From: an uncultured Bryobacteraceae bacterium
GTDB lineage: Bacteria > Acidobacteriota > Terriglobia > Bryobacterales > Bryobacteraceae
Assembly: GCA_937924525.1 (NCBI GenBank)
Contig: CALDSU010000015.1
Coordinates: 116,550-180,549, forward strand
Length of the DNA: 64,000 nucleotides
Direction: 5' to 3'
Made by a program: the position numbers and the translations under genes. Numbering within the stretch: position 1 is the stretch's first letter; every line of letters starts with the position of its first letter. Shown here piece by piece: positions 1 through 64,000 of the stretch. Under the pieces are notes generated by a model. That model was not told the origin of the DNA. It worked only from the letters and a program-made list of their open reading frames with translations, and ran no database searches.

Positions 1-814
<814 letters not shown>

Positions 815-816
815 TT

Positions 817-1257
817 ATGCAACTTACGGACGTCTTCCTCGCCCTGGGGCAGGAAGCGTTTGGCGAGATGCTGCGGGGCGTCTCCATGGGCAAACTCCGA
901 ACGTACCAGTTGTTCGACCGGCTGAAGGCCCGCACCCATCTGACCAAGCTGAGCAGCGAAACGCTTCAAAAGGCATCGTCGCGGCTTTGGCGGCGGCTGG
1001 CCGGCGGCGACGACGAACTGGCGCGGGACTTGTCCCAAGCCATCCTGGTCTGCCACCTGGATATGATCGTGGCGGTGCTGGATTTCCTGAAAGTCCCGCA
1101 TCAGGACGGGTTTTTCGCCAAGGATCTGGACGCGCAAGCATATTTCCAAGAGGGCTGGAGCCAGCGCGTGCTGGAGCGCTTCTCGGGGGTTTATCCTGCG
1201 AGCCTGCTGCGCTTCTACGCCGGACATCTGGCCTGGGAACTCCATGTGGCGCCATAA
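817..1257 (+). CDS. Conserved-looking hypothetical protein upstream of pheS
   Basis: A 146-residue protein starting MQLTDVFLALGQEAFGEML, predicted soluble and largely helical, without signal peptide, cysteines or a motif I recognise. Its last 14 bases overlap the pheS start at 1244, so the two are very probably co-transcribed and translationally coupled. A TACCCT box at 803-808 lies 8 nt before the ATG, with no Shine-Dalgarno sequence, suggesting a leaderless or near-leaderless message. The coding signal (frame length, GC-rich third positions, tight overlap with pheS) supports a real gene. The function is unknown; position ahead of pheST hints at a link to translation, but that is only inference. 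Confidence 0.75.
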   Translation: MQLTDVFLALGQEAFGEMLRGVSMGKLRTYQLFDRLKARTHLTKLSSETLQKASSRLWRRLAGGDDELARDLSQAILVCHLDMIVAVLDFLKVPHQDGFFAKDLDAQAYFQEGWSQRVLERFSGVYPASLLRFYAGHLAWELHVAP

Positions 1258-2266
1258 ACTCGCCGACCTGGAGCAGACCGCGCTCGCGGCGATTCAAGCC
1301 GCCGCCACGCCGGACGCGCTGGAGAAGGTCCGCGTTGAGATTCTGGGGCGCAAGGGCTCGCTGGCGGCAGTCAGCCGGGAGATGGGCAAGATCCCGCCTG
1401 AGGAGCGCGCGGCGGTAGGGAAGCGGTTGAACGCAGTCAAGGACGCCGTCGAGTCCGCCCTCGAGGCCAAGCAAACCCAGTTCGCCCGCGCCGCGCTCAA
1501 TGCCCGCCTGGATGCGGAGTGGGTCGACCTGACGCTCCCTTCGCCGGGAGCGCCCGCCGGATCCCTGCATCCGGTCACGCAGATTCAATCCGAGATCGAG
1601 GACCTGTTCGAATCCATGGGCTTTGTGGTGCTCGACGGGCCCGAGGTCGAAACAGAGTATTACAACTTCGACGCGCTCAACATTCCGCCGGACCATCCGG
1701 CGCGGGACATGCAGGACACCTTCTGGATGAAGGATGGCAACCTGCTGCGGACTCACACCTCTCCGGTGCAGGTGCGCGGCATGGAAAGGCTGGGACCGCC
1801 GCTGCGCATGATCGCTCCGGGGCGGGTGTTCCGCAACGAGAGCGTGGACGCCTCCCACGAGCATACGTTTTATCAGCTGGAAGGCATGATGGTGGACCGC
1901 GAGGTCTCCGTCGCCCATCTGCTGTACTTCATGAAAACCCTGCTCCAGGGCATCTTTCACCGCGAGGTCGCCGTGCGGCTGCGCCCCGGCTTTTTCCCGT
2001 TCGTCGAGCCGGGGTTCGAACTGGACATTCAGTGCCTGATTTGCGGAGGCAAGGGATGCCCGGTGTGCAAACAATCCGGCTGGGTGGAGCTGCTGCCGTG
2101 CGGGCTGGTGCATCCTAACGTGCTGCGCTTCGGCGGCATCGACCCCGACCAGTGGAACGGGTTCGCCTTCGGGTTGGGACTGACGCGGCTGGTGATGATG
2201 CGGTACGGCATCGACGACATCCGCCTGTTGCAGGGCGGCGACCTGCGTTTCCTGAAGCAGTTCTGA
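1244..2266 (+). CDS. pheS: Phenylalanyl-tRNA synthetase alpha subunit
   Basis: Catalytic subunit of the alpha2-beta2 enzyme that charges tRNA-Phe. The 340-residue length is typical. An N-terminal coiled-coil tRNA-binding arm occupies about residues 10-90. The class II catalytic core contains motif 2 (GRVFRNESVDASHEHTFYQ) and motif 3 (GFAFGLGLTRLVMMRYGI). Inserted before the last part of the core is a CLICGGKGCPVCKQSGW segment, a four-cysteine zinc-ribbon-like insertion found in PheS of several phyla. It overlaps the upstream small gene by 14 nt and is followed 13 nt later by pheT, so the three genes form one operon. Identification is secure. Confidence 0.97.
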   Translation: MWRHKLADLEQTALAAIQAAATPDALEKVRVEILGRKGSLAAVSREMGKIPPEERAAVGKRLNAVKDAVESALEAKQTQFARAALNARLDAEWVDLTLPSPGAPAGSLHPVTQIQSEIEDLFESMGFVVLDGPEVETEYYNFDALNIPPDHPARDMQDTFWMKDGNLLRTHTSPVQVRGMERLGPPLRMIAPGRVFRNESVDASHEHTFYQLEGMMVDREVSVAHLLYFMKTLLQGIFHREVAVRLRPGFFPFVEPGFELDIQCLICGGKGCPVCKQSGWVELLPCGLVHPNVLRFGGIDPDQWNGFAFGLGLTRLVMMRYGIDDIRLLQGGDLRFLKQF

Positions 2267-2279
2267 CGAGGATTCCGCT

Positions 2280-4577
2280 GTGAAGTTTTCCTATAACTGG
2301 ATTTCCGAGCTGGTGGACGGTCTGGACCTGCCGCCGCTGGAGCTGGAGCGGCTGATCACGATGAAGACGGCCGAATGCGAGGGCATCGCCGTCGCCGGGG
2401 AGATGCTGCGCTACGCCTGCGCCGCCCGCGTGGCGAGCGTGCGTCCGATCGAGGGCAGCGCCAACCGGCTCGCGGTAGTGGAAACCGAGGCCTACGGCGT
2501 GAAGACCGTGGTTTGCGGGGCGCCCAACTGCCGCGCGGGACTGCGCACCGTCTACGTGCCCCTGGCCGCCAAGCTGATCAGCGGCGTTCAAAGCGACGGC
2601 ATGCTCGCCAGCGGCGCCGAACTGGGAGTGAACCGCGAAAGCGCGGGCCTCGTCGAGCTTGGCGAGGAGCCGTTTACCCTGCGAGCCGATTCGATCATCG
2701 AAATCGACAACAAGTCGATCACCCACCGCCCCGATCTGTGGGGTCACCTGGGCCTGGCGCGGGAGGTGGCGGCGTTCTCCGGCAAAGCCCTGCGCGATCC
2801 GGTCCGGATGGAACGGCTGCCCGCCGGCGCCGGCGTGGTGCAGGTGGACATCGAAGACTTCGACCTATGCCCGCGCTACAGCGCACTGGTCTTCGAAAAC
2901 GTCACCGTGCGCCCCTCGCCGCTCTGGTTGCAGTACCGCCTGGAAGCGATCGGCTTGAATCCCATCAACAACATCGTCGACGTCACCAATTACATCCTGG
3001 CGGAACTGGCCCAGCCCATGCATGCGTTCGACCGGGACCGGCTGCGAGGCGAGATCATCTACGTGCGCAGGGCGCGCGCCGGGGAGCGGGTGGTGGCCTT
3101 GAACGACGAGGAGTACGCGCTCACGGAATCCAACCTGGTGATAGCCGACCGGGCAGGCGCGGTGGCGCTGGCGGGCGTGATTGGTGGCCGCGACAGCGCG
3201 ATTACCGGCGCAACCACCGCCATTGTGCTCGAGAGCGCCAACTTCCACGCCGGCAACATTCGCCGGACCTCGTCGGCGCTGAAGCTGCGCACCGACGCCT
3301 CGATCCGCTTCGAGAAGGCGCAGGACCCGGAAAACACCACGCGCGCCATCGCGCGGGCGATCGAGCTGTTCGAGCAAGTCTCGCCCGGCATCCGGGTGGT
3401 GGGCGGGCTATCCGATTTGCGCCGTCCCACGGCCGCCGCCATGCCGATTCGCCTCCCGCTGGACTGGCTGGCGCGCAAGCTGGGCCGCGCCATCCCGCGC
3501 GGCGAGGTGATCCGCATTCTGGAGTCGCTCTCGTTCGGCGTCACCGAGGCGGAGGAAGGCGTGCTGGCTGTGACCGTGCCGTCCTGGCGAGCCACCAAGG
3601 ATGTCTCTCTCAAGGAGGACCTGGTGGAGGAAATCGGCCGGATGGTGGGTTACGGCGCCATCACGCCGCAGGCTCCGCTGGTGTCCGGCGGGGCGACGCC
3701 CCGCAACCAGGAACGGCGGCATCACCGCGCCGTGCGCGCCGCTCTCACCGCGCTCGGGTTCACCGAGGTGTACAACTACTCGTTTGTCAGCGTCGAGCAG
3801 GCGGCGGCCTTCGGTTGGCGCGCCGCAGACCACGTGGAGGTCGCCAACCCGATTGCCTCCGACCTGAACCTGATGCGGAAATCGCTGCTGCCGGGCATCC
3901 GCAAGAACGTGCAGGACAACAGCCGTCACCTGGAGGCGTTTCGCCTGTTTGAAGTCGGCCGCGAGATTCACAAGCGCCCCCAGGGTTTGCCGGACGAGGT
4001 GACCCACCTGGCGGCGGCGGTGTTCGCCAAGGACAACGGGGAAGCGGGCTTGTTTGCGCTCAAGCATGCGGCGGAAGTGTTGCTGCCCGGCGCTGCGGCA
4101 ACGCCCTGTGAGGCGCTGGCGCACGAGCACCCGCGGCGGTCGGCGCGGGTGACCTGGCGCGATCAATTCGTGGGCCGTCTGTTTGAGTTTCATCCGGACT
4201 TGGTGGAAACCGGCCGCGCGGCGGTGCTGGATTTGAACCTGGACCGGATTCGCGAGATCGGTCCGGCGGAGGTGCGCTACCGGCCGCTGCGGCGTTTCCC
4301 GGTCAGCGAGTTTGACCTTTCCGTCGTGGCCGGACTCCGGACGCCGGCTGGCGACCTCCAGCGCCACCTGGCAGCGCTGGTCCCTCCGGAGTTCGCCGAG
4401 GGCGTCGCCTATGTGCGACAGTACGCGGGGCCGCCCTTGCCCGAAGGCGTGAAATCCGTATCCTTCCGCATCACCGTCGGCGCCAAGGACCGGACGCTGT
4501 CGGCGGAGGAAGTCGCCGCGGTACGGCAGCGCATGATCGTCGGCATGCAAGCTCTCGGTTACGAACTGCGCGTATAG
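2280..4577 (+). CDS. pheT: Phenylalanyl-tRNA synthetase beta subunit
   Basis: Non-catalytic, editing and tRNA-binding subunit that partners PheS. The GTG start at 2280 (MKFSYNWISELVDGLDLP) is 13 nt after the pheS stop. Domains in order: N-terminal beta-subunit start; OB-fold tRNA-binding domain (about residues 40-150, ending with the SDGMLASGAELG segment); B3/B4 editing region with NPINNIVDVTNYI around residues 225-240; B5 domain (about 390-460); the inactive synthetase-like core; and a C-terminal ferredoxin-fold anticodon-binding domain beginning near RRFPVSEFDLSVV. At 765 residues it is slightly short of the usual 790-800 but complete. It closes the operon; the next gene starts 40 nt later. 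Confidence 0.97.
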   Translation: MKFSYNWISELVDGLDLPPLELERLITMKTAECEGIAVAGEMLRYACAARVASVRPIEGSANRLAVVETEAYGVKTVVCGAPNCRAGLRTVYVPLAAKLISGVQSDGMLASGAELGVNRESAGLVELGEEPFTLRADSIIEIDNKSITHRPDLWGHLGLAREVAAFSGKALRDPVRMERLPAGAGVVQVDIEDFDLCPRYSALVFENVTVRPSPLWLQYRLEAIGLNPINNIVDVTNYILAELAQPMHAFDRDRLRGEIIYVRRARAGERVVALNDEEYALTESNLVIADRAGAVALAGVIGGRDSAITGATTAIVLESANFHAGNIRRTSSALKLRTDASIRFEKAQDPENTTRAIARAIELFEQVSPGIRVVGGLSDLRRPTAAAMPIRLPLDWLARKLGRAIPRGEVIRILESLSFGVTEAEEGVLAVTVPSWRATKDVSLKEDLVEEIGRMVGYGAITPQAPLVSGGATPRNQERRHHRAVRAALTALGFTEVYNYSFVSVEQAAAFGWRAADHVEVANPIASDLNLMRKSLLPGIRKNVQDNSRHLEAFRLFEVGREIHKRPQGLPDEVTHLAAAVFAKDNGEAGLFALKHAAEVLLPGAAATPCEALAHEHPRRSARVTWRDQFVGRLFEFHPDLVETGRAAVLDLNLDRIREIGPAEVRYRPLRRFPVSEFDLSVVAGLRTPAGDLQRHLAALVPPEFAEGVAYVRQYAGPPLPEGVKSVSFRITVGAKDRTLSAEEVAAVRQRMIVGMQALGYELRV

Positions 4578-4617
4578 AGGGAGGCGCGGAGAAACTTTCG
4601 CGCGCCCGGCGGGTATC

Positions 4618-5995
4618 ATGCGAAACATGGAAACCCTCGACCGCCGTCGCTTTCTCCAAAGCGGCGTGGCTGCCGCCGCCGCTGCGCGCGGCGGTGCCGA
4701 CGCCCGACGCAAACCGCCGAACTTCGTCATTCTTTTTGCCGACGATCTTGGCTATGGGGACCTGGGTTGCTACGGGCATCCCACGCTTCGCACTCCGCAC
4801 CTCGACCGCCTGGCGGAGGAAGGAACACGCTTTACTTCGTTCTATGCCGCGGCGCCGGTATGCACTCCTTCGCGCGCGGGGCTGCTGACCGGGCGCTATC
4901 CCATCCGCGCCGGACAGCCGAACAACACAGGTCCGGACACGGTGGGCGGCCTCCCTTTGGAGGAGATCCTGCTGCCGCAGATCCTGAAAGCGCGGGGCTA
5001 CCGGACCAATGGCGATCGGCAAGTGGCATCTGGGTTTCCAGCCGGAATCGTATCTGCCCACCCGGCGCGGCTTCGACGACTGGTTCGGGCTGCCATACAG
5101 TCACGACATGATTCCCCCTTGGGTGAAAACCGGCCGCCCGCTGCGCCTCTATCGTGGCGCGTCGGAGGTGGAGACGGTGAGCGATCAGTCCCAGCTCACC
5201 CCGCGGTACACCGGGGAGGCGGTGCGTTTTCTCAAACAGGCGGCCGGCCAGCCTTTTTTTCTCTACCTGGCGTACTCGATGCCGCACCTGCCGGTCAGCG
5301 CGCCGGCGGAGCGCCGGGGCCGGTCGCGCGCCGGATTGTACGGCGACGTCATTGAGACGCTGGACTGGTCGGCGGGCGAGATCCTGCGCACGCTCCGCGA
5401 GCAGAGGCTGGACGGCGACACGATGGTGGTCTTCACCAGCGATAACGGCCCCTGGCACAAGCTGCCTCCGCGCATGCTCGCGGGCGGCGTGGAGCCGTGG
5501 CACACCGGATCGAAGGGGTTGCTGCGCGGCGCGAAAGGGTCCACTTACGAAGGCGGTCTGCGGGTGCCGGGAATCGTCCGGTGGCCCGGGGTGGCGCGGT
5601 CAGGGCAGGTCTGCATGGACCTCGCCTCCACGCTGGACCTGTTTCCCACGATGGCGCGGGCGGCCGGAGTTGCCTTGCCCGAGGGACGGGTGTACGACGG
5701 GTCCGACCTCGCGCCGTGGCTCCGCGACGGGGTGGCCGGCCCGCGCGGCCCGTTCTACTACTGCCTGGGCAATACGCTGGAGGCCATCCGGGAAGGCCCC
5801 TGGAAGTATCGCTTCGCGCGAGCGCGCGCCGAAGGAGACCCCGAGGTTCGGGCCCCTGCGCCTGAACTGTTCCACCTGGACTGGGACCCGGCTGAGCAGT
5901 ACAACCTGTACTCCCGGCATCCGGACATCGCCGCGCGGCTGGCTGGGCGGCTGAAAGCCTTCGCCGCGGAAATCGGGGCCCAACTGGCGGGTTAA
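4618..5995 (+). pseudogene. Exported type I sulfatase, interrupted by a single-base frameshift
   Basis: Arylsulfatase-family enzyme split over two frames. The first frame (4618-5355) encodes a Tat-like leader (DRRRFLQSG), the metal-binding start FADDLGYGDLGCYG, and the active-site motif CTPSRAGLLTGRYP, whose Cys would be converted to formylglycine. It then goes off-frame after GYRT at codon 130. The second frame continues from 5009 with MAIGKWHLGF, the normal next family motif, to the stop at 5995. Dropping one A of the AA at 5008-5009 restores the expected GYRTMAIGKWHLG spacing and a protein of about 458 residues. A TATCAT box at 4614-4619 favours the ATG at 4627 as the true start. It could be a genuine pseudogene or a sequencing or assembly error. 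Confidence 0.85.
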
Positions 5996-6084
5996 GAGGC
6001 GGCACCGGCAGGCTGAAGGGATCGCCTCGCTCTGTCACCCGGTTGTCACGATCGCGGGTGGGGGTGCGTGATAGCATCGAGGCG

Positions 6085-7872
6085 ATGAGCTCCCGGACCA
6101 TCTACCAGGTGCTGGCGCAGACCGCCGCGCGCCATGGCGCGCGCGTGGCGCTCTATCAGCCGCACCTGTCGCAAGGGCGGCGGGTGTACCAGACCTACAC
6201 ATGGGACGAATACCGTCGCGCCGCCGAGGAGATCGCGGCGGGCTTGGCCACGTTGGGAGTCCGGAAAGGCGACACCGCCGCGCTGGCCTCGGAAACCCGG
6301 GCGGAGTTCTACCTGGCCGATTTGGGCATCCTGACCCGCGGCGCGATTGCCGCGGCGCTCTACACCAATTACCCGGCCCCCGACCTGGTGCGCTCCGTCC
6401 GGCAGTGCGGGGCCCGGGTCCTGTTCGTGGAAGACGCCAAGATGCGCGAGGCGCTCCGCGACGCTCCGGTCGAGCACGTGATTGTGCTCACCGGCGAAGC
6501 CGAAGGCGCACTGACGCTCGAGGCGTTGCGCCGCCGCGGGCGCGAAGCGGTCCAGGCGAATCCGGGCTGCCTGGGCGCGATTCTGGCAGAGTACGGCCCC
6601 GCGGACGATGCCGTGTTGTACCTGACTTCCGGCGCTACGGGCGAACCGAAGATGGCGCTGGTCACCCACCGGGCCATCGTCAGCAACCTGGAGATGGGGC
6701 CGGCCGTGGCGCCGTTGGGGCCGGATGACTGCACCGTCGCCTGGCTGCCCGCGGCGCACATCGCCCAGCGCGTGGCCATCGAGTTCCTGCTGATTCTCAC
6801 CGCGACCCCGACGTATTTTTCCGAGAGCCTACTCAAGCTGCCGCAGGAGATCAAGAGCGTACGGCCGACGTTCTTCCTGGCGCCGCCCCGGATGTGGGAG
6901 CGGGTCTACACGTCGTTGTCGGCGGAGATCAACCGACGCCCGCGCTGGCTGCGGACGGTGTTGTACGGCGCGCTGGGCCTGGGGCTGGAGGCCGCCCGGC
7001 GGCGGGCCGCGGGCCGCCAGCCGCCGGTCGCCATCGCCGCCGCGCTGAAGGCGGCCGATGCGCTGCTGTTCCGCAAGATCCGCGAACGGTTCGGCGGCCG
7101 CCTCAAGATGCCGGTGTCCGGCGCCGCGCCGCTCGGCAAGGAACTGGCCGCGTTCTATGACGCGATCGGCATGCCGCTGATCGAGGGCTATGGCTTGACC
7201 GAGGGGGGAATTGTGGCGCTGAATCCCGTCTCGGCGCCGCGCATCGGCAGCATTGGCAAGGCTCTGCCCGGCGTGAAATTCTCCCTGGCCGAGGACGGCG
7301 AACTCCTGATTGAGAGCCCCACGCTGTTTTCCCGCTATCTGAACGATCCGGACGCCACCGCGCAGGTGCTGCGGAACGGGGTGCTGCACACCGGCGATAT
7401 CGCCCAAATCGATGAAGAGGGTTTCGTCTACATTACGGGGCGCAAGAAGGAGATGATCGTCGCCTCCAACGGCAAGAAGGTCTTTCCCGCGCGCGTGGAG
7501 AATCTGTTCAAGCTGGAGCCACTGATTGGCCATGTGCTGCTGATCGGCGACCGGCTGCCGTACATGACCGCGGTGTTCACGCTGAATCCGCAGATCGCCG
7601 AATCGCTCCCGGGCATGGAGCACTTCCAGGGCAAGCCGCTCGCGGAACTGGCGCACGCGGCCCCGGTGGTGAAAGAAGTGCAGCGCGTGGTCAAGCGGGT
7701 GAATGCCCAGCTTGCGCCGTTCGAGCAGATCCGCAAGTACCGGGTGCTCGACCGCGATTTCACCATCGAGGCGGGCGAACTGACGGCAACGATGAAACTG
7801 CGCCGCTCCCGCGCCATCGACAACCTGCGCGCCGAGATCGACGAGTTGTACGCCGGCCACGAAACGGCGTGA
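6085..7872 (+). CDS. Long-chain acyl-CoA synthetase (AMP-forming)
   Basis: Activates fatty acids to acyl-CoA through an acyl-adenylate; cytoplasmic or membrane-associated. The 595-residue protein shows the ANL-superfamily signatures in order: P-loop LTSGATGEPK (about residue 180), the adenine-binding GYGLTEGG (about 367), HTGDIAQIDEEGF with the ribose-contacting Asp (about 435), and the hinge GRKKEMIVASNGKK (about 451). The overall layout resembles FadD15-type ligases. I chose the ATG at 6085 over an upstream GTG at 6043 because homology starts with SSRTIYQVLAQTAARHG and a TAGCAT box lies 7 nt before it. It is a stand-alone gene. The chain-length preference cannot be judged. Confidence 0.92.
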   Translation: MSSRTIYQVLAQTAARHGARVALYQPHLSQGRRVYQTYTWDEYRRAAEEIAAGLATLGVRKGDTAALASETRAEFYLADLGILTRGAIAAALYTNYPAPDLVRSVRQCGARVLFVEDAKMREALRDAPVEHVIVLTGEAEGALTLEALRRRGREAVQANPGCLGAILAEYGPADDAVLYLTSGATGEPKMALVTHRAIVSNLEMGPAVAPLGPDDCTVAWLPAAHIAQRVAIEFLLILTATPTYFSESLLKLPQEIKSVRPTFFLAPPRMWERVYTSLSAEINRRPRWLRTVLYGALGLGLEAARRRAAGRQPPVAIAAALKAADALLFRKIRERFGGRLKMPVSGAAPLGKELAAFYDAIGMPLIEGYGLTEGGIVALNPVSAPRIGSIGKALPGVKFSLAEDGELLIESPTLFSRYLNDPDATAQVLRNGVLHTGDIAQIDEEGFVYITGRKKEMIVASNGKKVFPARVENLFKLEPLIGHVLLIGDRLPYMTAVFTLNPQIAESLPGMEHFQGKPLAELAHAAPVVKEVQRVVKRVNAQLAPFEQIRKYRVLDRDFTIEAGELTATMKLRRSRAIDNLRAEIDELYAGHETA

Positions 7873-7920
7873 CGCGCCCGCCCGGCGGGTGATATTGTCG
7901 TTTCCGGAGACGACACGCAC

Positions 7921-9168
7921 ATGAGCGACGCTTTCTCGAGACGGCAGTTCGGCCGGACCGTGGCAGCCGGCATGACGGCCGCCAGTTACCGCCGCATCCT
8001 GGGGGCCAACGACCGGATTCGCGTCGGCAATATTGGCTGCGGACGCCGCAACCTGCTTCGCGAAGTCCTCCAGGTCAAGGACTTGGTGAACGTCGAGGTG
8101 ACCGCCGTCTGCGACGTGTGGAAACAGCGCCGGGAAAAGGCCGCGGCGGAGGTTAAGGAATTCACCGGGCGGGATCCCAAGGCGGTGGTCCAATATGCCG
8201 AGGTGCTCCAGAGCGCCGACGTGGACGCGGTGATCATCGGCACCCCGGACCACCAGCACTGCGAGATGCTGATTGCCGCGATTCGCGCCGGCAAGGACGT
8301 GTACGTGGAAAAACCCCTGGCAATGAACATGCGGGAGTTGATCCGCGCCTACGACACGGTGAAGAAATCGGACCGCATCGTCCAGATGGGCACCCAGATG
8401 CGCAGCTACCCGCAGGCGGGTCCGGCGCGCGAGTTCCTCGCCGGGGGCAAACTGGGGAAGATCCTCAAGGTGGAACAGGCGCGCAACGGTTACGAACCCT
8501 ACTGGCATCGCTACGGGCGGGCGGACCTGCACGTGCCGCCGCGCGAGGAGGATGTCGACTGGAAAGCATTCGTGATGAACCGCAAGCCGCGCCCGTTCGA
8601 TCCGGTGCAATACCAGGGGTGGTACGGCTTCCGCGATTTTTCGAGCGGCCCGCACACCAATCTGATGGTGCACTTCATCGACTTAGTCCACTTCGTGCTG
8701 GGTCTCAAGTTCCCCAAGCGCGTGGTGGCCATGGGCGGCATCTTCCGGTGGAAAGAGCAGTACGACGTGCCGGATTCCGTGGAAGTCACCTATGAGTATC
8801 CGGAGGGTTTTCTAGTGCGCTACACCACGGTGTTCGGAAACAGCGCGGGGAACTTCGCCAAGTGGTTCGGGACGCTCGGCACGCTGGACGCGCGTAACCT
8901 GTCGCCCCGCGAGGAGTGGGTGGCCAGCGGCGAGGGGTCGGGCGAGCCGGACAAGCTCACCGCGGAGGCGCGGTTCGCGTCCGCCGACAACGGTCCGGCG
9001 CCGCATATGCGGAACTTCTTCGAGTGCGTCCGCAGCCGGAAAGAACCGCGCGCCCCGATCGACGCCGGGTTCGCGCATTCGGTGGCGGTCATCATGGCGG
9101 ACGAAGCGCTGATCAGCGGCCGCCGGATGACGTACGATCCGGCGCGGCGGGAGATCCATCCGGGATAG
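7921..9168 (+). CDS. Tat-exported Gfo/Idh/MocA-family oxidoreductase
   Basis: NAD(P)-dependent sugar or inositol dehydrogenase-like protein of 415 residues. An N-terminal twin-arginine-type leader (SRRQFGRTVAAGMTAASY) is followed by RILGANDRIRVGNIGCG, where the Rossmann fold begins. The EKP motif (VYVEKPLAMNMREL) near residue 135 is the family signature, with the lysine proposed to act in catalysis. Export with tightly bound cofactor is typical of the Bacteroidetes, Planctomycetes and Acidobacteria members. It is followed after 15 nt by another Tat-leader gene (9184), so the two likely form an operon. GGAG lies in the leader about 12 nt before the ATG. The substrate is unknown. It is one of three paralogues in the window. 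Confidence 0.92.
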   Translation: MSDAFSRRQFGRTVAAGMTAASYRRILGANDRIRVGNIGCGRRNLLREVLQVKDLVNVEVTAVCDVWKQRREKAAAEVKEFTGRDPKAVVQYAEVLQSADVDAVIIGTPDHQHCEMLIAAIRAGKDVYVEKPLAMNMRELIRAYDTVKKSDRIVQMGTQMRSYPQAGPAREFLAGGKLGKILKVEQARNGYEPYWHRYGRADLHVPPREEDVDWKAFVMNRKPRPFDPVQYQGWYGFRDFSSGPHTNLMVHFIDLVHFVLGLKFPKRVVAMGGIFRWKEQYDVPDSVEVTYEYPEGFLVRYTTVFGNSAGNFAKWFGTLGTLDARNLSPREEWVASGEGSGEPDKLTAEARFASADNGPAPHMRNFFECVRSRKEPRAPIDAGFAHSVAVIMADEALISGRRMTYDPARREIHPG

Positions 9169-9183
9169 AAATCGAGGTACGCC

Positions 9184-10374
9184 ATGAGACGCCGGGACTT
9201 CCTTGTGACGGGCGCGGCCCTGCCATGGGCTCGGGCCGCCGCCGCTGCCGCGCCGCGGGTAGCCGCGCTGGTGTCGACCTACCATGTCCGCTCGCACGCC
9301 GATAACATTGTCACGCGGCTGCTGGAAGGCTACTGGATCGGAGAGCGATATTATCCTCCCACGCTGAAGGTGTCCTCGCTGTTCATGGACCAGGTCCACC
9401 CGGCGGATATCGGCGTTCGCCTCAGCCAGGCGTACGGCTTCGAGGTCACGTCCTCCATCGCGGAGGCGCTGGCCCAACCGGTGGACGGAGTCGTGCTGGT
9501 GGCCGAACATGGCAACTACCCCACCAACGAAAAGAACCAGCATCTGTATCCCCGCTTTGAGTTTTTCGAACAGGTCGTGGCGCAATTCAGGAAACACCGC
9601 CGTTCCGCGCCGGTGTTCGTCGACAAGCATCTCTCCTATGACTGGAAGAAAGCACGGCAAATGTACGACTGGTCGCGGGAGCTGCGGTTTCCCTTGATGG
9701 CCGGTTCGTCGCTGCCGGTCACCTTCCGGAGACCGGATCTCGACTACCCGTTGGGGGTGGAGTTCGACGACGCGCTGATGGTAGGCGGCGGCTGGACCGG
9801 GGACGGCGGAATCTTCCACGACCTGGAGACGCTCCAGGTATTTGTGGAACGCCGCAAAGGCGGCGAGACCGGCATCCGCGCGGTGGAGCACTTGCAAGGC
9901 CCGGCGGTCTGGCAAGCCGCCGAGCAGGGACGCTGGTCCAAGGCGTTGTTGCGCGCCGCGCTCGCGCGGGCCGAAAAACCGGGCCCCGGACGCCCGGAGG
10001 ATGTTCGGCAGCCCGTGCTGTGCCTGCTCGAATACCGCGACGGGTTCCGGGCGGCCGTACTGAAGCTCGGCGGACTGGTGAACGAGTACCTGATCGCCCT
10101 CAAGGTAAAAGGCAAGCCGGAACCGGACGCCACGCTGTGTTACATCCCCATCGAGAACTCGAACAATTTCTCCATGCTGGCGCACGGCATCACGGAGATG
10201 ATCGCCACGGGACGCACTCCGTATCCCGTGGAGCGGACGCTGCTGACGACGGGCGCGCTGTCGTTCCTGATGGAGTCGGCGTGGCGGGGACACCGGCGGC
10301 TGGAAACGCCGGAATTAAAAATCGCCTATCGTGCGCCGGCGAAGTCGTACTACGCCGCCGGACCGGGTTCGTAA
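9184..10374 (+). CDS. Unknown exported protein paired with a Gfo/Idh/MocA gene
   Basis: A 396-residue protein with a twin-arginine-type leader (MRRRDFLVTGAALPWARAAA) and then AAPRVAALVSTYHVRSHADNI, which begins a mixed alpha/beta sequence. Distinctive segments are GVVLVAEHGNYPTNEKNQ, VFVDKHLSYDW, PLMAGSSLPVTFR and IENSNNFSMLAHGITEM. Histidines and acidic residues in those segments could form a metal or sugar site, but I do not recognise the family. It lies 15 nt after the 7921 oxidoreductase, implying shared expression and probably a shared substrate. The frame is clean and the codon use matches its neighbours, so it is a real gene of unknown function. Confidence 0.85.
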   Translation: MRRRDFLVTGAALPWARAAAAAAPRVAALVSTYHVRSHADNIVTRLLEGYWIGERYYPPTLKVSSLFMDQVHPADIGVRLSQAYGFEVTSSIAEALAQPVDGVVLVAEHGNYPTNEKNQHLYPRFEFFEQVVAQFRKHRRSAPVFVDKHLSYDWKKARQMYDWSRELRFPLMAGSSLPVTFRRPDLDYPLGVEFDDALMVGGGWTGDGGIFHDLETLQVFVERRKGGETGIRAVEHLQGPAVWQAAEQGRWSKALLRAALARAEKPGPGRPEDVRQPVLCLLEYRDGFRAAVLKLGGLVNEYLIALKVKGKPEPDATLCYIPIENSNNFSMLAHGITEMIATGRTPYPVERTLLTTGALSFLMESAWRGHRRLETPELKIAYRAPAKSYYAAGPGS

Positions 10375-10408
10375 CCCGCCGGCGTCCGCGCGAGCATCCC
10401 CAGGAGCG

Positions 10409-10870
10409 ATGGAGCGCCCCGATTTCAGCGGACTCTGGCGCCTCGACCTGGCGGCCAGCCGGTTTGGCTTTCTGCAACCACCGCGCTCGCGCGAGGACCG
10501 GATCGAGCACCGCGATCCGCTCTGGCGGCTGGTCACCCGTCAGGTCGACACCAACGGCGACCAGACGGTCGAGAGAGTCCTCACGCTGGATGGAACGGAG
10601 ATCTGCATCCCGGTGCTCGGGACGCCGCGGCGTTATCGGGCCGACTGGATCGCCGACGGCGTCTGGATCGAATGCCGCTGGACGATCAGCGGCAGCGAGC
10701 GCGTGTTGCGGGAACTCTGGCGCCTCGCGGACTCCGGAGACACCGTACGGATCGAGAGGCGTTACGAGCAGACGGGAGGCGCGGTGCGCCAGCAGTTATC
10801 TCTCCGGCGCGTGCCCCCCGTAGACTGGACTCGCCTCAGTTCCTGCTCCCTTGGCCCGCCTCCTGGGTGA
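10409..10870 (+). CDS. Small hypothetical protein, lipocalin/DUF-like beta-rich
   Basis: A 153-residue protein starting MERPDFSGLWRLDLAASRFGF. The opening 'F-S-G-x-W' with a run of alternating beta-type residues resembles small acidobacterial lipocalin-like beta-barrel proteins, but no firm family can be assigned. AGGAG directly precedes the ATG at 10409; the frame extends upstream to 10331, but that part overlaps the previous gene and has out-of-character composition. Its 3' end overlaps the convergent desuccinylase-like gene by 35 bp. There is no signal peptide in this start choice. Function unknown. Confidence 0.65.
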   Translation: MERPDFSGLWRLDLAASRFGFLQPPRSREDRIEHRDPLWRLVTRQVDTNGDQTVERVLTLDGTEICIPVLGTPRRYRADWIADGVWIECRWTISGSERVLRELWRLADSGDTVRIERRYEQTGGAVRQQLSLRRVPPVDWTRLSSCSLGPPPG

Positions 10871-11810
10871 CCAGAAACAGCGGTTCGCCGGCGGTGACGC
10901 GGGGGCACTCGTGAATCAACACCACCCGCCCGGAGGTCGGGGCGTGGTACTGCTCCAGCACCCGGCCGCGGAGATCCAGTAACGATCCGAGCAGTTGGTC
11001 GCGTTCGACCCGCGCGAGCAGCGTTACTTCCGCAACCAGGAATCCCGGCTGGGTCGCGTTCAGGCTCTCATCGATGTTACCGTCGCCGAACAAGTGATGG
11101 CGGCAGGGGGCCGCCTCGGCGTCTCCGGCGACGATTTCCAGGTGTTTGAGCAGATTCCAGACGCCGCGGGTATAGAGCGCCAAGTCCTCGGGGTGAATCC
11201 GACCGGCGCCGCGGGCTTCGGTGTAAAGAAAGGGGATACCGCGCGCCCGGGCGGCGGATACGGTGCGGCCCGGCGGGATGGTAGGGTGCCCCCAAACGAC
11301 GGGCGCGCCGAAGGCGAACGCGGCGGCGCGGGAGCGCGGGTCGTCGGCGGCATAACCCACTAGCGCGGGCATCGCGCAGGCCACGCCGGCGCTGTGCAGG
11401 TCCAGGTAAAAGTCGGCCCGGGCCAGAATCCGCTGGTCGAAGTGCCAGGCGATGACTTCCGTGGGGGAGCCGTCAGGCCGCCCGGGAAACACGCGCGCCA
11501 GATTGCCGCCGTCCAGCGGACTGGTGCGGGAGCAGTTCCAGAAGGCGGGTCCGTTCACCACGGGTACGGCCAGAAAGTCGCCGGCCATCGACACCGAGTC
11601 CAGTCCGCGGTAGACGTCGAAAATCGTGCGCACGCCTTCGAACTCATCGCCATGCACGCCGGCGCTGACCACCAGTGTGGGCCCGTCGAGCTCGCCGCGC
11701 GCCAACAGCACCGGCATGGTCAGCCGGTGGCCCCGGGCTTCGAACTCAAGCTCCAACTCGTGCTTGGAATTGCGGGGAAACTGCCGCGGATCGAATTGGG
11801 AGGGCGGCAT
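10836..11810 (-). CDS. Succinylglutamate desuccinylase/aspartoacylase-family zinc hydrolase
   Basis: M14-like metallohydrolase that would cleave an N-acyl amino acid or related amide. The 324-residue sequence carries the zinc site: VSAGVHGDEFEG (His and Glu ligands) and, later, FYLDLHSAG with the third ligand. The C-terminal beta domain (LDLRGRVLEQYHAPTSGRVV) resembles those of the AstE/aspartoacylase family. The start at 11810 (MPPSQFDPRQF) has AGGAG eight nt upstream, whereas the frame opens 24 nt earlier inside the preceding gene. It begins 5 nt after the sialidase stop and is the last gene of a four-gene minus-strand operon. The substrate is undetermined. Confidence 0.88.
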   Translation of the reverse strand: MPPSQFDPRQFPRNSKHELELEFEARGHRLTMPVLLARGELDGPTLVVSAGVHGDEFEGVRTIFDVYRGLDSVSMAGDFLAVPVVNGPAFWNCSRTSPLDGGNLARVFPGRPDGSPTEVIAWHFDQRILARADFYLDLHSAGVACAMPALVGYAADDPRSRAAAFAFGAPVVWGHPTIPPGRTVSAARARGIPFLYTEARGAGRIHPEDLALYTRGVWNLLKHLEIVAGDAEAAPCRHHLFGDGNIDESLNATQPGFLVAEVTLLARVERDQLLGSLLDLRGRVLEQYHAPTSGRVVLIHECPRVTAGEPLFLVTQEAGQGSRN

Positions 11811-11815
11811 GCGGT

Positions 11816-12907
11816 TTACTCCTGTTCCAGCCACTCACGGGTGACGCGGGCCCAGCGCACGTCCCGTCCGCCGTCCGGACGCTGCTGCTGCCAGACGGCC
11901 ACGATGACGCCATCGCGCGTCTGCGTCAAACCGGGGTAAGACGCCTGGTAGCCGATGGGATTAGCCAATATCTTCGGCGGCGAAAAATGTCGGCCGCCGT
12001 CGGCCGAAATCGCGATCACCAGGGGAAAACGATGGACCGGCGAACGATTCCACACCGCGACCACGTGCGGCCGCCCTTCGAGGCGCAACAAGGCGGTGGG
12101 CGTATTGTGGCCCACCAGCACGCTCGGTTGGGGTTCTGACCAGGTCGCGCCGCTATCCACCGAACGGCTCTCCCAATGGTGGGAACCGCCCGAACGGAGC
12201 ACCATCCAGATCTCGCCGTCGGCCAGTTGCACAATGGACGGTTCGCAGAGGCCATTGGTGGAGCCTGGGGTCATTTTGGGGATGAAGGTGGTGAGATTGC
12301 CGTGCAGCGTCCAGCGCAGGCCGTCGCGGGATTTCAACAGGCCGCTGGCCAGCACCATTTCGCCCTCGGTGCGCGCCGCCATCCCCTGCTCGGCCCACAA
12401 GTCCCAGGAAATGCCCATGGCGTAGGTGCCGTCCGCGAGTACGATGCCGTTATGCTGCTTGCCGGGGGTGTACTGACGCGGAATGTGGATCTCTTCGGGC
12501 TGCGACCAGGTTTGTCCGTTGTTGTCGCTGCGGATGACAAAGGTCCAGGCTTTTTCGATGCGATTCGGCCGGGTGACGCGCGTCGCGTAGACGAACACCT
12601 GGTTGCCGTCCACCAGGATGTTGGCGTCGCCAAAGAAGTACTCCTGGCTGCTGAACAGGAGTTGGGGCTTGGACCACGTGCGCGCGCCGTCGGCGGAAAA
12701 CGCCCCGTAGACACGGCCGCTGGGGCCGCTCTTGGGATTCACGCCGAACACGCAGAGCAAGCGCCCGTCGCCCAGGCGGGCCACCTGAGGAATATTGTTG
12801 AGGTGAAATTCACCCCCGTCGGACTGGGCGACAAAACCGGATTCGGGGGCGGCGGCGGCCAGCCGGACGGCCAGTCCCAGGAAGATGCAGGAACGGAGAA
12901 TCAGCAT
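11816..12907 (-). CDS. Exported sialidase/BNR-repeat glycosidase-like protein
   Basis: A secreted 363-residue six-bladed beta-propeller protein. The start MLILRSCIFLGLAVRLAAAAP is a clear Sec signal peptide; the frame opens far upstream, but that part is antisense noise within the PLP-enzyme gene. Asp-box repeats (SxDxGxxW) appear as SADGARTWSKP, SDNNGQTWSQP, SVDSGATWSEP and the degenerate SADGGRHFSPP. This is the layout of exo-alpha-sialidases (GH33-like), though acidobacterial members may act on other sugars. Its ATG overlaps the end of the upstream PLP-enzyme gene by 7 nt, so translation is coupled. Whether the catalytic Arg triad is complete I cannot confirm by eye. Confidence 0.85.
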   Translation of the reverse strand: MLILRSCIFLGLAVRLAAAAPESGFVAQSDGGEFHLNNIPQVARLGDGRLLCVFGVNPKSGPSGRVYGAFSADGARTWSKPQLLFSSQEYFFGDANILVDGNQVFVYATRVTRPNRIEKAWTFVIRSDNNGQTWSQPEEIHIPRQYTPGKQHNGIVLADGTYAMGISWDLWAEQGMAARTEGEMVLASGLLKSRDGLRWTLHGNLTTFIPKMTPGSTNGLCEPSIVQLADGEIWMVLRSGGSHHWESRSVDSGATWSEPQPSVLVGHNTPTALLRLEGRPHVVAVWNRSPVHRFPLVIAISADGGRHFSPPKILANPIGYQASYPGLTQTRDGVIVAVWQQQRPDGGRDVRWARVTREWLEQE

Positions 12908-13941
12908 GACAAGACCTCGGCGCGTAAGAAGCCGCGCAGTTCGGCGGCAGGCAGCAAAGTGTCCGGGTGGGCGGACGCCGCGACGGCGATCGATACGGGA
13001 TCTTTGAAGCCCGTGCCGGTCACCAGGCAGATCGCCGGATCGCCCGGCTGGACGCGGCCTTCCGCCAAAGCCCGGCGGAAGCCCGCCAGGGCAGTGGCGC
13101 CCGCGGGTTCGGCGAAAATTCCCTCCAGGGCGAGCAGCAGGCGCTGGCATTCGTAAACTTCCTCATCGGAGACGGCGAACGCCGCGCCGCCGTTCGCCAG
13201 CAGATGTTTTAGCGCCAGCGAGGCGTCGATGTCGAAGGGCACGGAAAGACCGCTGATCCGGGTCGTGCTTTGCACCGGCCGAATCTCCCGATCCCCTCTC
13301 CGCCAGGCGGCGGTGACCGTCAGGCATCCTTCCGGCTGCACCACGTGGACCGGCCAGCGGGACCCGGCCAGCCCGCGGGCAGTCGCCGTGTACAATCCGC
13401 CGCCCCCCACCGGAACGAACACGTGATGGGGCTCCGGACCCGCCTGTTCCCGCAACTCCCGCCCCAGCGCCTCAACGCCCGCCATGCCGGCGGGGCAATG
13501 GCGGTACGCTGACACCACCAGAGGCACGCCATCCGCGCGAGCCAACTCCGCCAGCAGCCGGAAGACGTCTTCCGTCACGGCCGCGTCCGCGCCGAAACCC
13601 TTCACCCGAATCACCCGCGCGCCGTGCGCTCGCATCTGCAACAGTTTGCCTTCCGGCGCGGCTTCGTTCACCATGATGGCGCAGCGCACCTGGTAGCGGG
13701 CGCAGTAGGCGGCCAAAGCCGAGCCGGTGTTGCCGGAGGAGGTCGCCACGCAGGCGCGCGCGCCGGCCGCCAGCATCGCCGTGATCTCCGTGGCGATAAA
13801 GCGGTCTTTGTACGATCCGGACGGATTCGTGCTCTCCAGCTTGAAGTACAGCCGGCTCACGCCGAGCTCGCGGGCCAGCCGGTGGCTGCGAACCAGCGGC
13901 GTCCGGCCTTCACCCAGGGTTGCGGTCATCTCCATTAGCAT
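12901..13941 (-). CDS. Threonine synthase-like PLP-dependent enzyme
   Basis: Fold-type II PLP enzyme of 346 residues. STNPSGSYKDR holds the lysine that would form the Schiff base, followed by the substrate-phosphate loop TSSGNTGSALAAY and the PLP-phosphate loop VPVGGGGLYT. It lacks the long N-terminal domain of classical threonine synthase, so threonine synthase, a threonine/serine dehydratase or a diaminopropionate-type enzyme are all possible. Start candidates are the ATGs at 13941, 13935 and 13929; I chose the first, 19 nt after the membrane-protein gene. The stop overlaps the sialidase ATG. Its place between a glycosyltransferase-like gene and a sialidase is odd for amino-acid biosynthesis. 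Confidence 0.88.
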   Translation of the reverse strand: MLMEMTATLGEGRTPLVRSHRLARELGVSRLYFKLESTNPSGSYKDRFIATEITAMLAAGARACVATSSGNTGSALAAYCARYQVRCAIMVNEAAPEGKLLQMRAHGARVIRVKGFGADAAVTEDVFRLLAELARADGVPLVVSAYRHCPAGMAGVEALGRELREQAGPEPHHVFVPVGGGGLYTATARGLAGSRWPVHVVQPEGCLTVTAAWRRGDREIRPVQSTTRISGLSVPFDIDASLALKHLLANGGAAFAVSDEEVYECQRLLLALEGIFAEPAGATALAGFRRALAEGRVQPGDPAICLVTGTGFKDPVSIAVAASAHPDTLLPAAELRGFLRAEVLSC

Positions 13942-13960
13942 AGGGCAGCCGGCGGCCGTT

Positions 13961-15367
13961 CTATGGGCCCAGCCTGCAAACGGGTCCAAGATCGTAGACG
14001 GCGTAAGGGGCCGCCGCGAAAACGGGGTTGAGCTTGAGTTCTTCCAGGAACGGCGCCAGGACCCGGCGGTCGTCCGGGAAAACGTCCGGCGCACTGAGCA
14101 GATGGGTCGCCCCTGAATCACAAAGGTCGGTTCGCATGGCCGCCGGCGGAAGCCACGGGTTGTATGCCAGGCTCCGCCGTCCCGTGAACAGACTCACCGT
14201 GCGGGGCTTCCGGCACGCGATCACCGCCGCGGCGGGCAGAGAGTCTTTCACGTACTGGTAGGCGGCCAGCGCCGCCGGATCGTTCAAACCGTAGATGGGA
14301 GGGTTGCGCTGGAAATCCAGATGGGCGCGGAATTGCGTCAGCAGCGCCGCCGCGGCCAGTACTGCCGGGAGCCACGGCCCGCGCGCCAGCGTTCCGGCGC
14401 CCCGCACCAGGCCGAGCAGCCACAATGGCATGAGCGGCAGCAGAAACCGCGCGGGATCGCTGTACGGCCACACCAGCACTACGGGCAGGTACAGCACGGC
14501 GAAGGCGAACCAGGCGGGACGCCGTTCGTCGACCACGAGCCGCCAGAGCCCGAACATTCCCAGCAGCAGCAGCGGCGGCGCCATCCACATTGCCGGCCAC
14601 ACCACGCCGGTCAGTTCGAGGGGAATCTGGATCAAGTTCCGGCGCAGGGTCATCCAGGTCACCGACCGCAGAGCGGGGAGATAGGCGCCGCCGCCCGGCG
14701 CCAGCGCCGACTGCACGGCCATGCATCCCACCGCGAGGCAGGTCGAAACCGCGGCGAAGCGGGTCCAACGGCCCCAGCGCCACCAGGAATGAAGCGCGCC
14801 TCCCGCCACCAGGAACAAACCCGCGCTCCGCAGCGAGTAAGCGCACCCGCCGGCCAGACCCGCGGCGACCGCGCGCCACCACGAGGCGTGCGCCCCCTGG
14901 GGAACCAGCGCCAGCGCCAGCGCCTGCGCCAGCAGGAATGGGAAATCGGAATTGATGTGGGAGGCCAGCCGCGAATACTCAAAGTGTGCGGCCAGCATGC
15001 CGAGCACGGCAACCGTCTCCCACGGGCGGGCGATTCGCCAGACGGCCGCCGCCACGGCCGCGAGCGCCGCGACGTACCAAAACCACATCATCCCCTGGAA
15101 CGCCATCCAGTCAAGCCCGCGCCACGCCACCAGCGGCGCCAGGAGCAGCGGCAACCCAGGCGGATAGGTCTCCAGGACCCACGGCAGCGAACGCACAGGC
15201 GCGTGGAGCACCGACGAGTAGGGCCTGCCAGCCAGCAGATTCTCGGCGTGACGCAGGTAGAGCGAGCCGTCGTCCGACCAGCCGTGCAGGGAGGTGAGCC
15301 CGGCAGCCTGCCACACCGCCGCGCTGAGCAGAATCACCGACACGACGCTGATTTCACGGACGCGCAT
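13961..15367 (-). CDS. Polytopic membrane glycosyltransferase-like protein (GT39/ArnT type)
   Basis: A 468-residue integral membrane protein with about ten hydrophobic segments and a soluble C-terminal tail of about 110 residues. The first loop after TM1 carries GWSDDGSLYLRHAENLLAG, the acidic motif position of GT-C transferases that use polyprenyl-phosphate sugars. I start it at the ATG at 15367 (MRVREISVVSVILLSAAVW), since TM1 follows at once; the frame opens at 15487 without hydrophobic content. It is the first gene of the four-gene minus operon ending at 10836. The donor, acceptor and exact family are not determinable here. Confidence 0.75.
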   Translation of the reverse strand: MRVREISVVSVILLSAAVWQAAGLTSLHGWSDDGSLYLRHAENLLAGRPYSSVLHAPVRSLPWVLETYPPGLPLLLAPLVAWRGLDWMAFQGMMWFWYVAALAAVAAAVWRIARPWETVAVLGMLAAHFEYSRLASHINSDFPFLLAQALALALVPQGAHASWWRAVAAGLAGGCAYSLRSAGLFLVAGGALHSWWRWGRWTRFAAVSTCLAVGCMAVQSALAPGGGAYLPALRSVTWMTLRRNLIQIPLELTGVVWPAMWMAPPLLLLGMFGLWRLVVDERRPAWFAFAVLYLPVVLVWPYSDPARFLLPLMPLWLLGLVRGAGTLARGPWLPAVLAAAALLTQFRAHLDFQRNPPIYGLNDPAALAAYQYVKDSLPAAAVIACRKPRTVSLFTGRRSLAYNPWLPPAAMRTDLCDSGATHLLSAPDVFPDDRRVLAPFLEELKLNPVFAAAPYAVYDLGPVCRLGP

Positions 15368-15621
15368 GGGCCGAACCAGGAGGCTAGCACGCCCTGCGGC
15401 AGGCCTTCTAAGGTGAAAGGCGTAGGCTGCCCTCCCGGCGCATTCCCTATCCCCTTGGTTTAGTGTTGCATAAGGTACTAAGGACAACGGCGCAAATTTT
15501 AGGGTCTCTCTAGTCCCGCTAGTCCATCCGACCTATAGGCGGAGTCCGCCGCATCCGCTAGAATTAGAACTGGGTAAAAGTCCCGGGTCGTGAAGACGAA
15601 AAGGAGTCCGTTACGCCCGTT

Positions 15622-16056
15622 TTGGCCATTGCCGTGAGTATCCTGATTCTCATCATCGCTCCGATTCTCTTTGCCTATTGGTTTCGGTACACGTGCCTGC
15701 TGGTGTTGCAATCACGTTGCGACGAGCGGCGGGCGGCGGCGGTGGCGGCGACGATCCGGTTGAACTTTGCCGACGTCCAGAAAAGCTTGGGTTCGAGTCT
15801 GCAGACAACCCCGCTTGACCGGTTGCACCAGATGCTTGAGGACGACTACCAGACGCTGACGGATCTGCTGAAGCCGTTGGGTGGAACCGAGGGCCTGGAC
15901 CGCCGGCTGCTGTTGCTCAACTACCAGTTGATGCGGCGCTGGTATTCGATTTGCCGGACGATCTTCCCCGAGCAGTCGCGGGCGGCGCTGGCTGAGATGG
16001 CGCGCATCCTTCAGTTCCTGGCGGGAGACTTCGGGCAGCGCGCCTCCGCGAACTGA
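15622..16056 (+). CDS. Small membrane-anchored protein of unknown function
   Basis: About 144 residues: one N-terminal membrane helix (VSILILIIAPILFAYWFRYTCLLVL) followed by a cytoplasmic helical domain with regularly spaced leucines (TPLDRLHQMLEDDYQTLTDLLKPL). No known motif. No ATG is available; TTG at 15622 or GTG at 15634 are the candidates. AAGGAG at 15601-15606 lies rather far (about 15 nt) from the TTG. A TAGAAT box at 15558-15563 may be its promoter. It converges with the 16064 gene, 7 bp apart, another small membrane protein. An opposite-strand frame (15499-15711) overlaps its start and looks spurious. Confidence 0.7.
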   Translation: MAIAVSILILIIAPILFAYWFRYTCLLVLQSRCDERRAAAVAATIRLNFADVQKSLGSSLQTTPLDRLHQMLEDDYQTLTDLLKPLGGTEGLDRRLLLLNYQLMRRWYSICRTIFPEQSRAALAEMARILQFLAGDFGQRASAN

Positions 16057-16063
16057 TCCCCGC

Positions 16064-16501
16064 TCAGATTCGCCAGAAATCCGGACGCCAGTTCCGAATT
16101 TGTTTCTTGATCTCGGCCTTATCCAGATTCTGCTCGATCGCCTTCCTGGCGAGGTCTGGCAATTCCTCATCCGAGGCGAATCGTAAGGCGATCAACTGCG
16201 CCTCTGTCAATTGGCCGATCCGCGCGTGCTCGGATTCGGGCAGGAGTCGCATCAGGCGCAACCGCTCCTCCAGGCGGATGACGCGGTCCTGCACTCGCAA
16301 CGGGTAGGTCCGGATGCGGAGACAAGCCACGATCAGCGCCAGGGCGAACAGGGCGCCCCAGATGGTCTGGAAGCTGGGGTTCTGCCAGGCGAACCAGATC
16401 GTCACCGGGAAGTTCAGGATGACGACCATGAACGCAAAGAAGTGATACGGGGGATCGTAGCGAACGTGTGTCGCGAGAGACTGCTGCGGTTGATCGGGCA
16501 T
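16064..16501 (-). CDS. DUF6526-like small membrane protein
   Basis: A 145-residue protein beginning MPDQPQQSLATHVRYDPPYHFFAF, with two membrane helices (FAFMVVILNFPVTIWFAW and IWGALFALALIVACL) and a C-terminal cytoplasmic region with an RLEERLRLMRLLPE coiled segment. The 'N/T-H-x-R-Y-x-P-x-Y-H-F' start and two-helix layout match what I recall of the DUF6526 family; the function is unknown. The last residues (RNWRPDFWRI) are aromatic-rich. It converges with the 15622 gene. A 58-bp gap separates it from the YdjM-like gene upstream on the same strand, so a shared transcript is possible. Confidence 0.78.
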   Translation of the reverse strand: MPDQPQQSLATHVRYDPPYHFFAFMVVILNFPVTIWFAWQNPSFQTIWGALFALALIVACLRIRTYPLRVQDRVIRLEERLRLMRLLPESEHARIGQLTEAQLIALRFASDEELPDLARKAIEQNLDKAEIKKQIRNWRPDFWRI

Positions 16502-16559
16502 AGAGCTGCTTCCTCCTTCGCACTAGTGTAATCGGAGGAGGGCGCCGCCACACGCGAAT

Positions 16560-17540
16560 TTAGCGGATGCGGGGCCTGCCAAACGAAAAGCCGGCTTGCA
16601 AGACGCGATTGGCGGAGTCGACGCGCGCGGAAGCCACGAATCCCGGCTGCTGGGGTGTTCCAAAGCGAAGGTCAAGCAGATCCACCTGCCACTCCCCTTC
16701 CGGCAGAGGAGTGACGATCCAGTGCGGGAAGGCGGCGAAGCGAAGAAACGCCTGAAACGGTGGTGTGGCCGCGGCGGCTTGCCGGGCGGGGCTGGACTCG
16801 GCGGGGTAGAAGGTCTGGCCGGCTTCCGGGTCGAAGCGCCGCAGCAGGTTCACCGGCGCCATGGCATACCGTCCCGAGGAGCGGACGAGCCCGCGCCAGC
16901 GGAGCGGGCTCACCGGATCGGGTAGCGCGGCTACGGCGGCTGGCGGGGATCCGCCATACAAGTGGGCGTCCAGAATCGCCACCGCCCGCTGATGGGCCCA
17001 GGCGCGGCCTGCCGACCACAGCAGGAAAAATCCCAAAGCGAACCGCGCCCACCCGCGGCCGGGAGCGCCCTGACGCCGGCTTTCCCCGATCTCCAAACCC
17101 ACCAGCCGCGAGAACGCCGGGGCCGCCAGGGCCAGCAGAAAAGCAATCAGGACCCAAAGATCGACCACGGGCATGAAGTCCAGCCGTAGCCACGCCGTCG
17201 AGAACGGAAGGGCCAGCCTGGTTCCATAGATGTTCGTCCAGTCCATCAGGACGTGAGAGAGCACGCCGGCGAGAGATATTAGGTACGTCCCACGCCAATC
17301 CCGCCTTTTCGCGCGTACCGCCAGCAAGGGAATGGCCGCCAGGAGCGGGGCCGCAGCCAGAGCGTGCGTGAAGTGGCGGTGATAGTCCAGGTAGACGTGG
17401 TTGCCGAACGCGCCGCTGACCACGTCGAGATCGGGAACATTAGCGGCCAGGACTGCGGTGAGCGTCGCTCGGGGAGCCAGCCGGCCCAAACCGGCGCGCG
17501 CCAGCAGCACTCCCGTCAGCGTATGGGTCAGGGTGTCCAA
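16560..17540 (-). CDS. YdjM-type membrane metal-dependent hydrolase
   Basis: A 326-residue inner-membrane protein of the YdjM/DUF457 'LexA-binding, inner membrane-associated putative hydrolase' group. It starts MDTLTHTLTGVLLARAGLG and has conserved His/Asp positions typical of this family: THTLTG, NVPDLDVV, YHRHFTHAL, and SHVLMDWTNIYGTR. About five hydrophobic stretches are followed by a periplasmic or cytoplasmic C-terminal domain of about 130 residues. Hydrolase activity is a family prediction, not demonstrated for most members. The tRNA-His gene lies 90 bp upstream on the same strand. Confidence 0.85.
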   Translation of the reverse strand: MDTLTHTLTGVLLARAGLGRLAPRATLTAVLAANVPDLDVVSGAFGNHVYLDYHRHFTHALAAAPLLAAIPLLAVRAKRRDWRGTYLISLAGVLSHVLMDWTNIYGTRLALPFSTAWLRLDFMPVVDLWVLIAFLLALAAPAFSRLVGLEIGESRRQGAPGRGWARFALGFFLLWSAGRAWAHQRAVAILDAHLYGGSPPAAVAALPDPVSPLRWRGLVRSSGRYAMAPVNLLRRFDPEAGQTFYPAESSPARQAAAATPPFQAFLRFAAFPHWIVTPLPEGEWQVDLLDLRFGTPQQPGFVASARVDSANRVLQAGFSFGRPRIR

Positions 17541-17630
17541 CTCCTGATCGTAATACGCCCGGAGCGGCGGAGCCTTTTCGCCCGGATGGAGGCGGCGGAC
17601 AGCGGAAGGCTGGGGGGACAGGATAAGCTG

Positions 17631-17705
17631 GGGTGGGTAGAGGGATTCGAACCCTCGGCCACTGGAACCACAATCCAGCGCTCTACCGGCTGAGCTATAC
17701 CCACC
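17631..17705 (-). tRNA. tRNA-His (GUG anticodon)
   Basis: Read on the minus strand, GGTGGGT (17705-17699) pairs with ACCCACC (17638-17632) to form a perfect 7-bp acceptor stem. The D arm (GCTC...GAGC), an anticodon arm with stem CTGGA/TCCAG around the loop TTGTGGT, and a T arm with GGTTCGAATCC all follow. Loop positions 34-36 read GTG, which decodes histidine codons. The discriminator base is C, as expected for tRNA-His. A full CCA is not encoded, and position -1 is C in the DNA, so the essential G-1 would have to be added after transcription (Thg1-like route) or be provided by processing. Confidence 0.96.
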
Positions 17706-17741
17706 GTCCGGCGCCCCTTTAGTTTATCGCACTCGCCTGGC

Positions 17742-18977
17742 TTAGCGGAACAGGTTGGCCAGAGTGGTGATGATCAGCGCGTTGGTGAAATCCAGGAAAA
17801 ACGCTCCCACCAGCGGCACGACGAGGTACGCCCGGGGCGCAGGACCGAACTTCTCGGTGAGCACCTGCATGCAGGCGAGCGCGTTGGCGGTGGTGCCAAG
17901 CGTGAACCCGGAGAACCCGCCGGCCATCACGGCGGCGTCGTAGTCCCGACCCATGGCCCGGTAGACGAGCCCGCCCAGCGCCCAAATCAGCGCCACTTGG
18001 GCCGCGAGGATCGCGAACAGGGGCGCGGCCAGCGCGACCAGCTCCCATAAGCGCAGCGTGAGCAGCGCCATGACGATGAACAGGGAGAGCGCGATGTGAC
18101 CCAGGTTGTCGATTTCCCGCTGGGAGATGCGGATCCAGCGGAAACGGTCGTCGAGATTCCGCAACAGGCCGGCGGCCATCATCGCGCCCACGTAGGAGGG
18201 CAGCGTCAGCCCGGCGCGCTCGAACCAGGCGCTCACCAGCGTGCCAAGTCCCATCGCGACCGCGATGGCGAAGATACTGCTCCACAGCGCCGTGTGCTCG
18301 GCTACGGTCTCGGGGCTGACCGCGGAGGCTTCGAGTTTGGCTTCGCGGCCTTCGTAAACCAGTTGCTCGACCGGGGAGAGTGCGGCTTCCGCGGGCCGCA
18401 GGCCGTGGCGCTGGATCAGGCGCCCGCCCGCGTACCCGCCCAGCAATCCGCCGGCGACGATGCCAAACATCGCGGCCGCCAACCCCACGGTGGACGCCGC
18501 CGGGGCGCCCATCTGTTCCAGCAGGGGGCCAAAGGCCAGGGCGGTGGCCGGGCCGCCGGTCATGGAAACGGATCCGGTCACGACGCCGAGCAGGGGCGGC
18601 AAACCCAGCAGGAGCGCCAACCCGATGCCCAGCAGGTTTTGCAGGGCCGCGGCCACACTGGCCAGCACCAGGAACCAGCCCACCTGGACGCCGCCTTTGC
18701 GCAACAGGCGAAAACTGGCGCTCAAGCCCACGGTGGTGAAGAACGCCACCATCAGGATGTCGCGCAGCACCAGGTCCATCTCGAAGTTCACGTAACGGTC
18801 GCGGAGCGCCAGGGCCAGCATCGCGTAGAGCAAGCCCCCCACGACGGGGGCAGGAATGTGGAGGCGGTCGAGCAAGGAGACGCGGTCCTTGAGCCAGACC
18901 CCAGCCGCGACCCCCGCGGCGGAAAGGGCCAGCACCTGGACTGCGTTGAGTTTCAGGGTGAACACGTCGGCGGGCAT
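17742..18977 (-). CDS. gltS: Sodium/glutamate symporter
   Basis: Sodium-coupled glutamate importer of the ESS/GltS family. The 411 residues form two inverted membrane halves of about five helices each around a cytoplasmic linker. Each half has its glycine-rich re-entrant loop: SVSMTGGPATALAFGP in the first and GGFSGFTLGTTANALACMQ in the second. The start at 18977 (MPADVFTLKLNAVQVLALS) has GGGAG upstream; the frame continues to 19142 but without family similarity. It is divergent from the hydrogenase-protease gene (70-bp gap) and lies 36 bp from the tRNA-His gene. Confidence 0.92.
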   Translation of the reverse strand: MPADVFTLKLNAVQVLALSAAGVAAGVWLKDRVSLLDRLHIPAPVVGGLLYAMLALALRDRYVNFEMDLVLRDILMVAFFTTVGLSASFRLLRKGGVQVGWFLVLASVAAALQNLLGIGLALLLGLPPLLGVVTGSVSMTGGPATALAFGPLLEQMGAPAASTVGLAAAMFGIVAGGLLGGYAGGRLIQRHGLRPAEAALSPVEQLVYEGREAKLEASAVSPETVAEHTALWSSIFAIAVAMGLGTLVSAWFERAGLTLPSYVGAMMAAGLLRNLDDRFRWIRISQREIDNLGHIALSLFIVMALLTLRLWELVALAAPLFAILAAQVALIWALGGLVYRAMGRDYDAAVMAGGFSGFTLGTTANALACMQVLTEKFGPAPRAYLVVPLVGAFFLDFTNALIITTLANLFR

Positions 18978-19047
18978 CGCGCTCCCTTCAGGAGAGCACA
19001 GGCAGACCGCCGCCGCGCGGTGGTGCGAAACTGACGAGAGTAGACGG

Positions 19048-19497
19048 ATGACTTCTCTGCTGATCATCGGCTGCGGCAATCCGCTGCGGGGCGACGACGC
19101 GGCGGGACTACGCGTCGCGGCGGCGTTGCGCGCGCGGGGCATTCCCGCGCGGGACTCCCGGGCAGATCCGGCGGCGTTGATCGAATGGTTTCGGCAGGCT
19201 CACCGGGTGATCCTGGTCGATGCGTTGGCCGCGGACTTGCCGCCGGGCACGGTCCGCACCTGGGAAGCCGGACGGGAGGCCCTGCCGCGCTGGCCGTTCG
19301 ACGTCTCATCCCACGGCTGGGGCCTGGTGGAAGCGATTGAACTGGCCCGCGTGTTGGGCGCCCTGCCGGAGCGGGTCACGGTCTATGGAATCGCCGCCCG
19401 TGGCTTCGAGTTGGGCGGAGCGGTAGCCGCGCCAGTGCAGACGGCGATTGAACGCGTTACCCAAGAGATCGCCGCCCTGGTGCGGGCGGGCGCGTAG
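19048..19497 (+). CDS. Hydrogenase maturation protease-family protein
   Basis: Peptidase M52 (HycI/HupD) family; the family clips the C-terminal tail from [NiFe]-hydrogenase large subunits after nickel insertion. The 149-residue sequence starts MTSLLIIGCGNPLRGDDAAG, giving the conserved GNxxxxDD nickel-sensing motif, then VILVDAL with the second Asp and DVSSHGWGLVEAIELA with the conserved His region. No hydrogenase subunit or hyp gene occurs in the window, so its partner must be elsewhere. I start it at the ATG at 19048; the open frame further upstream is antisense to gltS. A 12-bp inverted repeat begins at its stop codon. Confidence 0.88.
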   Translation: MTSLLIIGCGNPLRGDDAAGLRVAAALRARGIPARDSRADPAALIEWFRQAHRVILVDALAADLPPGTVRTWEAGREALPRWPFDVSSHGWGLVEAIELARVLGALPERVTVYGIAARGFELGGAVAAPVQTAIERVTQEIAALVRAGA

Positions 19498-19549
19498 AAG
19501 CCGCCTTGCGGCAGCCTCCCCGCGCGTTGCCCGTCCTGGCGGCTTCTAC
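19494..19549. repeat. 12-bp perfect inverted repeat, possible bidirectional terminator
   Basis: GTAGAAGCCGCC at 19494-19505 is the exact reverse complement of GGCGGCTTCTAC at 19538-19549, with a 32-nt GC-rich spacer. Its two ends coincide with the TAG stop codons of the hydrogenase-protease gene (plus) and of the receptor remnant (minus). It could fold as a long hairpin terminating both, though there is no T-run. The arm plus three bases (GGCGGCTTCTACCAG) recurs at 54634-54648, at the stop of the cyclase gene. Confidence 0.6.
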
Positions 19550-19745
19550 CAGTACCGGTGCATCGCCAGCTTGATGAAGCGCGGCAGGTTGCGCTGCGTC
19601 GGGTGCAGTTGCCCGCACGCCGCGTTGGTCACGTGCGTGGACGCCATGTCGGCGAACCATGGGTGGTTCCTCATGTTCACCGTCTCGAAGCGGAACTGCA
19701 AACGGAGTTGCTCGTGGATGGGGAAAAAGTTTGGCCCCGCCGCCG
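19546..19745 (-). pseudogene. C-terminal remnant of a TonB-dependent (Oar-like) receptor
   Basis: On the minus strand this stretch encodes HEQLRLQFRFETVNMRNHP and then ADMASTHVTNAACGQLHPTQ followed by RNLPRFIKLAMHRYW and a TAG stop. That is the normal last strand pair of acidobacterial outer-membrane receptors: 'LQFRAEFFNAFNHP', a 'NVTNAAFGQ...TQ' link, and 'PR-IK-LAL-x-x-W/F' ending in an aromatic residue. Nothing upstream (toward 19826) encodes the rest of a barrel and there is no start, so only about 60 codons of a receptor remain. It sits directly downstream of the sigma-54 regulator and in the same direction. It is likely a leftover of a deletion or decay. Confidence 0.7.
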
Positions 19746-19826
19746 GCCGCCAGCCAATGCGCCGACATCCGGGACTCGCTCCCACCGCGCGAGAAGCAGA
19801 CCGCAACCGGCGGCTTTCCTGCCCGC

Positions 19827-21173
19827 TCAGCGCAGATTGAACTTTTTCATCTTGTAACGCAGCGTATCGCGCGTGATGCGCAACAGGCGGGCGGCTTGGG
19901 TCTGGTTGCCGTTAGTCTTCTCGAGCGCCTGAGCCAGCAACATTCGCTCGTTCTCCTCCAGCGACAGACCTTCGTCCGGGATGCGCATCGCCGGCGCGGC
20001 GGCCGCGGGAATCAGCGGTCCTTCCTGCCGCACGATCGCCATCGGCAGGCTGGCCGAGGTCAGTCGGGAAGATTCCTCCAGAATCATGGCGCGCTCGATG
20101 GCGTTGCGCAATTCGCGCACATTGCCCGGCCAGTCATGGTTTTCAAGCTGGCGCGCCGCTTCCGGGGTCGTCCCCTCGATGTTGCGCTGAAACTTGCGGT
20201 TGTAGTGTTCAATGAAGAACTGCGTCAGCGGCAGGATGTCCTCGCGCCGCTCCCGCAGTGGCGGAATGGTGATTTGGATCACATTCAGCCGGAAATACAA
20301 ATCCTGGCGGAAAGCGCCCTCCTTGACGGCTTCGCGCAGGTTCTTGTTGGTCGCCGCGATGAACCGCAGGTTCAGACTGATATCCTTGAGGCCTCCGAGC
20401 CGCCGGAAACTCTGCTCTTCCAGCACGCGGAGCAGTTTGGCCTGGAGCACAAGGGGGATTTCTCCGATCTCGTCCAGGAACAGGGTGCCTTTGTCGGCAA
20501 GTTCGAAAATGCCGCGCTTCTGCGCCCGGGCATCGGTGAAGGCGCCCTTTTCGTAGCCGAACAATTCGCTTTCCAGCAGCGTTTCGGGGATGGCCGCGCA
20601 GTTGATGGCGATGAAGGGTTCGGCTTGCCGCAAGCTCTGATGGTGCAAGGTTTTCGCGATCAGATCCTTACCGGTTCCGTTTTCGCCTTCCAGCAGAATC
20701 GTGGTGGCCTCGGTCGCCGCGACCTTACGAACGAAGTTCATCACCGCTTTCATTTTGGGCGACTCGGCCACCACTTCCCGCTTGCTCGGCGCGGCCTGCT
20801 CGGTGATGTCTTTGATGGTCGCCACGACGCCGGCCAGGCGGCCCTGCTCGTCGTACAACTGGGTGGTGCGGATCAGCGCCAGGCGCTCTTGCCCGGTGGC
20901 CGTGTGGAGCCGTACTGTCGCCGACGGGACCTTGGGCGCCTGCCGGATACCTACCAGAACGCCGCAACCCGGCTCGCACATCCCGCAGCGGAACACCTCC
21001 TGGCAGGTCTTGCCCAGCATCTCTTCCGCGCCGAGGCCGAAAAGCTCTTCCGCCGCCCGGTTGACGCCCGTGATGTTCAGATCCGCATCATAAAGAACAA
21101 GCCCGTCCGAGAGTTGGTCGAAGACTGCGGACAAGACGTGGGCGTCCTGCCACCTGGGTAACAATTTTTGCAT
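19827..21173 (-). CDS. PAS-AAA-Fis sigma-54-dependent transcriptional activator
   Basis: A 448-residue bacterial enhancer-binding protein. Residues about 15-120 form a PAS sensor domain with a cysteine group (CQEVFRCGMCEPGCG). The AAA+ domain has Walker A GENGTGKD (about residue 162), the sigma-54 contact loop reading GAFTDA instead of GAFTGA (about 209), Walker B GTLFLDEIGE, and the Arg-finger region FRQDLYFRLNV. The C-terminal Fis-type helix-turn-helix is ALEKTNGNQTQAARLLRITR. There is no receiver domain, so the PAS domain is probably the input. It lies 163 bp downstream of the TonB receptor gene, which has a candidate sigma-54 promoter, so it may regulate it. Confidence 0.93.
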   Translation of the reverse strand: MQKLLPRWQDAHVLSAVFDQLSDGLVLYDADLNITGVNRAAEELFGLGAEEMLGKTCQEVFRCGMCEPGCGVLVGIRQAPKVPSATVRLHTATGQERLALIRTTQLYDEQGRLAGVVATIKDITEQAAPSKREVVAESPKMKAVMNFVRKVAATEATTILLEGENGTGKDLIAKTLHHQSLRQAEPFIAINCAAIPETLLESELFGYEKGAFTDARAQKRGIFELADKGTLFLDEIGEIPLVLQAKLLRVLEEQSFRRLGGLKDISLNLRFIAATNKNLREAVKEGAFRQDLYFRLNVIQITIPPLRERREDILPLTQFFIEHYNRKFQRNIEGTTPEAARQLENHDWPGNVRELRNAIERAMILEESSRLTSASLPMAIVRQEGPLIPAAAAPAMRIPDEGLSLEENERMLLAQALEKTNGNQTQAARLLRITRDTLRYKMKKFNLR

Positions 21174-21267
21174 GGTCAGAGACCATCACTATCCTATAAC
21201 AAAACCGGAGCGGGGGATACGGTAGTTGGGTGATATACCCCAATCGGAGAGCAGCGAGGAGGGCCGA

Positions 21268-21304
21268 GAAAAGCGTCCGACCGAAGTTTGGTTCGGCCGG
21301 ACGC
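21268..21304 (-). terminator. Intrinsic terminator of the TonB receptor gene
   Basis: GCGTCCGACCGAA (21273-21285) and TTCGGCCGGACGC (21292-21304) form a 13-bp stem with one mismatch around a 6-nt GTTTGG loop. On the minus strand the stem is followed by TTTTCT (21272-21267). It begins 32 bp after the receptor stop and ends before the sigma-54 regulator gene, separating the two transcripts at least partly. Confidence 0.85.
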
Positions 21305-21335
21305 GGCGAATGCGACGTGCTGCGCGCGAAAGCGC

Positions 21336-24300
21336 TTAGAAGATGAACCGGGCGACCAGGTGAATCGCCCGAGCATGGCTCGGATACACCTGGGTCGGAT
21401 CGTTGAACAGCGCGTTGCCCGGGATCAGGTGATTGCGTGTGTTGCTGGAGGAGGTTGCCCGGACAGAATTCAGGCTGCCCGGCGTGTACTGCGGATGATT
21501 GAAGGCGTTGATGAAGAACGCCTTGATCTCGAACTTCTTGGATTCGCTGATGCTGAAGCGCTTGGCCAAGTTTATGTCGAAGTTGTTGATGCCGCGCAAT
21601 TTGATGGTGTTGCGGCCGCCGTTGGGGAAGACTCCCGCGGCCGCCCGGATGTAGCGGGCGTTCGGGTTATTGGCCAGGTAGCCAACAATCTGACCCGCGC
21701 TGTTGGTCAGGGCCGTGACGTCGCTTCCCACGCCGTCCTGACCAGCGGGGTTAATCACCGACCGGTCGCCGGCGGCGTCGCCGTTCAGATTCGAATCCAA
21801 TCCGCTCTGGACCGTGCCGATCTGGGGCGATTCCGCGGTGTAGATCCCGCCCACCAGCCAGTTGCCAATCACGTTGCGCATCAACCAGTTATCAGCGTTC
21901 TTCATCCAGGGAGCTTCGGTCACCCAGGTAAAGGTGAACCGGTGACGCCGGTCCAGGAAGGAGGTGGCCCGTTCATTGCGCCAATTCTGGAAGTCCTGCG
22001 GACGGCGCGGGGTCACCAACGTGGAGAACAGGTCGGCCGTGGAGTCGTCGATGTTGTGACTCCAGGTATAGGCGCCTTTGAAGAAAATCCCGTCCTTGAA
22101 CCGGCGGGAGAACTCGGCGGCCAGCCCGTGATACAGGGAATTGCCGCGTCCCTGAAATGCCGTGATGGGGGACAGGAATCCGGCCGCCCGGAAAGCTGGG
22201 GCGATCGTGCTGCCTCCGTTGTCGGCGCGCAGTTGGTTGAGGGTCAGGGTCAGCCGGTCCAGTTCCGCCTGCGAGGGGCGTTGCAGGAAGGTCGGCAACG
22301 AACGCTCCGGCGTCACCCGCGCGATCTGATTGATCCGGTTCTGCACAAACAGGTGCACGCCCCGCGTTCCGAGGTAACGCGCTTCGAACGTGTAATCGTT
22401 ACGCCAGACCCGCGATACGCCAATGTTCCACTGGATCGACTGGGGCAGAATCTGATCCGGGATAAACGAGGAGGTAAAGGCTCGCGCCACGTCCTGCGGC
22501 AGATCGTCCGGCCTCTGGTCAGGGCGGATCCCACCCTGGGCCAGAAAGTTGGTGGTGGTCTGGTCGACGTCGAGCGAGAAGGTATTTTCCAATTGCACCG
22601 GTTTGGTTAGGGTGCCGAAGTTGTCGAAGTAGGTGTCGTAGGCCATGCCGAAGCCCGCGCGGACTACGGTCTTCCCCGAGGTGCCCGGCGAGATCGCGAG
22701 TCCCAGACGCGGCGCCCAGTTGTTCTTCGCCGCTCTGGGAGCGCGGAACTCAATCAACCCCGGCACGTTGGAGATGGCATTCAACACCTGGAGTTTGTCG
22801 CCCTTGGGGACGCCCTTGTATTCGTAACGCACCCCGAGTGTCAGGGTGACGTTGCGGCGGATCTTCCACTCGTCCTGCGCGTAGAAATAGTGGTTGAACT
22901 GGTTGCCCTCGTACGTGGTGCCGCCCGTGTTGCGCTCGGCGATGATATCCGGGCTCAGGTCGCGCAGGAACCTTTCCAGCGTGGAATAGCCATAGTCGCC
23001 ACGCACGCGCTGGACAAAAAAAGTGGGCGCGATGTACTTGCGTCCGTCATAACCGAACTTGGCGCTGTGGCCGCCCCGAATCAGACTGAGGTTGTTCACC
23101 AGTTGGTAGGTGTTCTGACTGCCATACTGCGGCGCTTCCGGCAAGGGACCCAACTGGAGGTTCAAGTCCTGCTCGATGGTGACGTTCGGAAAGACATCCA
23201 GCCCGGGCCAAGTGAAGTTGCCGGCGGGAATCGAATCGGAGTAGCGGTTGTAGGCCAGCCGCAGTTCGTTGAATAGGCTGGGAGTGAACGTGTGGAAGTG
23301 GCTGGCGGTGATGATCCGCTGCCGGATGTTACGCTGGCCGGCGAACGCCGGCAGTTGCGGGGAAGTGCCCGGATCGACGCCATCGAACTTCGATTCGAGA
23401 TATCGGGCGCGAATCTGATCCTTCTCCGACATGTTGTAATCGCCTGACACGACCCAATTATAGGTATTGCTGTACGACGGGAAGTTGATGGGCAGGACGC
23501 CAATCGGGATCGACTGTCCCAGCACCACGGTGGTGTCGGTCGCCGCGGGGGCAGCCGGAGCGTACTGGCGTAAAATAGTGAGATTCGTCTGCGAGAGTCC
23601 CTGGATGCGGCCCAGAATCTCGTATCCCTGGGCGGTGGGAGTCAACGCGGCCGCGCTCGGTTGCGTCGCTTCGCCATAGGGGTTGTACTCGAACAGGCCG
23701 AAATAGAAGAGCTTGTTCTTCTTGATCGGTCCGCCGACGGTGCCGCCCAGCCGGCTTTGGTCGTAGCGCGGGTTGGTGCGGTTGCCCTGCCGGGCCGCGG
23801 CCTCGTCCACGGCATTCAACTTGCGGTTTTCCAGGTATTCGTACCCGGAGCCGTGAACGTTATTGGTGCCGCTCTTGATCGTCGTGGAGAACTGGCCGCC
23901 GGTCGAGTGTCCAAACTCCGCGGTGAACTGGTTCTGCAACATCGAGAATTCGCCGACCGCCTCGTTCGGCACCCGCAAGTTGGCGCCGGTGACGTCCTTA
24001 CGGTTGTTGTCGACGCCCTCGATCATGAAACTGTTCTGGCGGGGGCGCTGGCCGCCGACCGACGGGCCCTCGCCCAACCCCACGCCGCCGGAACTCGCCA
24101 CGCCAGCGCTCAGCAGGGCGAAGTTGTACACCCCGAGCGCAACGTTCGCCGTGGGTAGTTCGATGGCCTGGTTGGACTGAAACGTGGAGCCGATGGTGGC
24201 CGTCGTGGTGTCGATCAAGGCGGTGGCCTCGGTGACTTCGACCTCCGTGGCCACGCGCCCCAATTGCATGGTCAGGTTGGCGGTGGTGGTCCGGTTAAGG

Positions 24301-24578
24301 CTGACGGAGACGTTCTCCAGGCTTGTCGCCGCAAAGCCCTCTGCCTTCGCGGTAATCCGGTAGGTTCCCACCGGAACGTTATTAATGCGGTACGTGCCGA
24401 GAGCATCCGTCCGGGCGACCCTCTTCAGACCGGTGCTCACGTTCTCTGCCTCAATGGCCGCGGTGGGCACCACCGCGCCACTGGCATCCAACACCGTTCC
24501 GGTGATGTTCCCGTCGGTGACTTGCGCAATCGCCAAGGCAGATCCAAGCGCCAAGGCAAGCAATAAGAATCTCTTCAT
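21336..24578 (-). CDS. Oar-like TonB-dependent outer-membrane receptor
   Basis: A 1080-residue outer-membrane protein that would import or bind a large substrate using TonB energy. A Sec signal peptide (MKRFLLLALALGSALAIAQ) is followed by a carboxypeptidase-regulatory/Cna-B-like domain (about residues 22-105: GNITGTVLDASGAVVPTAAI), a plug domain (about 115-235) containing GVDNNRKDVTGANLRVP and GGQFSTTIKSGTNNVHG, and a long beta-barrel ending HLVARFIF, with the terminal aromatic residue needed for barrel assembly. This family is greatly expanded in Solibacter-like acidobacteria and is thought to take up plant polymers or peptides. GAGGGG precedes the ATG. A sigma-54-like promoter lies just upstream and a terminator just downstream, so it is monocistronic. 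Confidence 0.93.
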   Translation of the reverse strand: MKRFLLLALALGSALAIAQVTDGNITGTVLDASGAVVPTAAIEAENVSTGLKRVARTDALGTYRINNVPVGTYRITAKAEGFAATSLENVSVSLNRTTTANLTMQLGRVATEVEVTEATALIDTTTATIGSTFQSNQAIELPTANVALGVYNFALLSAGVASSGGVGLGEGPSVGGQRPRQNSFMIEGVDNNRKDVTGANLRVPNEAVGEFSMLQNQFTAEFGHSTGGQFSTTIKSGTNNVHGSGYEYLENRKLNAVDEAAARQGNRTNPRYDQSRLGGTVGGPIKKNKLFYFGLFEYNPYGEATQPSAAALTPTAQGYEILGRIQGLSQTNLTILRQYAPAAPAATDTTVVLGQSIPIGVLPINFPSYSNTYNWVVSGDYNMSEKDQIRARYLESKFDGVDPGTSPQLPAFAGQRNIRQRIITASHFHTFTPSLFNELRLAYNRYSDSIPAGNFTWPGLDVFPNVTIEQDLNLQLGPLPEAPQYGSQNTYQLVNNLSLIRGGHSAKFGYDGRKYIAPTFFVQRVRGDYGYSTLERFLRDLSPDIIAERNTGGTTYEGNQFNHYFYAQDEWKIRRNVTLTLGVRYEYKGVPKGDKLQVLNAISNVPGLIEFRAPRAAKNNWAPRLGLAISPGTSGKTVVRAGFGMAYDTYFDNFGTLTKPVQLENTFSLDVDQTTTNFLAQGGIRPDQRPDDLPQDVARAFTSSFIPDQILPQSIQWNIGVSRVWRNDYTFEARYLGTRGVHLFVQNRINQIARVTPERSLPTFLQRPSQAELDRLTLTLNQLRADNGGSTIAPAFRAAGFLSPITAFQGRGNSLYHGLAAEFSRRFKDGIFFKGAYTWSHNIDDSTADLFSTLVTPRRPQDFQNWRNERATSFLDRRHRFTFTWVTEAPWMKNADNWLMRNVIGNWLVGGIYTAESPQIGTVQSGLDSNLNGDAAGDRSVINPAGQDGVGSDVTALTNSAGQIVGYLANNPNARYIRAAAGVFPNGGRNTIKLRGINNFDINLAKRFSISESKKFEIKAFFINAFNHPQYTPGSLNSVRATSSSNTRNHLIPGNALFNDPTQVYPSHARAIHLVARFIF

Positions 24579-24604
24579 GCGGAAACCCCTCTGGCGACTT
24601 GGTT

Positions 24605-24620
24605 AGCACTTTGCCTGCCA
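24605..24620 (-). promoter_or_regulatory. Candidate sigma-54 (-24/-12) promoter of the TonB receptor gene
   Basis: The minus strand reads TGGCAGGCAAAGTGCT, close to the sigma-54 consensus TGGCAC-N5-TTGCA: the invariant GG and GC are exactly 10 nt apart and most flanking positions agree. The predicted start near 24594 would leave a 15-nt leader that still contains the GAGGGG ribosome site before the ATG at 24578. The downstream neighbour encodes a sigma-54 activator. The 6-bp inverted repeat CCTCTG/CAGAGG (24622-24627 and about 24652-24657) upstream could be an activator site. Confidence 0.55.
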
Positions 24621-24976
24621 GCCTCTGAATTTTCTTGCAGCACTTCGCATCCAGAGGTCTGCGCCGCCTGCCCGAATCCGAAAACTCATAGGTTCACCCC
24701 TCCGCGTTCTCCGATTGTTGAAGTGTTATGTCCGGCGCGGAGCGGGACAAGGGTGAATTCACACTTACGCGTGGCCTGCTACCTGAGAAATGTGACGCAG
24801 AAAGTGAAATAACGTTAACGCATTATGCCGTCGTTCTTGTGCGATCCGAACTTCTTTTCATCCTGCGCCGTCTCAAACCGGATGCGGCGCCGTTGGCTGG
24901 CAGCGCCCTCCCGCTGGAGCCCCCGGCTGCCGGACGGCCGGTTTGCGGCGCCGGCACCGGCTGTTACGCTAGGAGC
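24621..24976. other. Intergenic region between divergent receptor and UPF0182 genes
   Basis: About 355 bp of noticeably lower GC than its neighbours. It holds the upstream half of the receptor promoter region, the weak inverted repeat noted above, and, near the right end, a TACGCT box at 24965-24970 just before the UPF0182 start. An open frame runs through 24728-24976 into the UPF0182 gene, but its composition and lack of family similarity suggest it is not translated. No RNA gene or repeat is recognised. Confidence 0.5.
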
Positions 24977-27727
24977 ATGACTCGCTCCCGCTTCGCCACG
25001 GATGCCTCCGCTCAGTCCGGCGGCGGACTGGTCTTCCTTCTGATCGCCTTGCTGGCCTTGCTGGCCGCCTCCCGGACCGCGGCCAGCTACTTGATCGACT
25101 ATCAGTGGTGGCAGGAACTCGACCAGATCGACACCTGGCTGAGCATGCTGCTCTATTCGATCCTGCCGCGTACCGGCGCGACCTTGATCGCCGCCGTGGT
25201 GCTTTGGATCGCCCATGCCCGCGCCATGAAGTTCGCGGGCACGAGGCTGAGCGACTATCCGACTTATGCGCGGCTTGCGACCGCCGGCGCGCTGGTGGCC
25301 GGCTTTCTGGTCGCGTCGCTTTCCCTGGACACGTGGACCATCATCCGGTATTTCGGCGCGCGAGGATTGCCCGAGGAGACGATGGCCTGGCGCGATCCCG
25401 CGTTCGGGCGGCCGCTGGCCTTCTACCTGTTCGAGCTGCCGTTCTACCAGATGGCGCGCTCGTTTGTCACCACTACCGCCGTGGCCGCCGCGCTCGTGTA
25501 CTGGATTACCGCGCGGGGCTGGCAACTGCGCTACCGGTTCCCCGAATTGCAGCGCAGCGAGGAGATCGATCTGTCGATTTTCCGCCTGGAGGGCGCGGTG
25601 GAATCGGTGCTGTTGCGCGTGGCCCTGGCGGTGTTCCTGCTGGGTCTGGCCGTGCGGTTTTACCTTGGGCGCTTCGAGATGGTCTTCAACGACCATGGCT
25701 TCATGGTGGGCGTCGACTACGTCAACCAGCACATCAGCCTGCCCATGCAATGGCTGGTGATCGGCGCCTGCGTGCTCGGGGCGCTGGCGGCGCTGGCGGG
25801 GCGCTGGGTGGTGCTGCTGGCGATCCCGGCGGCGATCATTCTGCAATCGCTCGTGCCGGGCGTGGTGGCCCGCTTCAAGGTGCGGCCGAATGAGATCTCC
25901 TTGCAGCGCCCGTTCATCGCTCAGCATATCGCGGCGACCCGCCAGGCCTTCGGGCTCACGGGACGCATCAAGGAGATGGAGTTCCGGGCGCGGTCGGACG
26001 GACGGATCGACGCCTCCAAGCACCGCTTGCTGCTCGACAACGCCCGGCTCTGGGACTGGCGCGCGTTCCACGATTCGGTGACCCAAATTCAGGCCCTGCG
26101 CCCTTACTACACGTTTAACGACTCCGACGTGGACCGCTACCAGATTGGCGGGCAATTGCGGCAGATCCTGCTGACGCCGCGCGAGCTGGATATCCGGCAG
26201 CTTCCCGACGCGCAAGCGCGGTGGATCAACCCCAAATTCATCTACACGCACGGCTACGGGGTGGTGGCCGCCGAGGTCAGCCGGATCACGCCGGAAGGGT
26301 TTCCGGTGCTGCTCATTCAGGATGCGCCGCCCGTGGTGAAGACGCCCAGCCTGAAGATCACCCGGCCCGAGATCTACTTCGGGGAGGTGGTCCACGAACC
26401 CGTGTTTGTCCGCACGGCGCAGGAGGAATTCAGCTATCCCTCGGGCGAATCGAACGTGATGTCGCGTTACGCCGGCCGGGGCGGGTTTCCGATCCACTCG
26501 CTGGGGATGCGCCTGGCGCTGGCGCTGCGGGAGGGCGACATCAACGTGCTGCTGACGGAATACCTGACGCCGGAGAGCCGGGTCATGATTCGGCGGAACG
26601 TGCTCGAACGCCTCAACACGCTGGCCGACTTCATCCACTGGGACGGGGACCCTTACCTGGTCTTGAACGATGCGGGGCGGCTGGTCTGGATGGTGGACGG
26701 GTTCACCGTTTCCGACTCGCATCCCTACTCGCGCAGCCTGCGCCTGGACCGGGCCGGACGGGTCAACTACATGCGCAATGCTGTCAAGGCGACCATCGAC
26801 GCCTACGACGGCGTCACCCGGCTCTATGTTTTCGATGAGACGGATCCGATTATCCGCGCCTGGCAGCGGATCTTCCCGAAGCTGTTCACCCCCGCCGCCG
26901 CCATGCCCGCCGACCTGCGCGCCCACGCGCGTTATCCGGAAACCTACTTCCGGGTGCAAACCGAGGTGTACCGCACCTACCACATGACCGATCCGCAGGC
27001 CTTCTACAACAAGGAAGACGTCTGGGATGTGGCGCGGACCGGGGCGCAAACGACGCAGGCGCGGCCGATGACGCCGACCTATATCGTGGCGACGCTGGAC
27101 GAGTCCGACCGGCCCGAATTCGTGCTGATCATCCCGTTCACGCCGCGCAACAAGGACAACCTGATCGGGGTGATGCTGGGGCGTTGCGATGGGGAGCACC
27201 TGGGCGAGCTCGTGGTCCTGGAGCTTTCCAAGCAGGAATTGATTTACGGGCCGATGCAGATTTCCGCGCAGATCAACCAGGACCAGAACATCTCCAAGGA
27301 CCTCAGCCTGTGGAACCAGCAAGGTTCGCAGGTGCTGCGCGCGCAGACGCTGGTGCTGCCCATCGAGAACACGTTTTTGTACCTGGAGCCGATTTATATC
27401 CAGGCGGCGCAGGCCCGGATGCCGCAGCTGAAGAAAGTAGTGCTGATGGAGGGCGGGCGCTTGATTTACGAAGACACTTATGAGCAGGCCCTGGCCCAGT
27501 TGTCGCGGGGCGGGCAGGCGCTGGTTCAGGAGGCGGTGGCGGCGGAATCCCGCGCGGCTCCGGCCGGTGCTCCGGCGGCTCCGGCCGCAGCGCCCGCCGC
27601 AGCGGCGGACGCCCGCCTGGATCGGGTCCGCGGGCACCTGCGCCGTTATCGCGAACTGGCCAGCCAGGGCCGCTGGGCCGAAGCCGGCAAGGAACTCGAA
27701 GCCATCGAGGCGGAGGTCCGGCGGTAA
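24977..27727 (+). CDS. UPF0182 family large membrane protein
   Basis: A 916-residue protein with seven or so N-terminal membrane helices (about residues 17-290) and a long non-cytoplasmic soluble domain, the UPF0182/COG1615 architecture. Typical family segments are YLIDYQWWQELDQIDTW, the YVNQHISLPMQW loop, and the soluble-domain RPYYTFNDSDVDRY and KIFPKLF-like FPKLFTP stretches. The C-terminal 60 residues are Ala/Pro-rich followed by a short helical segment. The function of the family is unknown. AGGAG is immediately before the ATG at 24977; the frame runs upstream to 24728, but homology begins here. The next gene starts 9 nt after the stop, suggesting co-transcription. Confidence 0.88.
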   Translation: MTRSRFATDASAQSGGGLVFLLIALLALLAASRTAASYLIDYQWWQELDQIDTWLSMLLYSILPRTGATLIAAVVLWIAHARAMKFAGTRLSDYPTYARLATAGALVAGFLVASLSLDTWTIIRYFGARGLPEETMAWRDPAFGRPLAFYLFELPFYQMARSFVTTTAVAAALVYWITARGWQLRYRFPELQRSEEIDLSIFRLEGAVESVLLRVALAVFLLGLAVRFYLGRFEMVFNDHGFMVGVDYVNQHISLPMQWLVIGACVLGALAALAGRWVVLLAIPAAIILQSLVPGVVARFKVRPNEISLQRPFIAQHIAATRQAFGLTGRIKEMEFRARSDGRIDASKHRLLLDNARLWDWRAFHDSVTQIQALRPYYTFNDSDVDRYQIGGQLRQILLTPRELDIRQLPDAQARWINPKFIYTHGYGVVAAEVSRITPEGFPVLLIQDAPPVVKTPSLKITRPEIYFGEVVHEPVFVRTAQEEFSYPSGESNVMSRYAGRGGFPIHSLGMRLALALREGDINVLLTEYLTPESRVMIRRNVLERLNTLADFIHWDGDPYLVLNDAGRLVWMVDGFTVSDSHPYSRSLRLDRAGRVNYMRNAVKATIDAYDGVTRLYVFDETDPIIRAWQRIFPKLFTPAAAMPADLRAHARYPETYFRVQTEVYRTYHMTDPQAFYNKEDVWDVARTGAQTTQARPMTPTYIVATLDESDRPEFVLIIPFTPRNKDNLIGVMLGRCDGEHLGELVVLELSKQELIYGPMQISAQINQDQNISKDLSLWNQQGSQVLRAQTLVLPIENTFLYLEPIYIQAAQARMPQLKKVVLMEGGRLIYEDTYEQALAQLSRGGQALVQEAVAAESRAAPAGAPAAPAAAPAAAADARLDRVRGHLRRYRELASQGRWAEAGKELEAIEAEVRR

Positions 27728-27736
27728 TCTCTTACC

Positions 27737-29587
27737 ATGGTGGTCATGCGTCCGCTGTGGATGATCCTGCTGGCGGCGGGCCCCGGGCTGTTCGCCCAGC
27801 CCGCCTGCCCGCCGACCCCCGCCTACAGCCCCTGCGACCTCGTTTTTGAGATGAACGACGCCGAAGCGCAGGCGCACCCCAATCCCTATCTCTCGGTGGA
27901 AATGCACGCGGAGTTTCGATCGCCCCGCTACCGGACGTTTCTGATGCCGGTGTTCTGGGACGGCGGGCGGCGGCTGGTGATCCGGTTCACCCCCACCGGC
28001 GCCGGCCAGTGGGACTACCGCGTCACCAGCAACTTGGCCCGCTTTCATGGGCTCACGGGTCAGCTCACGGCCACCGAGGCGGTTACGCCGGGTTTTGTGC
28101 AGCCGGCCAACGTGCACCATTTCCGTTACGAGGGCAGCGGCGAGCCGCACCTGTGGATGGGGGACACGATGTATACTTTCGCGACCCTCGACGAGCCGGT
28201 GTTTCGCGCCATCGCCGACCGCCGCGCCGCCCAGAAGTTCAACCATATCCGCGGGCTGGTGCTCGGCGCCCACGACGAGGCGCGCGCGGCCGTCCCTCAG
28301 GCCGGCCGGTTGAACCCGGATCACTTCCGCCGCGTCGACGAACGCATCCGCTATCTGAACGGCAAAGGGATCATCGTCGACCTGATTCTGGCCGGGGACC
28401 GGAACCAACTGGCCGAGCTGTTTCCGGCCTATCCGGACCGCGAACGCTACATCCGTTACCTGGCCGCTCGCTACGCGCCGTTCAATATCACCTGGCAGGG
28501 CGTGCAGGAGTTCCAGGAGTACGCCAACGGACGGGAATTGCTCAAGGAGATCGGCGGCCTGCTGAAGAAGTTCGACCCGTACAACCACCCGCGGTCCACC
28601 CACACGCTCAACACGTCGTCGATGCTGAGCGAGGACGGGTGGATGAGCTACATCGCTTACCAGTCGGCGGAGGATGATCTGGGCGCGATCGAACACCAGT
28701 TGTATCCGCTGCCGCAGGTCAACCTGGAGTTCGCCTACGAGGACTCCGGCGCGGGCAAGACCCACCCGCACCACGTCGACACGGCCGCCTTCCGCAAGCG
28801 GCTCTGGAACGCCACCATGAACGGGCAGTATGTGACGTTTGGCAACACCGGGACCTATGGCGGCCGCCAACTCGCCGTGGATGCGCGTTTCGCCGATTCG
28901 GACGGGGCGAAGCAGATGACCGCCTGGTACGACTTCATGTCGAAAACGCGGTATTGGGACCTCCAGCCGTATTTCGACGTAGACGGCGGGCGGGCGCTGG
29001 CCCTGGAGACCATCGAGTACATCGTCTACGTGGAAAAGCCGGGACCCGTGGAAATCCTGGTCGAGAAAAAGAAATACGACGTGGCCTGGTTCAACCCCGT
29101 CACCGGCGAATTCCTGCGGGAGAAGAAACAATTCGACGGCGACAAGTTCTCCGGGCAGCCGCCGAACCAGGCCCACGACTGGGTGCTCCACCTTTCCCGC
29201 GAGGGCCGCAAGCAGGGCATGTTGCGGTCGTACAAGTTCGAAGCGCGGCGGGTGCTGTTGCAGGAAGTGGAGATCAGCCCGCAGCGGATCCCCTTCGAGA
29301 TCGCGCAACCGGCGAGCGGCGAACTCTCGCTGGCCAGGGAAGTGGCCTATGAGGCGGCGTTGCGCCGGGAGACGCGCGCCACGCGCGCCATGCGCTACTT
29401 GTGGACGGTGGAGGTGAGCGCCGACGGGCAGGGGGCGCGGGTGCTGGCCACGGGCGCGCGCGGGCAAGCCTGGTTTCCGCGGGACATCGCCCGCAAGTTC
29501 CCCGCCGCTGTGCTCCTGCGTCTGACGGGGATGAACGCCAATGGCAAGGTCTACCAGACCGACCGGATCTACCAACTGACCCAGTGA
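27737..29587 (+). CDS. Exported DUF5060/DUF4038 glycoside-hydrolase-like protein
   Basis: A secreted 616-residue protein: signal peptide (PLWMILLAAGPGLFA), an immunoglobulin-like DUF5060 domain (about residues 30-105: CDLVFEMNDAEAQAHPNPY ... PTGAGQWDYRV), and a TIM-barrel DUF4038-like catalytic region starting near HHFRYEGSGEPHLWMGDTMY. Family members act on plant-type oligosaccharides (apiosidase-like enzymes and relatives), but the specificity here is unknown. A small C-terminal beta domain follows. The stop overlaps the GTG start of tsaB, so a transcript may link UPF0182, this gene and tsaB, despite unrelated roles. ATG at 27737 or 27746 are both possible. Confidence 0.82.
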   Translation: MVVMRPLWMILLAAGPGLFAQPACPPTPAYSPCDLVFEMNDAEAQAHPNPYLSVEMHAEFRSPRYRTFLMPVFWDGGRRLVIRFTPTGAGQWDYRVTSNLARFHGLTGQLTATEAVTPGFVQPANVHHFRYEGSGEPHLWMGDTMYTFATLDEPVFRAIADRRAAQKFNHIRGLVLGAHDEARAAVPQAGRLNPDHFRRVDERIRYLNGKGIIVDLILAGDRNQLAELFPAYPDRERYIRYLAARYAPFNITWQGVQEFQEYANGRELLKEIGGLLKKFDPYNHPRSTHTLNTSSMLSEDGWMSYIAYQSAEDDLGAIEHQLYPLPQVNLEFAYEDSGAGKTHPHHVDTAAFRKRLWNATMNGQYVTFGNTGTYGGRQLAVDARFADSDGAKQMTAWYDFMSKTRYWDLQPYFDVDGGRALALETIEYIVYVEKPGPVEILVEKKKYDVAWFNPVTGEFLREKKQFDGDKFSGQPPNQAHDWVLHLSREGRKQGMLRSYKFEARRVLLQEVEISPQRIPFEIAQPASGELSLAREVAYEAALRRETRATRAMRYLWTVEVSADGQGARVLATGARGQAWFPRDIARKFPAAVLLRLTGMNANGKVYQTDRIYQLTQ

Positions 29588-30249
29588 TCCTCGCGGTTGA
29601 CACCACGCATGAATTCGGCAGCCTGGCTTTGACGCACGAGGGGCGCGTGCTGGTGGAACGTCCGCTATATTCTCCGGACGGATTCGGCCACCTCCTTTTC
29701 GGACAGATTCAGGAGTTGCTGGCGGGCCACGGCCTCGCGCTCCGGGATCTGCACGGGTTCGCCTCCGCCTCCGGACCGGGGTCGTTCACCGGCGTGCGGA
29801 TTGGCCTGACCTGCGTCAAGGGACTGGCTGAAGCCACCGGCCGGCCGGCGTTCGGCGTGTCGAACCTCCAGGCCATTGCCTGGTTCGGAACCGCCGCCCG
29901 CCGCGGAGTCCTGTTGGACGCACGCCGGGGGGAGATCTACGGAGCCGTCTATGATGAAGCTTGCCGGATCGTCTCTCCGGAAGTGGTGGCGAAACTCCCG
30001 GCGTGGCTGGCCGCCCTGAGCGAACCTCCCCAGGAGTTCCTATCGCCGGCCATCGAGGTGTTCGCTCCGGCGCTGGCGGCCTCGGCGGCAGCCAGCGTGC
30101 CCCGGGTAATGAGCCCGCGCGCGCTGGCCGGGGCCGTGGGCCTGCTGGCCGGGCGGCAACTGGCCGCGGGCGTGGCCGGCGATCCCGCCGCGCTGGACGC
30201 CAACTACGTCCGCCGGTCTGATGCGGAACTCTTCTGGCGGGAACCTTGA
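29584..30249 (+). CDS. tsaB: tRNA threonylcarbamoyladenosine biosynthesis protein TsaB
   Basis: Pseudo-ATPase partner of TsaD in making the universal t6A base at tRNA position 37; cytoplasmic. The GTG start at 29584 overlaps the TGA stop of the glycosidase gene (GTGA) and gives VILAVDTTHEFGSLAL, the ASKHA-type nucleotide-fold opening, then FASASGPGSFTGVRIGLT, the hallmark GPGSFTGxRIG motif. At 221 residues it has the usual size. The frame extends to 29401, but that part lies antisense-free inside the previous gene's coding region and has no similarity. MtaB, which acts on t6A, is encoded 5 kb away. Confidence 0.94.
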   Translation: MILAVDTTHEFGSLALTHEGRVLVERPLYSPDGFGHLLFGQIQELLAGHGLALRDLHGFASASGPGSFTGVRIGLTCVKGLAEATGRPAFGVSNLQAIAWFGTAARRGVLLDARRGEIYGAVYDEACRIVSPEVVAKLPAWLAALSEPPQEFLSPAIEVFAPALAASAAASVPRVMSPRALAGAVGLLAGRQLAAGVAGDPAALDANYVRRSDAELFWREP

Positions 30250-30253
30250 CCGC

Positions 30254-30808
30254 TCAGGCGCGTTCGAGGTACGTTCCTTCGGCTGTGTTCACCCGGATTT
30301 TCTCGCCGGCGCTGATGAACGCGGGAACCGTGACCACCAGCCCGGTTTCGAGTTTCGCCGGTTTGCCTACGTTGGACACCGTGGCGCCCTTGAGGCTTGG
30401 TTCGGTTTCCACCACCGTCATTTCCACGCTGGCCGGCAACTCCACGCTGATGGGTTTCCCCTCGTAGAACTCGACGTGCACCCGCAACTGGGGAATCAGA
30501 TAGCTGACCGCATCGCCCAGGAAATCCCGGGTGAAGTGCATTTGCTCGTAGGTTTCGCTGTTCATGAAGTAGAAGTACTCGCCGTCGTCGTAGAGATACT
30601 CCATCTCCACTTCTTCAAGCACAGCGCGCTCGATGGTGTCGCTCGACGCAAACCGGTGCTCGAACATGGCGCCGGAGCGGAGATTGCGGAGCTTGGCCTG
30701 CACAAACGCGCGCAGGTTGCCCGGCGTGCGGTGCATCACGCTGAAGACGGTGTGCAACTCATTCTTGAAGTTGATCACCATGCCGGGACGTAGTTGGGTG
30801 GCATTCAT
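30254..30808 (-). CDS. efp: Elongation factor P
   Basis: Binds the ribosomal E site to rescue stalling at proline stretches. The 184 residues form the three beta-barrel domains: a KOW-like domain I starting [19 protein letters not shown], an OB domain II, and a C-terminal OB domain III with [17 protein letters not shown], which contains the family signature. At the domain I tip the normally modified lysine of PGKGQAF is replaced: here the loop reads TPGNLRAF, with Asn at that place. It converges with tsaB, leaving a 4-bp gap. A TATACT -10-like box lies at 30846-30851 upstream. Confidence 0.95.
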
Positions 30809-30845
30809 GGATCGGAACAGACTCCTGTATGGTGGCTGAACCCAT

Positions 30846-30851
30846 AGTATA
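30846..30851 (-). promoter_or_regulatory. Possible -10 element of efp
   Basis: TATACT on the minus strand, 37 nt before the efp ATG, preceded by a short GGCG/CGCC hairpin. No good -35 hexamer is visible at 16-18 nt. The 62-bp gap separates efp from the uroporphyrinogen-decarboxylase-like gene, which ends at 30871. Confidence 0.4.
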
Positions 30852-30870
30852 CCAGCGGCGTTCCGCCGGC

Positions 30871-31989
30871 TCAGTAAGTGGCCTGCTCGACGAGTTCGCG
30901 CATCAGGTGGATCCGGTGTTCGAGAGCGTACGGAGGCACCTGGTCGCCGGCGGCCGCGATGAGCCGCGGGCTGCGCCGGCGCAATTCCAGCCAGGCGCGG
31001 ACGGCGGCGCGGAAATCATCGTCGGTGGCGGGCTCGATCCACGCCGAGGGCGGCACGCCGCCGGAGAGGATGAGGTGCGGCCCGGCCTCATCGCGGCACT
31101 GGCTGGGGGTCAGGTCGCCCATGGGCGCCGGCGTCACCGCGTCGATGCAATCCACGCCCAGTTCGGCAAAGGCCCGTAGCAGGCCCCCGACGCGCCCGTC
31201 CACGTGCACGGAACTGAACTTGCCGGCCGCGCGGATCCTCCGCGCCGCTTCCCGGTAGAAGGGCGCGGACCAGCGCCGGAAAAAGGGCGGCGATTGGATA
31301 TCGCTAGAAAAGTTGTCGCCCAGGAAGATCACCTCGGCCGGGCTCTGGCACAGCACGTCGATCGCGTCGAGCAGGTTGGCGTTGATGGCCTCGACCGCCG
31401 CGCCGAATTCCGCCGGGTGATCGGCCGCCAGGAAGATCGTGTGCTCGACGCCGGCCCAGTAGCTCAACAGGTGGCCGAGTGCGGTATAGCCGAGGGGCAG
31501 GTACAACACGCCGAGGTCGCCCGCCGCCTCGCTCCATTGCCGGTACCGGTCAAACGCGGGCTGAAAACGCGTCCGGCTGAGCGCGTAGGCCAGCACCCGG
31601 AGGTCCTCCACCCCGGTCACCCCCCACTGCGAAATGCTCCACGAGTAGCTCTCTTCCTCCCAGCGGCGTTTCCGCTCGATCGCGCCGAGCGGAGTTTCCA
31701 AACGCCACGTCAATTCCGGGCCGAATTCGGTTTCGTCCTTGCGAACGCTGGCGCGCACGTCTTCCGGGAACGCCACGTCGTAAAACGAAATCAGGTTCGG
31801 GCAGTAGAAACCGGCTCCCACCTGGCGGTGATAATTGAGCAGCGGCCAGTCCGGCTCGCGCAAGGGCACCGACAGATCGAACGGCACGTGGTGCTTGTGG
31901 TAGAACCAGTGAGAAAGATCCAGGAAGAAGGGAACCCGGTCGGGCGTTTCGCCGCGATAGACGGCCAGCAGGCGTTCTCGTTCTGTCAT
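30871..31989 (-). CDS. Uroporphyrinogen decarboxylase-family protein (probably methyltransferase-like)
   Basis: A 372-residue TIM-barrel protein of the URO-D/MtaA superfamily, cytoplasmic, starting [21 protein letters not shown], the usual opening of this superfamily. Later landmarks are [37 protein letters not shown] and [12 protein letters not shown], which line the barrel. True HemE enzymes have different conserved Arg/Asp positions, so this is more likely one of the many paralogues acting on methylated compounds or unknown substrates. It is divergent from the cyclophilin gene (64-bp gap) and upstream of efp on the same strand. Confidence 0.82.
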
Positions 31990-32053
31990 GATCCGAACTT
32001 CGGATTGTAGCGTTCCCGCTGCCGCGGCCCAACGCGGCGTACAATGAAGCGAT

Positions 32054-32539
32054 ATGCCTGGAACCTACGCCCTCTTCGATACCACTGAAGGTTCGTTCAG
32101 GGTCAAACTCTTCGCGGATAAAGCCCCACGCACGGTACAGAACTTCACCGACCTCGCCGAGGGCGTCAAAACCGGCCAGCCTTTCTACGATGGATTGTCG
32201 TTTCATCGCGTCATCGCCGGCTTCATGATTCAGGGCGGGTGTCCGGAAGGCACCGGCCGCGGCGGACCCGGTTACAAGTTCGCCGACGAGTTCCACCAGG
32301 ACCTGCGCCACAGTAAGCCGGGGATGCTCTCGATGGCGAACGCGGGTCCCAATACCAACGGCAGCCAGTTCTTCATCACCGTGGCGCCCACCGAATGGCT
32401 GGACAACCGCCATAGCGTCTTTGGGGAGGTCATCGAAGGCTACGAGGTGGTGGACAAGATCGCCAACGTGCCCACCGGTCCCATGGACCGCCCGCTCAAG
32501 CCGGTCATCATCAACAAACTCACCATCGTGCGGGAGTGA
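32054..32539 (+). CDS. Cyclophilin-type peptidyl-prolyl cis-trans isomerase
   Basis: Cytoplasmic proline isomerase that assists folding. The 161 residues match the compact bacterial cyclophilin: TTEGSFRVKLFADKAPRTVQNF, the catalytic FHRVIAGFMIQGG with the key Arg and Phe, and MANAGPNTNGSQFFIT. No signal peptide is present, so it is PpiB-like. TACAAT at 32040-32045 sits 8 nt before the ATG, with no Shine-Dalgarno sequence, so the message may be leaderless. It is followed 4 nt later by the DUF1080 gene. Confidence 0.95.
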   Translation: MPGTYALFDTTEGSFRVKLFADKAPRTVQNFTDLAEGVKTGQPFYDGLSFHRVIAGFMIQGGCPEGTGRGGPGYKFADEFHQDLRHSKPGMLSMANAGPNTNGSQFFITVAPTEWLDNRHSVFGEVIEGYEVVDKIANVPTGPMDRPLKPVIINKLTIVRE

Positions 32540-32543
32540 AGTC

Positions 32544-33134
32544 ATGAGGTGGATTGTGTTTTTTGTGCTGGCGGCGGCCTCGCTGGCCGCCGACGGGTTT
32601 CAGCCGCTGTTCAACGGCCGCAACCTCGACGGCTGGGACGGCGATCCCCGCCTGTGGAGCGTGCGCAACGGCATGATTGTCGGCTCCACCGAGAATGTCA
32701 AGATCGACAAGAACCAGTTCCTGATCACGAAGAACAGCTACCGTAACTTCGTGCTCCGCGCGCAGGTGAAACTGCGCAATCACAACAGCGGCATTCAATT
32801 CCGCAGCGAAGCGCTCCCCGGATGGGTGGTGGCCGGCTACCAGGCGGACATGGCGGAAAACAATTACTGGGGCTGCATCTACGACGAAAAGGGCACGCGC
32901 GGCATTCTGGTCAACGGCTGGAAGGACAAAGCCGAAAAAGTCGTCCGGCTGCAAGACTGGAACGACTACGAGATCACCGCGCAGGGGGACCAGATCACGG
33001 TGAAGCTCAACGGCCTGGTCACGGCGGAACTGAAGGACTCGGCGCGGCTGGAGGGCGTGATCGCGTTTCAACTGCACCAGGGCCCGCCGATGGAGGCGTA
33101 CTTCCGCAACGTCATGATCAAGGTGCTGCCCTAG
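32544..33134 (+). CDS. Exported DUF1080 (3-keto-disaccharide hydrolase-type) protein
   Basis: A secreted 196-residue beta-sandwich protein with a signal peptide (RWIVFFVLAAASLAADG) and the DUF1080 pattern: FQPLFNGRNLDGWDGD, then NFVLRAQVKLRNHNSGIQFR and YQADMAENNYWGCIYDE. Related domains act on oxidised (3-keto) glycosides, so it may work with the Gfo/Idh/MocA proteins, which can produce such ketosugars; that connection is inference. The ATG at 32544 lies 4 nt after the cyclophilin stop; the frame extends upstream inside that gene without similarity. Confidence 0.88.
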   Translation: MRWIVFFVLAAASLAADGFQPLFNGRNLDGWDGDPRLWSVRNGMIVGSTENVKIDKNQFLITKNSYRNFVLRAQVKLRNHNSGIQFRSEALPGWVVAGYQADMAENNYWGCIYDEKGTRGILVNGWKDKAEKVVRLQDWNDYEITAQGDQITVKLNGLVTAELKDSARLEGVIAFQLHQGPPMEAYFRNVMIKVLP

Positions 33135-33139
33135 ACGCT

Positions 33140-33706
33140 TTGCGACTCGGACTGTTCGGCGGCGCGTTCGATCCCATCCATGCGGCGCACCTTACCCTGG
33201 CGCGTGCGGCGGCGGCGTTTTGTTCGCTCGACCGGGTTCTGCTGATTCCCGCCGCCCACCCGCCGCACAAGCGCCTCCACGCCGGCTACGAACACCGGTA
33301 CCGGATGGTGGAACTGGCGGCCGCCGGCGATCCGCTGCTGGAGCCGTCGCGCCTGGAAGCCGGGACGGCTTGCTCGTATTCCATCGACACCATCGAGCGC
33401 GTCCGGCGCGAGCGCGGCGGGCAGGACCCGTTGTTCTTCCTCATCGGCGCGGACGCCTTCGCCGAAATCCGCACCTGGGTCCGCTGGCAGGATGTGATCC
33501 GCCTGGTGGAGTTCATCGTAGTCCACCGCCCGGGCTTCTCCTACGATCCACCCCCCGGCGCGCGCGTGCACCGTCTCGACTCGGTCGAGCTTCCGGTTTC
33601 TTCCACCGAACTGCGCCGCCGCCTGGCGGCCGGCGAGGCTCCCGAAGCCATTCCGCCGCCGGTCCTGGCGTACATCCGCAAACATGGCTTGTATGCGGCC
33701 CGCTGA
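33140..33706 (+). CDS. nadD: Nicotinate-nucleotide adenylyltransferase
   Basis: Forms deamido-NAD from nicotinate mononucleotide and ATP in NAD synthesis. The 188-residue protein has GLFGGAFDPIHAAHL, the GxFDPxHxxH nucleotidyltransferase motif, RVLLIPAAHPPHK, the FFLIGADAFAEI segment and VSSTELRRRL, the second ATP-binding signature. The best start is TTG at 33140, 5 nt after the DUF1080 stop; no ATG fits and the frame upstream is inside that gene. The unusual start and short spacing suggest translational coupling. Confidence 0.93.
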   Translation: MRLGLFGGAFDPIHAAHLTLARAAAAFCSLDRVLLIPAAHPPHKRLHAGYEHRYRMVELAAAGDPLLEPSRLEAGTACSYSIDTIERVRRERGGQDPLFFLIGADAFAEIRTWVRWQDVIRLVEFIVVHRPGFSYDPPPGARVHRLDSVELPVSSTELRRRLAAGEAPEAIPPPVLAYIRKHGLYAAR

Positions 33707-33764
33707 CGCGGTGCAGGGAATGAGAATGACCGGGAAACCGAGGATCGCGCCATAATCTAGGAAT

Positions 33765-34667
33765 ATGCGGCCTGTAGTCTCGGGCGTCCTGTGGTTGGCG
33801 CTCCCTGCCTTGGCCCAGAACGCGGACCAGGCGGCGATCCTGGAAAGGGTCGCCGAAGAAGCCGCGGTGTTTTCCCAGGTAGCGCGCGACGTGTTGAGCG
33901 AAGAAACCCTGGTTCAACGGGCGCTGGTGCGCCAGCGGCGGTTCCGGCCGCGGGTGGGCGCGGCGGCGCTTGGGGGTCCGCGGTATGAGCAGCGTACCCG
34001 GGAAATCGTTTCCGAATACGGCTACGGCCTGCTCGAAGGCGCGCTGCACGAATTCCGGCAGGTGGTCCGGGTCGACGGGCGGCAGGTGAAAACCTCGCAG
34101 GCGGCGCGCCGGACTCTGCTGCTGGGGATGCGCTCGGCTGACGACGCGGTCAAACAGCGGCTGCTGAAAGATTTCGAAAAGCACGGCTTGCACGGGGCGG
34201 CCATGGATTTCGGCCAGCTCTTGCTGCTGTTCACGGCGCGCGGCCAGCAGAATTATTCTTTCCGGCCGGGAGGCGAGCGGTTCGCGGGCGCCGAGCGCGT
34301 GCGCGTCCTGCACTACGAACAAATCGAGGGCCAGGAAGCCCTGACGGTGTTCGGCGGCAAGGAGGCCAGCCGGTTTCGGCCGAGCGGAGAGCTTTGGGTG
34401 CGCGCGTCTGATTCCGTTCCGCTGCGCGTCACGCTGCGCGCGCCGCGGCTGACGCGGGACTTAAAGGTCGCGCTTACGGAGGCGTCCGTCGAGTATGCGC
34501 CGACCCCGCATGGCGTCGTGCTGCCCGCCGCGGCGGTGCACCGCGAGATCGCCGACGGAGTCGTCTATGTTGAGAACCAGTTCCGCTATGCGCCTTTCAA
34601 GCGCTTCCGCGCCGACTCCGAATTGAAGTTCGAGATCGTGGAACCGGACCCGCCGCAGGTAAAGTAG
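33765..34667 (+). CDS. Exported protein of unknown function
   Basis: A 300-residue protein with a short signal peptide (MRPVVSGVLWLALPALAQ) followed by DQAAILERVAEEAAVFSQVARDVLSEETL and a mostly beta C-terminal half (VALTEASVEYAPTPHGVVLPA). No catalytic motif is visible; the layout resembles acidobacterial periplasmic proteins with an outer-membrane-lipoprotein-sorting-like fold, but that is weak. A CATAAT box at 33751-33756 is 8 nt before the ATG, again suggesting a leaderless message. mtaB begins 7 nt after its stop. Confidence 0.78.
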   Translation: MRPVVSGVLWLALPALAQNADQAAILERVAEEAAVFSQVARDVLSEETLVQRALVRQRRFRPRVGAAALGGPRYEQRTREIVSEYGYGLLEGALHEFRQVVRVDGRQVKTSQAARRTLLLGMRSADDAVKQRLLKDFEKHGLHGAAMDFGQLLLLFTARGQQNYSFRPGGERFAGAERVRVLHYEQIEGQEALTVFGGKEASRFRPSGELWVRASDSVPLRVTLRAPRLTRDLKVALTEASVEYAPTPHGVVLPAAAVHREIADGVVYVENQFRYAPFKRFRADSELKFEIVEPDPPQVK

Positions 34668-34674
34668 GAATGAG

Positions 34675-35961
34675 GTGAATAAGTTCTTCGTCCAGAACTT
34701 TGGCTGCCGCGCCACCCAGGCCGACGGTTCCGCGCTGGAGACGCTGCTGGCCCGCCGGGGCCTGGAGCCGGCGCGGGAACGCGCCGAGGCCGACCTGGTG
34801 GTGCTCAACACCTGCACCGTCACCGCCGCCGCGGACGAGGACGTCCGGCACACCATCCGGCGGCTGCGCCGGGAGAATCCGGGGGCGCGCATTCTGGTCA
34901 CCGGGTGTTACGCGCAGCGGGCGCCGGCCGAACTGGCCGCGCTGCCGGGCGTCGAATGGGTAGTGGGCAACTCGCATAAGGCGGCCATTCCCGAGATGGT
35001 CACCGGCGCCGAATACCACGGCAATGTGCAGGTGGGGGATATCTTCGCGCAGCACGAGTTCCTGTCGGCGCCGGTGGAGGATTCGGCGGGCGACCGGACC
35101 CGGCCCAACCTCAAGATCCAGGACGGCTGCAATCACCGCTGCTCGTTTTGCATCATTCCGAGCGTCCGCGGCCGCAGCCGCAGCATGCCGCTCGCGCAGG
35201 TGGTGGAACAGGTGCGCGTGTTGAGCGCCAGGTACCGGGAAATCGTCCTGAGCGGCATCAACCTGGGGCGGTGGGGCCGCGAACCGGGCTCGGCGCTGCG
35301 GCTGCACGAGCTGGTGCGCATCCTGCTCGAAGACACGGACGTGGCCCGCTTGCGCCTCAGTTCGGTCGAGCCGATGGATTTCTCGAATGAGCTGCTGCGG
35401 CTGATGGCGGATTCGCCGCGCATCGCCCGGCACGTGCATGCGCCGCTCCAGTCTGGTTCGGATGCCGTACTGCGCCGCATGCGCCGCAAGTATCGGGTCC
35501 GCCACTACGCCGAACGGGTGCGGCGGGCGCGGGAATGGATGCCGGACGCCGCGATCGGCGCCGACGTCATGGTTGGTTTTCCGGGCGAAACCGGGGAGGA
35601 GTTCGGCGACACCCGCCGGCTCATCGAGGAACTCCCGTTCACCTACCTGCACGTGTTCACTTATTCGGAGAGGCCGGGCACCCCCGCGGCGGAACGGTCC
35701 GACCAGGTGCCGATGCCGGTGCGCAAGGAGCGCAACCGAGTGCTGCGCGAGCTGGCGGCGGCCAAGCACCGCCGGTTTCTCGAACAGATGGTGGGCCGGA
35801 CGCTCTCGGTGGTCACGCTGGAAGGGGGCGCGCTGAGCAGCAACTATCTCAAGGTGATGCTGACCGTACCCCGGCCAGCCAACCGGATCCTCGACGTCCG
35901 CATCGGCGGGTTCGCCGGAGATCACCTGCGCGAAGCCGCATCGCTTGCCGTCCTGGCCTGA
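34675..35961 (+). CDS. mtaB: tRNA t6A37 methylthiotransferase MtaB
   Basis: Radical-SAM enzyme that adds a methylthio group to t6A at tRNA position 37. The 428 residues comprise the UPF0004 domain with its three cluster-binding cysteines (NFGCRATQADG, NTCTVTAAADEDV, VTGCYAQR), the radical-SAM core with GCNHRCSFCIIPSVRGRSRS (CxxxCxxC), and a C-terminal TRAM-like region. 'GCRATQADG' and the CIIP motif point to the MtaB/YqeV subgroup rather than MiaB or RimO. The GTG start at 34675 is 7 nt after the previous stop. Its substrate base needs TsaB, also in this window. Confidence 0.93.
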   Translation: MNKFFVQNFGCRATQADGSALETLLARRGLEPARERAEADLVVLNTCTVTAAADEDVRHTIRRLRRENPGARILVTGCYAQRAPAELAALPGVEWVVGNSHKAAIPEMVTGAEYHGNVQVGDIFAQHEFLSAPVEDSAGDRTRPNLKIQDGCNHRCSFCIIPSVRGRSRSMPLAQVVEQVRVLSARYREIVLSGINLGRWGREPGSALRLHELVRILLEDTDVARLRLSSVEPMDFSNELLRLMADSPRIARHVHAPLQSGSDAVLRRMRRKYRVRHYAERVRRAREWMPDAAIGADVMVGFPGETGEEFGDTRRLIEELPFTYLHVFTYSERPGTPAAERSDQVPMPVRKERNRVLRELAAAKHRRFLEQMVGRTLSVVTLEGGALSSNYLKVMLTVPRPANRILDVRIGGFAGDHLREAASLAVLA

Positions 35962-36063
35962 AGCCCAAGCTCACGCGCAAACCAGCCCCTATACACCCAT
36001 GCCGCGCCCGTTTACCATAGCGGGCGAATGGGCCGCCAGCTTGGCCCGGGGAAGGAAACTGCT

Positions 36064-36912
36064 ATGGCTATCGAAATCGGACTCAACCTGGAATTCATTC
36101 GCTGCGAGGACAAATCCTTTGCCGAGGGGGTGGCGCGCGCCGCGCAGCTTGGCTACCGGTATGTGGAGCCCCTGGTCCACGACGGGCGGGAACTGCTGAG
36201 CGAAGGGGGCTACTATCACTCTTTTTCCATGGACAACGATCCTCATGAGATGAAAGACATTCTGGCGGCCAACGGCGTCGCGGCCTCCGGGCTGAGCGTG
36301 CACAGCCCGCTCATGCGTCCCGAGATCTCGGTGCCGTACATCGAGAAGGGGATCCGCTACGCGGCCGCGATCGGCGCACCGGTGGTGAACACCGACGAGG
36401 GGATCCGCCCCGTCTGGCTGGAAGACGACGAGTGCTTCCAGGTGATGCGCTACACGCTGAAGAAGGTCCTGCAAGTGGCGGAGCGGTGGGGCGTCGCGGT
36501 CGCCATCGAACCGCACCAGAGCATCACCAAACGGACGGAAGGCCTGATGCGCATCGCCACGCTTGTTGAGTCGCCGTTTCTGAAGATCAACTACGACACC
36601 GGCAACGCCTTCCTCGGCGGCGAAGATCCGTACCAGGGACTGCGGACGGTGCTGCCGCTGCTTGCGCACATCCACGCCAAAGACATTTCGTTCCAGCAGG
36701 CGGAGGCGGAAAAGGGAAAGGTCACCGGGACGCCGGTGGGCTGCGCCTGCGGCGAAGGGGTGATCGACTGGGCGAAGGTCATCGGCATTCTGCGCGAGGG
36801 GAATTGGAGCGGTGTGCTGTCGGTGGAGTGCGGGACGCCGGCGCAGGCGGCGGCCAGTCTGGCGAACCTGAACGCGATGCTGGCGGGGACGCCCGCGCGG
36901 CCGCCGGCCTGA
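36064..36912 (+). CDS. Sugar phosphate isomerase/epimerase-family TIM barrel
   Basis: A 282-residue AP-endonuclease-2-like TIM barrel that would isomerise or epimerise a sugar or its derivative with a divalent metal. The metal ligands are visible: Glu in VAIEPHQS, Asp in INYDTGN, His in AHIHAKDIS and Glu in LSVECGTP. The start at 36064 (MAIEIGLNLEFIRCEDK) is preceded by GGGGAAGGAAA; an earlier ATG at 36028 is possible but less supported. It is the first gene of an operon with ThuA (10-nt gap) and a Gfo/Idh/MocA gene (12-nt gap), the typical set for catabolism of a plant-type glycoside. Confidence 0.87.
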   Translation: MAIEIGLNLEFIRCEDKSFAEGVARAAQLGYRYVEPLVHDGRELLSEGGYYHSFSMDNDPHEMKDILAANGVAASGLSVHSPLMRPEISVPYIEKGIRYAAAIGAPVVNTDEGIRPVWLEDDECFQVMRYTLKKVLQVAERWGVAVAIEPHQSITKRTEGLMRIATLVESPFLKINYDTGNAFLGGEDPYQGLRTVLPLLAHIHAKDISFQQAEAEKGKVTGTPVGCACGEGVIDWAKVIGILREGNWSGVLSVECGTPAQAAASLANLNAMLAGTPARPPA

Positions 36913-36922
36913 GGAGACGGCC

Positions 36923-37609
36923 ATGCGTGCTTGGCTGTGGTTGGGCGTGGCGGCCGCGCTGTCAGCGCAACCTTTGCGGATTCAGATCACAACGGGCGGC
37001 CACGCCTACGATCCGATGTTCCACCAGGTTTTCGGGGGTCGCGAAGACTGGAAGGTGACGGTGTCGCCGCACCCGAACGCCTACCGGCCGGATCTGCGCA
37101 AGCGGGTCGACGTGCTGGTGACCTACGACCTGGTGGAGGCGCTCTCCGCCAGGGAGATGTCGGCGCTCCGCGCGTACCTGGAGGACGGCGGCGGGTTGGT
37201 CGTGCTGCACCACGCCCTGGCCACCGCCTGGCAGTGGGAGTTCTGGTATCGGGAGGTGGTGGGCGGGCGCTTTCTGATGGCGCCGGAAGGGAACCTGGCC
37301 GGTTCGGTCGCCAAGGCGCCCGAGATCCTGACCGCCAAACCGGTGGCGGACCACCCGGTGGTGAAGGACGTGGGCGCGCTGCGGTTGGACGATGAAGCCT
37401 ACAAGGGCATGTGGATTTCGCCGCGATCGCGCGTGTTGATGGAAACCGACAATCCGAACGCCGACAAACCGGTCGTATGGATCGGGCCTTGGACCCGCTC
37501 GCGCGTGGTCGCGATTCAGTTGGGACATGGGCCCGGGGCGTACGGCGACCCCGGTTTTCGCCGGCTCGTGCACAACGCCATCCTATGGGTGGCCGGAAGA
37601 GAAAATTAA
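36923..37609 (+). CDS. Exported ThuA-like domain protein
   Basis: A 228-residue protein with a short signal peptide (MRAWLWLGVAAALSAQ) and a glutamine-amidotransferase-like alpha/beta fold of the ThuA family. Landmarks are LRIQITTGGHAYDPMFHQVF, DGGGLVVLHHALATAW and HGPGAYGDPGFRRLVHNAILWV. ThuA is linked to trehalose and related disaccharide use in rhizobia and is frequently found with Gfo/Idh/MocA genes, where 3-ketosugar processing is proposed. Second gene of the 36064-38848 operon. Confidence 0.88.
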   Translation: MRAWLWLGVAAALSAQPLRIQITTGGHAYDPMFHQVFGGREDWKVTVSPHPNAYRPDLRKRVDVLVTYDLVEALSAREMSALRAYLEDGGGLVVLHHALATAWQWEFWYREVVGGRFLMAPEGNLAGSVAKAPEILTAKPVADHPVVKDVGALRLDDEAYKGMWISPRSRVLMETDNPNADKPVVWIGPWTRSRVVAIQLGHGPGAYGDPGFRRLVHNAILWVAGREN

Positions 37610-37621
37610 AGGACGCATTTT

Positions 37622-38848
37622 ATGGAAACCTCCCGAAGGACTTTCTTGCAAGCTTCCGCAGCGGCCTCTACGGCCGCTTCCCTGCAACGCGTGGCGGGCG
37701 CCAACGGCCGCTTGCGCGTCGGTGTGGTTGGCACCGGGCCTCGCGGCCAATGGCTGATGAAGACGTTGAAAACCGTGGGGGGAGCGCAGGTGGAACTGGT
37801 GGGCGTTTGCGATGTCTACGACGTCCGCCGGGCGCAGGCCGCCGAGATCGCCGGGGGCAACGTCGAACAGTACCTGGACTACCGCCAGTTGGTGGAGCGC
37901 AAGGACGTGGACGCGGTGATTGTCGCCTCACCCGACCACTGGCACGCCAAAATGACGGTCGACGCGCTGAACGCCGGCAAGGATGTTTACGTAGAGAAGC
38001 CGATGGTGCACTATCCCAAGGACGGCATCGCCATCGTAAAGGCGGCGCGCGCGAACAAAAGGGTGGTGCAGGTGGGCATGCAGGGCCGCGGCCTGCCCCA
38101 CTTTGTCGAAGCCAAGCAGAAGTACATCGACACGGGCGTGATTGGCAAGGTCGGCCTCGCGCGCACCTGGTACACCTCCAATACGGGTTACGTCAAGCCG
38201 CCGCCGCCGGGCTTCGAACGCAAACCTGACGGCCTGGACTGGGACCGCTGGCTGGGCCCGGGCCCCAAGATCGCCTGGAACCCCGACGTCTATTTCAGCC
38301 CCTACAAATGGCTGCACTACGATGGCGGCATGATCATGGGTATCGGCATTCACGTCATCGATTCCGCCCACCATTGGCTGTCGCTGCGGCGGCCCGCGGC
38401 GGCGGTGGCGGCAGGCGGCACTTACTTTTACAAGGACGGCCGCGACACCCCGGACGTCATTGCCGTCCTGATCGAGTATCCCCAGGAGATCACCCTGTCG
38501 TTCGTGGCCGAGTGTCTGACGTGTCCGGGCGTCAAGACCTCGGCGGGAGTGGAACTGCGCGGCACGGGCGGCACGTTGTGGGCGGAACGCTACGTGCGCG
38601 ACGTCGGCTACGTCTATACGCCGAACGACAAGTTCAGCAAGGAACCGCCCGCTACCGTACCCGCCAAGAGCGCCAACGCCGAGGTCATTCTGCGCGACTG
38701 GCTGGACTGCATCCGCGACCGCAGGAAGCCGGTCGCCAATGAGGAAGAAGGCTACTACTCGGCTATGGCGTGCTTTCTGGGCAACCAGGCCTACCGCACC
38801 AGGTCGCGCGTCGTGTGGAAATCCGAGTGGGATCTCCCCGCAGCGTGA
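37622..38848 (+). CDS. Tat-exported Gfo/Idh/MocA-family oxidoreductase
   Basis: A 408-residue exported dehydrogenase-like protein. The leader METSRRTFLQASAAASTAASL is of twin-arginine type; LRVGVVGTGPRG starts the Rossmann fold and VYVEKPMVHYPKDG contains the conserved EKP. The central HWLSLRRPAAAVAAGGTYFYK region belongs to the substrate-binding half. AAAGGA precedes the ATG. It is the third gene of the operon with the sugar isomerase and ThuA, so it probably oxidises the same sugar in the periplasm. It is different enough from the copies at 7921 and 39829 that they are not recent duplicates. Confidence 0.93.
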   Translation: METSRRTFLQASAAASTAASLQRVAGANGRLRVGVVGTGPRGQWLMKTLKTVGGAQVELVGVCDVYDVRRAQAAEIAGGNVEQYLDYRQLVERKDVDAVIVASPDHWHAKMTVDALNAGKDVYVEKPMVHYPKDGIAIVKAARANKRVVQVGMQGRGLPHFVEAKQKYIDTGVIGKVGLARTWYTSNTGYVKPPPPGFERKPDGLDWDRWLGPGPKIAWNPDVYFSPYKWLHYDGGMIMGIGIHVIDSAHHWLSLRRPAAAVAAGGTYFYKDGRDTPDVIAVLIEYPQEITLSFVAECLTCPGVKTSAGVELRGTGGTLWAERYVRDVGYVYTPNDKFSKEPPATVPAKSANAEVILRDWLDCIRDRRKPVANEEEGYYSAMACFLGNQAYRTRSRVVWKSEWDLPAA

Positions 38849-38857
38849 CGTGAAGGT

Positions 38858-39025
38858 CTATCCGCCGAACAAGCCGAACCGCACGGCGGCGGTGTGCCGC
38901 GTCCCCCGCGGGAGGCGCCACCGGCTGGGGAGCCAGTACAGGGCCAGCCACGCGAACGCAAACGTAGGCGGGAGCACCGCGAACAGAAACTGCCAGGCCG
39001 CCGCGCCTTGCGTAAAGCGTCTCCG
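38858..39025 (-). pseudogene. Possible remnant of a membrane-protein C-terminus
   Basis: The minus strand encodes AWQFLFAVLPPTFAFAWLAL followed by YWLPSRWRLPRGTRHTAAVR and FGLFGG before a TAG. The helix with flanking aromatic and basic residues looks like a natural membrane-protein tail. Upstream the frame becomes arginine/proline-rich nonsense, and the region is shared with the small plus-strand ORF at 39067. There is no start and no recognisable family, so this is only a suspicion of a decayed gene. Confidence 0.25.
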
Positions 39026-39066
39026 GGGCGAGATGAACTCCCTGGGAGGAGCAACGGGGCGGGGAG

Positions 39067-39297
39067 ATGAGTTCGCTTCGCGATGAGTTGCGCGGCGAGA
39101 TGCTTGCGTTGCGCGAGGAACTGGTGGAAGCCATTCGCGACGCACAGACGAAATTGCTGCGCGCGTTCCACGGCTACGCCACGAGCGTGGCGGCGCGCAT
39201 CTCGGTCGGGGCGTCCCCCGCGGCGGCGTTTCCCACCCGGCTTGCCGCGCGGGAAGACCGGGTGCTCGCGCTGGAGACGCGCCCGCCCCGCCCGTAA
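39067..39297 (+). CDS. Small coiled-coil protein
   Basis: A 76-residue protein, MSSLRDELRGEMLALREELV followed by EAIRDAQTKLLRAFHGYATS, a charged heptad-like helix, then a less regular middle and a closing RLAAREDRVLALETR helix. The pattern of two short coiled coils of this kind occurs in small acidobacterial proteins of unknown function. The middle (SVGASPAAAFP) may be degenerate. GGGGAG lies directly before the ATG. It is the only plausible gene in the 455-bp gap between 38848 and 39304. Confidence 0.5.
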   Translation: MSSLRDELRGEMLALREELVEAIRDAQTKLLRAFHGYATSVAARISVGASPAAAFPTRLAAREDRVLALETRPPRP

Positions 39298-39303
39298 CGC
39301 CGT

Positions 39304-39705
39304 TTAAGGCTGGTTCCGGAAGCGCTCGTCGATCTCGACCTGATAGCCGGCGGCCAGGCGGTTGGTTGCATTGGCCATGCCGACCACGGCCATCACTTCC
39401 GCGAACATGGCTTCGGTCATCCCTGCTTTGCGCGCGGCGGCCGTGTGCGAGGCGATGCAGTAGCCGCACTGGTTGGTCGCGCTCACCGCGAGGTAGAGCA
39501 GTTCCTTGGTCAGCGGGTCCAGCGCGCCGGGGCGCATCACGTCCTTCACCGCCTCCCAGGTGCGGCGGAGCGCCGCCGGGTCGTGCGCCAGCGCCTTCCA
39601 GAAATTGCCGACAAAGTCCGTGCCCCGGACCGCCATGATGTCGTCGTAGACGGCCCGCACTTCCGGACTCGCCTGTTCGTAGTCGAGAAGACCAAAGGTG
39701 GCCAT
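39304..39705 (-). CDS. AhpD/carboxymuconolactone decarboxylase-family protein
   Basis: A 133-residue helical protein with the AhpD-type redox centre NQCGYCIASHTAAARKAG (CxxC followed by His), typical of alkylhydroperoxidase-like members rather than true decarboxylases. The start at 39705 (MATFGLLDYEQASPEVRAVY) opens the conserved domain; the frame continues to 40281 antisense to the next gene and is not coding. A role in peroxide or reactive-species defence is likely by family. It is divergent from the 39829 oxidoreductase with a 123-bp gap. Confidence 0.88.
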   Translation of the reverse strand: MATFGLLDYEQASPEVRAVYDDIMAVRGTDFVGNFWKALAHDPAALRRTWEAVKDVMRPGALDPLTKELLYLAVSATNQCGYCIASHTAAARKAGMTEAMFAEVMAVVGMANATNRLAAGYQVEIDERFRNQP

Positions 39706-39828
39706 GCGTCGATTATGGCGTGAATCCCGCGGCGCGGATCGCGGCCGGCCCGGGTGGGGTGAGGTGGGAACTGCGCCGGGCCGCGCGGGAAGGCGGCTGG
39801 TTGTGATGTAATCAGACTGCGATTGCTT

Positions 39829-41037
39829 ATGAGCCTGACGAGACGGGAAATGATGGCCGCCGGCGCCCTCACGGCCGGCGCGTATGCGAGGATCCTGGGA
39901 GCGAACAACCGGCTGCGCATCGGAGTGATCGGCTGCGGCGGGATGGCCACCCACCACATGCAGACGCTGCTGCGGAACCGCGAGACGGACAACATCGAGT
40001 TTGGCGCCGTCTGCGACGTGTACCAGAAGCGTCTGGATGCGGCGGCGCAGCTCACGGGCGGCAAGCCGTTCAAGGACTACCGGTCGCTGCTCGAGCAGAA
40101 AGATATCGACTACGTGCTGATCGCCACGCCGGAGCACTGGCACTTCCAGATGATCATGGACGCGGCCGACGCCCGTAAGCACATCTATTGCGAGAAGCCC
40201 ATGACGCAACGCGCCGACCAGGCTCGCCAGGTGCCGCCGAAGATCAAGGCCACCGGCGTCAAAATGCAGGTCGGCGTGCAAGGCATGTCCGACGATTCCT
40301 ATGAGGCCGCCAATCAGTACGTGCGATCGGGCGCGCTCGGCAAGGTAGTAGTGGCGCAGATCGACTATTCACGCAATTATGTGGACGACTTCTGGAAGTA
40401 TCCGGAAGACGACGACGTCAAGCCAGGCGAGAACCTGGACTGGAACGCGTTCCTGGGATCCGCGCCCAAGCGTCCCTTCGACCGCGACCGCTTCTTTTCC
40501 TGGCGGCGGTATTGGGACTACTCCTCAGGCATCGCCAGCGACCTGTTTGTCCACCGGGTAACCCGCATCATCAAGTCGCTTGCCCTGACCTTTCCCGAGT
40601 GGGGTGTGGGGATGGGCGGCAAGTACGAGTTCACGAGCTCGACGGCGGAGATTCCGGACACGTTTAACGTGATCCTGTCCTACCCCGGCGGGCCGGACGT
40701 GCTGCTGGTGTCTTCGATGGCGAACGACACGCCCGTGGATCACGTGTTGCGCGGGCACAAGGCGACGCTGGAGTTCACCCGCACCGGTTTCGTCATTCGT
40801 CCGCAACGCCCCTTCGAGCAGGACGGCAAGGAGATCTGGTTCCACAAGACGGGGGCCGAATCGGTGGAACTGCACCACCGTAATCTCCAGAACGCGATCC
40901 GGAACAACGAACCGCTCAAGTGCGACTGTAACCTGGGATACTACGGCGTGGTGGCGTGCGAGATGGGGGTGCAGGCGTTCCGGCAGCGGCGGTACATGAA
41001 ATGGGACGCCGCCAAGGAGCGGGTGGTCCCGGCCTGA
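39829..41037 (+). CDS. Tat-exported Gfo/Idh/MocA-family oxidoreductase
   Basis: A 402-residue protein with a leader [19 protein letters not shown] of twin-arginine type, then [20 protein letters not shown] (Rossmann) and [14 protein letters not shown] with the EKP signature. The RILGANxRxRxG junction is nearly identical to that of the 7921 protein, marking them as the same subfamily. The start is the ATG at 39829; a TTG six bases earlier is in frame. It is a stand-alone gene, converging with the membrane glycosyltransferase at 41051. The substrate is unknown. Confidence 0.92.
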
Positions 41038-41050
41038 AGCCACCCCCGAC

Positions 41051-42682
41051 TCAATCCGGCCGCAGGTAGCGGAACACCTCAATTAGCGGGCGGCCGTGAC
41101 GGTCGTGAATCACGGTCTCCGTCCGGCGCTGGAAACCGGCTTCTCCGGCGACCTCGCGCATCCTCTGGTTTACGCCCGCGAACGCCTCGTTACCGTCGGT
41201 GAAACTGACGAACCACACATCCGGCCGCAGGCGGGCGACCACCTCCCGGCGATCCTCGGGGGAGAGTGCCGGCTTCGCCAGCGGGTCGCTGCCCAGGCGC
41301 AGCGGGAGGCGGCCCCGACTGGTGAGACGCAGCGAATCCAGGAACCCCCAGTCATTGACGTAGATTTCGGCGGCGGGGAGGCGCGCAAGTTGCTCTGGCA
41401 GGCGGAGCAGCGCATCGCTCCAGATCGCGGTAGGGCCGTTTTGAATCAGCAGCGCCAGATGCCGGTTGGTCACCAGCGTGTTCATGGTGAACAGGGAGGC
41501 CGCCAGCAGGAGGGCGCCGACGAATCCCGGCCGCCCTAAACGCGCGATCTCCACCAGGGCGGCCGCCAGCAGGATCTGGGGCAAAGGCCACAGCAGGACG
41601 CAATGGTGCGCGGAAGCCCCCGCCCCGTTCGTGGCAGCCATTTGGATCCACGCGATCAGACAGGCCAAAACGGCCCACAGCGCTAACCCCCGAGACGGGG
41701 TGAACAACAGCCAGGGCGTCAACAGCAGCGCGACGGCGAGCGCCGCGGCGGTCCAGGTCGTGCGCTGGCTGCCTGTGACCTCGTCCAGCCAAACGGAGGC
41801 GCGCTCCAGCGCCCCCTCCGGAGGCCGGCGTTGCCCGGGGTCGGGCGTTTCGCGGGGAATGTACCCAAACAGGGACGAGCCATCCAGGGTGGCCCGGAGA
41901 ACCAGCACCTTGCCCGGCAGGTGTTCGAATGAGAAGCCGGCGTTGCCGCGAAATGTGGCCCAAGGTTGCTGAAAGTTATACAGCCACAGCGGAAAAGAGC
42001 CGATAAAGAGGGACGCGCAGGCGATCACGGCCCGCCGAGGCGTCAGCAACGCCCAGACGCGGCGGGGGAAAAGGAGCAGCGTGGCAAGTCCGGCACCCGA
42101 GAAAAACCAGGCGAACAAGGCCTTATCCCAAAGGCCCAGTCCGAGCGCCGCGAACCCAGCCGCCAGGTATCGGTCCCGCTGTTGTTGGGCGAATACCACC
42201 AAGGCCGTAAGTCCAGCTATACCAAGCAGATGCTGTAAGGCCACAGGGCCCCAGTCGAATGTTGTCGTCGCCAGGAACGAGGGGTCAGTCGCCAGCAGCG
42301 CTCCGCAGAACGCCGCAGCCAGCGGTCCGGAGACGCGCCTCAACAGGCGATGGAGCAGCCACAGTGTGGCCGCTCCACAGACCACCACCGGCAGCCGCAC
42401 CGACCACACGCTGACCGGAAACACTTGTAAATACGGAGCATACAGCCACGACTTCAGCGCTCCCAAATACGACATCAGCATCAGGGAAAGGTCGCGATGA
42501 AACACCCGCACCGTTCCTGCGATCCCCACCCGGTCGTAGATGCCGCTGGCGAACAGCGCCTCATCGTTCTGGAAGCCTGCCCACGGAACCAGCAGGCACC
42601 CGCCCATGAGGAACAGCAGAACCCAGGGGCAAGGCGACGAGAAGAACCGGATCACGAGAGAACAATCCGCGGCAAGATGCAC
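41051..42682 (-). CDS. Polytopic membrane glycosyltransferase-like protein (GT39 type)
   Basis: A 543-residue integral membrane protein with about eleven helices and a C-terminal soluble tail of about 130 residues. After the first helix comes GFQNDEALFASGIYDRVG, the Asp-Glu motif position typical of GT-C polyprenyl-phosphate-sugar transferases. Another landmark is TTTFDWGPVALQHLLG. It is similar in type to the 13961 gene but clearly not a close copy. The start is GTG at 42682 or GTG at 42655 (LVIRFFSSPCPWVLLF); neither has a strong ribosome site. It has no same-strand partner and is divergent from the DksA-type gene and its leader. Confidence 0.75.
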   Translation of the reverse strand: MHLAADCSLVIRFFSSPCPWVLLFLMGGCLLVPWAGFQNDEALFASGIYDRVGIAGTVRVFHRDLSLMLMSYLGALKSWLYAPYLQVFPVSVWSVRLPVVVCGAATLWLLHRLLRRVSGPLAAAFCGALLATDPSFLATTTFDWGPVALQHLLGIAGLTALVVFAQQQRDRYLAAGFAALGLGLWDKALFAWFFSGAGLATLLLFPRRVWALLTPRRAVIACASLFIGSFPLWLYNFQQPWATFRGNAGFSFEHLPGKVLVLRATLDGSSLFGYIPRETPDPGQRRPPEGALERASVWLDEVTGSQRTTWTAAALAVALLLTPWLLFTPSRGLALWAVLACLIAWIQMAATNGAGASAHHCVLLWPLPQILLAAALVEIARLGRPGFVGALLLAASLFTMNTLVTNRHLALLIQNGPTAIWSDALLRLPEQLARLPAAEIYVNDWGFLDSLRLTSRGRLPLRLGSDPLAKPALSPEDRREVVARLRPDVWFVSFTDGNEAFAGVNQRMREVAGEAGFQRRTETVIHDRHGRPLIEVFRYLRPD

Positions 42683-42689
42683 TTTAGTA

Positions 42690-42893
42690 TTGCATACGGC
42701 CGAAGGGATCGATACAATACCGTCTCGTGCAATAGCAGCCCCCTGCTGGACGTTCTTCTTTCGAGGCCCACGAGTCGGGTAACCCGGTTTCCGGTTCCCA
42801 CGTATATCGAAGTTGCGGCAAGCAAGTTGCTAACCATGTTTGCGGTTTATGCGGGGTCGCGTGCGATCTGAGCACAAGAGACTCAGATTTTTT
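42690..42893 (+). ncRNA. Candidate small RNA or attenuated leader ahead of the DksA-type gene
   Basis: A promoter-like pair, TTGCAT (42690-42695) and TACAAT (42713-42718) spaced by 17 nt, predicts a start near 42725. An intrinsic terminator follows: ATCTGAG (42866-42872), a 9-nt loop, CTCAGAT (42882-42888) and six T (42888-42893). The transcript would be about 168 nt. Inside it, AGCAG-CCCC-CTGCT and CGGG-TAA-CCCG hairpins can form, and the 5' end GTCTCGTGC can pair with GCACAAGAGAC near the 3' end. No open frame of note occurs. It could be an independent sRNA, or a leader whose terminator controls the gene at 42979. Confidence 0.45.
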
Positions 42894-42978
42894 GGAACTT
42901 TTTCTGAAGATCTTCCGTCCATTATGTTTCGGACACAGAAAGACGATAAGACGACGTAATCGAAGGAGCCTGAAAGCC

Positions 42979-43362
42979 ATGACCAAGACCGAACTCAACA
43001 AATACAAGACCTTGCTGGAAGCCAAGCGGGCGGATGTAGTGCAGGCATTGCGGAATCGCGAAGACATCGCCATCGAGAAGGCGGCGGACGCCCTGGATGA
43101 AGTGCAGCTCGCGGGGGAACGCGAGCTGGCCATTCGAAATCTAGACCGCGAGTCGCATCTGCTGCGCAGCATCCGGGTGGCGCTGGCGCGAATTGAAGAA
43201 GGGTCGTATGGCACCTGTCTCCACTGCGAGGAGGAGATCAGTCCCAAGCGGTTGGCGGCAGTGCCGTGGACTTCCTTCTGCATCAAGTGCCAGGAAGCGG
43301 CCGACCGCCACGAGTTCGAAGCCCAGGAAAGCTTTGACGCTGTCCTCGCGGATGCGGCGTAA
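42979..43362 (+). CDS. DksA/TraR-family zinc-finger protein
   Basis: A 127-residue protein that, by family, binds the RNA polymerase secondary channel and tunes promoter output, often with ppGpp. An N-terminal coiled coil (ELNKYKTLLEAKRADVVQAL) is followed by the C4 zinc finger GTCLHCEEEISPKR...SFCIKCQEAA with CxxC spacing of 17 residues. The tip residues differ from E. coli DksA, so 'DksA-type' is safer than dksA. AAGGAG sits 10 nt before the ATG at 42979; upstream lies a structured leader with a terminator. A hairpin terminator follows at 43397. Confidence 0.9.
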   Translation: MTKTELNKYKTLLEAKRADVVQALRNREDIAIEKAADALDEVQLAGERELAIRNLDRESHLLRSIRVALARIEEGSYGTCLHCEEEISPKRLAAVPWTSFCIKCQEAADRHEFEAQESFDAVLADAA

Positions 43363-43380
43363 CGCCGCGCGACCCATCCT

Positions 43381-44088
43381 TCAGGCTTTTGGCGAAGGCG
43401 CGGGAATCGCTCCCGCGCCTTTCGTGTCTCTGATGGCGATGACCGAGAACATCCGCCCGGCTCGCTGACCATCCCGCCGGTAGGAATGAAACTCCCCAGG
43501 CTGGCAGCAGGTGCAGAGGCGCCCCGCATCGACCTGCGCGCGCGGAACGCCTGCCTGTTCCAGCATCCGCAAATTGGCCTCCACCAGATCAAGTTGTGTC
43601 CGGCGATCCAGGCCGGCACAATCCGGGAACAAGTCCCGAAATTGCGCCGCCACCTCGGGGCCCACTTCGAAACAGCACGGGCCGATGCCCGGCCCGATCG
43701 CCGCCAGCAAACGGCTCGGCTTCGATCCGAAACGCCGTTCCAGGTGCTCGACGGCGCGCCGGGCGATGCCCGCGACGGTTCCGCGCCACCCGGCGTGCAC
43801 GGCGGCGATGGCCCGCGCGTCCGGGTCCACCAACAGCAACGGTAGGCAATCGGCCGTCTTGACGCCCAAAAACAAACCCGCTTCCCCAGTGAGCAGTCCG
43901 TCAGCCTCACCCAGCACGCCAGGATGGCTCCCGGCTTCGATCGTAGAGGGGGAATGGATTTGTTTGAGTTGCGCCAGCGGGCGAACAGCCGCCAGGGACT
44001 GCTGACGGGTGCCGAACCCATGATCGAGCCAGGAAAGCGAGTCCAGGAGAGTAGAGCGGTAATAGCCGCCGCCGTTGCGCGCAATCAA
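43381..44088 (-). CDS. pgeF: Polyphenol oxidase (laccase-domain) family protein, YfiH/PgeF-type
   Basis: Peptidoglycan editing factor/purine-nucleoside-cleaving family of 235 residues. The conserved metal site is present: KQIHSPSTI (His), VKTADCLPLLLVD (Cys) and AAVHAGWRGTVAGI (His). The HSYRRDG segment is also typical near the C-terminus. The start is TTG at 44088, two nt after the nuoB stop, so it is coupled to nuoB; no ATG suits. The family name reflects proposed roles in preventing wrong muropeptide precursors and in nucleoside cleavage. The terminator hairpin of the convergent DksA-type gene is embedded in its last codons. Confidence 0.9.
   Translation of the reverse strand: MIARNGGGYYRSTLLDSLSWLDHGFGTRQQSLAAVRPLAQLKQIHSPSTIEAGSHPGVLGEADGLLTGEAGLFLGVKTADCLPLLLVDPDARAIAAVHAGWRGTVAGIARRAVEHLERRFGSKPSRLLAAIGPGIGPCCFEVGPEVAAQFRDLFPDCAGLDRRTQLDLVEANLRMLEQAGVPRAQVDAGRLCTCCQPGEFHSYRRDGQRAGRMFSVIAIRDTKGAGAIPAPSPKA
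43397..43422 (+). terminator. Intrinsic terminator after the DksA-type gene
   Basis: GGCGCGGGA (43397-43405), loop ATCGC, TCCCGCGCC (43411-43419), then TTT. It is a perfect 9-bp GC-rich stem with a short T-run, placed 34 nt after the stop. It overlaps the 3' end of the convergent pgeF coding region. Confidence 0.65.
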
Positions 44089-44090
44089 GG

Positions 44091-44714
44091 TTAGGACAGG
44101 GTGACCAGCGCGTCTCCCGCCGGATTCTTCGTCTGGGAGATCATAATCTGCTTCTTAAACTCGTCCAGCATCGACTCGTCCAGCCGCACCTCGGTCGGCC
44201 GCTTGCGCAGCGTTGTCATGCGGTCGATCTTGTCCTGGAGTTTCAGCAGCCCGTAGAACAGGTTCTCCGGCCGCGGCGGACAGCCCGTCACGTAGACGTC
44301 TACCGGCACGATCCGGTCCACGCCTTGCAAGACGGCGTAAGTGTTGAAGGGACCCCCCACGCTCGAACAGGCTCCCATCGACAGACACCATTTCGGCTCC
44401 GGCATCTGATCCCAGATCCGCTTGAGCACCGGCGCCATTTTCAACGTCACGGTGCCGGCCACGATCATCAAATCGGATTGCCGCGGGCTGGGACGGAAGA
44501 CCTCCGCGCCGAAGCGCGCGATATCGAAACGCGACGCCGTCGAGGCGATCATCTCGATTGCGCAACAGGCCAAGCCAAAAGTGAGCGGCCACACCGACGA
44601 CTTGCGGGCCCAGTTAAACACATGGTCTACGGTCGTGGTGATGAAGTTCTCTTCGTACCGGTTTTGTAGGTAGGGCACGTGCGCGCCAGCCTCCCAACTC
44701 CCCCATCCTATCAC
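44091..44714 (-). CDS. nuoB: NADH-quinone oxidoreductase subunit B (isolated copy)
   Basis: Peripheral subunit of respiratory complex I that carries iron-sulfur cluster N2. The 4Fe-4S ligands are all visible: GLACCAIEM (two adjacent Cys), [10 protein letters not shown] and [17 protein letters not shown]-like [14 protein letters not shown] is also conserved. The frame opens with GTG at 44714; GTG at 44678 ([18 protein letters not shown]) matches the normal NuoB start and would give 195 residues. No other nuo gene is in the window; the neighbours are pgeF and an unknown exported protein, so this is an orphan copy or the complex I genes are scattered. Confidence 0.95.
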
Positions 44715-44730
44715 CGCGGGCGGACGCGAT

Positions 44731-45237
44731 TCACCGCAGGGGGAGCGTCAACCACGTTCCGTTTCCTTGATAGTCCAGTTCGATGGCGGACGACGGCACG
44801 GCGCCCGCGGGAAAGAACAGGTACCCGGCCACCGCGCGCGTGGTGCGTACCTCCGGCAGCGCGGCGGCCACCACGCGGGCGGCCGCCGGACCATTCTTGC
44901 GCGCCACCTCCGCCGGCGCTTCCGGCGTGACCCGCGCCGGCGACTTGGGCGGGCGCAGCGCGAAATCCGCCTGCCGGACCGCGAAAGGCGTCCGGTCCTT
45001 CGAATAGCAACCCACCTCCACCACCATGTACACCCGGTCCATCCCAGGGCCAAACAGGGCTCGTACTTGGGCGGGCGTCAACAGCGAGGCGCCGACCGCC
45101 AGCGACTCGGTGAATCCTGTCGCATCGTACTCGGCCCGGCTGGGCTTGGGAGGGATGCCCGGAGTTTCGGGCGAAGTGCGTTCGGCGGCACACAACCATC
45201 CGCTGAGCGCGACGAGGGGGAGGATCGCCGCTTTCAT
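44731..45237 (-). CDS. Exported hypothetical protein
   Basis: A 168-residue protein with a signal peptide ([19 protein letters not shown]), no clear lipobox, and then a soluble segment with a [17 protein letters not shown] beta hairpin and a C-terminal [20 protein letters not shown]. It resembles small acidobacterial periplasmic proteins; no family is assigned. It lies 16 nt upstream of nuoB on the same strand, so the three minus-strand genes may share a transcript. Confidence 0.7.
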
Positions 45238-45442
45238 CTTCGGATCTCCTTGGTTTGAAAACGCCTTTAGTATATCGGGTTATAGGTCTTGGGGGAAAGC
45301 AGAAATACGCCCTAAGGTCGCGCTGGCGTACTCCCCAGCGGCATCCTTTTGGGCGCCCTGCGTGAGTTCGATGAAGATTGCGACCGCTTTCGCGCATGGT
45401 CGGGAAGAGCGCGGTGCGCCCGCGATGCATAATGGTAGTACG

Positions 45443-46072
45443 ATGGCGCGGGTTCTGTTGCCCTTGTTCCCTCTGTCGGTGGTCGTGTTCCCGCGCACCC
45501 CCATGCCGCTCCACATTTTCGAGGACCGCTACAAGGAAATGATCGGCGAGGCCCTCGAAAATGGCACGGAATTCGGCATCGTGCAAGCCACCGAGGACGG
45601 CATTCTCAACGCCGGCTGCTCGGTGCGGGTGAGCGAGGTGCTGAAGCGGTACGACGACGGGCGTCTGGACATTCTGGTGGTGGGCGTCCGCCGCTTCCAG
45701 GTGCTCCAGCTCGACACGCAGCGTTCCTTCCTGCGCGCCGAGGTGGAATTCTACGACGACGAAGACGCCGCGCCGGCGCCTCCGGAGGCGCGGTTGCGCG
45801 CGCTGGAGGAGTACCGCCGGCTGCACGAACTGGGCTTGCCGCGCCCATACGGCGAGGCGCAATTGTCCGACCCCCAGTTGAGTTTCCAACTCGCCTTTGG
45901 ACTGCCTGACCTGAATTTCCTGCAAGTGCTGCTGCACGACCGTTCGGAATCGTCGCGGCTCAAGCAGGTCACCGAGTACCTGGCCCGGTACATCCCGCGC
46001 CTGCGGGAAACCGAGCGGATGAAGCGGCTGGCTCCGCTCAACGGACATGGCCAGCGCGCGCCGGAATTGTAG
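45443..46072 (+). CDS. LON substrate-binding domain protein
   Basis: A 209-residue protein consisting of the N-terminal substrate-recognition (LAN/PUA-like) domain of Lon protease without the ATPase and protease parts. It begins LLPLFPLSVVVFPRTPMPLH and IFEDRYKEM, the family opening, and has GILNAGCSVRVSEVLK and RLKQVTEYLARYIP later. Such stand-alone domains are common; the role is unclear. The start is the ATG at 45443; an in-frame ATG at 45425 would add MHNGST. A CATAAT box lies at 45428-45433. Only 3 nt separate it from the TonB-family gene. Confidence 0.88.
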   Translation: MARVLLPLFPLSVVVFPRTPMPLHIFEDRYKEMIGEALENGTEFGIVQATEDGILNAGCSVRVSEVLKRYDDGRLDILVVGVRRFQVLQLDTQRSFLRAEVEFYDDEDAAPAPPEARLRALEEYRRLHELGLPRPYGEAQLSDPQLSFQLAFGLPDLNFLQVLLHDRSESSRLKQVTEYLARYIPRLRETERMKRLAPLNGHGQRAPEL

Positions 46073-46075
46073 ACC

Positions 46076-47905
46076 GTGGGCGGCGACGCTGCGGAGCGGC
46101 CCGGTTTCCGAACTCTGCCGGCTTCGCGGGGGCCGCGTCCAGGCCCCTTGCTTCTCTCGGCCGCCGGGCACGCCGCGGTCTTTCTGCTGGCGGTCGCCGG
46201 CCCGCCGTCCGGCGGCTCGGTCCGCAAGCCGGCCGGCGTGTTGGAAACCGTGTTCAAGGCCCAGGAGCGCAAACTCGTCTGGTACCGGTTGGGGGAGAAG
46301 CTGCCCGAGGTGTCGCCGGCGGAAAGCACAGGGTCGCGGCGGCCGCCACGAATCGAGACGAAGCAGGACCGCCAGACGGTGGTGGCGCGCGCGAAAGACG
46401 CGCCTGTCGCGCGGCAGATGACCTGGTTGCCCGCGCCCGAACTCGAGCAGAAGACGGAGCTCAAAGCGCCGAACCTGCTGGCTTTCGAAATGCCGCGGGT
46501 GGATCCGCCGAAACAAGAACAAACCAAGTTGTTTGTGCCGCCTCCGCCCGCTTCGCCCGCGCCGCGCGAACCGCTGGTGCTGCCCGAGCCGCCTGCCGTT
46601 CCCGCGTCCGTGCTGCCTCCCTCGCCGGCTCCCGGCGAACCTGTCCGGCCGCGAGGGCGGCGCTTCGAGGCTCCCGCTTCGCGGCGGCCGGCCGCGCCCG
46701 ACCGGTTGCGCTTGGAGAACGCGCCCGACGTGCGCGCAAGGCTAGAAGACGCCAGGCCGTTGTTCACCGGCGGGGCGCGCCTGCGGGGACGCGGCTTTGC
46801 CGCTCCGCCCAGCCGGCTCGTGGCGGAGTCCCGCCTGACCTTGCCTGCCGCCCCAGCACTGGTGGCGGACAACCGCCTTGGAGAAGGGATACCCTCTCCG
46901 ATGGCGCCTCTGCGCGGACGCGCCTTTACGCCTCCGCCGAGGCCAGGCGGCGCCGCCAGCGCTCCCGCGGGTGCTTTGGACTTGGGCGCGGCGCCGGAAG
47001 TGCCGATGGCGCCGCTGCCTGGCCAAGGGCCAGGGCTTCCCGCCGCCACCGTCGCCATCCGTGGACGCGCGTTCACGCCGCCGCCCTCGCGCGCCGGCGG
47101 CTCTGGCGGCGACGTCCTTTCCTTGCCTGCCGGCGCCCCGGAATTGCCCGCTGGAGAAGCGGATCTCTCGGCGGTGGTCGTCGGGCTGAACCCGGACGGC
47201 GCGCCCCGCTTGCCGGAAGGGTCGCGTCCGGCGAATTTCTCGGCGGGCGAGGCGGTTTCTCGGGAGGGGGGCGACGGAGACCGGGTGTTGTCCGCACGGG
47301 TGATCGCGCCGGGCCTGATGATCCGTGATCTACGCCCGGCCCCTTCCGCTGCCGGCGGGCGCCTGCCGCTGGCCGCGATCCCGACGGCGCCTACCTCGCC
47401 CGAAAACCTGCGCACCATTGCCCGGAATCTCAGCGTCGAGCGGCCTCCGGGCATCGCCGCGCCGGGCGGCGCGCCACCCGCAACCCGGGTGTCGGCGGCC
47501 CCGGCCCCGCAGTTCCGTGGCCGGGCGGTCTATACCTTGGCGATTCAGGCGCCCAGCATCACCAGTCATTCCGGGAGCTGGCTGTTGTGGTTCGCCGAGC
47601 GTGAGGACCCGGGGCGGCCGGGCCTGGTCGCCCCGTTCCCGCGCCACAAAGTCGACCCCGTATACGCAGCCTCCGCCATCGAAGAGCGCGTCGAGGGCAG
47701 CGTCCGCCTTTCCGCCGTCATCCGCGCCGACGGCGCCGTCGCCTTCGTCAGTGTGCTGCGCGGCGTGGATGAACGGCTGGATCGCAGCGCCGTGGCCGCT
47801 TTCTCCAAGTGGGAGTTTCATCCCGCCCTGCGCGAAGGCCGGCCGGTGGAGCTCGACGTCGTGGTCGACATCCCGTTCCGCCTCGCCCCCCTGGATTCCC
47901 GATGA
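46076..47905 (+). CDS. TonB-family protein with repeat-rich proline linker
   Basis: A 609-residue inner-membrane-anchored protein with a single membrane helix (PLLLSAAGHAAVFLLAVAG, about residues 25-43), a very long proline/arginine-rich periplasmic linker, and a C-terminal TonB-like domain (DPVYAASAIEERVEGSVRLS ... WEFHPALREGRPV). Four linker motifs, RGRxFxxPP, start at residues 193, 237, 280 and 329 (spacing 44, 43 and 49), with a weaker RGR at 481. By family it would transfer proton-motive energy to outer-membrane receptors such as the one at 21336. The GTG start at 46076 is 3 nt after the LON stop; the stop overlaps the HAD start. ExbB/ExbD are not in the window. Confidence 0.85.
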   Translation: MGGDAAERPGFRTLPASRGPRPGPLLLSAAGHAAVFLLAVAGPPSGGSVRKPAGVLETVFKAQERKLVWYRLGEKLPEVSPAESTGSRRPPRIETKQDRQTVVARAKDAPVARQMTWLPAPELEQKTELKAPNLLAFEMPRVDPPKQEQTKLFVPPPPASPAPREPLVLPEPPAVPASVLPPSPAPGEPVRPRGRRFEAPASRRPAAPDRLRLENAPDVRARLEDARPLFTGGARLRGRGFAAPPSRLVAESRLTLPAAPALVADNRLGEGIPSPMAPLRGRAFTPPPRPGGAASAPAGALDLGAAPEVPMAPLPGQGPGLPAATVAIRGRAFTPPPSRAGGSGGDVLSLPAGAPELPAGEADLSAVVVGLNPDGAPRLPEGSRPANFSAGEAVSREGGDGDRVLSARVIAPGLMIRDLRPAPSAAGGRLPLAAIPTAPTSPENLRTIARNLSVERPPGIAAPGGAPPATRVSAAPAPQFRGRAVYTLAIQAPSITSHSGSWLLWFAEREDPGRPGLVAPFPRHKVDPVYAASAIEERVEGSVRLSAVIRADGAVAFVSVLRGVDERLDRSAVAAFSKWEFHPALREGRPVELDVVVDIPFRLAPLDSR

Positions 47906-48588
47906 AGCGCCAACACCTGCTGATCGATGCCGACGATACCTTGTGGGAGAACAATATCTACTTTGAACGGGCGTTCGAGGAGTTTGCCGCCTTCCTCGCC
48001 CATCCCACGCTGCTCCCCGCGGGCGTGCGCGCGGTGCTGGACGAAATCGAAATCGCCAACGCCCGGGTGCATGGCTACGGCTCCCTGAACTTCGGACGCA
48101 ACCTTCAGCAGTGCTACCAGCGGCTGTGCGCGCGGGAGGTCCGCGGCAGCGATCTCGACACCGTCATGGGTTTCGCCGCGCGGATTCTGGAGGCGCCGGT
48201 GGATCTGATCGAAGGCGTGGAAGAGACGCTTGCCTACCTGGTGAGGCGTCATGACCTGGTGCTGTGCACCAAAGGCCACCCGGAAGAACAGAAGCTGAAG
48301 ATCGACCGCTCGGGGCTGGGGATCTACTTCGGCCACACCGCGATCGTAAAGGAAAAGGACTGCGAAGCTTACCAGCGGCTGGTGGCCGAGTTGGGCTGCG
48401 CTCCCGGCGACGCCTGGATGATCGGCAACAGTCCGAAGTCGGACATCAACCCCGCGCTGGAGGCGGGTTTGAACGCGGTCTTCGTGCCGCACGCCAACAC
48501 CTGGGCGCTGGAGCGCACGGAATTGCGCAACGGCCCGGGCCGCCTGCTCCAAGTGGAGCGCTTCGCGGACCTGCGGCTCCACTTCTGA
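47902..48588 (+). CDS. HAD-superfamily hydrolase
   Basis: A 228-residue phosphatase-like protein. Motif I is DADDTLWEN (the nucleophile and acid Asp pair), motif II is around VLCTKGHPEEQ, the motif III Lys is in VKEKDCEAY, and motif IV is MIGNSPKSDINPAL. The cap helices (YFERAFEEFAAFLAHP) suit a small soluble substrate such as a sugar or nucleotide phosphate. It overlaps the TonB gene by 4 nt (ATGA), so the three genes from 45443 form one operon. The substrate cannot be inferred. Confidence 0.88.
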   Translation: MKRQHLLIDADDTLWENNIYFERAFEEFAAFLAHPTLLPAGVRAVLDEIEIANARVHGYGSLNFGRNLQQCYQRLCAREVRGSDLDTVMGFAARILEAPVDLIEGVEETLAYLVRRHDLVLCTKGHPEEQKLKIDRSGLGIYFGHTAIVKEKDCEAYQRLVAELGCAPGDAWMIGNSPKSDINPALEAGLNAVFVPHANTWALERTELRNGPGRLLQVERFADLRLHF

Positions 48589-48602
48589 GGCGGTCCGCGC
48601 CC

Positions 48603-48971
48603 TCAGTCCATGTGGAATACCTCTTCCATCGACGCCCACCACTCGCCCGGCTGGCGGGTTTCGAGCGGCGCCTGCATGGGCATCACGTAGGCCCACCATT
48701 CCTGGTTCTTCGGGTCGGCCGCCAGGCGGGCCATATCGGCCGCGTGGTCCTCGCCCGTGTATTCGTAATAGCTGAACAGAAACCCGTCTTTGTGGTAGAT
48801 CGAGAAATTGCGCATGTGGCAGCGGCGCATCAGGTCGAGCACCTCGGGCCAGACCGCCACGTGACAGGCTTTGTATTCCTCCAGCCGTTCCGGCCGGACG
48901 CGAATGAGGGAGCCAAATCGTTTCACAAAAGATACTGTAGGCAAGCCGCGTGTGCGGGAGAAGCGGGGCAA
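48603..48971 (-). CDS. rhaM: L-rhamnose mutarotase
   Basis: Interconverts alpha and beta anomers of L-rhamnose. The sequence EEYKACHVAVWPEVLDLMRR aligns with the family's EEYxxxHxxIWPE motif, whose His is catalytic, and FSIYHKDGFLFSYYEY, NQEWWAYVMPMQ and a terminal EEVFHMD agree with the rest. GTG at 48926 (VKRFGSLIRV) gives 107 residues, near the usual 104; the frame also opens at ATG 48971. No strong ribosome site is visible before either. It lies 31 nt downstream of the TPP-enzyme gene on the same strand. Confidence 0.88.
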   Translation of the reverse strand: MPRFSRTRGLPTVSFVKRFGSLIRVRPERLEEYKACHVAVWPEVLDLMRRCHMRNFSIYHKDGFLFSYYEYTGEDHAADMARLAADPKNQEWWAYVMPMQAPLETRQPGEWWASMEEVFHMD

Positions 48972-49002
48972 AGCCGAGGTAAGACCTGCACGGCGGAGAC
49001 GC

Positions 49003-50655
49003 TCACTTCTTCTTGACGGCTACTTGCCACTGGGTGAACGGCGAGCGCACGCCCCGGATGTTGACGTTCAGCAGGTAGGGCACGCCCGCGGCGAAGGCGC
49101 GGCGGACTGCGGGGCCAATCTGGTCGAGCGTGTCGATGGTTTCGCCGCCGCCGCCCAATCCCTGCATGACCAAGTCGTAGCGGCTGCGGCGCAACTCACA
49201 AGCGACGGTGTCCTGCCCCCCCTGCAATTCGCGCTCGACGCCCCAGCCGGCATCGTTGCCCACCACGATGACCACCGGCAGACGGTGGCGGACCAGGGTG
49301 TCCAGTTCCGCCAGGTAGAAGCCAAGCGACCCGTCGCCGGTGAGCATCACCACGGGCCGGTCCGGGAAGTGGAGCTTGGTGGCCACGCAATTCGGCAGCG
49401 CCGAGCCGATGGTCCCGAGCGGTCCCAGACGCAACCAACGTCCGGGGTGGAGCGCCGGCGTCATCACCCGGCCCCAGTGGACGAAGTCGCCGCCATCCCA
49501 GACGTAGGTCAGGTCGTCCGGCAGGTGTTGGTGGAACTCGGCGTAGAAGGCGGCGGGATGCAGCGGCGCGGACTCCGTCCGGGCTTCCGCCGCCACGGCC
49601 TCTTCCCATTGACGTTTCAGTCCCCGGAGGCGCTCCAGCCAGGGCTTGGGAGCCCAGGCTGCTCCCCCTGCTTCGGCCGCGAGCGCCCGCAGCGTGGCTT
49701 TCACGTCCGCGCAGATGCCGACTTCCAGCTTGCGGTTCAGCCCGAGTTCCGGGCCATGAATGTCCACCTGGATGAATTTGGTCTGCGGCGAAAACAGCCG
49801 CGGTCCGCCGAGGGCCAGACGATAGTCCACCCGTTTTCCCAAGACCAGCATCACGTCGGCTTCCTTGAACGATGTCTGTACCGCTTGGTTGAGCGCCGGA
49901 TCGCCATAGCCAAAGCAGAGGGGATGTGTATCGGGCGCCACGCCGCGCCCCATGGTGATGGTGTAGAGCGGCAGGTTGGTGGTTTCGATAAACGCGAGCA
50001 GTTCTTCTCGGGCGCCGCCCCACCAGACTCCGCTGCCAGCCAGGACGATGGGCCGTTCCGCCCGGCGCAGCAGCGCGATGGCGTCGCCGACGGCCTTCGC
50101 GTCCGGCGGGCAAACCGGGTCGGGCAGTACTTGGGGCGCGGGCGCCACGGTCTCGGTGTGCGCCCCAAAGACGTCCACCGGAATCGACAGGTGCGCCGCT
50201 CCCTTGCGGCCCGAGCTGGCCTCCTGGTACGCGCGGGCCAGATAGAACGGGATTTGCGAGGCGGCGGGCACCTCCGCGGCGTACTTGCACACCGGGGCGG
50301 CCATCCCCACCTGCACGATGTCCTGAAATGCCCCGCGGTCGCCCACCAGCGATCCGCGGCTGCCGGAAACGGCGATCAGCGGGCTGGCGGCCAGTTGCGC
50401 GGTAGCGATCCCGGTGAGCGAGTTGGTATGCCCCGGACCGCCGGTGACCAGCGACAGCGCCGGCCGCCGGGTAATGCGCGCCGCGGCGTCCGCGGCGTGC
50501 GTGCAGCCGGATTCGTGCCGCATATCGATGATGCGCAATCCTTCGCGCACCGCCACCGGCAGCACATCGTTCAGATGATCGCCGACCAAGGTATAGATGT
50601 CATGAATGCCGAGCGTCCGCAGGGTTTGGACAAACAGTTCAGCTCCCGTGGGCAT
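49003..50655 (-). CDS. Thiamine-diphosphate-dependent enzyme, acetolactate-synthase-like
   Basis: A 550-residue protein with the three-domain layout of POX/ALS/benzoylformate-type enzymes: N-terminal PYR domain with the catalytic Glu in DMRHESGCTHAADAAARIT, a central domain, and a C-terminal PP domain with the ThDP motif GDGSLGFYLAELDTL...VVGND. No FAD-specific signature is evident. The substrate is undefined: acetolactate synthase, oxalyl-CoA decarboxylase-like or a sugar-derived 2-ketoacid decarboxylase remain possible. It ends 31 nt before rhaM on the same strand, suggesting a link with sugar catabolism, and is divergent from the deacetylase gene (72-bp gap). Confidence 0.88.
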   Translation of the reverse strand: MPTGAELFVQTLRTLGIHDIYTLVGDHLNDVLPVAVREGLRIIDMRHESGCTHAADAAARITRRPALSLVTGGPGHTNSLTGIATAQLAASPLIAVSGSRGSLVGDRGAFQDIVQVGMAAPVCKYAAEVPAASQIPFYLARAYQEASSGRKGAAHLSIPVDVFGAHTETVAPAPQVLPDPVCPPDAKAVGDAIALLRRAERPIVLAGSGVWWGGAREELLAFIETTNLPLYTITMGRGVAPDTHPLCFGYGDPALNQAVQTSFKEADVMLVLGKRVDYRLALGGPRLFSPQTKFIQVDIHGPELGLNRKLEVGICADVKATLRALAAEAGGAAWAPKPWLERLRGLKRQWEEAVAAEARTESAPLHPAAFYAEFHQHLPDDLTYVWDGGDFVHWGRVMTPALHPGRWLRLGPLGTIGSALPNCVATKLHFPDRPVVMLTGDGSLGFYLAELDTLVRHRLPVVIVVGNDAGWGVERELQGGQDTVACELRRSRYDLVMQGLGGGGETIDTLDQIGPAVRRAFAAGVPYLLNVNIRGVRSPFTQWQVAVKKK

Positions 50656-50727
50656 AGACCCGCCATCCTATCACCTTCCCGCGGGCCGGCCGGGAATTCG
50701 CCTCGCGGCCACTGTACGATACGAAGT

Positions 50728-51951
50728 GTGCAACCGTGGCTCCTCCTCGTGGCGGCCGCCGCTCTGACGGCGCAGGAATCCTATGACCTCGTCCTGAAGG
50801 GCGGGCATGTGCTGGACGCCAGGAACCGCATCAACGGCATCCACGACGTGGCGATTCGCGGCGGCAAGATCGCCGCCGTCGGACAGAACCTGCCGGCGGC
50901 AGGCGCCCGGCGCGTCATCGACGTGACCGGGCTGTATGTGACTCCGGGCCTGGTCGACATCCACGTGCATGTCAGCGCCGCCACCATGGCGCCGCAATAC
51001 ACCGGCGAGTTCAGCGTGCGGCCGGACGGATTCACCTTCCGCAGCGGCGTTACCACGGTGGCCGACGCGGGCAGCGTCGGGTGGCGCGGCTTTCCGGAGT
51101 TCAAGGAACTGGTGATCGACCGCGCCAAGACGCGGGTGCTCGCGTGGATCAACATCGTCGGCCGCGGCATGGGCGGCCGCATGACCGTCGAGCAGGATGT
51201 TTCCGACATGGAACCCGGGCCGGCGGCGGAGATGGCGAAACGCTACCGCGACGTGGTGGTGGGCATTAAGGTCGCCCATTACCACGGTCCGGAATGGATC
51301 GCCGTGGACCGGGCGCTGGAGGCGGGCAAACTCGCCGGGCTGCCCATCATGGTGGACTTCGCCACGTTCCGCCCGGAGCGGCCGTTTCAGGAACTGGTGC
51401 TCCAACGCCTGCGCCCGGGCGACATCTACACGCACGCCTACCTCAGCGCGGTGCCCATGCTCGACGACCAAGGCAAACTGCTGCCCTACCTGTTCGCGGC
51501 CCGCGAACGCGGGGTGATTTTCGATGTGGGGCACGGCGCGGGCAGTTTTTCGTTCCACCAGGCGGCGCCCGCCGTGCGCCAGGGGTTTCTGCCCGATTCC
51601 ATCTCCACCGACCTGCACGTGGACAGCATGAACGCCGGCATGAAGGATCTGACCAACGTGATGTCCAAGTTTCTGAACCTCGGCATGAGCGTGGAGGAGG
51701 TCGTCGCCCGCGCCACCTGGCGTCCGGCGCGTGAAATCCGCCGCGAACAGTTCGGCCATCTCACTCCCGGGGCCGTGGCGGACGTTGCCGTGCTGCGCCT
51801 GGAGAAGGGCCACTTCGGGTTCGTCGACTCGCGCGGCCTTCGGTTGCGCGGGGATCGCAGACTGGTGGCGGAACTGACGCTCAAGGACGGAAAGGTGATG
51901 TGGGACCTGAATGGCCTGGCGGCGGAGGACTGGGAGCGGGCGAAACGGTAG
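50728..51951 (+). CDS. Exported amidohydrolase/deacetylase-family metallohydrolase
   Basis: A 407-residue zinc-type hydrolase of the amidohydrolase superfamily, near the COG3964 'deacetylase' group. A short signal peptide (QPWLLLVAAAALTAQE) precedes YDLVLKGGHVLDARNRINGIHDV. The metal ligands are VDIHVHV, the carboxylated Lys candidate in VGIKVAHYHGPEW, and Asp in SISTDLHVDSMNAGMKD. The GTG start at 50728 with a TACGAT box at 50715-50720 suggests a leaderless message. The frame continues upstream to 48871 antisense to the TPP gene, which is not coding. It may act on an N-acyl compound; the exact substrate is unknown. Confidence 0.88.
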   Translation: MQPWLLLVAAAALTAQESYDLVLKGGHVLDARNRINGIHDVAIRGGKIAAVGQNLPAAGARRVIDVTGLYVTPGLVDIHVHVSAATMAPQYTGEFSVRPDGFTFRSGVTTVADAGSVGWRGFPEFKELVIDRAKTRVLAWINIVGRGMGGRMTVEQDVSDMEPGPAAEMAKRYRDVVVGIKVAHYHGPEWIAVDRALEAGKLAGLPIMVDFATFRPERPFQELVLQRLRPGDIYTHAYLSAVPMLDDQGKLLPYLFAARERGVIFDVGHGAGSFSFHQAAPAVRQGFLPDSISTDLHVDSMNAGMKDLTNVMSKFLNLGMSVEEVVARATWRPAREIRREQFGHLTPGAVADVAVLRLEKGHFGFVDSRGLRLRGDRRLVAELTLKDGKVMWDLNGLAAEDWERAKR

Positions 51952-51969
51952 CCGGCGCGCCGGCCGGGG

Positions 51970-52902
51970 CTAGAGGTGGAATTCCCGGCCGATTTCTCCC
52001 AACAGGACCCGCTCCGGCCGCGGGCCCGCCGCGGCGTAGAAGCGCTCGATCGGTTCCGTGTACGGCTCCCGGCTCAGTTGGAAAGTCTGGTGGTGCACCG
52101 GCAGAAACCGCTCCGCGCCCGCCGCTTCTCCCATGTGCCAGGCCTCCTCCGGGGTGCAGTGATAGCGCCGCCAGGGGTTGTACGCGCCAATGGGCACGAT
52201 GGCGAGGTCAAAGGGGCGGGAGGACTTGACGGAACGGAACGCCTCCGTCAGAGCAGTGTCGCCGGCAAACAGGATGCGCTTGCCGTGCAGTTCGATGGCG
52301 TATCCGTTGTACCCGCGATAGGTATCGGCGCGCATGCGCGCGCCCCAATGGTTCACCTCGAGGGCCCGCACGGAAGCCGGGCCAATCTGCGCGCGCTCGC
52401 CCCAGGCCAGCTCCCGCACGTGGCGATAGCGCGGAACCCGCAACAGGTCGCTGGTCTGCGGGGCGGTCACCACCGACGTGCGGGCGCTTGCCAAAAGGCG
52501 CAAGGTCGGCGTGTCGAAGTGGTCGAAGTGGGCGTGTGAGAGCACGATCAGGTCGACCTGGGGCAGCGCTTCCAGGGGGAGCGCTGGCGCGACCAAGCGC
52601 TTGAGCCCCACCGTCGCGACTCCCAGGTCGATTCCCACCCGTTCGCTGAACACCGGATCGGTGAGGATGGTGAAGCCATCCACCTTCAGCAACACGCTGG
52701 AGTGGCCTAGCCACGCGCCGAACAGACCACGGCCGGGCCAGCGGCGGGGGTCCGGACGGTGCGGGGGAGGAAGAACGGAACGCGACATTTCGGCGAAGTA
52801 TTGTTTCCAGAAAGACGGGGCCTGTTGGTAGAGCACTGCCGCCACGCCGCTCACTCCGGCGGCGGCCGCCGCTGCGAATCCAAGGGCGGTTCGGCGTTTC
52901 AT
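51970..52902 (-). CDS. Tat/Sec-exported MBL-fold metallohydrolase
   Basis: A 310-residue metallo-beta-lactamase-fold protein of the UlaG/NAPE-PLD-like group. An N-terminal leader (MKRRTALGFAAAAAAGVSGVAAVLY) with two arginines and a hydrophobic helix precedes the conserved core: FGAWLGHSSVLLKVDG, VLSHAHFDHFDTP (HxHxDH zinc site), FAGDTALTEAF, and the C-terminal FLPVHHQTFQLS His. The start at 52902 is where family similarity begins; an in-frame GTG at 52917 is possible. A 14-bp perfect palindrome (51951-51964) lies between it and the convergent amidohydrolase stop. Substrates of relatives include phosphodiesters and lactones. Confidence 0.85.
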   Translation of the reverse strand: MKRRTALGFAAAAAAGVSGVAAVLYQQAPSFWKQYFAEMSRSVLPPPHRPDPRRWPGRGLFGAWLGHSSVLLKVDGFTILTDPVFSERVGIDLGVATVGLKRLVAPALPLEALPQVDLIVLSHAHFDHFDTPTLRLLASARTSVVTAPQTSDLLRVPRYRHVRELAWGERAQIGPASVRALEVNHWGARMRADTYRGYNGYAIELHGKRILFAGDTALTEAFRSVKSSRPFDLAIVPIGAYNPWRRYHCTPEEAWHMGEAAGAERFLPVHHQTFQLSREPYTEPIERFYAAAGPRPERVLLGEIGREFHL

Positions 52903-53089
52903 TCGCTTCGCATTCACTTCCAGCGTAGCAGGACCGTCCGACGGGCTGGACAAGGCGCGCCGCTTCGCCGGGCGCCTATGCGATAGTGAATGCACGGAGC
53001 AAACCTCTGGTTGCCCGGATCCGCTCCCCGGCCGGCCTGCGTCCCGCCGGGCGGCGCGCCGCGGAACGAGCCGGAAGAAAGAGAAGCCC

Positions 53090-54550
53090 ATGAACCGCAG
53101 AGACTTTGCCAGAACGGTGGGCGCTGCGACGCTCGCTGTCCAAGCCAGAGCGTCCGATGCCGGGGTGATCGAAATCGGCAGCCGGCGCGAGCTGTTCGCC
53201 GATCACTTCCTGATCGCCCGCATGCAGAATGCGACCTTGCGCCTCGCGACCCCCGTGGATGCGGGCACGGTGATGCACTTCGACCAGCCGTGGGAGGGGC
53301 GCTTCTGCGGCTACACCACGCTCATCGACGACGGCGGCCGGTATCGGATGTACTACCGCGGCGTGCCCAACGCCGGCGAGGACGGGCGCGGCGCTGAGGT
53401 AACCTGCCTGGCGGAATCGAGTGACGCCCGCCACTGGACCCGGCCGCAGTTCCGTTTCTTCGAGGCTTACGGCGCCAGGACCAACAACATCATCTATGCC
53501 CACGACCCGCCGTTCTCGCACAATTTCGCTCCGTTTCTGGACACGCGGCCCGGCGTCGCGCCCGCCGAGCGCTACAAGGCTTTCGCCGGAACTTTGAAAA
53601 CCGGACTGTGGGGATTCGTCTCGCCCGACGGGGTGCGGTGGAAGAAGCTGGGCGACCGGCCGCTGCTGCCTTCGCCCAAGGTCTACGCGTTCGACTCGCA
53701 GAATCTGGGCTTCTGGTCGGAGCACGAGCAGCAGTACGTCTGCTATTACCGGGTCTTCAAAGACATCGGCGGCAAACGATGGCGCTGGATCTCGCGCGCG
53801 GTCAGCCAGGATTTCCGCAACTGGAGTCCCGGCGAGGAGATGAACTTCGGCGAAGCTCCGCCCGAGCACCTGTACACGAATCAGACGGCGCCGTATTTCC
53901 GCGCTCCGCATCTGTACGTGGCGATCTGCGCCCGCTTCCTGCCCGGAAGGCAAGTGCTGACGGAAGCCGAGGCGCAGGCGGTGAACGTCGATCCCGGCTA
54001 CTTCAAGGATTGTTCCGACGCGGTGTTCATGACGACCCGCGGCGGTCTCCGCTATGACCGCACTTTTCTCGAGGCGTTCCTGCGTCCCGGGCTGGGTTTC
54101 GAGAATTGGGTGTCGAGGTCGAATTACCCGGCGCACAACCTGCTGCAAACCGGCAAGACGGAGATGTCATTTTTCGTCAATCGCAACTACGGGCAGCCCA
54201 CGGCCCACTTGCGGCGCTACACCCTGCGGCTGGACGGCTTCGCGTCGGCGTACGCCGGCTACGCGGGCGGCGAACTGGTCACCAAGCCCTTGCGCTTTGC
54301 GGGGCGGCGGCTGGAACTGAACTACTCGACTTCCGCGCCGGGGGCGGTCCGCGTGGAGATTCAGGACGCCGGGGGAACGCCGCTGCCTGGGTTTACGCTG
54401 GCCGAAGCCCGGGAACTGGTGGGCGACAACATCGACCAGACCTACGCCTGGAAAAGCGGTCCGGACACCGGCGCCCTGGCCGGCAAGCCGGTCCGCCTGC
54501 GTTTCGTGCTCAAGGACGCGGATCTGTACTCGTTCCGTTTCGCCAGCTAG
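53090..54550 (+). CDS. Tat-exported protein resembling GH32/GH43 five-bladed propellers
   Basis: A 486-residue protein with a twin-arginine-type leader (MNRRDFARTVGAATLAVQA). The body reads like a five-bladed beta-propeller with a C-terminal beta-sandwich: ELFADHFLIARMQNATLRL, GGRYRMYYRGVPNAGED, LAESSDARHWTRPQ, SPDGVRWKKLGDRP, and a GELVTKPLRFAGRRLELNY sandwich strand. The repeated 'S-x-D-x-x-x-W' and acidic residues are similar to GH43/GH32 enzymes, but no family is certain. It may process plant glycans, matching the other exported enzymes here. AAAGAGAAG precedes the ATG. Function is a guess. Confidence 0.78.
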   Translation: MNRRDFARTVGAATLAVQARASDAGVIEIGSRRELFADHFLIARMQNATLRLATPVDAGTVMHFDQPWEGRFCGYTTLIDDGGRYRMYYRGVPNAGEDGRGAEVTCLAESSDARHWTRPQFRFFEAYGARTNNIIYAHDPPFSHNFAPFLDTRPGVAPAERYKAFAGTLKTGLWGFVSPDGVRWKKLGDRPLLPSPKVYAFDSQNLGFWSEHEQQYVCYYRVFKDIGGKRWRWISRAVSQDFRNWSPGEEMNFGEAPPEHLYTNQTAPYFRAPHLYVAICARFLPGRQVLTEAEAQAVNVDPGYFKDCSDAVFMTTRGGLRYDRTFLEAFLRPGLGFENWVSRSNYPAHNLLQTGKTEMSFFVNRNYGQPTAHLRRYTLRLDGFASAYAGYAGGELVTKPLRFAGRRLELNYSTSAPGAVRVEIQDAGGTPLPGFTLAEARELVGDNIDQTYAWKSGPDTGALAGKPVRLRFVLKDADLYSFRFAS

Positions 54551-54630
54551 CTTTGCTTGGACTACGGCAATGGGCCGCAAGCGCTCCCTCCGCCGCGTTT
54601 GGGCCCTCGGCACGGCGCGCCCGGTCCAAG

Positions 54631-55425
54631 CTAGGCGGCTTCTACCAGAGCGAGCGCGCGAATGGGCGATCCTGTTCCTCCCGCGATCTTCAGCGGAATC
54701 GCCACAAACGTGAATTCATAGACCCGGTCCGCGGCCAGAGCCTCCAGGTCGAGCGCCTCGATGATGTGGATGCCTTTCTCCACCAGGAAGTGCGCGTGCA
54801 CCGGCATGTCGCTGGGAACGAACTCGAACGCGATCGTGTCCGAGCCGCCGGCAAAGATTTCCCGGGCGCTCAACCAGCGGGCCGCAGCCTCGTTGATGCC
54901 GGGACCCCGCACCTCGGCGATGTAGGCGGCGGGGTCCGTCCAGAGACGCGCCCAACCGGTGCGAATCAACACCACGTCGCCGGCGCGGATCTCCACCGAC
55001 TGAGCGGCGGCGGCCGCCGCCAGCGTTTCGGGTCCGATCGAGAAGTCGATGGGCAGCACCTCCCGCCCCGCGTGCGTGGCCACGTCGACGAGCACGCCGC
55101 GCCGGAACACCGGCCCGACCGTGTCGATGCTGAGATGGCGCACTCCCCGCGTAAACGACTGTACGTCGGCGGCGGCGACGCCTCCGTGCAGCAGGCCGCC
55201 GCGGGAGAAGTGGCAGAGCGCGTCGATGTGGGTGCCTACGTGGCCGCCGAGCACAAAGACCTCGGAGGCGGAGCTCACCTCGCCGCGCAGGTAATCGCCG
55301 TGGAGCTTGTGCGGGCAGTAAGCAAACGGCGGGTGGGACGGGTGATGGGGCATGCCGGGATGGTAGTCGTGCGCCAGGTCGTAGCAGCGGGCGCGGGCCA
55401 GACGTTGATGCAAGGGTTCCGCCAT
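54631..55425 (-). CDS. Cyclase-family (kynurenine formamidase-like) metal hydrolase
   Basis: A 264-residue enzyme of the KynB/'putative cyclase' family, which opens or hydrolyses amide or ester bonds with a divalent metal. The signature HVGTHIDALCHFSR (HxGTHxD) is present, with the downstream IRAGDVVLIRTGW and EFVPSDMPVHAHFLVE segments. I favour the ATG at 55425 (MAEPLHQRLARARCYDL), because a TATGCT box (55438-55433 on this strand) ends 7 nt upstream; ATG 55437 overlaps that box. It is divergent from the M1 peptidase gene. The stop context shares a 15-base string with 19538-19552. Confidence 0.85.
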   Translation of the reverse strand: MAEPLHQRLARARCYDLAHDYHPGMPHHPSHPPFAYCPHKLHGDYLRGEVSSASEVFVLGGHVGTHIDALCHFSRGGLLHGGVAAADVQSFTRGVRHLSIDTVGPVFRRGVLVDVATHAGREVLPIDFSIGPETLAAAAAAQSVEIRAGDVVLIRTGWARLWTDPAAYIAEVRGPGINEAAARWLSAREIFAGGSDTIAFEFVPSDMPVHAHFLVEKGIHIIEALDLEALAADRVYEFTFVAIPLKIAGGTGSPIRALALVEAA

Positions 55426-55468
55426 CGGCCCAAGCATAACGCGGGCGCATGCTAGATTTGGGTACGGC

Positions 55469-57313
55469 ATGGCATTTTGTCGTGAGATGCTGGCCGCGGC
55501 CTTGGGCCTGGCGGCGGTTTGCTGTTCTCCTAATCCCATGGCGGCTCCTCCCAAGGATATTCACTCTTACGCGAACCCGGCGGTGGCGCGGGTGACGCAC
55601 CTCGATCTGGACTGCGAACTGGACTTCACACGGCGCGTCCTTACCGGCGCCGCCACGCTGACGGTGGAGCGCGCCGGGGAGGGGCCGCTGATACTGGACA
55701 CGCGGGCGCTCGAGATCCGCGCGGCCGAAACTTCCGCGGACGGACGCGCCTATCAGCCGGCCCGGTTCGAGCTGGGCGCGGCGGATCCCATTCTTGGCGC
55801 GCCGCTGACGATTGAACTCCCGCCCGGTGCGACCCGGGTGCGCGTGACGTACGCCACTTCGCCCGCAGCGACCGCCCTGCAATGGCTGGATCCCGCGCAG
55901 ACCGCCGGCGGGAAACGGCCCTTCCTGTTCACGCAATCGCAGGCAATTCACGCGCGCAGTTGGATCCCGCTCCAGGACTCGCCCGGCGTGCGGATTTCTT
56001 ACACGGCGCGGGTCCACACGCCCCCGGACCTGGTTCCGGTCATGAGCGCGCGGAAGGAGCCGGACAAGTCGGCCGGTTACAAGTTCTCCATGCCGGGCAG
56101 GATTCCGACCTATCTCATCGCGCTGGCGGCGGGCGACACCGAGTTCCGCGCCGTGGGTCCCCGCACGGGCGTCTGGGCCGAGCGGCCGGTGATCGACGCG
56201 GCGGCGCGCGAGTTCGAGGACATGGAGGCCATGCTGGCAGCCGCCGAGCGCCTGTACGGGCCCTATCGCTGGCACCGGTACGACGTGCTGGTGCTGCCGC
56301 CCAGCTTTCCCTTTGGCGGTATGGAGAACCCCATGGTGACGTTCGCGACGCCGACGGTGCTGGCGGGCGACAAGAGCCTGGTCTCGCTGATTGCGCATGA
56401 ACTGGCGCACTCCTGGTCCGGCAACCTGGTGACGAACGCCACCTGGAGCGACTTCTGGCTGAATGAGGGGTTCACCACCTACGTGGAGCGGCGCATTCTC
56501 GAGGAAGTCTATGGCCCGGAGCGGGCACGCATGGAAGCGGTGCTGGGCAAGCGGTCCCTCCTGCGCGAAATGGCCGAGCTGCCCGAGAAGGACCAGGTGC
56601 TGCACATCGACTTGGCGGGTCGCGACCCGGACGACGCGGTGACCGAGGTCCCGTACGAGAAGGGCGCCCTGCTGCTGGCGACGCTCGAAAACCGATTCGG
56701 CCGCGCGCGCTTCGACCGTTTTCTGGCCGAGTACTTCGCCAGGTTCGCGTTCCAAAGCATCACCACGGAGACGTTCGTCGCCCATCTGCGCGCCACGCTG
56801 TTCCGCGAAGCGCCGGCAGCGGCGGCGGAGTTTCCCCTGGACGAATGGCTGTACCGGCCCGGCGTGCCGGCGTCCGCCTACGAGCCGCAGTCCGAGACGC
56901 TGGCGCGCGTGGAAACGGAGGCCCGAAACTGGGCCGCTGGCCGGCCGCCCGAAACGGAAGCGACGGCCCGCTGGACCACGCAGGAGTGGCTGCACTTCCT
57001 GCAATCGCTCCCCGCGAAGCTGACGCCCGCCCAGATGAAACAGCTTGACGAGGCCTATCGCTTCACGCAAACCGGCAACAGCGAAATCCTTTGCGAGTGG
57101 CTCCGCATGTCCATCCGCTATGGCTACCGCGAGGCGGACGCCCGGGTGGAGCAGTTCCTGCGGTCCCAGGGCAGACGCAAGTACGTGAAACCGATCTACG
57201 AGGAGCTCGCCAAGACGCCGGCCGGCAAGGAGCGCGCGCGCCGCATCTACCGGCAGGCGCGGCCCACGTATCACCCCATCACCGTCGCCGCCGTCGACCG
57301 GCTGCTGGCCTGA
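55469..57313 (+). CDS. M1-family zinc aminopeptidase, leukotriene-A4-hydrolase-like
   Basis: A 614-residue exported peptidase. After a hydrophobic leader (LAAALGLAAVCCSP) comes the M1 N-terminal beta domain, the substrate-anchoring PFGGMENP motif, the zinc motif HELAHSWSGN at about residue 311, and the third ligand in NEGFTTY 18 residues later (HExxH-x18-E). A C-terminal helical domain (about 480-610) matches that of LTA4 hydrolases and cold-active aminopeptidases. The two Cys at the leader end could make it a lipoprotein, but the lipobox is imperfect. It is divergent from the cyclase gene. Role: removal of N-terminal residues from peptides in the periplasm or outside. Confidence 0.92.
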   Translation: MAFCREMLAAALGLAAVCCSPNPMAAPPKDIHSYANPAVARVTHLDLDCELDFTRRVLTGAATLTVERAGEGPLILDTRALEIRAAETSADGRAYQPARFELGAADPILGAPLTIELPPGATRVRVTYATSPAATALQWLDPAQTAGGKRPFLFTQSQAIHARSWIPLQDSPGVRISYTARVHTPPDLVPVMSARKEPDKSAGYKFSMPGRIPTYLIALAAGDTEFRAVGPRTGVWAERPVIDAAAREFEDMEAMLAAAERLYGPYRWHRYDVLVLPPSFPFGGMENPMVTFATPTVLAGDKSLVSLIAHELAHSWSGNLVTNATWSDFWLNEGFTTYVERRILEEVYGPERARMEAVLGKRSLLREMAELPEKDQVLHIDLAGRDPDDAVTEVPYEKGALLLATLENRFGRARFDRFLAEYFARFAFQSITTETFVAHLRATLFREAPAAAAEFPLDEWLYRPGVPASAYEPQSETLARVETEARNWAAGRPPETEATARWTTQEWLHFLQSLPAKLTPAQMKQLDEAYRFTQTGNSEILCEWLRMSIRYGYREADARVEQFLRSQGRRKYVKPIYEELAKTPAGKERARRIYRQARPTYHPITVAAVDRLLA

Positions 57314-57379
57314 CGCGCGCGTCCAGGAAATTGGACGGGGCGCGGACGCCTCGCGCGCCACGGTTGGATACTAGAAACG

Positions 57380-58126
57380 ATGTCACCGCAAACTCTTTCC
57401 ACTGCCGCCGCCCGGTTTGCCGAAGACGGATACGTGGTCCTGGAAGATCTGTTCTCCGAGGACGAGATCCGCCCGATCTCCGACGAAGTGGACCGGATCG
57501 TGGAGGGCCGCGCGGATTACATGCCGGCGCACGACGTCATTCACGAGCCGGGTTCGGACCCGCCGCGCCTGCGCAACGCATTCCGGATGCACATTTACAA
57601 TCCGTACTTTCTCGAGATCGCGCGCGAGCCGAAGATCGTCTCCGTGATGGAGGAGATTCTGGGACGTCCGGTCCGGCTATACGGCAGCCAGCTTTTCGCC
57701 AAGCCGGCGATGGTCGGCACGGCGGTGCCGGCCCACCAGGACATGCCCTATTGGCCGTTTGCGCCCGCCGAGATGATCACCGCGTGGATTGCGTTGGACG
57801 ATACCACGCTGGAGAACGGCTGTGTGCGATTCGTCGCGGGGTCGCACCGGCTGGGAATGCTGCCGCACGCCCCGTCCGGAGTGGAGGGGAATTCGCTCGG
57901 CCTGGTGGACCATCCGGCGGTGAACGCCCTGCCGGAGCGTGCGGTAGAGGTGCGCCGCGGCTCTTGCGTCCTGCACCATTGCCTGACCGTGCATCGCAGC
58001 GAGCCGAACCGGAGCGCCCATCCTCGGCGCGGCCTGATCTACGTCTACATGTCGCCCCGGGTGGAAGTGACCGATCCGTCCAGGCTGAAATGCCCGCCGG
58101 ATTTTCCGGTGGTCAGCCGGGTATAA
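57380..58126 (+). CDS. Phytanoyl-CoA dioxygenase (PhyH)-family oxygenase
   Basis: A 248-residue non-haem iron, 2-oxoglutarate-dependent oxygenase. The iron site is PAHQDMPYWPF (HxD) with the distal His in LHHCLTVHRSEPNRS, and the 2-oxoglutarate Arg is likely in the same segment. The start MSPQTLSTAAARFAEDGYVV is usual for the family. A GATACT box (57367-57372) lies 7 nt before the ATG with no ribosome site. The FAH gene follows after 12 nt, suggesting an operon that oxidises an organic substrate and hydrolyses a ketone product; this is inference. Confidence 0.9.
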   Translation: MSPQTLSTAAARFAEDGYVVLEDLFSEDEIRPISDEVDRIVEGRADYMPAHDVIHEPGSDPPRLRNAFRMHIYNPYFLEIAREPKIVSVMEEILGRPVRLYGSQLFAKPAMVGTAVPAHQDMPYWPFAPAEMITAWIALDDTTLENGCVRFVAGSHRLGMLPHAPSGVEGNSLGLVDHPAVNALPERAVEVRRGSCVLHHCLTVHRSEPNRSAHPRRGLIYVYMSPRVEVTDPSRLKCPPDFPVVSRV

Positions 58127-58138
58127 GTTGGAGAAGGC

Positions 58139-58972
58139 ATGCACCGCCGAAAATTCTTCACCGCCCTGGGAGGCTTGGCGGCGGCCGCCGCTTCCGCGCA
58201 GGGCGCCGTCACCAAGTATGTCCGCTACCGCCGCGGGAACGCGGCCAGCTTTGGGATCCTCCGTGGCGACCTGATTCAACCGATCCGCGGCGACTTGTTC
58301 GGCGCGCACCAACCCGCGGGCGGAACCGTGAAGCTGTCCGACGTGAAGCTGCTGTATCCCTGCGAGGCGCAGAAGGTGCTCTGCCTGGCGGGCAACTACA
58401 AAAGCCACATGGGCGGCCGGGCGCTATTTAAGAACCCCGAGATCTTCCTCAAGCCGCTCACCTCGCTCCAGCACCCGGAAGACCCTATCGTGCTGCCGAA
58501 GGATTCCACCAACGTCCACTACGAAGGGGAACTGGTGGTGGTGATCGGCAAGCGGGCTAAAGACGTCAGCGTAGAGCAGGCGCGGGACGTGATCTTCGGC
58601 GTCACCTGCGGCAACGACGTGAGCGAACGGGAGTGGCAGAACGGCAAGAACAAAGACGTGCAATGGTGGCGGGCCAAGGGGTCGGACACTTTCGCGCCGT
58701 GCGGGCCAGTCATCGCCCGGGGACTCGATTACGCTAACCTGATGCTGCGGACGCGGGTGAACGGGCGCGTGGTGCAGGAAGAGAATACCAGGGACCTGCT
58801 GTTCGACTGCCCCACCATGGTCAGCTTCATCAGCCGCTACATCACGTTGACGCCCGGCGACCTGATCTTTACGGGCACACCTCAGACGACACAGAAGATG
58901 TCGCCCGGCGATGTCGTGGAGGTCGAGATCGAGGGGATCGGCGTCTTGCGCAACAAGGTGGTGGCGGGATAG
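58139..58972 (+). CDS. Fumarylacetoacetate hydrolase-family protein with Tat-type leader
   Basis: A 277-residue FAH/2-hydroxyhepta-2,4-diene-1,7-dioate isomerase-like enzyme that cleaves or isomerises carbon-carbon bonds of acylpyruvates. The metal ligands are in NVHYEGELVVVIG (Glu pair) and TCGNDVSEREWQ (Asp). The oxyanion-binding LTPGDLIFTGTP segment is also there. The first residues (MHRRKFFTALGGLAAAAASAQGA) form a leader, which is unusual for this normally cytoplasmic family but recurs in this lineage. GGAGAAGG precedes the ATG. It is in operon with PhyH (12-nt gap). Confidence 0.9.
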   Translation: MHRRKFFTALGGLAAAAASAQGAVTKYVRYRRGNAASFGILRGDLIQPIRGDLFGAHQPAGGTVKLSDVKLLYPCEAQKVLCLAGNYKSHMGGRALFKNPEIFLKPLTSLQHPEDPIVLPKDSTNVHYEGELVVVIGKRAKDVSVEQARDVIFGVTCGNDVSEREWQNGKNKDVQWWRAKGSDTFAPCGPVIARGLDYANLMLRTRVNGRVVQEENTRDLLFDCPTMVSFISRYITLTPGDLIFTGTPQTTQKMSPGDVVEVEIEGIGVLRNKVVAG

Positions 58973-59088
58973 AGGCTGCTAGCGCCCGACCCGCCGGCGC
59001 TGGCAAAATGGGCCGCCACTCGTTGATTTTGCGATGTTCGCTAAGCGAAAACGGTGTCTGTCGCCGGGCTTTCCGGTCGTGGTTCGGG

Positions 59089-59511
59089 TCAGACCGTCGT
59101 TTGGTAGACGGCCGCCAACCGGAGACTCCGCGCGACGCGACGGAGAGCCCGATCTCCAAGCAGGTCAGCGACTTTGGCCAATAAAGCAGGAACGCCTTCC
59201 GTCTTGACGAAGACCTCGGCCGGCCGGCCGGCCGGCATCACTTCGAGTTCGGACCGGACCACGGCGGTAGCCGGTTTGTACTCCTTCATCCGGGCGTGGG
59301 CTAGCACCTTCAGCCCGGCGCCGTCCGACTCCATATGCAGGTCGCTCAGCACCAGGTCGTAACGGCCTTCGTCCAATTTTTCAATGGCTTCCGCGGCAGT
59401 GGCGGCTACCTCTACCCAGTAGCCGCCCGCTCGTAAAATCGTCTGGAGGGTCAGGCGGGAGGTCAGATCGTGGTCGACCAGCAAGACCCGGGCCAGCGCA
59501 AGCGAGGGCAA
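59089..59511 (-). CDS. Single-domain response-regulator receiver protein
   Basis: A CheY-like receiver of about 140 residues without an output domain. The acidic pair is in LLVDHDLTSR, the phosphoryl-accepting Asp in LVLSDLHME, and the conserved Lys in EVFVKTEG. The conserved Thr/Ser position appears as VVRSE. No ATG fits: TTG at 59511 starts the annotated frame, while CTG at 59529 (in frame, six codons upstream) has AGGAG seven nt before it and could be the real start. A promoter candidate with TTGAAA and TACAGT lies about 60-85 nt upstream. No kinase gene is adjacent. Confidence 0.85.
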   Translation of the reverse strand: MPSLALARVLLVDHDLTSRLTLQTILRAGGYWVEVAATAAEAIEKLDEGRYDLVLSDLHMESDGAGLKVLAHARMKEYKPATAVVRSELEVMPAGRPAEVFVKTEGVPALLAKVADLLGDRALRRVARSLRLAAVYQTTV

Positions 59512-59737
59512 GCAGTTTGAGCTTTTCAGTGTGAATCTCCTATATAAGGTTGCTCTCCTATTACTGTACCGGAACTTGCCGTCTTTTCAAGGTCTATTTT
59601 TGTCGTGCGAAAGGAGGAGAGTAAGCCTAACTTCTGGAGCAATAGAGACTTAACCCTATTTTTTTGCACCCTGGCCGCCGTAGTACTTTCGTACCGGAAG
59701 CAGCGCCCCGGCAGGCGGACAAGGAACTGCGCGGTCT

Positions 59738-62263
59738 TCACTCGCGGAAAGTGAACTCGTTGGAGGCCAGCAGCATCTGGGCGTATTCCCGCCAGCCCAC
59801 CCGCCGGGTGAAATCGAGACCCCACTCCCGCTCAGCAGGCTCAGGAAGGCGGGCATACAAGGTGCGATACGCCTGCTCGATACGCGCCTCGGGCGGGCCG
59901 TGCAGCCGGGCGGCGAACACCTCAGCCTGCTCGAGAACGAACAGACTGTTCAGGAAGTAGAGGCGCTGGAGCGGGATGTTGGTGGAAAGGCGCTTCTCCG
60001 CGGTGTTGTTCGGGTTGGGGAAGTCGAACAACGCGAGGAAGGGGTCCAGTTTGCGGCGGCTGACAAAACAATAAACGGTCCGCCGGCGGTAACCGGGCTC
60101 CAGTTTGCCGGGCGGTCCTCCCATCGTGAGTTCCAGCCGGCCACTGGCCCAAAGCAGGGAGTCCCGCAGCGCCTCGGCATCCAGGCGCTCCCGGTGCGCG
60201 CGCCACAGGAAGACGTTCGCCGGGTCGATAGCGGCGTTGCGCGCGAACACGGCATCCCGGCTGGCCGAGGCAGTAGCGTATGCGCGCGTGAGCAGGAGTT
60301 CGCGTAGCAGCGCCTTAAGCGACCAGTTCAGCGCCACCAGGCGGGAGGCGAGATAATCGAGCAGGTCCGGGTGGCTCGGCTTCTCACCCAGCGCGCCAAA
60401 ATTGCTGGGAGTTCCCACCAGTCCCCGGCCGAACAAGTGCTGCCAGACCCGGTTGACGATGACCCGCGCGGTCAGCGGATTGCGTGGGTTCGCGATGGCT
60501 TCGGCCAGTTCCAGCCGCCCGGATCCCCGCTGGAAGAGAGGCGGCTCGCCCTCACACAGGGCCTGCAAGAAACGCCGCGGTGCTTCCTCCCCCAGGTTTT
60601 CCGGGTTGCCGCGCAGGTGAATCCGGATGTTGCGCGGCCTGTCGACGTCCCGCAGCGAATGCAGGAAGGGATACTGCGGGGGCAGCGCGTCGCGCAGCGC
60701 CCGCAGCCGGGCCTGTTGCGTCTCCAGGTGGCGCTTCCATTCGCCGGAGAGAAAGCGAACGATCTCCTTTTCGCCGTAATGGAACAGCCCCTTGTCTCCA
60801 TACAGGTCGCGCCAGAGGATGTACTCCTCGCGTTCCAGGGAGACCAGATTCGCCTGGCTGAGCACCTCGCGGTCTTTCGATCCGCCCAGGCGGATGAGGT
60901 TCTGCTCGTCGACTTCCTTCTTGCGCGCAAACACGCGGAGCGCCTCCCGGGCGAAGCCTTCCGGGTCGTCCAACGGGTAGCTGTGCTCGGGGGGCTTTTT
61001 CAGATAATCCGCCCAGCGCTGGGCGGTTTCCAGGTCCAGCGCGGCGGCGCGCGCCGCCGCTTCGGGGTCTTCCGTCCTTGCGGCGCGCAGATAGTCGGCG
61101 GTCCGGTGGGCGAGCACCTCAGCCAGCGACAGCGCCTGTGCTTTCACGAAGGCCTTCACGGCGGCGTCGAGCTCATCGATCTCCTTCTTGCGCGCGTCCC
61201 AGGCTTGCACGACTTGTTCCGGCGCCAGCGGCGTCTCGTGTGGTTTGGTGTTCTCAAAGACGCCCAGCAGCGAATAGTAGTCCTTCTGCGGGATGGGATC
61301 GTACTTGTGGTCGTGGCATTGGGCGCAGCCGACCGTCAGGGCCAGGAAACCGCGTCCGGTCGCATCCACGCGATCGTCCTGGAACTCCGGGCTCAGCGCG
61401 TAGAAGCCCACGCCGGGTGCGTATTTTTCGGGATGGGGCAGCAAGTCCCCCGCGATTTGCGCTTTAACGAACAGGTCATAAGGCATGTCTTCGTTGAAAG
61501 CCTGAATGACCCAGTCGCGGTAGCGGAACGCGTTCGGACGGGGGTCGTCCTGGGTGGAATTCAGCTTGTCGTCGGAATAGCGGGCGATATCGAGCCAGAA
61601 GCGCCCCCACCGCTCGCCATAGCGGGGCGAGGACAGCAACCGGTCCACCACGCGGGCAAACCCTTCGGCGGATGGATCGCGTTCAAAAGCGGCTACCTGC
61701 TCCGGATCCGGCGGCAGTCCGGTCAGGTCGAGCGTGACGCGGCGGAGCAGGGTCCGCGGCGCCGCACGCGGCAACGGCGCCAGGCCCTGCGCCTTCATGC
61801 GCGCGTACAGAAAGCGGTCGACAGCGCTGGTCGCCCACTCGGGCGGCTCGACGGGGGGAGGCGAGACGCTCCGGACCGGCTCGAACGACCAGTGCTTTCG
61901 GGGGGGCGCGGCCGGGCGCGCCGTCTGCCGCGGCCACGGCGCGCCCGCGTCGATCCACTGCCGCAAGGCCTCCACTTCGCTTTCCGCCAGGCGGCCGCCC
62001 GGCGGCATTTTCAGCTTGGGATCCGCTTGCGTCACCGCGCGGACCAATAGACTCGCGGCGCTGTCTCCCGGACGGATCGCAGGCCCGCGCGCTCCGCCCT
62101 GCAACAGTGCTTCCCGGCTATCCACCCGGAAACCGCCCATCGACGCTGGGCCATGGCACGAGCCGCATTTCGACGCCAGGACAGGACGGACGCGCATCTC
62201 GAAAAACTCCTCGTCCGCCGCCGCCGCGCAGGAGCTTAGCAAGAGAAGAATTGCGAGCCTCAC
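59738..62263 (-). CDS. Exported PSD1/DUF1549/DUF1553 cytochrome-c-domain protein
   Basis: An 841-residue Planctomycete/Acidobacteria-type protein. After a signal peptide (MRLAILLLLSSCAAAAD) comes a cytochrome-c-like domain with the haem motif SKCGSCHG (CxxCH, about residues 33-37), a DUF1549 domain (WATSAVDRFLYARMKAQGL), and a C-terminal DUF1553 domain (NPLTARVIVNRVWQHLFGRG). Such proteins are associated with degradation of sugars or sulfated polymers and are usually next to a DUF1501 gene, which is missing here. Function unknown. Downstream there is a 226-bp gap with a single receiver gene beyond it. Confidence 0.93.
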   Translation of the reverse strand: MRLAILLLLSSCAAAADEEFFEMRVRPVLASKCGSCHGPASMGGFRVDSREALLQGGARGPAIRPGDSAASLLVRAVTQADPKLKMPPGGRLAESEVEALRQWIDAGAPWPRQTARPAAPPRKHWSFEPVRSVSPPPVEPPEWATSAVDRFLYARMKAQGLAPLPRAAPRTLLRRVTLDLTGLPPDPEQVAAFERDPSAEGFARVVDRLLSSPRYGERWGRFWLDIARYSDDKLNSTQDDPRPNAFRYRDWVIQAFNEDMPYDLFVKAQIAGDLLPHPEKYAPGVGFYALSPEFQDDRVDATGRGFLALTVGCAQCHDHKYDPIPQKDYYSLLGVFENTKPHETPLAPEQVVQAWDARKKEIDELDAAVKAFVKAQALSLAEVLAHRTADYLRAARTEDPEAAARAAALDLETAQRWADYLKKPPEHSYPLDDPEGFAREALRVFARKKEVDEQNLIRLGGSKDREVLSQANLVSLEREEYILWRDLYGDKGLFHYGEKEIVRFLSGEWKRHLETQQARLRALRDALPPQYPFLHSLRDVDRPRNIRIHLRGNPENLGEEAPRRFLQALCEGEPPLFQRGSGRLELAEAIANPRNPLTARVIVNRVWQHLFGRGLVGTPSNFGALGEKPSHPDLLDYLASRLVALNWSLKALLRELLLTRAYATASASRDAVFARNAAIDPANVFLWRAHRERLDAEALRDSLLWASGRLELTMGGPPGKLEPGYRRRTVYCFVSRRKLDPFLALFDFPNPNNTAEKRLSTNIPLQRLYFLNSLFVLEQAEVFAARLHGPPEARIEQAYRTLYARLPEPAEREWGLDFTRRVGWREYAQMLLASNEFTFRE

Positions 62264-62356
62264 CTTGGCTACTCAGCGTATCAAAACCGCAGGCGAAGCT
62301 GTGCGGGCACGGAGGTCTATGGTAGCCTTAATGTACGCTGGCGCGGCAGGACGCCT

Positions 62357-63253
62357 ATGTATAAAGCCTTTTTCGGCCTCAAACAGAACCCGTTCAACCT
62401 GAGCCCGGACCCCGCCTTTCTCTACCGGAGTTTTCAGCACGAAGAGGCGCTGGCCAATCTCATCTATGGCGTGCACAGCCGCAAGGGCTTTATCGTTCTT
62501 ACCGGAGAGGTCGGCACGGGAAAAACCACCCTGCTCGAGTGCCTGCGCGATTTTCTGGTTTCCCAGCGCATCGAGTTTGCTTACGTATTCAACTCGCGGC
62601 TGACCGTCGAGCAGTTCTTTGACATGATCGCCTACGATCTGAACCTGAACTGCCGCCGCGAAAGCAAGACGGAAGTCCTGTTCGCCCTGAACGAACTGCT
62701 GATCTCGCGGGCGAACGCCGGCCTGACCACGGCTCTGCTGGTGGACGAAGCTCAAAACCTGGACTGGAATGTGCTCGAGGAGATTCGCCTGCTCGGCAAT
62801 CTGGAAACCCGGGTCGGCAAACTACTGCAGATCGTGTTGGCCGGCCAGCCTGAGCTGGACCGCAAGCTGGACGCCCCAGACTTCCGCCAGCTCAAACAGC
62901 GGGTCGCCTTGCGGTGCACGCTGAATCCTTTTCAGGAAGCGGATACGGTGGAATACATCCGATCGCGCCTTGAAAAGGCGGGTTTGGCAGAGCAAACCAT
63001 CTTCCCTCCGGAAATCCTGGCGGAGATCCACTACCGCGCGCAGGGCGTGCCCCGCGTGATCAACGCCATCTGTGACAACTGCTTGCTGACCGCGTTCGCG
63101 GCGGAAAGCAAGACGGTGACCATGGAGTTCCTCGAAGAAGTCACCCAGGACCTGCGTCTGGAATGGCCGGGACGGCGTCCCTACCGCGTTCGTCCCGAGT
63201 CGAGCGAGACGCCGTTCCGCAGTGAGCCGCAGTTCAGCCGCGGGTTGAAGTAG
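62357..63253 (+). CDS. GspA/ExeA-like AAA ATPase
   Basis: A 298-residue ATPase similar to ExeA/GspA and to the exosortase-locus ATPases, usually involved in assembling secretion or cell-surface systems. It begins MYKAFFGLKQNPFNLSPDPA, with Walker A LTGEVGTGKTTLLE (about residue 50), Walker B ALLVDEAQNL (about 130), and sensor regions typical of the AAA_22 fold. There is no membrane helix or peptidoglycan-binding domain at the C-terminus, unlike full ExeA. The sole recognisable neighbour after it is the repeat peptide gene at 63667, on the same strand but 413 bp away. Confidence 0.88.
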   Translation: MYKAFFGLKQNPFNLSPDPAFLYRSFQHEEALANLIYGVHSRKGFIVLTGEVGTGKTTLLECLRDFLVSQRIEFAYVFNSRLTVEQFFDMIAYDLNLNCRRESKTEVLFALNELLISRANAGLTTALLVDEAQNLDWNVLEEIRLLGNLETRVGKLLQIVLAGQPELDRKLDAPDFRQLKQRVALRCTLNPFQEADTVEYIRSRLEKAGLAEQTIFPPEILAEIHYRAQGVPRVINAICDNCLLTAFAAESKTVTMEFLEEVTQDLRLEWPGRRPYRVRPESSETPFRSEPQFSRGLK

Positions 63254-63666
63254 ATCCTCTCCCCATCGTCGAACCCAATTTGAGGCGCCGGAAACGCGCA
63301 TCTTTTGCGCACACGGGAGGGCTTTTAGGGGGTTCGTTTCCTGTCCATTGGGGGATGTGGCCGGGAGAGCGGGTGCGGGGAGGGCTGGAGCCTCGACGCA
63401 GGCGGCACGCTAAGCGAATTCCCCTACGACACTTCACTTAGGTCTTGACTTCCGCTTCGGTAATACTTAAGTTCTAAGAGAGTTGGATAGTTCCGGTACG
63501 CAGGCAGAAGACTGGCTAAGTGATTCGGCTAGGGGTGTTGCAGCCTTCCGACCTAGTCTTCTAGAGTAGTTTTCCTTATCGAAGTACTGGATGTCCCCCG
63601 CTGTACTGGACGGCGGTACTAGACTATAATGCCCCTGAAGTTCCAATCCGGTAGAGGAGATCCCCA
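63254..63666. other. Promoter-rich intergenic region upstream of the repeat peptide
   Basis: 413 bp of lower GC than its surroundings without a plausible gene. It contains a consensus -10 TATAAT (63625-63630); copies of GTACTGG at 63584-63590 and 63603-63609 plus GTACTAG at 63616-63622, which look like operator half-sites; and an inverted repeat AGAAGACT (63506-63513)/AGTCTTCT (63555-63562) enclosing about 40 nt. TTGACT occurs at 63445-63450. The region could carry a structured leader or regulator binding sites. Confidence 0.55.
63625..63630 (+). promoter_or_regulatory. Candidate -10 of the repeat peptide gene
   Basis: Perfect TATAAT, predicted start near 63637, leaving about 30 nt before the ATG at 63667 that includes GAGGAG. 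The -35 position (TGTACT at 17 nt) is poor, hinting at an activator, perhaps binding the GTACTGG copies. Confidence 0.55.
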
Positions 63667-64000
63667 ATGACGCGAGTCATCGACAACAAGACAGTTTGCT
63701 TTACTCTCTTTGCCCTGTTCGCCCTGGCCATGGTTGTGAATACCCTTGCCGGTGGCAGCTTGCCGTTGTTCGGCAGCACTGCCCTCCTCATGCACAACCA
63801 ATCTTTCCAATACGCCAGCGTGTCTCCGGTCCGCGAGGCAGCGCCGATTTTCAGTTTCTCGGATGGCCCGCTGTTCCCGCCGGATCCCTGGGACAAGCGG
63901 TCGGTGGCGGTAGCGGATGGCCCGCTGTTCCCGCCGGATCCCTGGGACAAGCGGTCGGTGGCGGTAGCGGATGGCCCGCTGTTCCCGCCGGATCCCTGGG
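63667..64000 (+). CDS. Small exported tandem-repeat protein, peptide-precursor-like (runs off right edge)
   Basis: The frame from the ATG at 63667, with GAGGAG seven nt upstream, encodes MTRVIDNKTVCFTLFALFAL followed by AMVVNTLAGG, a membrane or signal helix. A spacer of about 35 residues (ending REAAPIFSFS) leads into identical 18-residue units, DGPLFPPDPWDKRSVAVA, beginning at residue 66. Two full units and part of a third are present and the frame is still open at the edge, so the true length is unknown. The units are rich in Pro, with one Trp and one Lys-Arg pair each. I recognise no annotated domain. It could be a multi-copy peptide precursor, a wall or surface spacer protein, or a lineage-specific secreted repeat protein. 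No processing gene is visible in the window. Confidence 0.7.
   Translation, partial: MTRVIDNKTVCFTLFALFALAMVVNTLAGGSLPLFGSTALLMHNQSFQYASVSPVREAAPIFSFSDGPLFPPDPWDKRSVAVADGPLFPPDPWDKRSVAVADGPLFPPDPW
63862..64000 (+). repeat. Perfect 54-bp tandem repeat inside the peptide gene
   Basis: Units at 63862-63915 and 63916-63969 are identical base for base, and 63970-64000 matches the first 31 bases of a third copy. The 54-bp period is a whole number of codons. Identity without silent differences points to recent expansion or constant homogenisation. The number of further copies lies outside the window. Confidence 0.97.

Follow-up and report, generated by a model that had tools for sequence, protein, structure and literature searches.

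A tandem-repeat gene beside a predicted seven-helix membrane protein gene in Bryobacteraceae: a possible multi-copy peptide precursor

The yeast alpha-factor precursor is paired with Ste2, a seven-helix receptor. AgrC, ComD and PlnB, which are mostly Gram-positive, are polytopic histidine-kinase receptors in which the kinase is fused to the membrane part, and they are served by single-copy precursors. Tandem cores are also known from multi-core RiPPs. The fungal Kex2-processed repeat proteins are described as an export signal followed by tandem near-identical units that are highly diverse between lineages (PMC7329392), and the insect apidaecin-type pre-pro-polyproteins as exported precursors that each hold a short proline-rich peptide in many copies (PMC11549390). 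Among the matches listed for open-licence PMC papers on Acidobacteria tandem-repeat or peptide systems, on multi-copy precursors and on the motif, there was no description of the repeat family reported here. Our reading of the sequences is that the gene may encode a precursor that holds several copies of a single short proline-rich peptide, for which a predicted seven-helix protein, probably encoded beside it, would act as the sensor, and we give this reading a probability of roughly 0.4.

The repeat gene at the contig end and its probable continuation

The window, by which we mean the whole stretch of 64,000 nucleotides that was analysed, corresponds to C15:116550-180549 in a genome of 5.5 Mb and 21 contigs. 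Contig C15 is 180549 bases long, so window and contig end together, and what truncated the array was the assembly rather than the choice of window. The 5′ part of the tandem-repeat gene lies at 63667..64000 on the plus strand and comprises 111 codons, with the frame running off the end of the contig; it translates as MTRVIDNKTVCFTLFALFALAMVVNTLAGG... followed by 2.6 copies of DGPLFPPDPWDKRSVAVA, with no stop before 64000. A hydrophobic export or anchor segment (63691..63750, residues 9-28 of the sequence), from which export of the protein is predicted, is connected by a linker (63751..63861) to unit 1, DGPLFPPDPWDKRSVAVA (63862..63915), to unit 2 (63916..63969), whose DNA is identical to that of unit 1, and to unit 3 (63970..64000), which is truncated by the contig end; all of these lie on the plus strand. 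Tandem Repeats Finder reported the 54-base unit (18 aa) at the window end in 2.6 copies with 100% matches and a score of 282, where the other two arrays in the 64 kb score just 58 and 51 at a threshold of 50, and our tandem-ORF detector was positive in 0/62 control tiles of the window. The perfect 18-residue repeat behind a signal or transmembrane segment, as described in the original prediction, is therefore real.

Contig C8, which ends at 598206, terminates in the same 54-base repeat on the minus strand. Its array has an incomplete unit followed by five complete ones, and closes with the final unit DGPLFPPDPWDKRA (...WDKRA) and a stop. We infer that this is the 3′ continuation of the repeat gene, with 6.4 units and the stop at L008:8860-9207 (minus strand, outside the window), and beyond it on the same strand lies a gene for a predicted seven-helix protein of 241 residues (L008:7973-8695, also outside the window). 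The two ends were joined because in relatives the ATPase gene comes before the repeat gene and the membrane-protein gene after it, the former being present on C15 and the latter on C8, and because P0002, a complete relative of two units with 89% identity, shares the ...DKRA ending found in C8. The unit junctions are GTAGCG and GTAGCG in C15, and GTGGCC, GTGGCC, GTGGCC, GTAGCG, GTGGCC and GTGGCC in C8, where no two consecutive GTAGCG occur, and the two contig ends overlap by 13 bases at most. These differences imply that, if the two ends belong to one gene, as is probable, that gene has at least nine units. The original prediction had named two outcomes that would count against it, a frame that closes at once beyond 64000 with no more repeats, and homologues that are always parts of a large structural protein with a fixed repeat number. 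As far as the assembly shows, neither was seen, and with the joining of contigs proposed above the count beyond 64000 is at least 6.4 further units and then a stop.

The first gene of the conserved neighbourhood encodes an AAA ATPase (AAA_22, 298 aa) at 62357..63253 on the plus strand. No sigma-70-type promoter or terminator was found in 63200-63700. Also upstream of the repeat gene in the window are an M1-family peptidase (55469-57313) and a lone response regulator (59089-59511). Twelve neighbours were scanned, the ATPase and the seven-helix protein among them, and they included no radical-SAM or other maturase, no transporter and no exosortase. An M1 aminopeptidase-type gene was the only peptidase among the 12. 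Of the adjacent gene types for which the original prediction had proposed a search, only a protease is represented among the 12, by this M1 gene in the window; neither it nor the lone response regulator has an evident link to the repeat gene.

Distribution and the recurrent gene slot

With the repeat protein of the window as query, matches were obtained in 46/237 genomes of the same family (E<=0.01), which we take to be Bryobacteraceae, and a profile of the membrane protein found it in 116 of the 237, at 124 places. In a sample of the phylum, 3/396 genomes match the seven-helix protein (E<=1e-5), and all three are of the own family, the genome of the window included. Named records with family members belong to Bryobacteraceae, Bryobacterales, Candidatus Solibacter and other Acidobacteriota, and in the cultured Paludibaculum fermentans the seven-helix gene is preceded by about eight ISPLPPPDPWGDGLS units. 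When the ORFs of 31 loci and of the last 14 kb of the window were clustered, the top companions were the AAA ATPase (20 genomes) and a membrane protein of about 235 residues (19 genomes), followed by an oxidoreductase and an OmpA-like lipoprotein (11 genomes each). The OmpA-like lipoprotein gene, recognised by eye, stands near the repeat or seven-helix gene in 11 genomes, often on the opposite strand (for example L038:5363-6160 and L043:2289-3119).

The repeat gene or a one-unit version of it lies upstream of the seven-helix gene at 89 of the 124 places, for 123 of which upstream DNA was in hand (G241 has no locus). A tandem-repeat ORF upstream on the strand of the seven-helix gene was detected at 81 places, or 80 without G070, whose repeat lies 1.36 kb upstream and was excluded from the unit counts (80/81). 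At nine further places, versions with one or two units escaped the detector and were assigned by eye. At 12/124 places, among them G102, where the match covers just the end of the seven-helix model and the break may fall inside the seven-helix gene itself, the contig ends <=450 bases upstream of the seven-helix gene and nothing was detected. A receiver-domain protein is encoded directly upstream in place of the repeat gene at ten places, all of them in genus g26, and 12 places, G070 included, have neither. Downstream of the seven-helix gene, the same detector found a tandem-repeat ORF in 0/104 stretches. Single-unit versions are P0004 and P0005 as well as those of G091, G184 and G203. The variable copy number across relatives that the original prediction expected of a multi-copy propeptide is thus present. 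Upstream of the G119 seven-helix gene, L100 has two small genes in a row with hydrophobic N-termini; PPDPW units number two in the first and none in the second.

Assemblies break inside or beside the repeat gene at the window end (64000) and in L086, L088, L089, L092-L095, L126, L127, L129, L142 and L183. Runs of N interrupt the array in its middle in L046, L091, L108 and L122. Since further contigs also stop inside an array, assemblies tend to lose the repeat gene.

The ATPase gene is found upstream of the repeat gene at 34 of the 59 repeat places for which 1.5 kb or more of upstream DNA was available, the other 22/81 places being too short upstream to judge, and it is also ahead of 8/12 further repeat genes. 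In genus g69 (L116, L120, L123), RNase HII-like and small membrane-protein genes, identified by eye, replace the ATPase upstream. The upstream proteins of g26 (L104, L105, L119, L133, L135-L139, L145) have Response_reg in 10/10 and PAS in 6/10, with HATPase listed in none; HisKA matches in 8/10 and is over the cut-off in 3. In another genome (L097:2462-3745, G181), a CxxxCxxC protein that looks radical-SAM-like by eye is encoded upstream of a seven-helix paralogue.

Units under protein-level constraint and the predicted seven-helix protein

There are 73 distinct sequences among the 80 units, which are 10-26 residues long and 26% proline. Depending on the lineage, the slot is filled by HGPTFPPDPWDGKVA, AISPLPPPDPWGDGL, KGGPIPPPDDNGTFAL, AHIAPPPDIWEL or SGPGPSVDGF. 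Net charge is negative in 73 of the 80, neutral in 5 and positive in 2; PP occurs in 72/80, Trp in 45/80 and a dibasic pair in 2/80. The Lys-Arg of the window is therefore a feature of its own lineage, with one other unit carrying a dibasic pair, and the cleavage at Lys-Arg that had originally been suggested is not supported; dibasic processing as a family rule was rejected. In the 62/80 places that fit our search pattern, to which the junction counts are limited, the residues before x-(Gly/Ser)-Pro are hydrophobic at -2 in 56/62 and Ala at -1 in 39/62 (a small residue in 48/62), and many proteins have a similar junction ahead of the first unit. A strongly hydrophobic window of 15 residues precedes the repeats in 59/63 proteins whose N-terminus was in hand, and in 73/80 proteins <=5 residues follow them. 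By eye, P0007-P0009 have ordinary cleavable-looking signal peptides. The AlphaFold model of the relative P0002 has a long N-terminal helix (8-27), one four-residue helix and unstructured units (mean pLDDT 61.5). Ten repeat proteins compared with Pfam gave no family match.

Within one gene, adjacent units differ at silent sites with a pS of 0.36 and at replacement sites with a pN of 0.014-0.020, the higher value being obtained with one period halved (34 to 17; G070 was kept in this run) and the lower without halving. The silent difference exceeds the replacement difference in 79/81 arrays and the reverse holds in one; when the two alternative frames are read, the ratio shifts to 5.8 and 7.6. 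Amino-acid identity between adjacent units has a median of 0.99 and a minimum of 0.92 over the 81 arrays. Because the detector works best on well-conserved repeats and picks the best of three frames, part of the low pN is due to ascertainment; repeats with about 70% identity would still pass it, yet the lowest identity found was 92%. Selection keeps the copies alike at the amino-acid level. The silent-site difference of 0.36 per site implies that the copies are old and not fresh duplicates, and recent slippage was rejected as the source of the repeats on the same grounds. The multi-copy propeptide of the original prediction is accordingly upheld in its layout, by the variable copy number, the protein identity maintained despite DNA divergence and the little that comes after the last unit, but not in its cleavage at Lys-Arg.

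For the neighbouring membrane protein seven helices are predicted, whose arrangement may resemble that of GPCRs, and the positive-inside count over 71 sequences places its N-terminus outside and its C-terminus inside, also as a prediction. No hit up to E 1 was obtained when its profile was compared with PDB sequences, and a single 7tm_2 hit (1/71 members, E 0.004) was taken as chance. A sequence relationship to the GPCR superfamily was therefore not found. MASE3 (PF17159) gave weak hits at E<=0.1 in 19/71 members, the best at 2e-4, and the MASE3 profile found nothing at E<=0.001 in the genome of the window. Nothing convincing as a known family was found in Pfam, NCBIfam or PDB sequences, and in a structural comparison no family stood out as a close relative among the matches listed.

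The units diverge more in step with the seven-helix protein than with the ATPase. Across 35 loci, the correlation of unit distance is 0.73 for seven-helix distance and 0.60 for ATPase distance; the partial correlations are 0.54 for the seven-helix protein (0/999 permutations) and 0.11 for the ATPase (33/999), and the rank partial correlations are 0.53 and 0.24, both beyond all 499 permutations. The covariation is supportive and not decisive because the ATPase evolves more slowly, with a mean distance of 0.26 as compared with 0.67 for the seven-helix protein. A stronger covariation of the unit with the ligand-facing half of the seven-helix protein was looked for and rejected, the outer half not being above the inner half.

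Proposed mechanism, alternative explanations and comparison with known systems

The ligand-receptor reading was arrived at because the units are identical within a gene, lineage-specific, placed at the end of the protein and covarying with the predicted seven-helix neighbour. The repeat protein would be exported through Sec, and cleavage where one unit meets the next, most likely at the common (Leu/Val/Ile)-Ala junction ahead of x-(Gly/Ser)-Pro, would then release peptides of about 10-26 residues. The peptide could bind the predicted seven-helix protein from the periplasmic side, and the signal would pass inward, perhaps via kinase-like receiver proteins such as those that one genus encodes directly before the seven-helix gene.

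A possible but doubtful explanation, and the main rival, is that the repeat protein is never cut and remains tethered to the inner membrane, where its identical motifs dock copies of the seven-helix protein or of another envelope partner. Its own hydrophobic segment need not be cleaved, a single motif that is repeated and held identical by selection fits multivalent binding, and binding without cutting could explain the covariation with the seven-helix protein equally; the repeat region also lacks predicted structure, and the sole peptidase among the 12 neighbours is the M1 aminopeptidase-type gene, which has no evident link to the repeat gene. However, the cleavable-looking signal peptides of P0007-P0009 would free the repeats, and the single-unit versions (P0004, P0005, G091, G184, G203) give no multivalency. 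An alternative use of released units is an apidaecin-like multi-copy antimicrobial precursor, against whose product the seven-helix protein would give immunity at the membrane. The tandem units are short and proline-rich (26% Pro), the neighbour is small and polytopic, and the change is lineage-specific, but we consider this unlikely given that 73/80 units are net negative and 2 positive, when proline-rich antimicrobials are described as arginine-rich (PMC11678341). No dedicated exporter is among the neighbours scanned, and the receiver or kinase-like genes beside ten paralogues point to sensing instead. The proline-rich antimicrobial class as such was rejected on charge, the units being mostly acidic and not cationic or Arg-rich.

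It is improbable that the protein is a surface spacer or low-information envelope protein with no specific partner. Such a protein could be Pro-rich and predicted to be unstructured, as this one is, and its copy number could vary freely; the strong protein-level constraint on every unit and the recurrent gene slot speak against it, as does the near absence of anything past the repeats to be spaced. The spacer that the original prediction entertained as an equal option has lost ground for that last reason, with <=5 residues after the repeats in 73/80 proteins. Very improbable, in our estimate, is a substrate of a peptide-modifying enzyme, that is a RiPP, such as the radical-SAM cyclophane on W-D-K that had also been suggested. 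W-D-K is present in the own unit, the only one of the 80 listed units to have it, and in the relative P0003, and a radical-SAM-like protein (by eye) precedes one seven-helix gene, in L097. The suggestion was not borne out, since the scan of the 12 own neighbours turned up no maturase and Trp is found in 45/80 units and missing from 35; none was seen by eye in the shared neighbour clusters, which were partly scanned, and a conserved aromatic-x-x triplet was not found.

If the ligand-receptor reading is true, it would mean peptide communication in a family of diderm bacteria with a layout otherwise of fungi and insects, and ligand and receptor would lie side by side, with dozens of natural ligand variants testable in pairs. 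Even without peptide release, the genes form a family that occupies a recurrent slot, carries a hypervariable repeat under strong protein-level constraint and has no Pfam match, and it is easily lost because assemblies break inside the array, as at the window end.

Several described systems share parts of the arrangement. Like the Kex2-type precursors and alpha-factor, the Bryobacteraceae gene has an N-terminal hydrophobic segment, predicted to serve export, and tandem near-identical units, and as with alpha-factor and Ste2 the likely partner is a predicted seven-helix membrane protein. In contrast to these, the Bryobacteraceae genes are bacterial and carry a dibasic pair in just 2/80 units, the seven-helix neighbour has no sequence match to a solved receptor, and the two genes are adjacent. 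By analogy, the locus might be a Bryobacteraceae counterpart of the yeast mating factor and Ste2, with a hypervariable prepropeptide, released units, a cognate stand-alone receptor and a peptide dialect for each lineage, a parallel that we think somewhat unlikely to hold in full. The apidaecin polyproteins resemble the predicted exported precursor in that a short proline-rich peptide is present in them many times over, and the Bryobacteraceae units differ in being mostly acidic and not Arg-rich, bacterial and partnered by a membrane protein. As in the AgrC, ComD and PlnB systems, a putative exported peptide and a polytopic membrane protein are side by side, and kinase-like receiver genes stand beside ten seven-helix paralogues of one genus; unlike in those systems, the precursor is multi-copy and the seven-helix protein is not fused to a kinase. 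MASE3 and other membrane-associated sensor domains (PF17159) are also polytopic and gave the weak hits with 19/71 members, yet the best E is only 2e-4 and the Bryobacteraceae protein stands alone, with no kinase or cyclase part following it. Finally, the window ATPase, for which the XrtA/PEP-CTERM-associated ATPase TIGR03015 is the best NCBIfam model, aligns over nearly the whole of that model with 282.4 bits, a score below the curated cut-off of 324.5 bits, and differs from the TIGR03015 systems in that the neighbours scanned include no exosortase.
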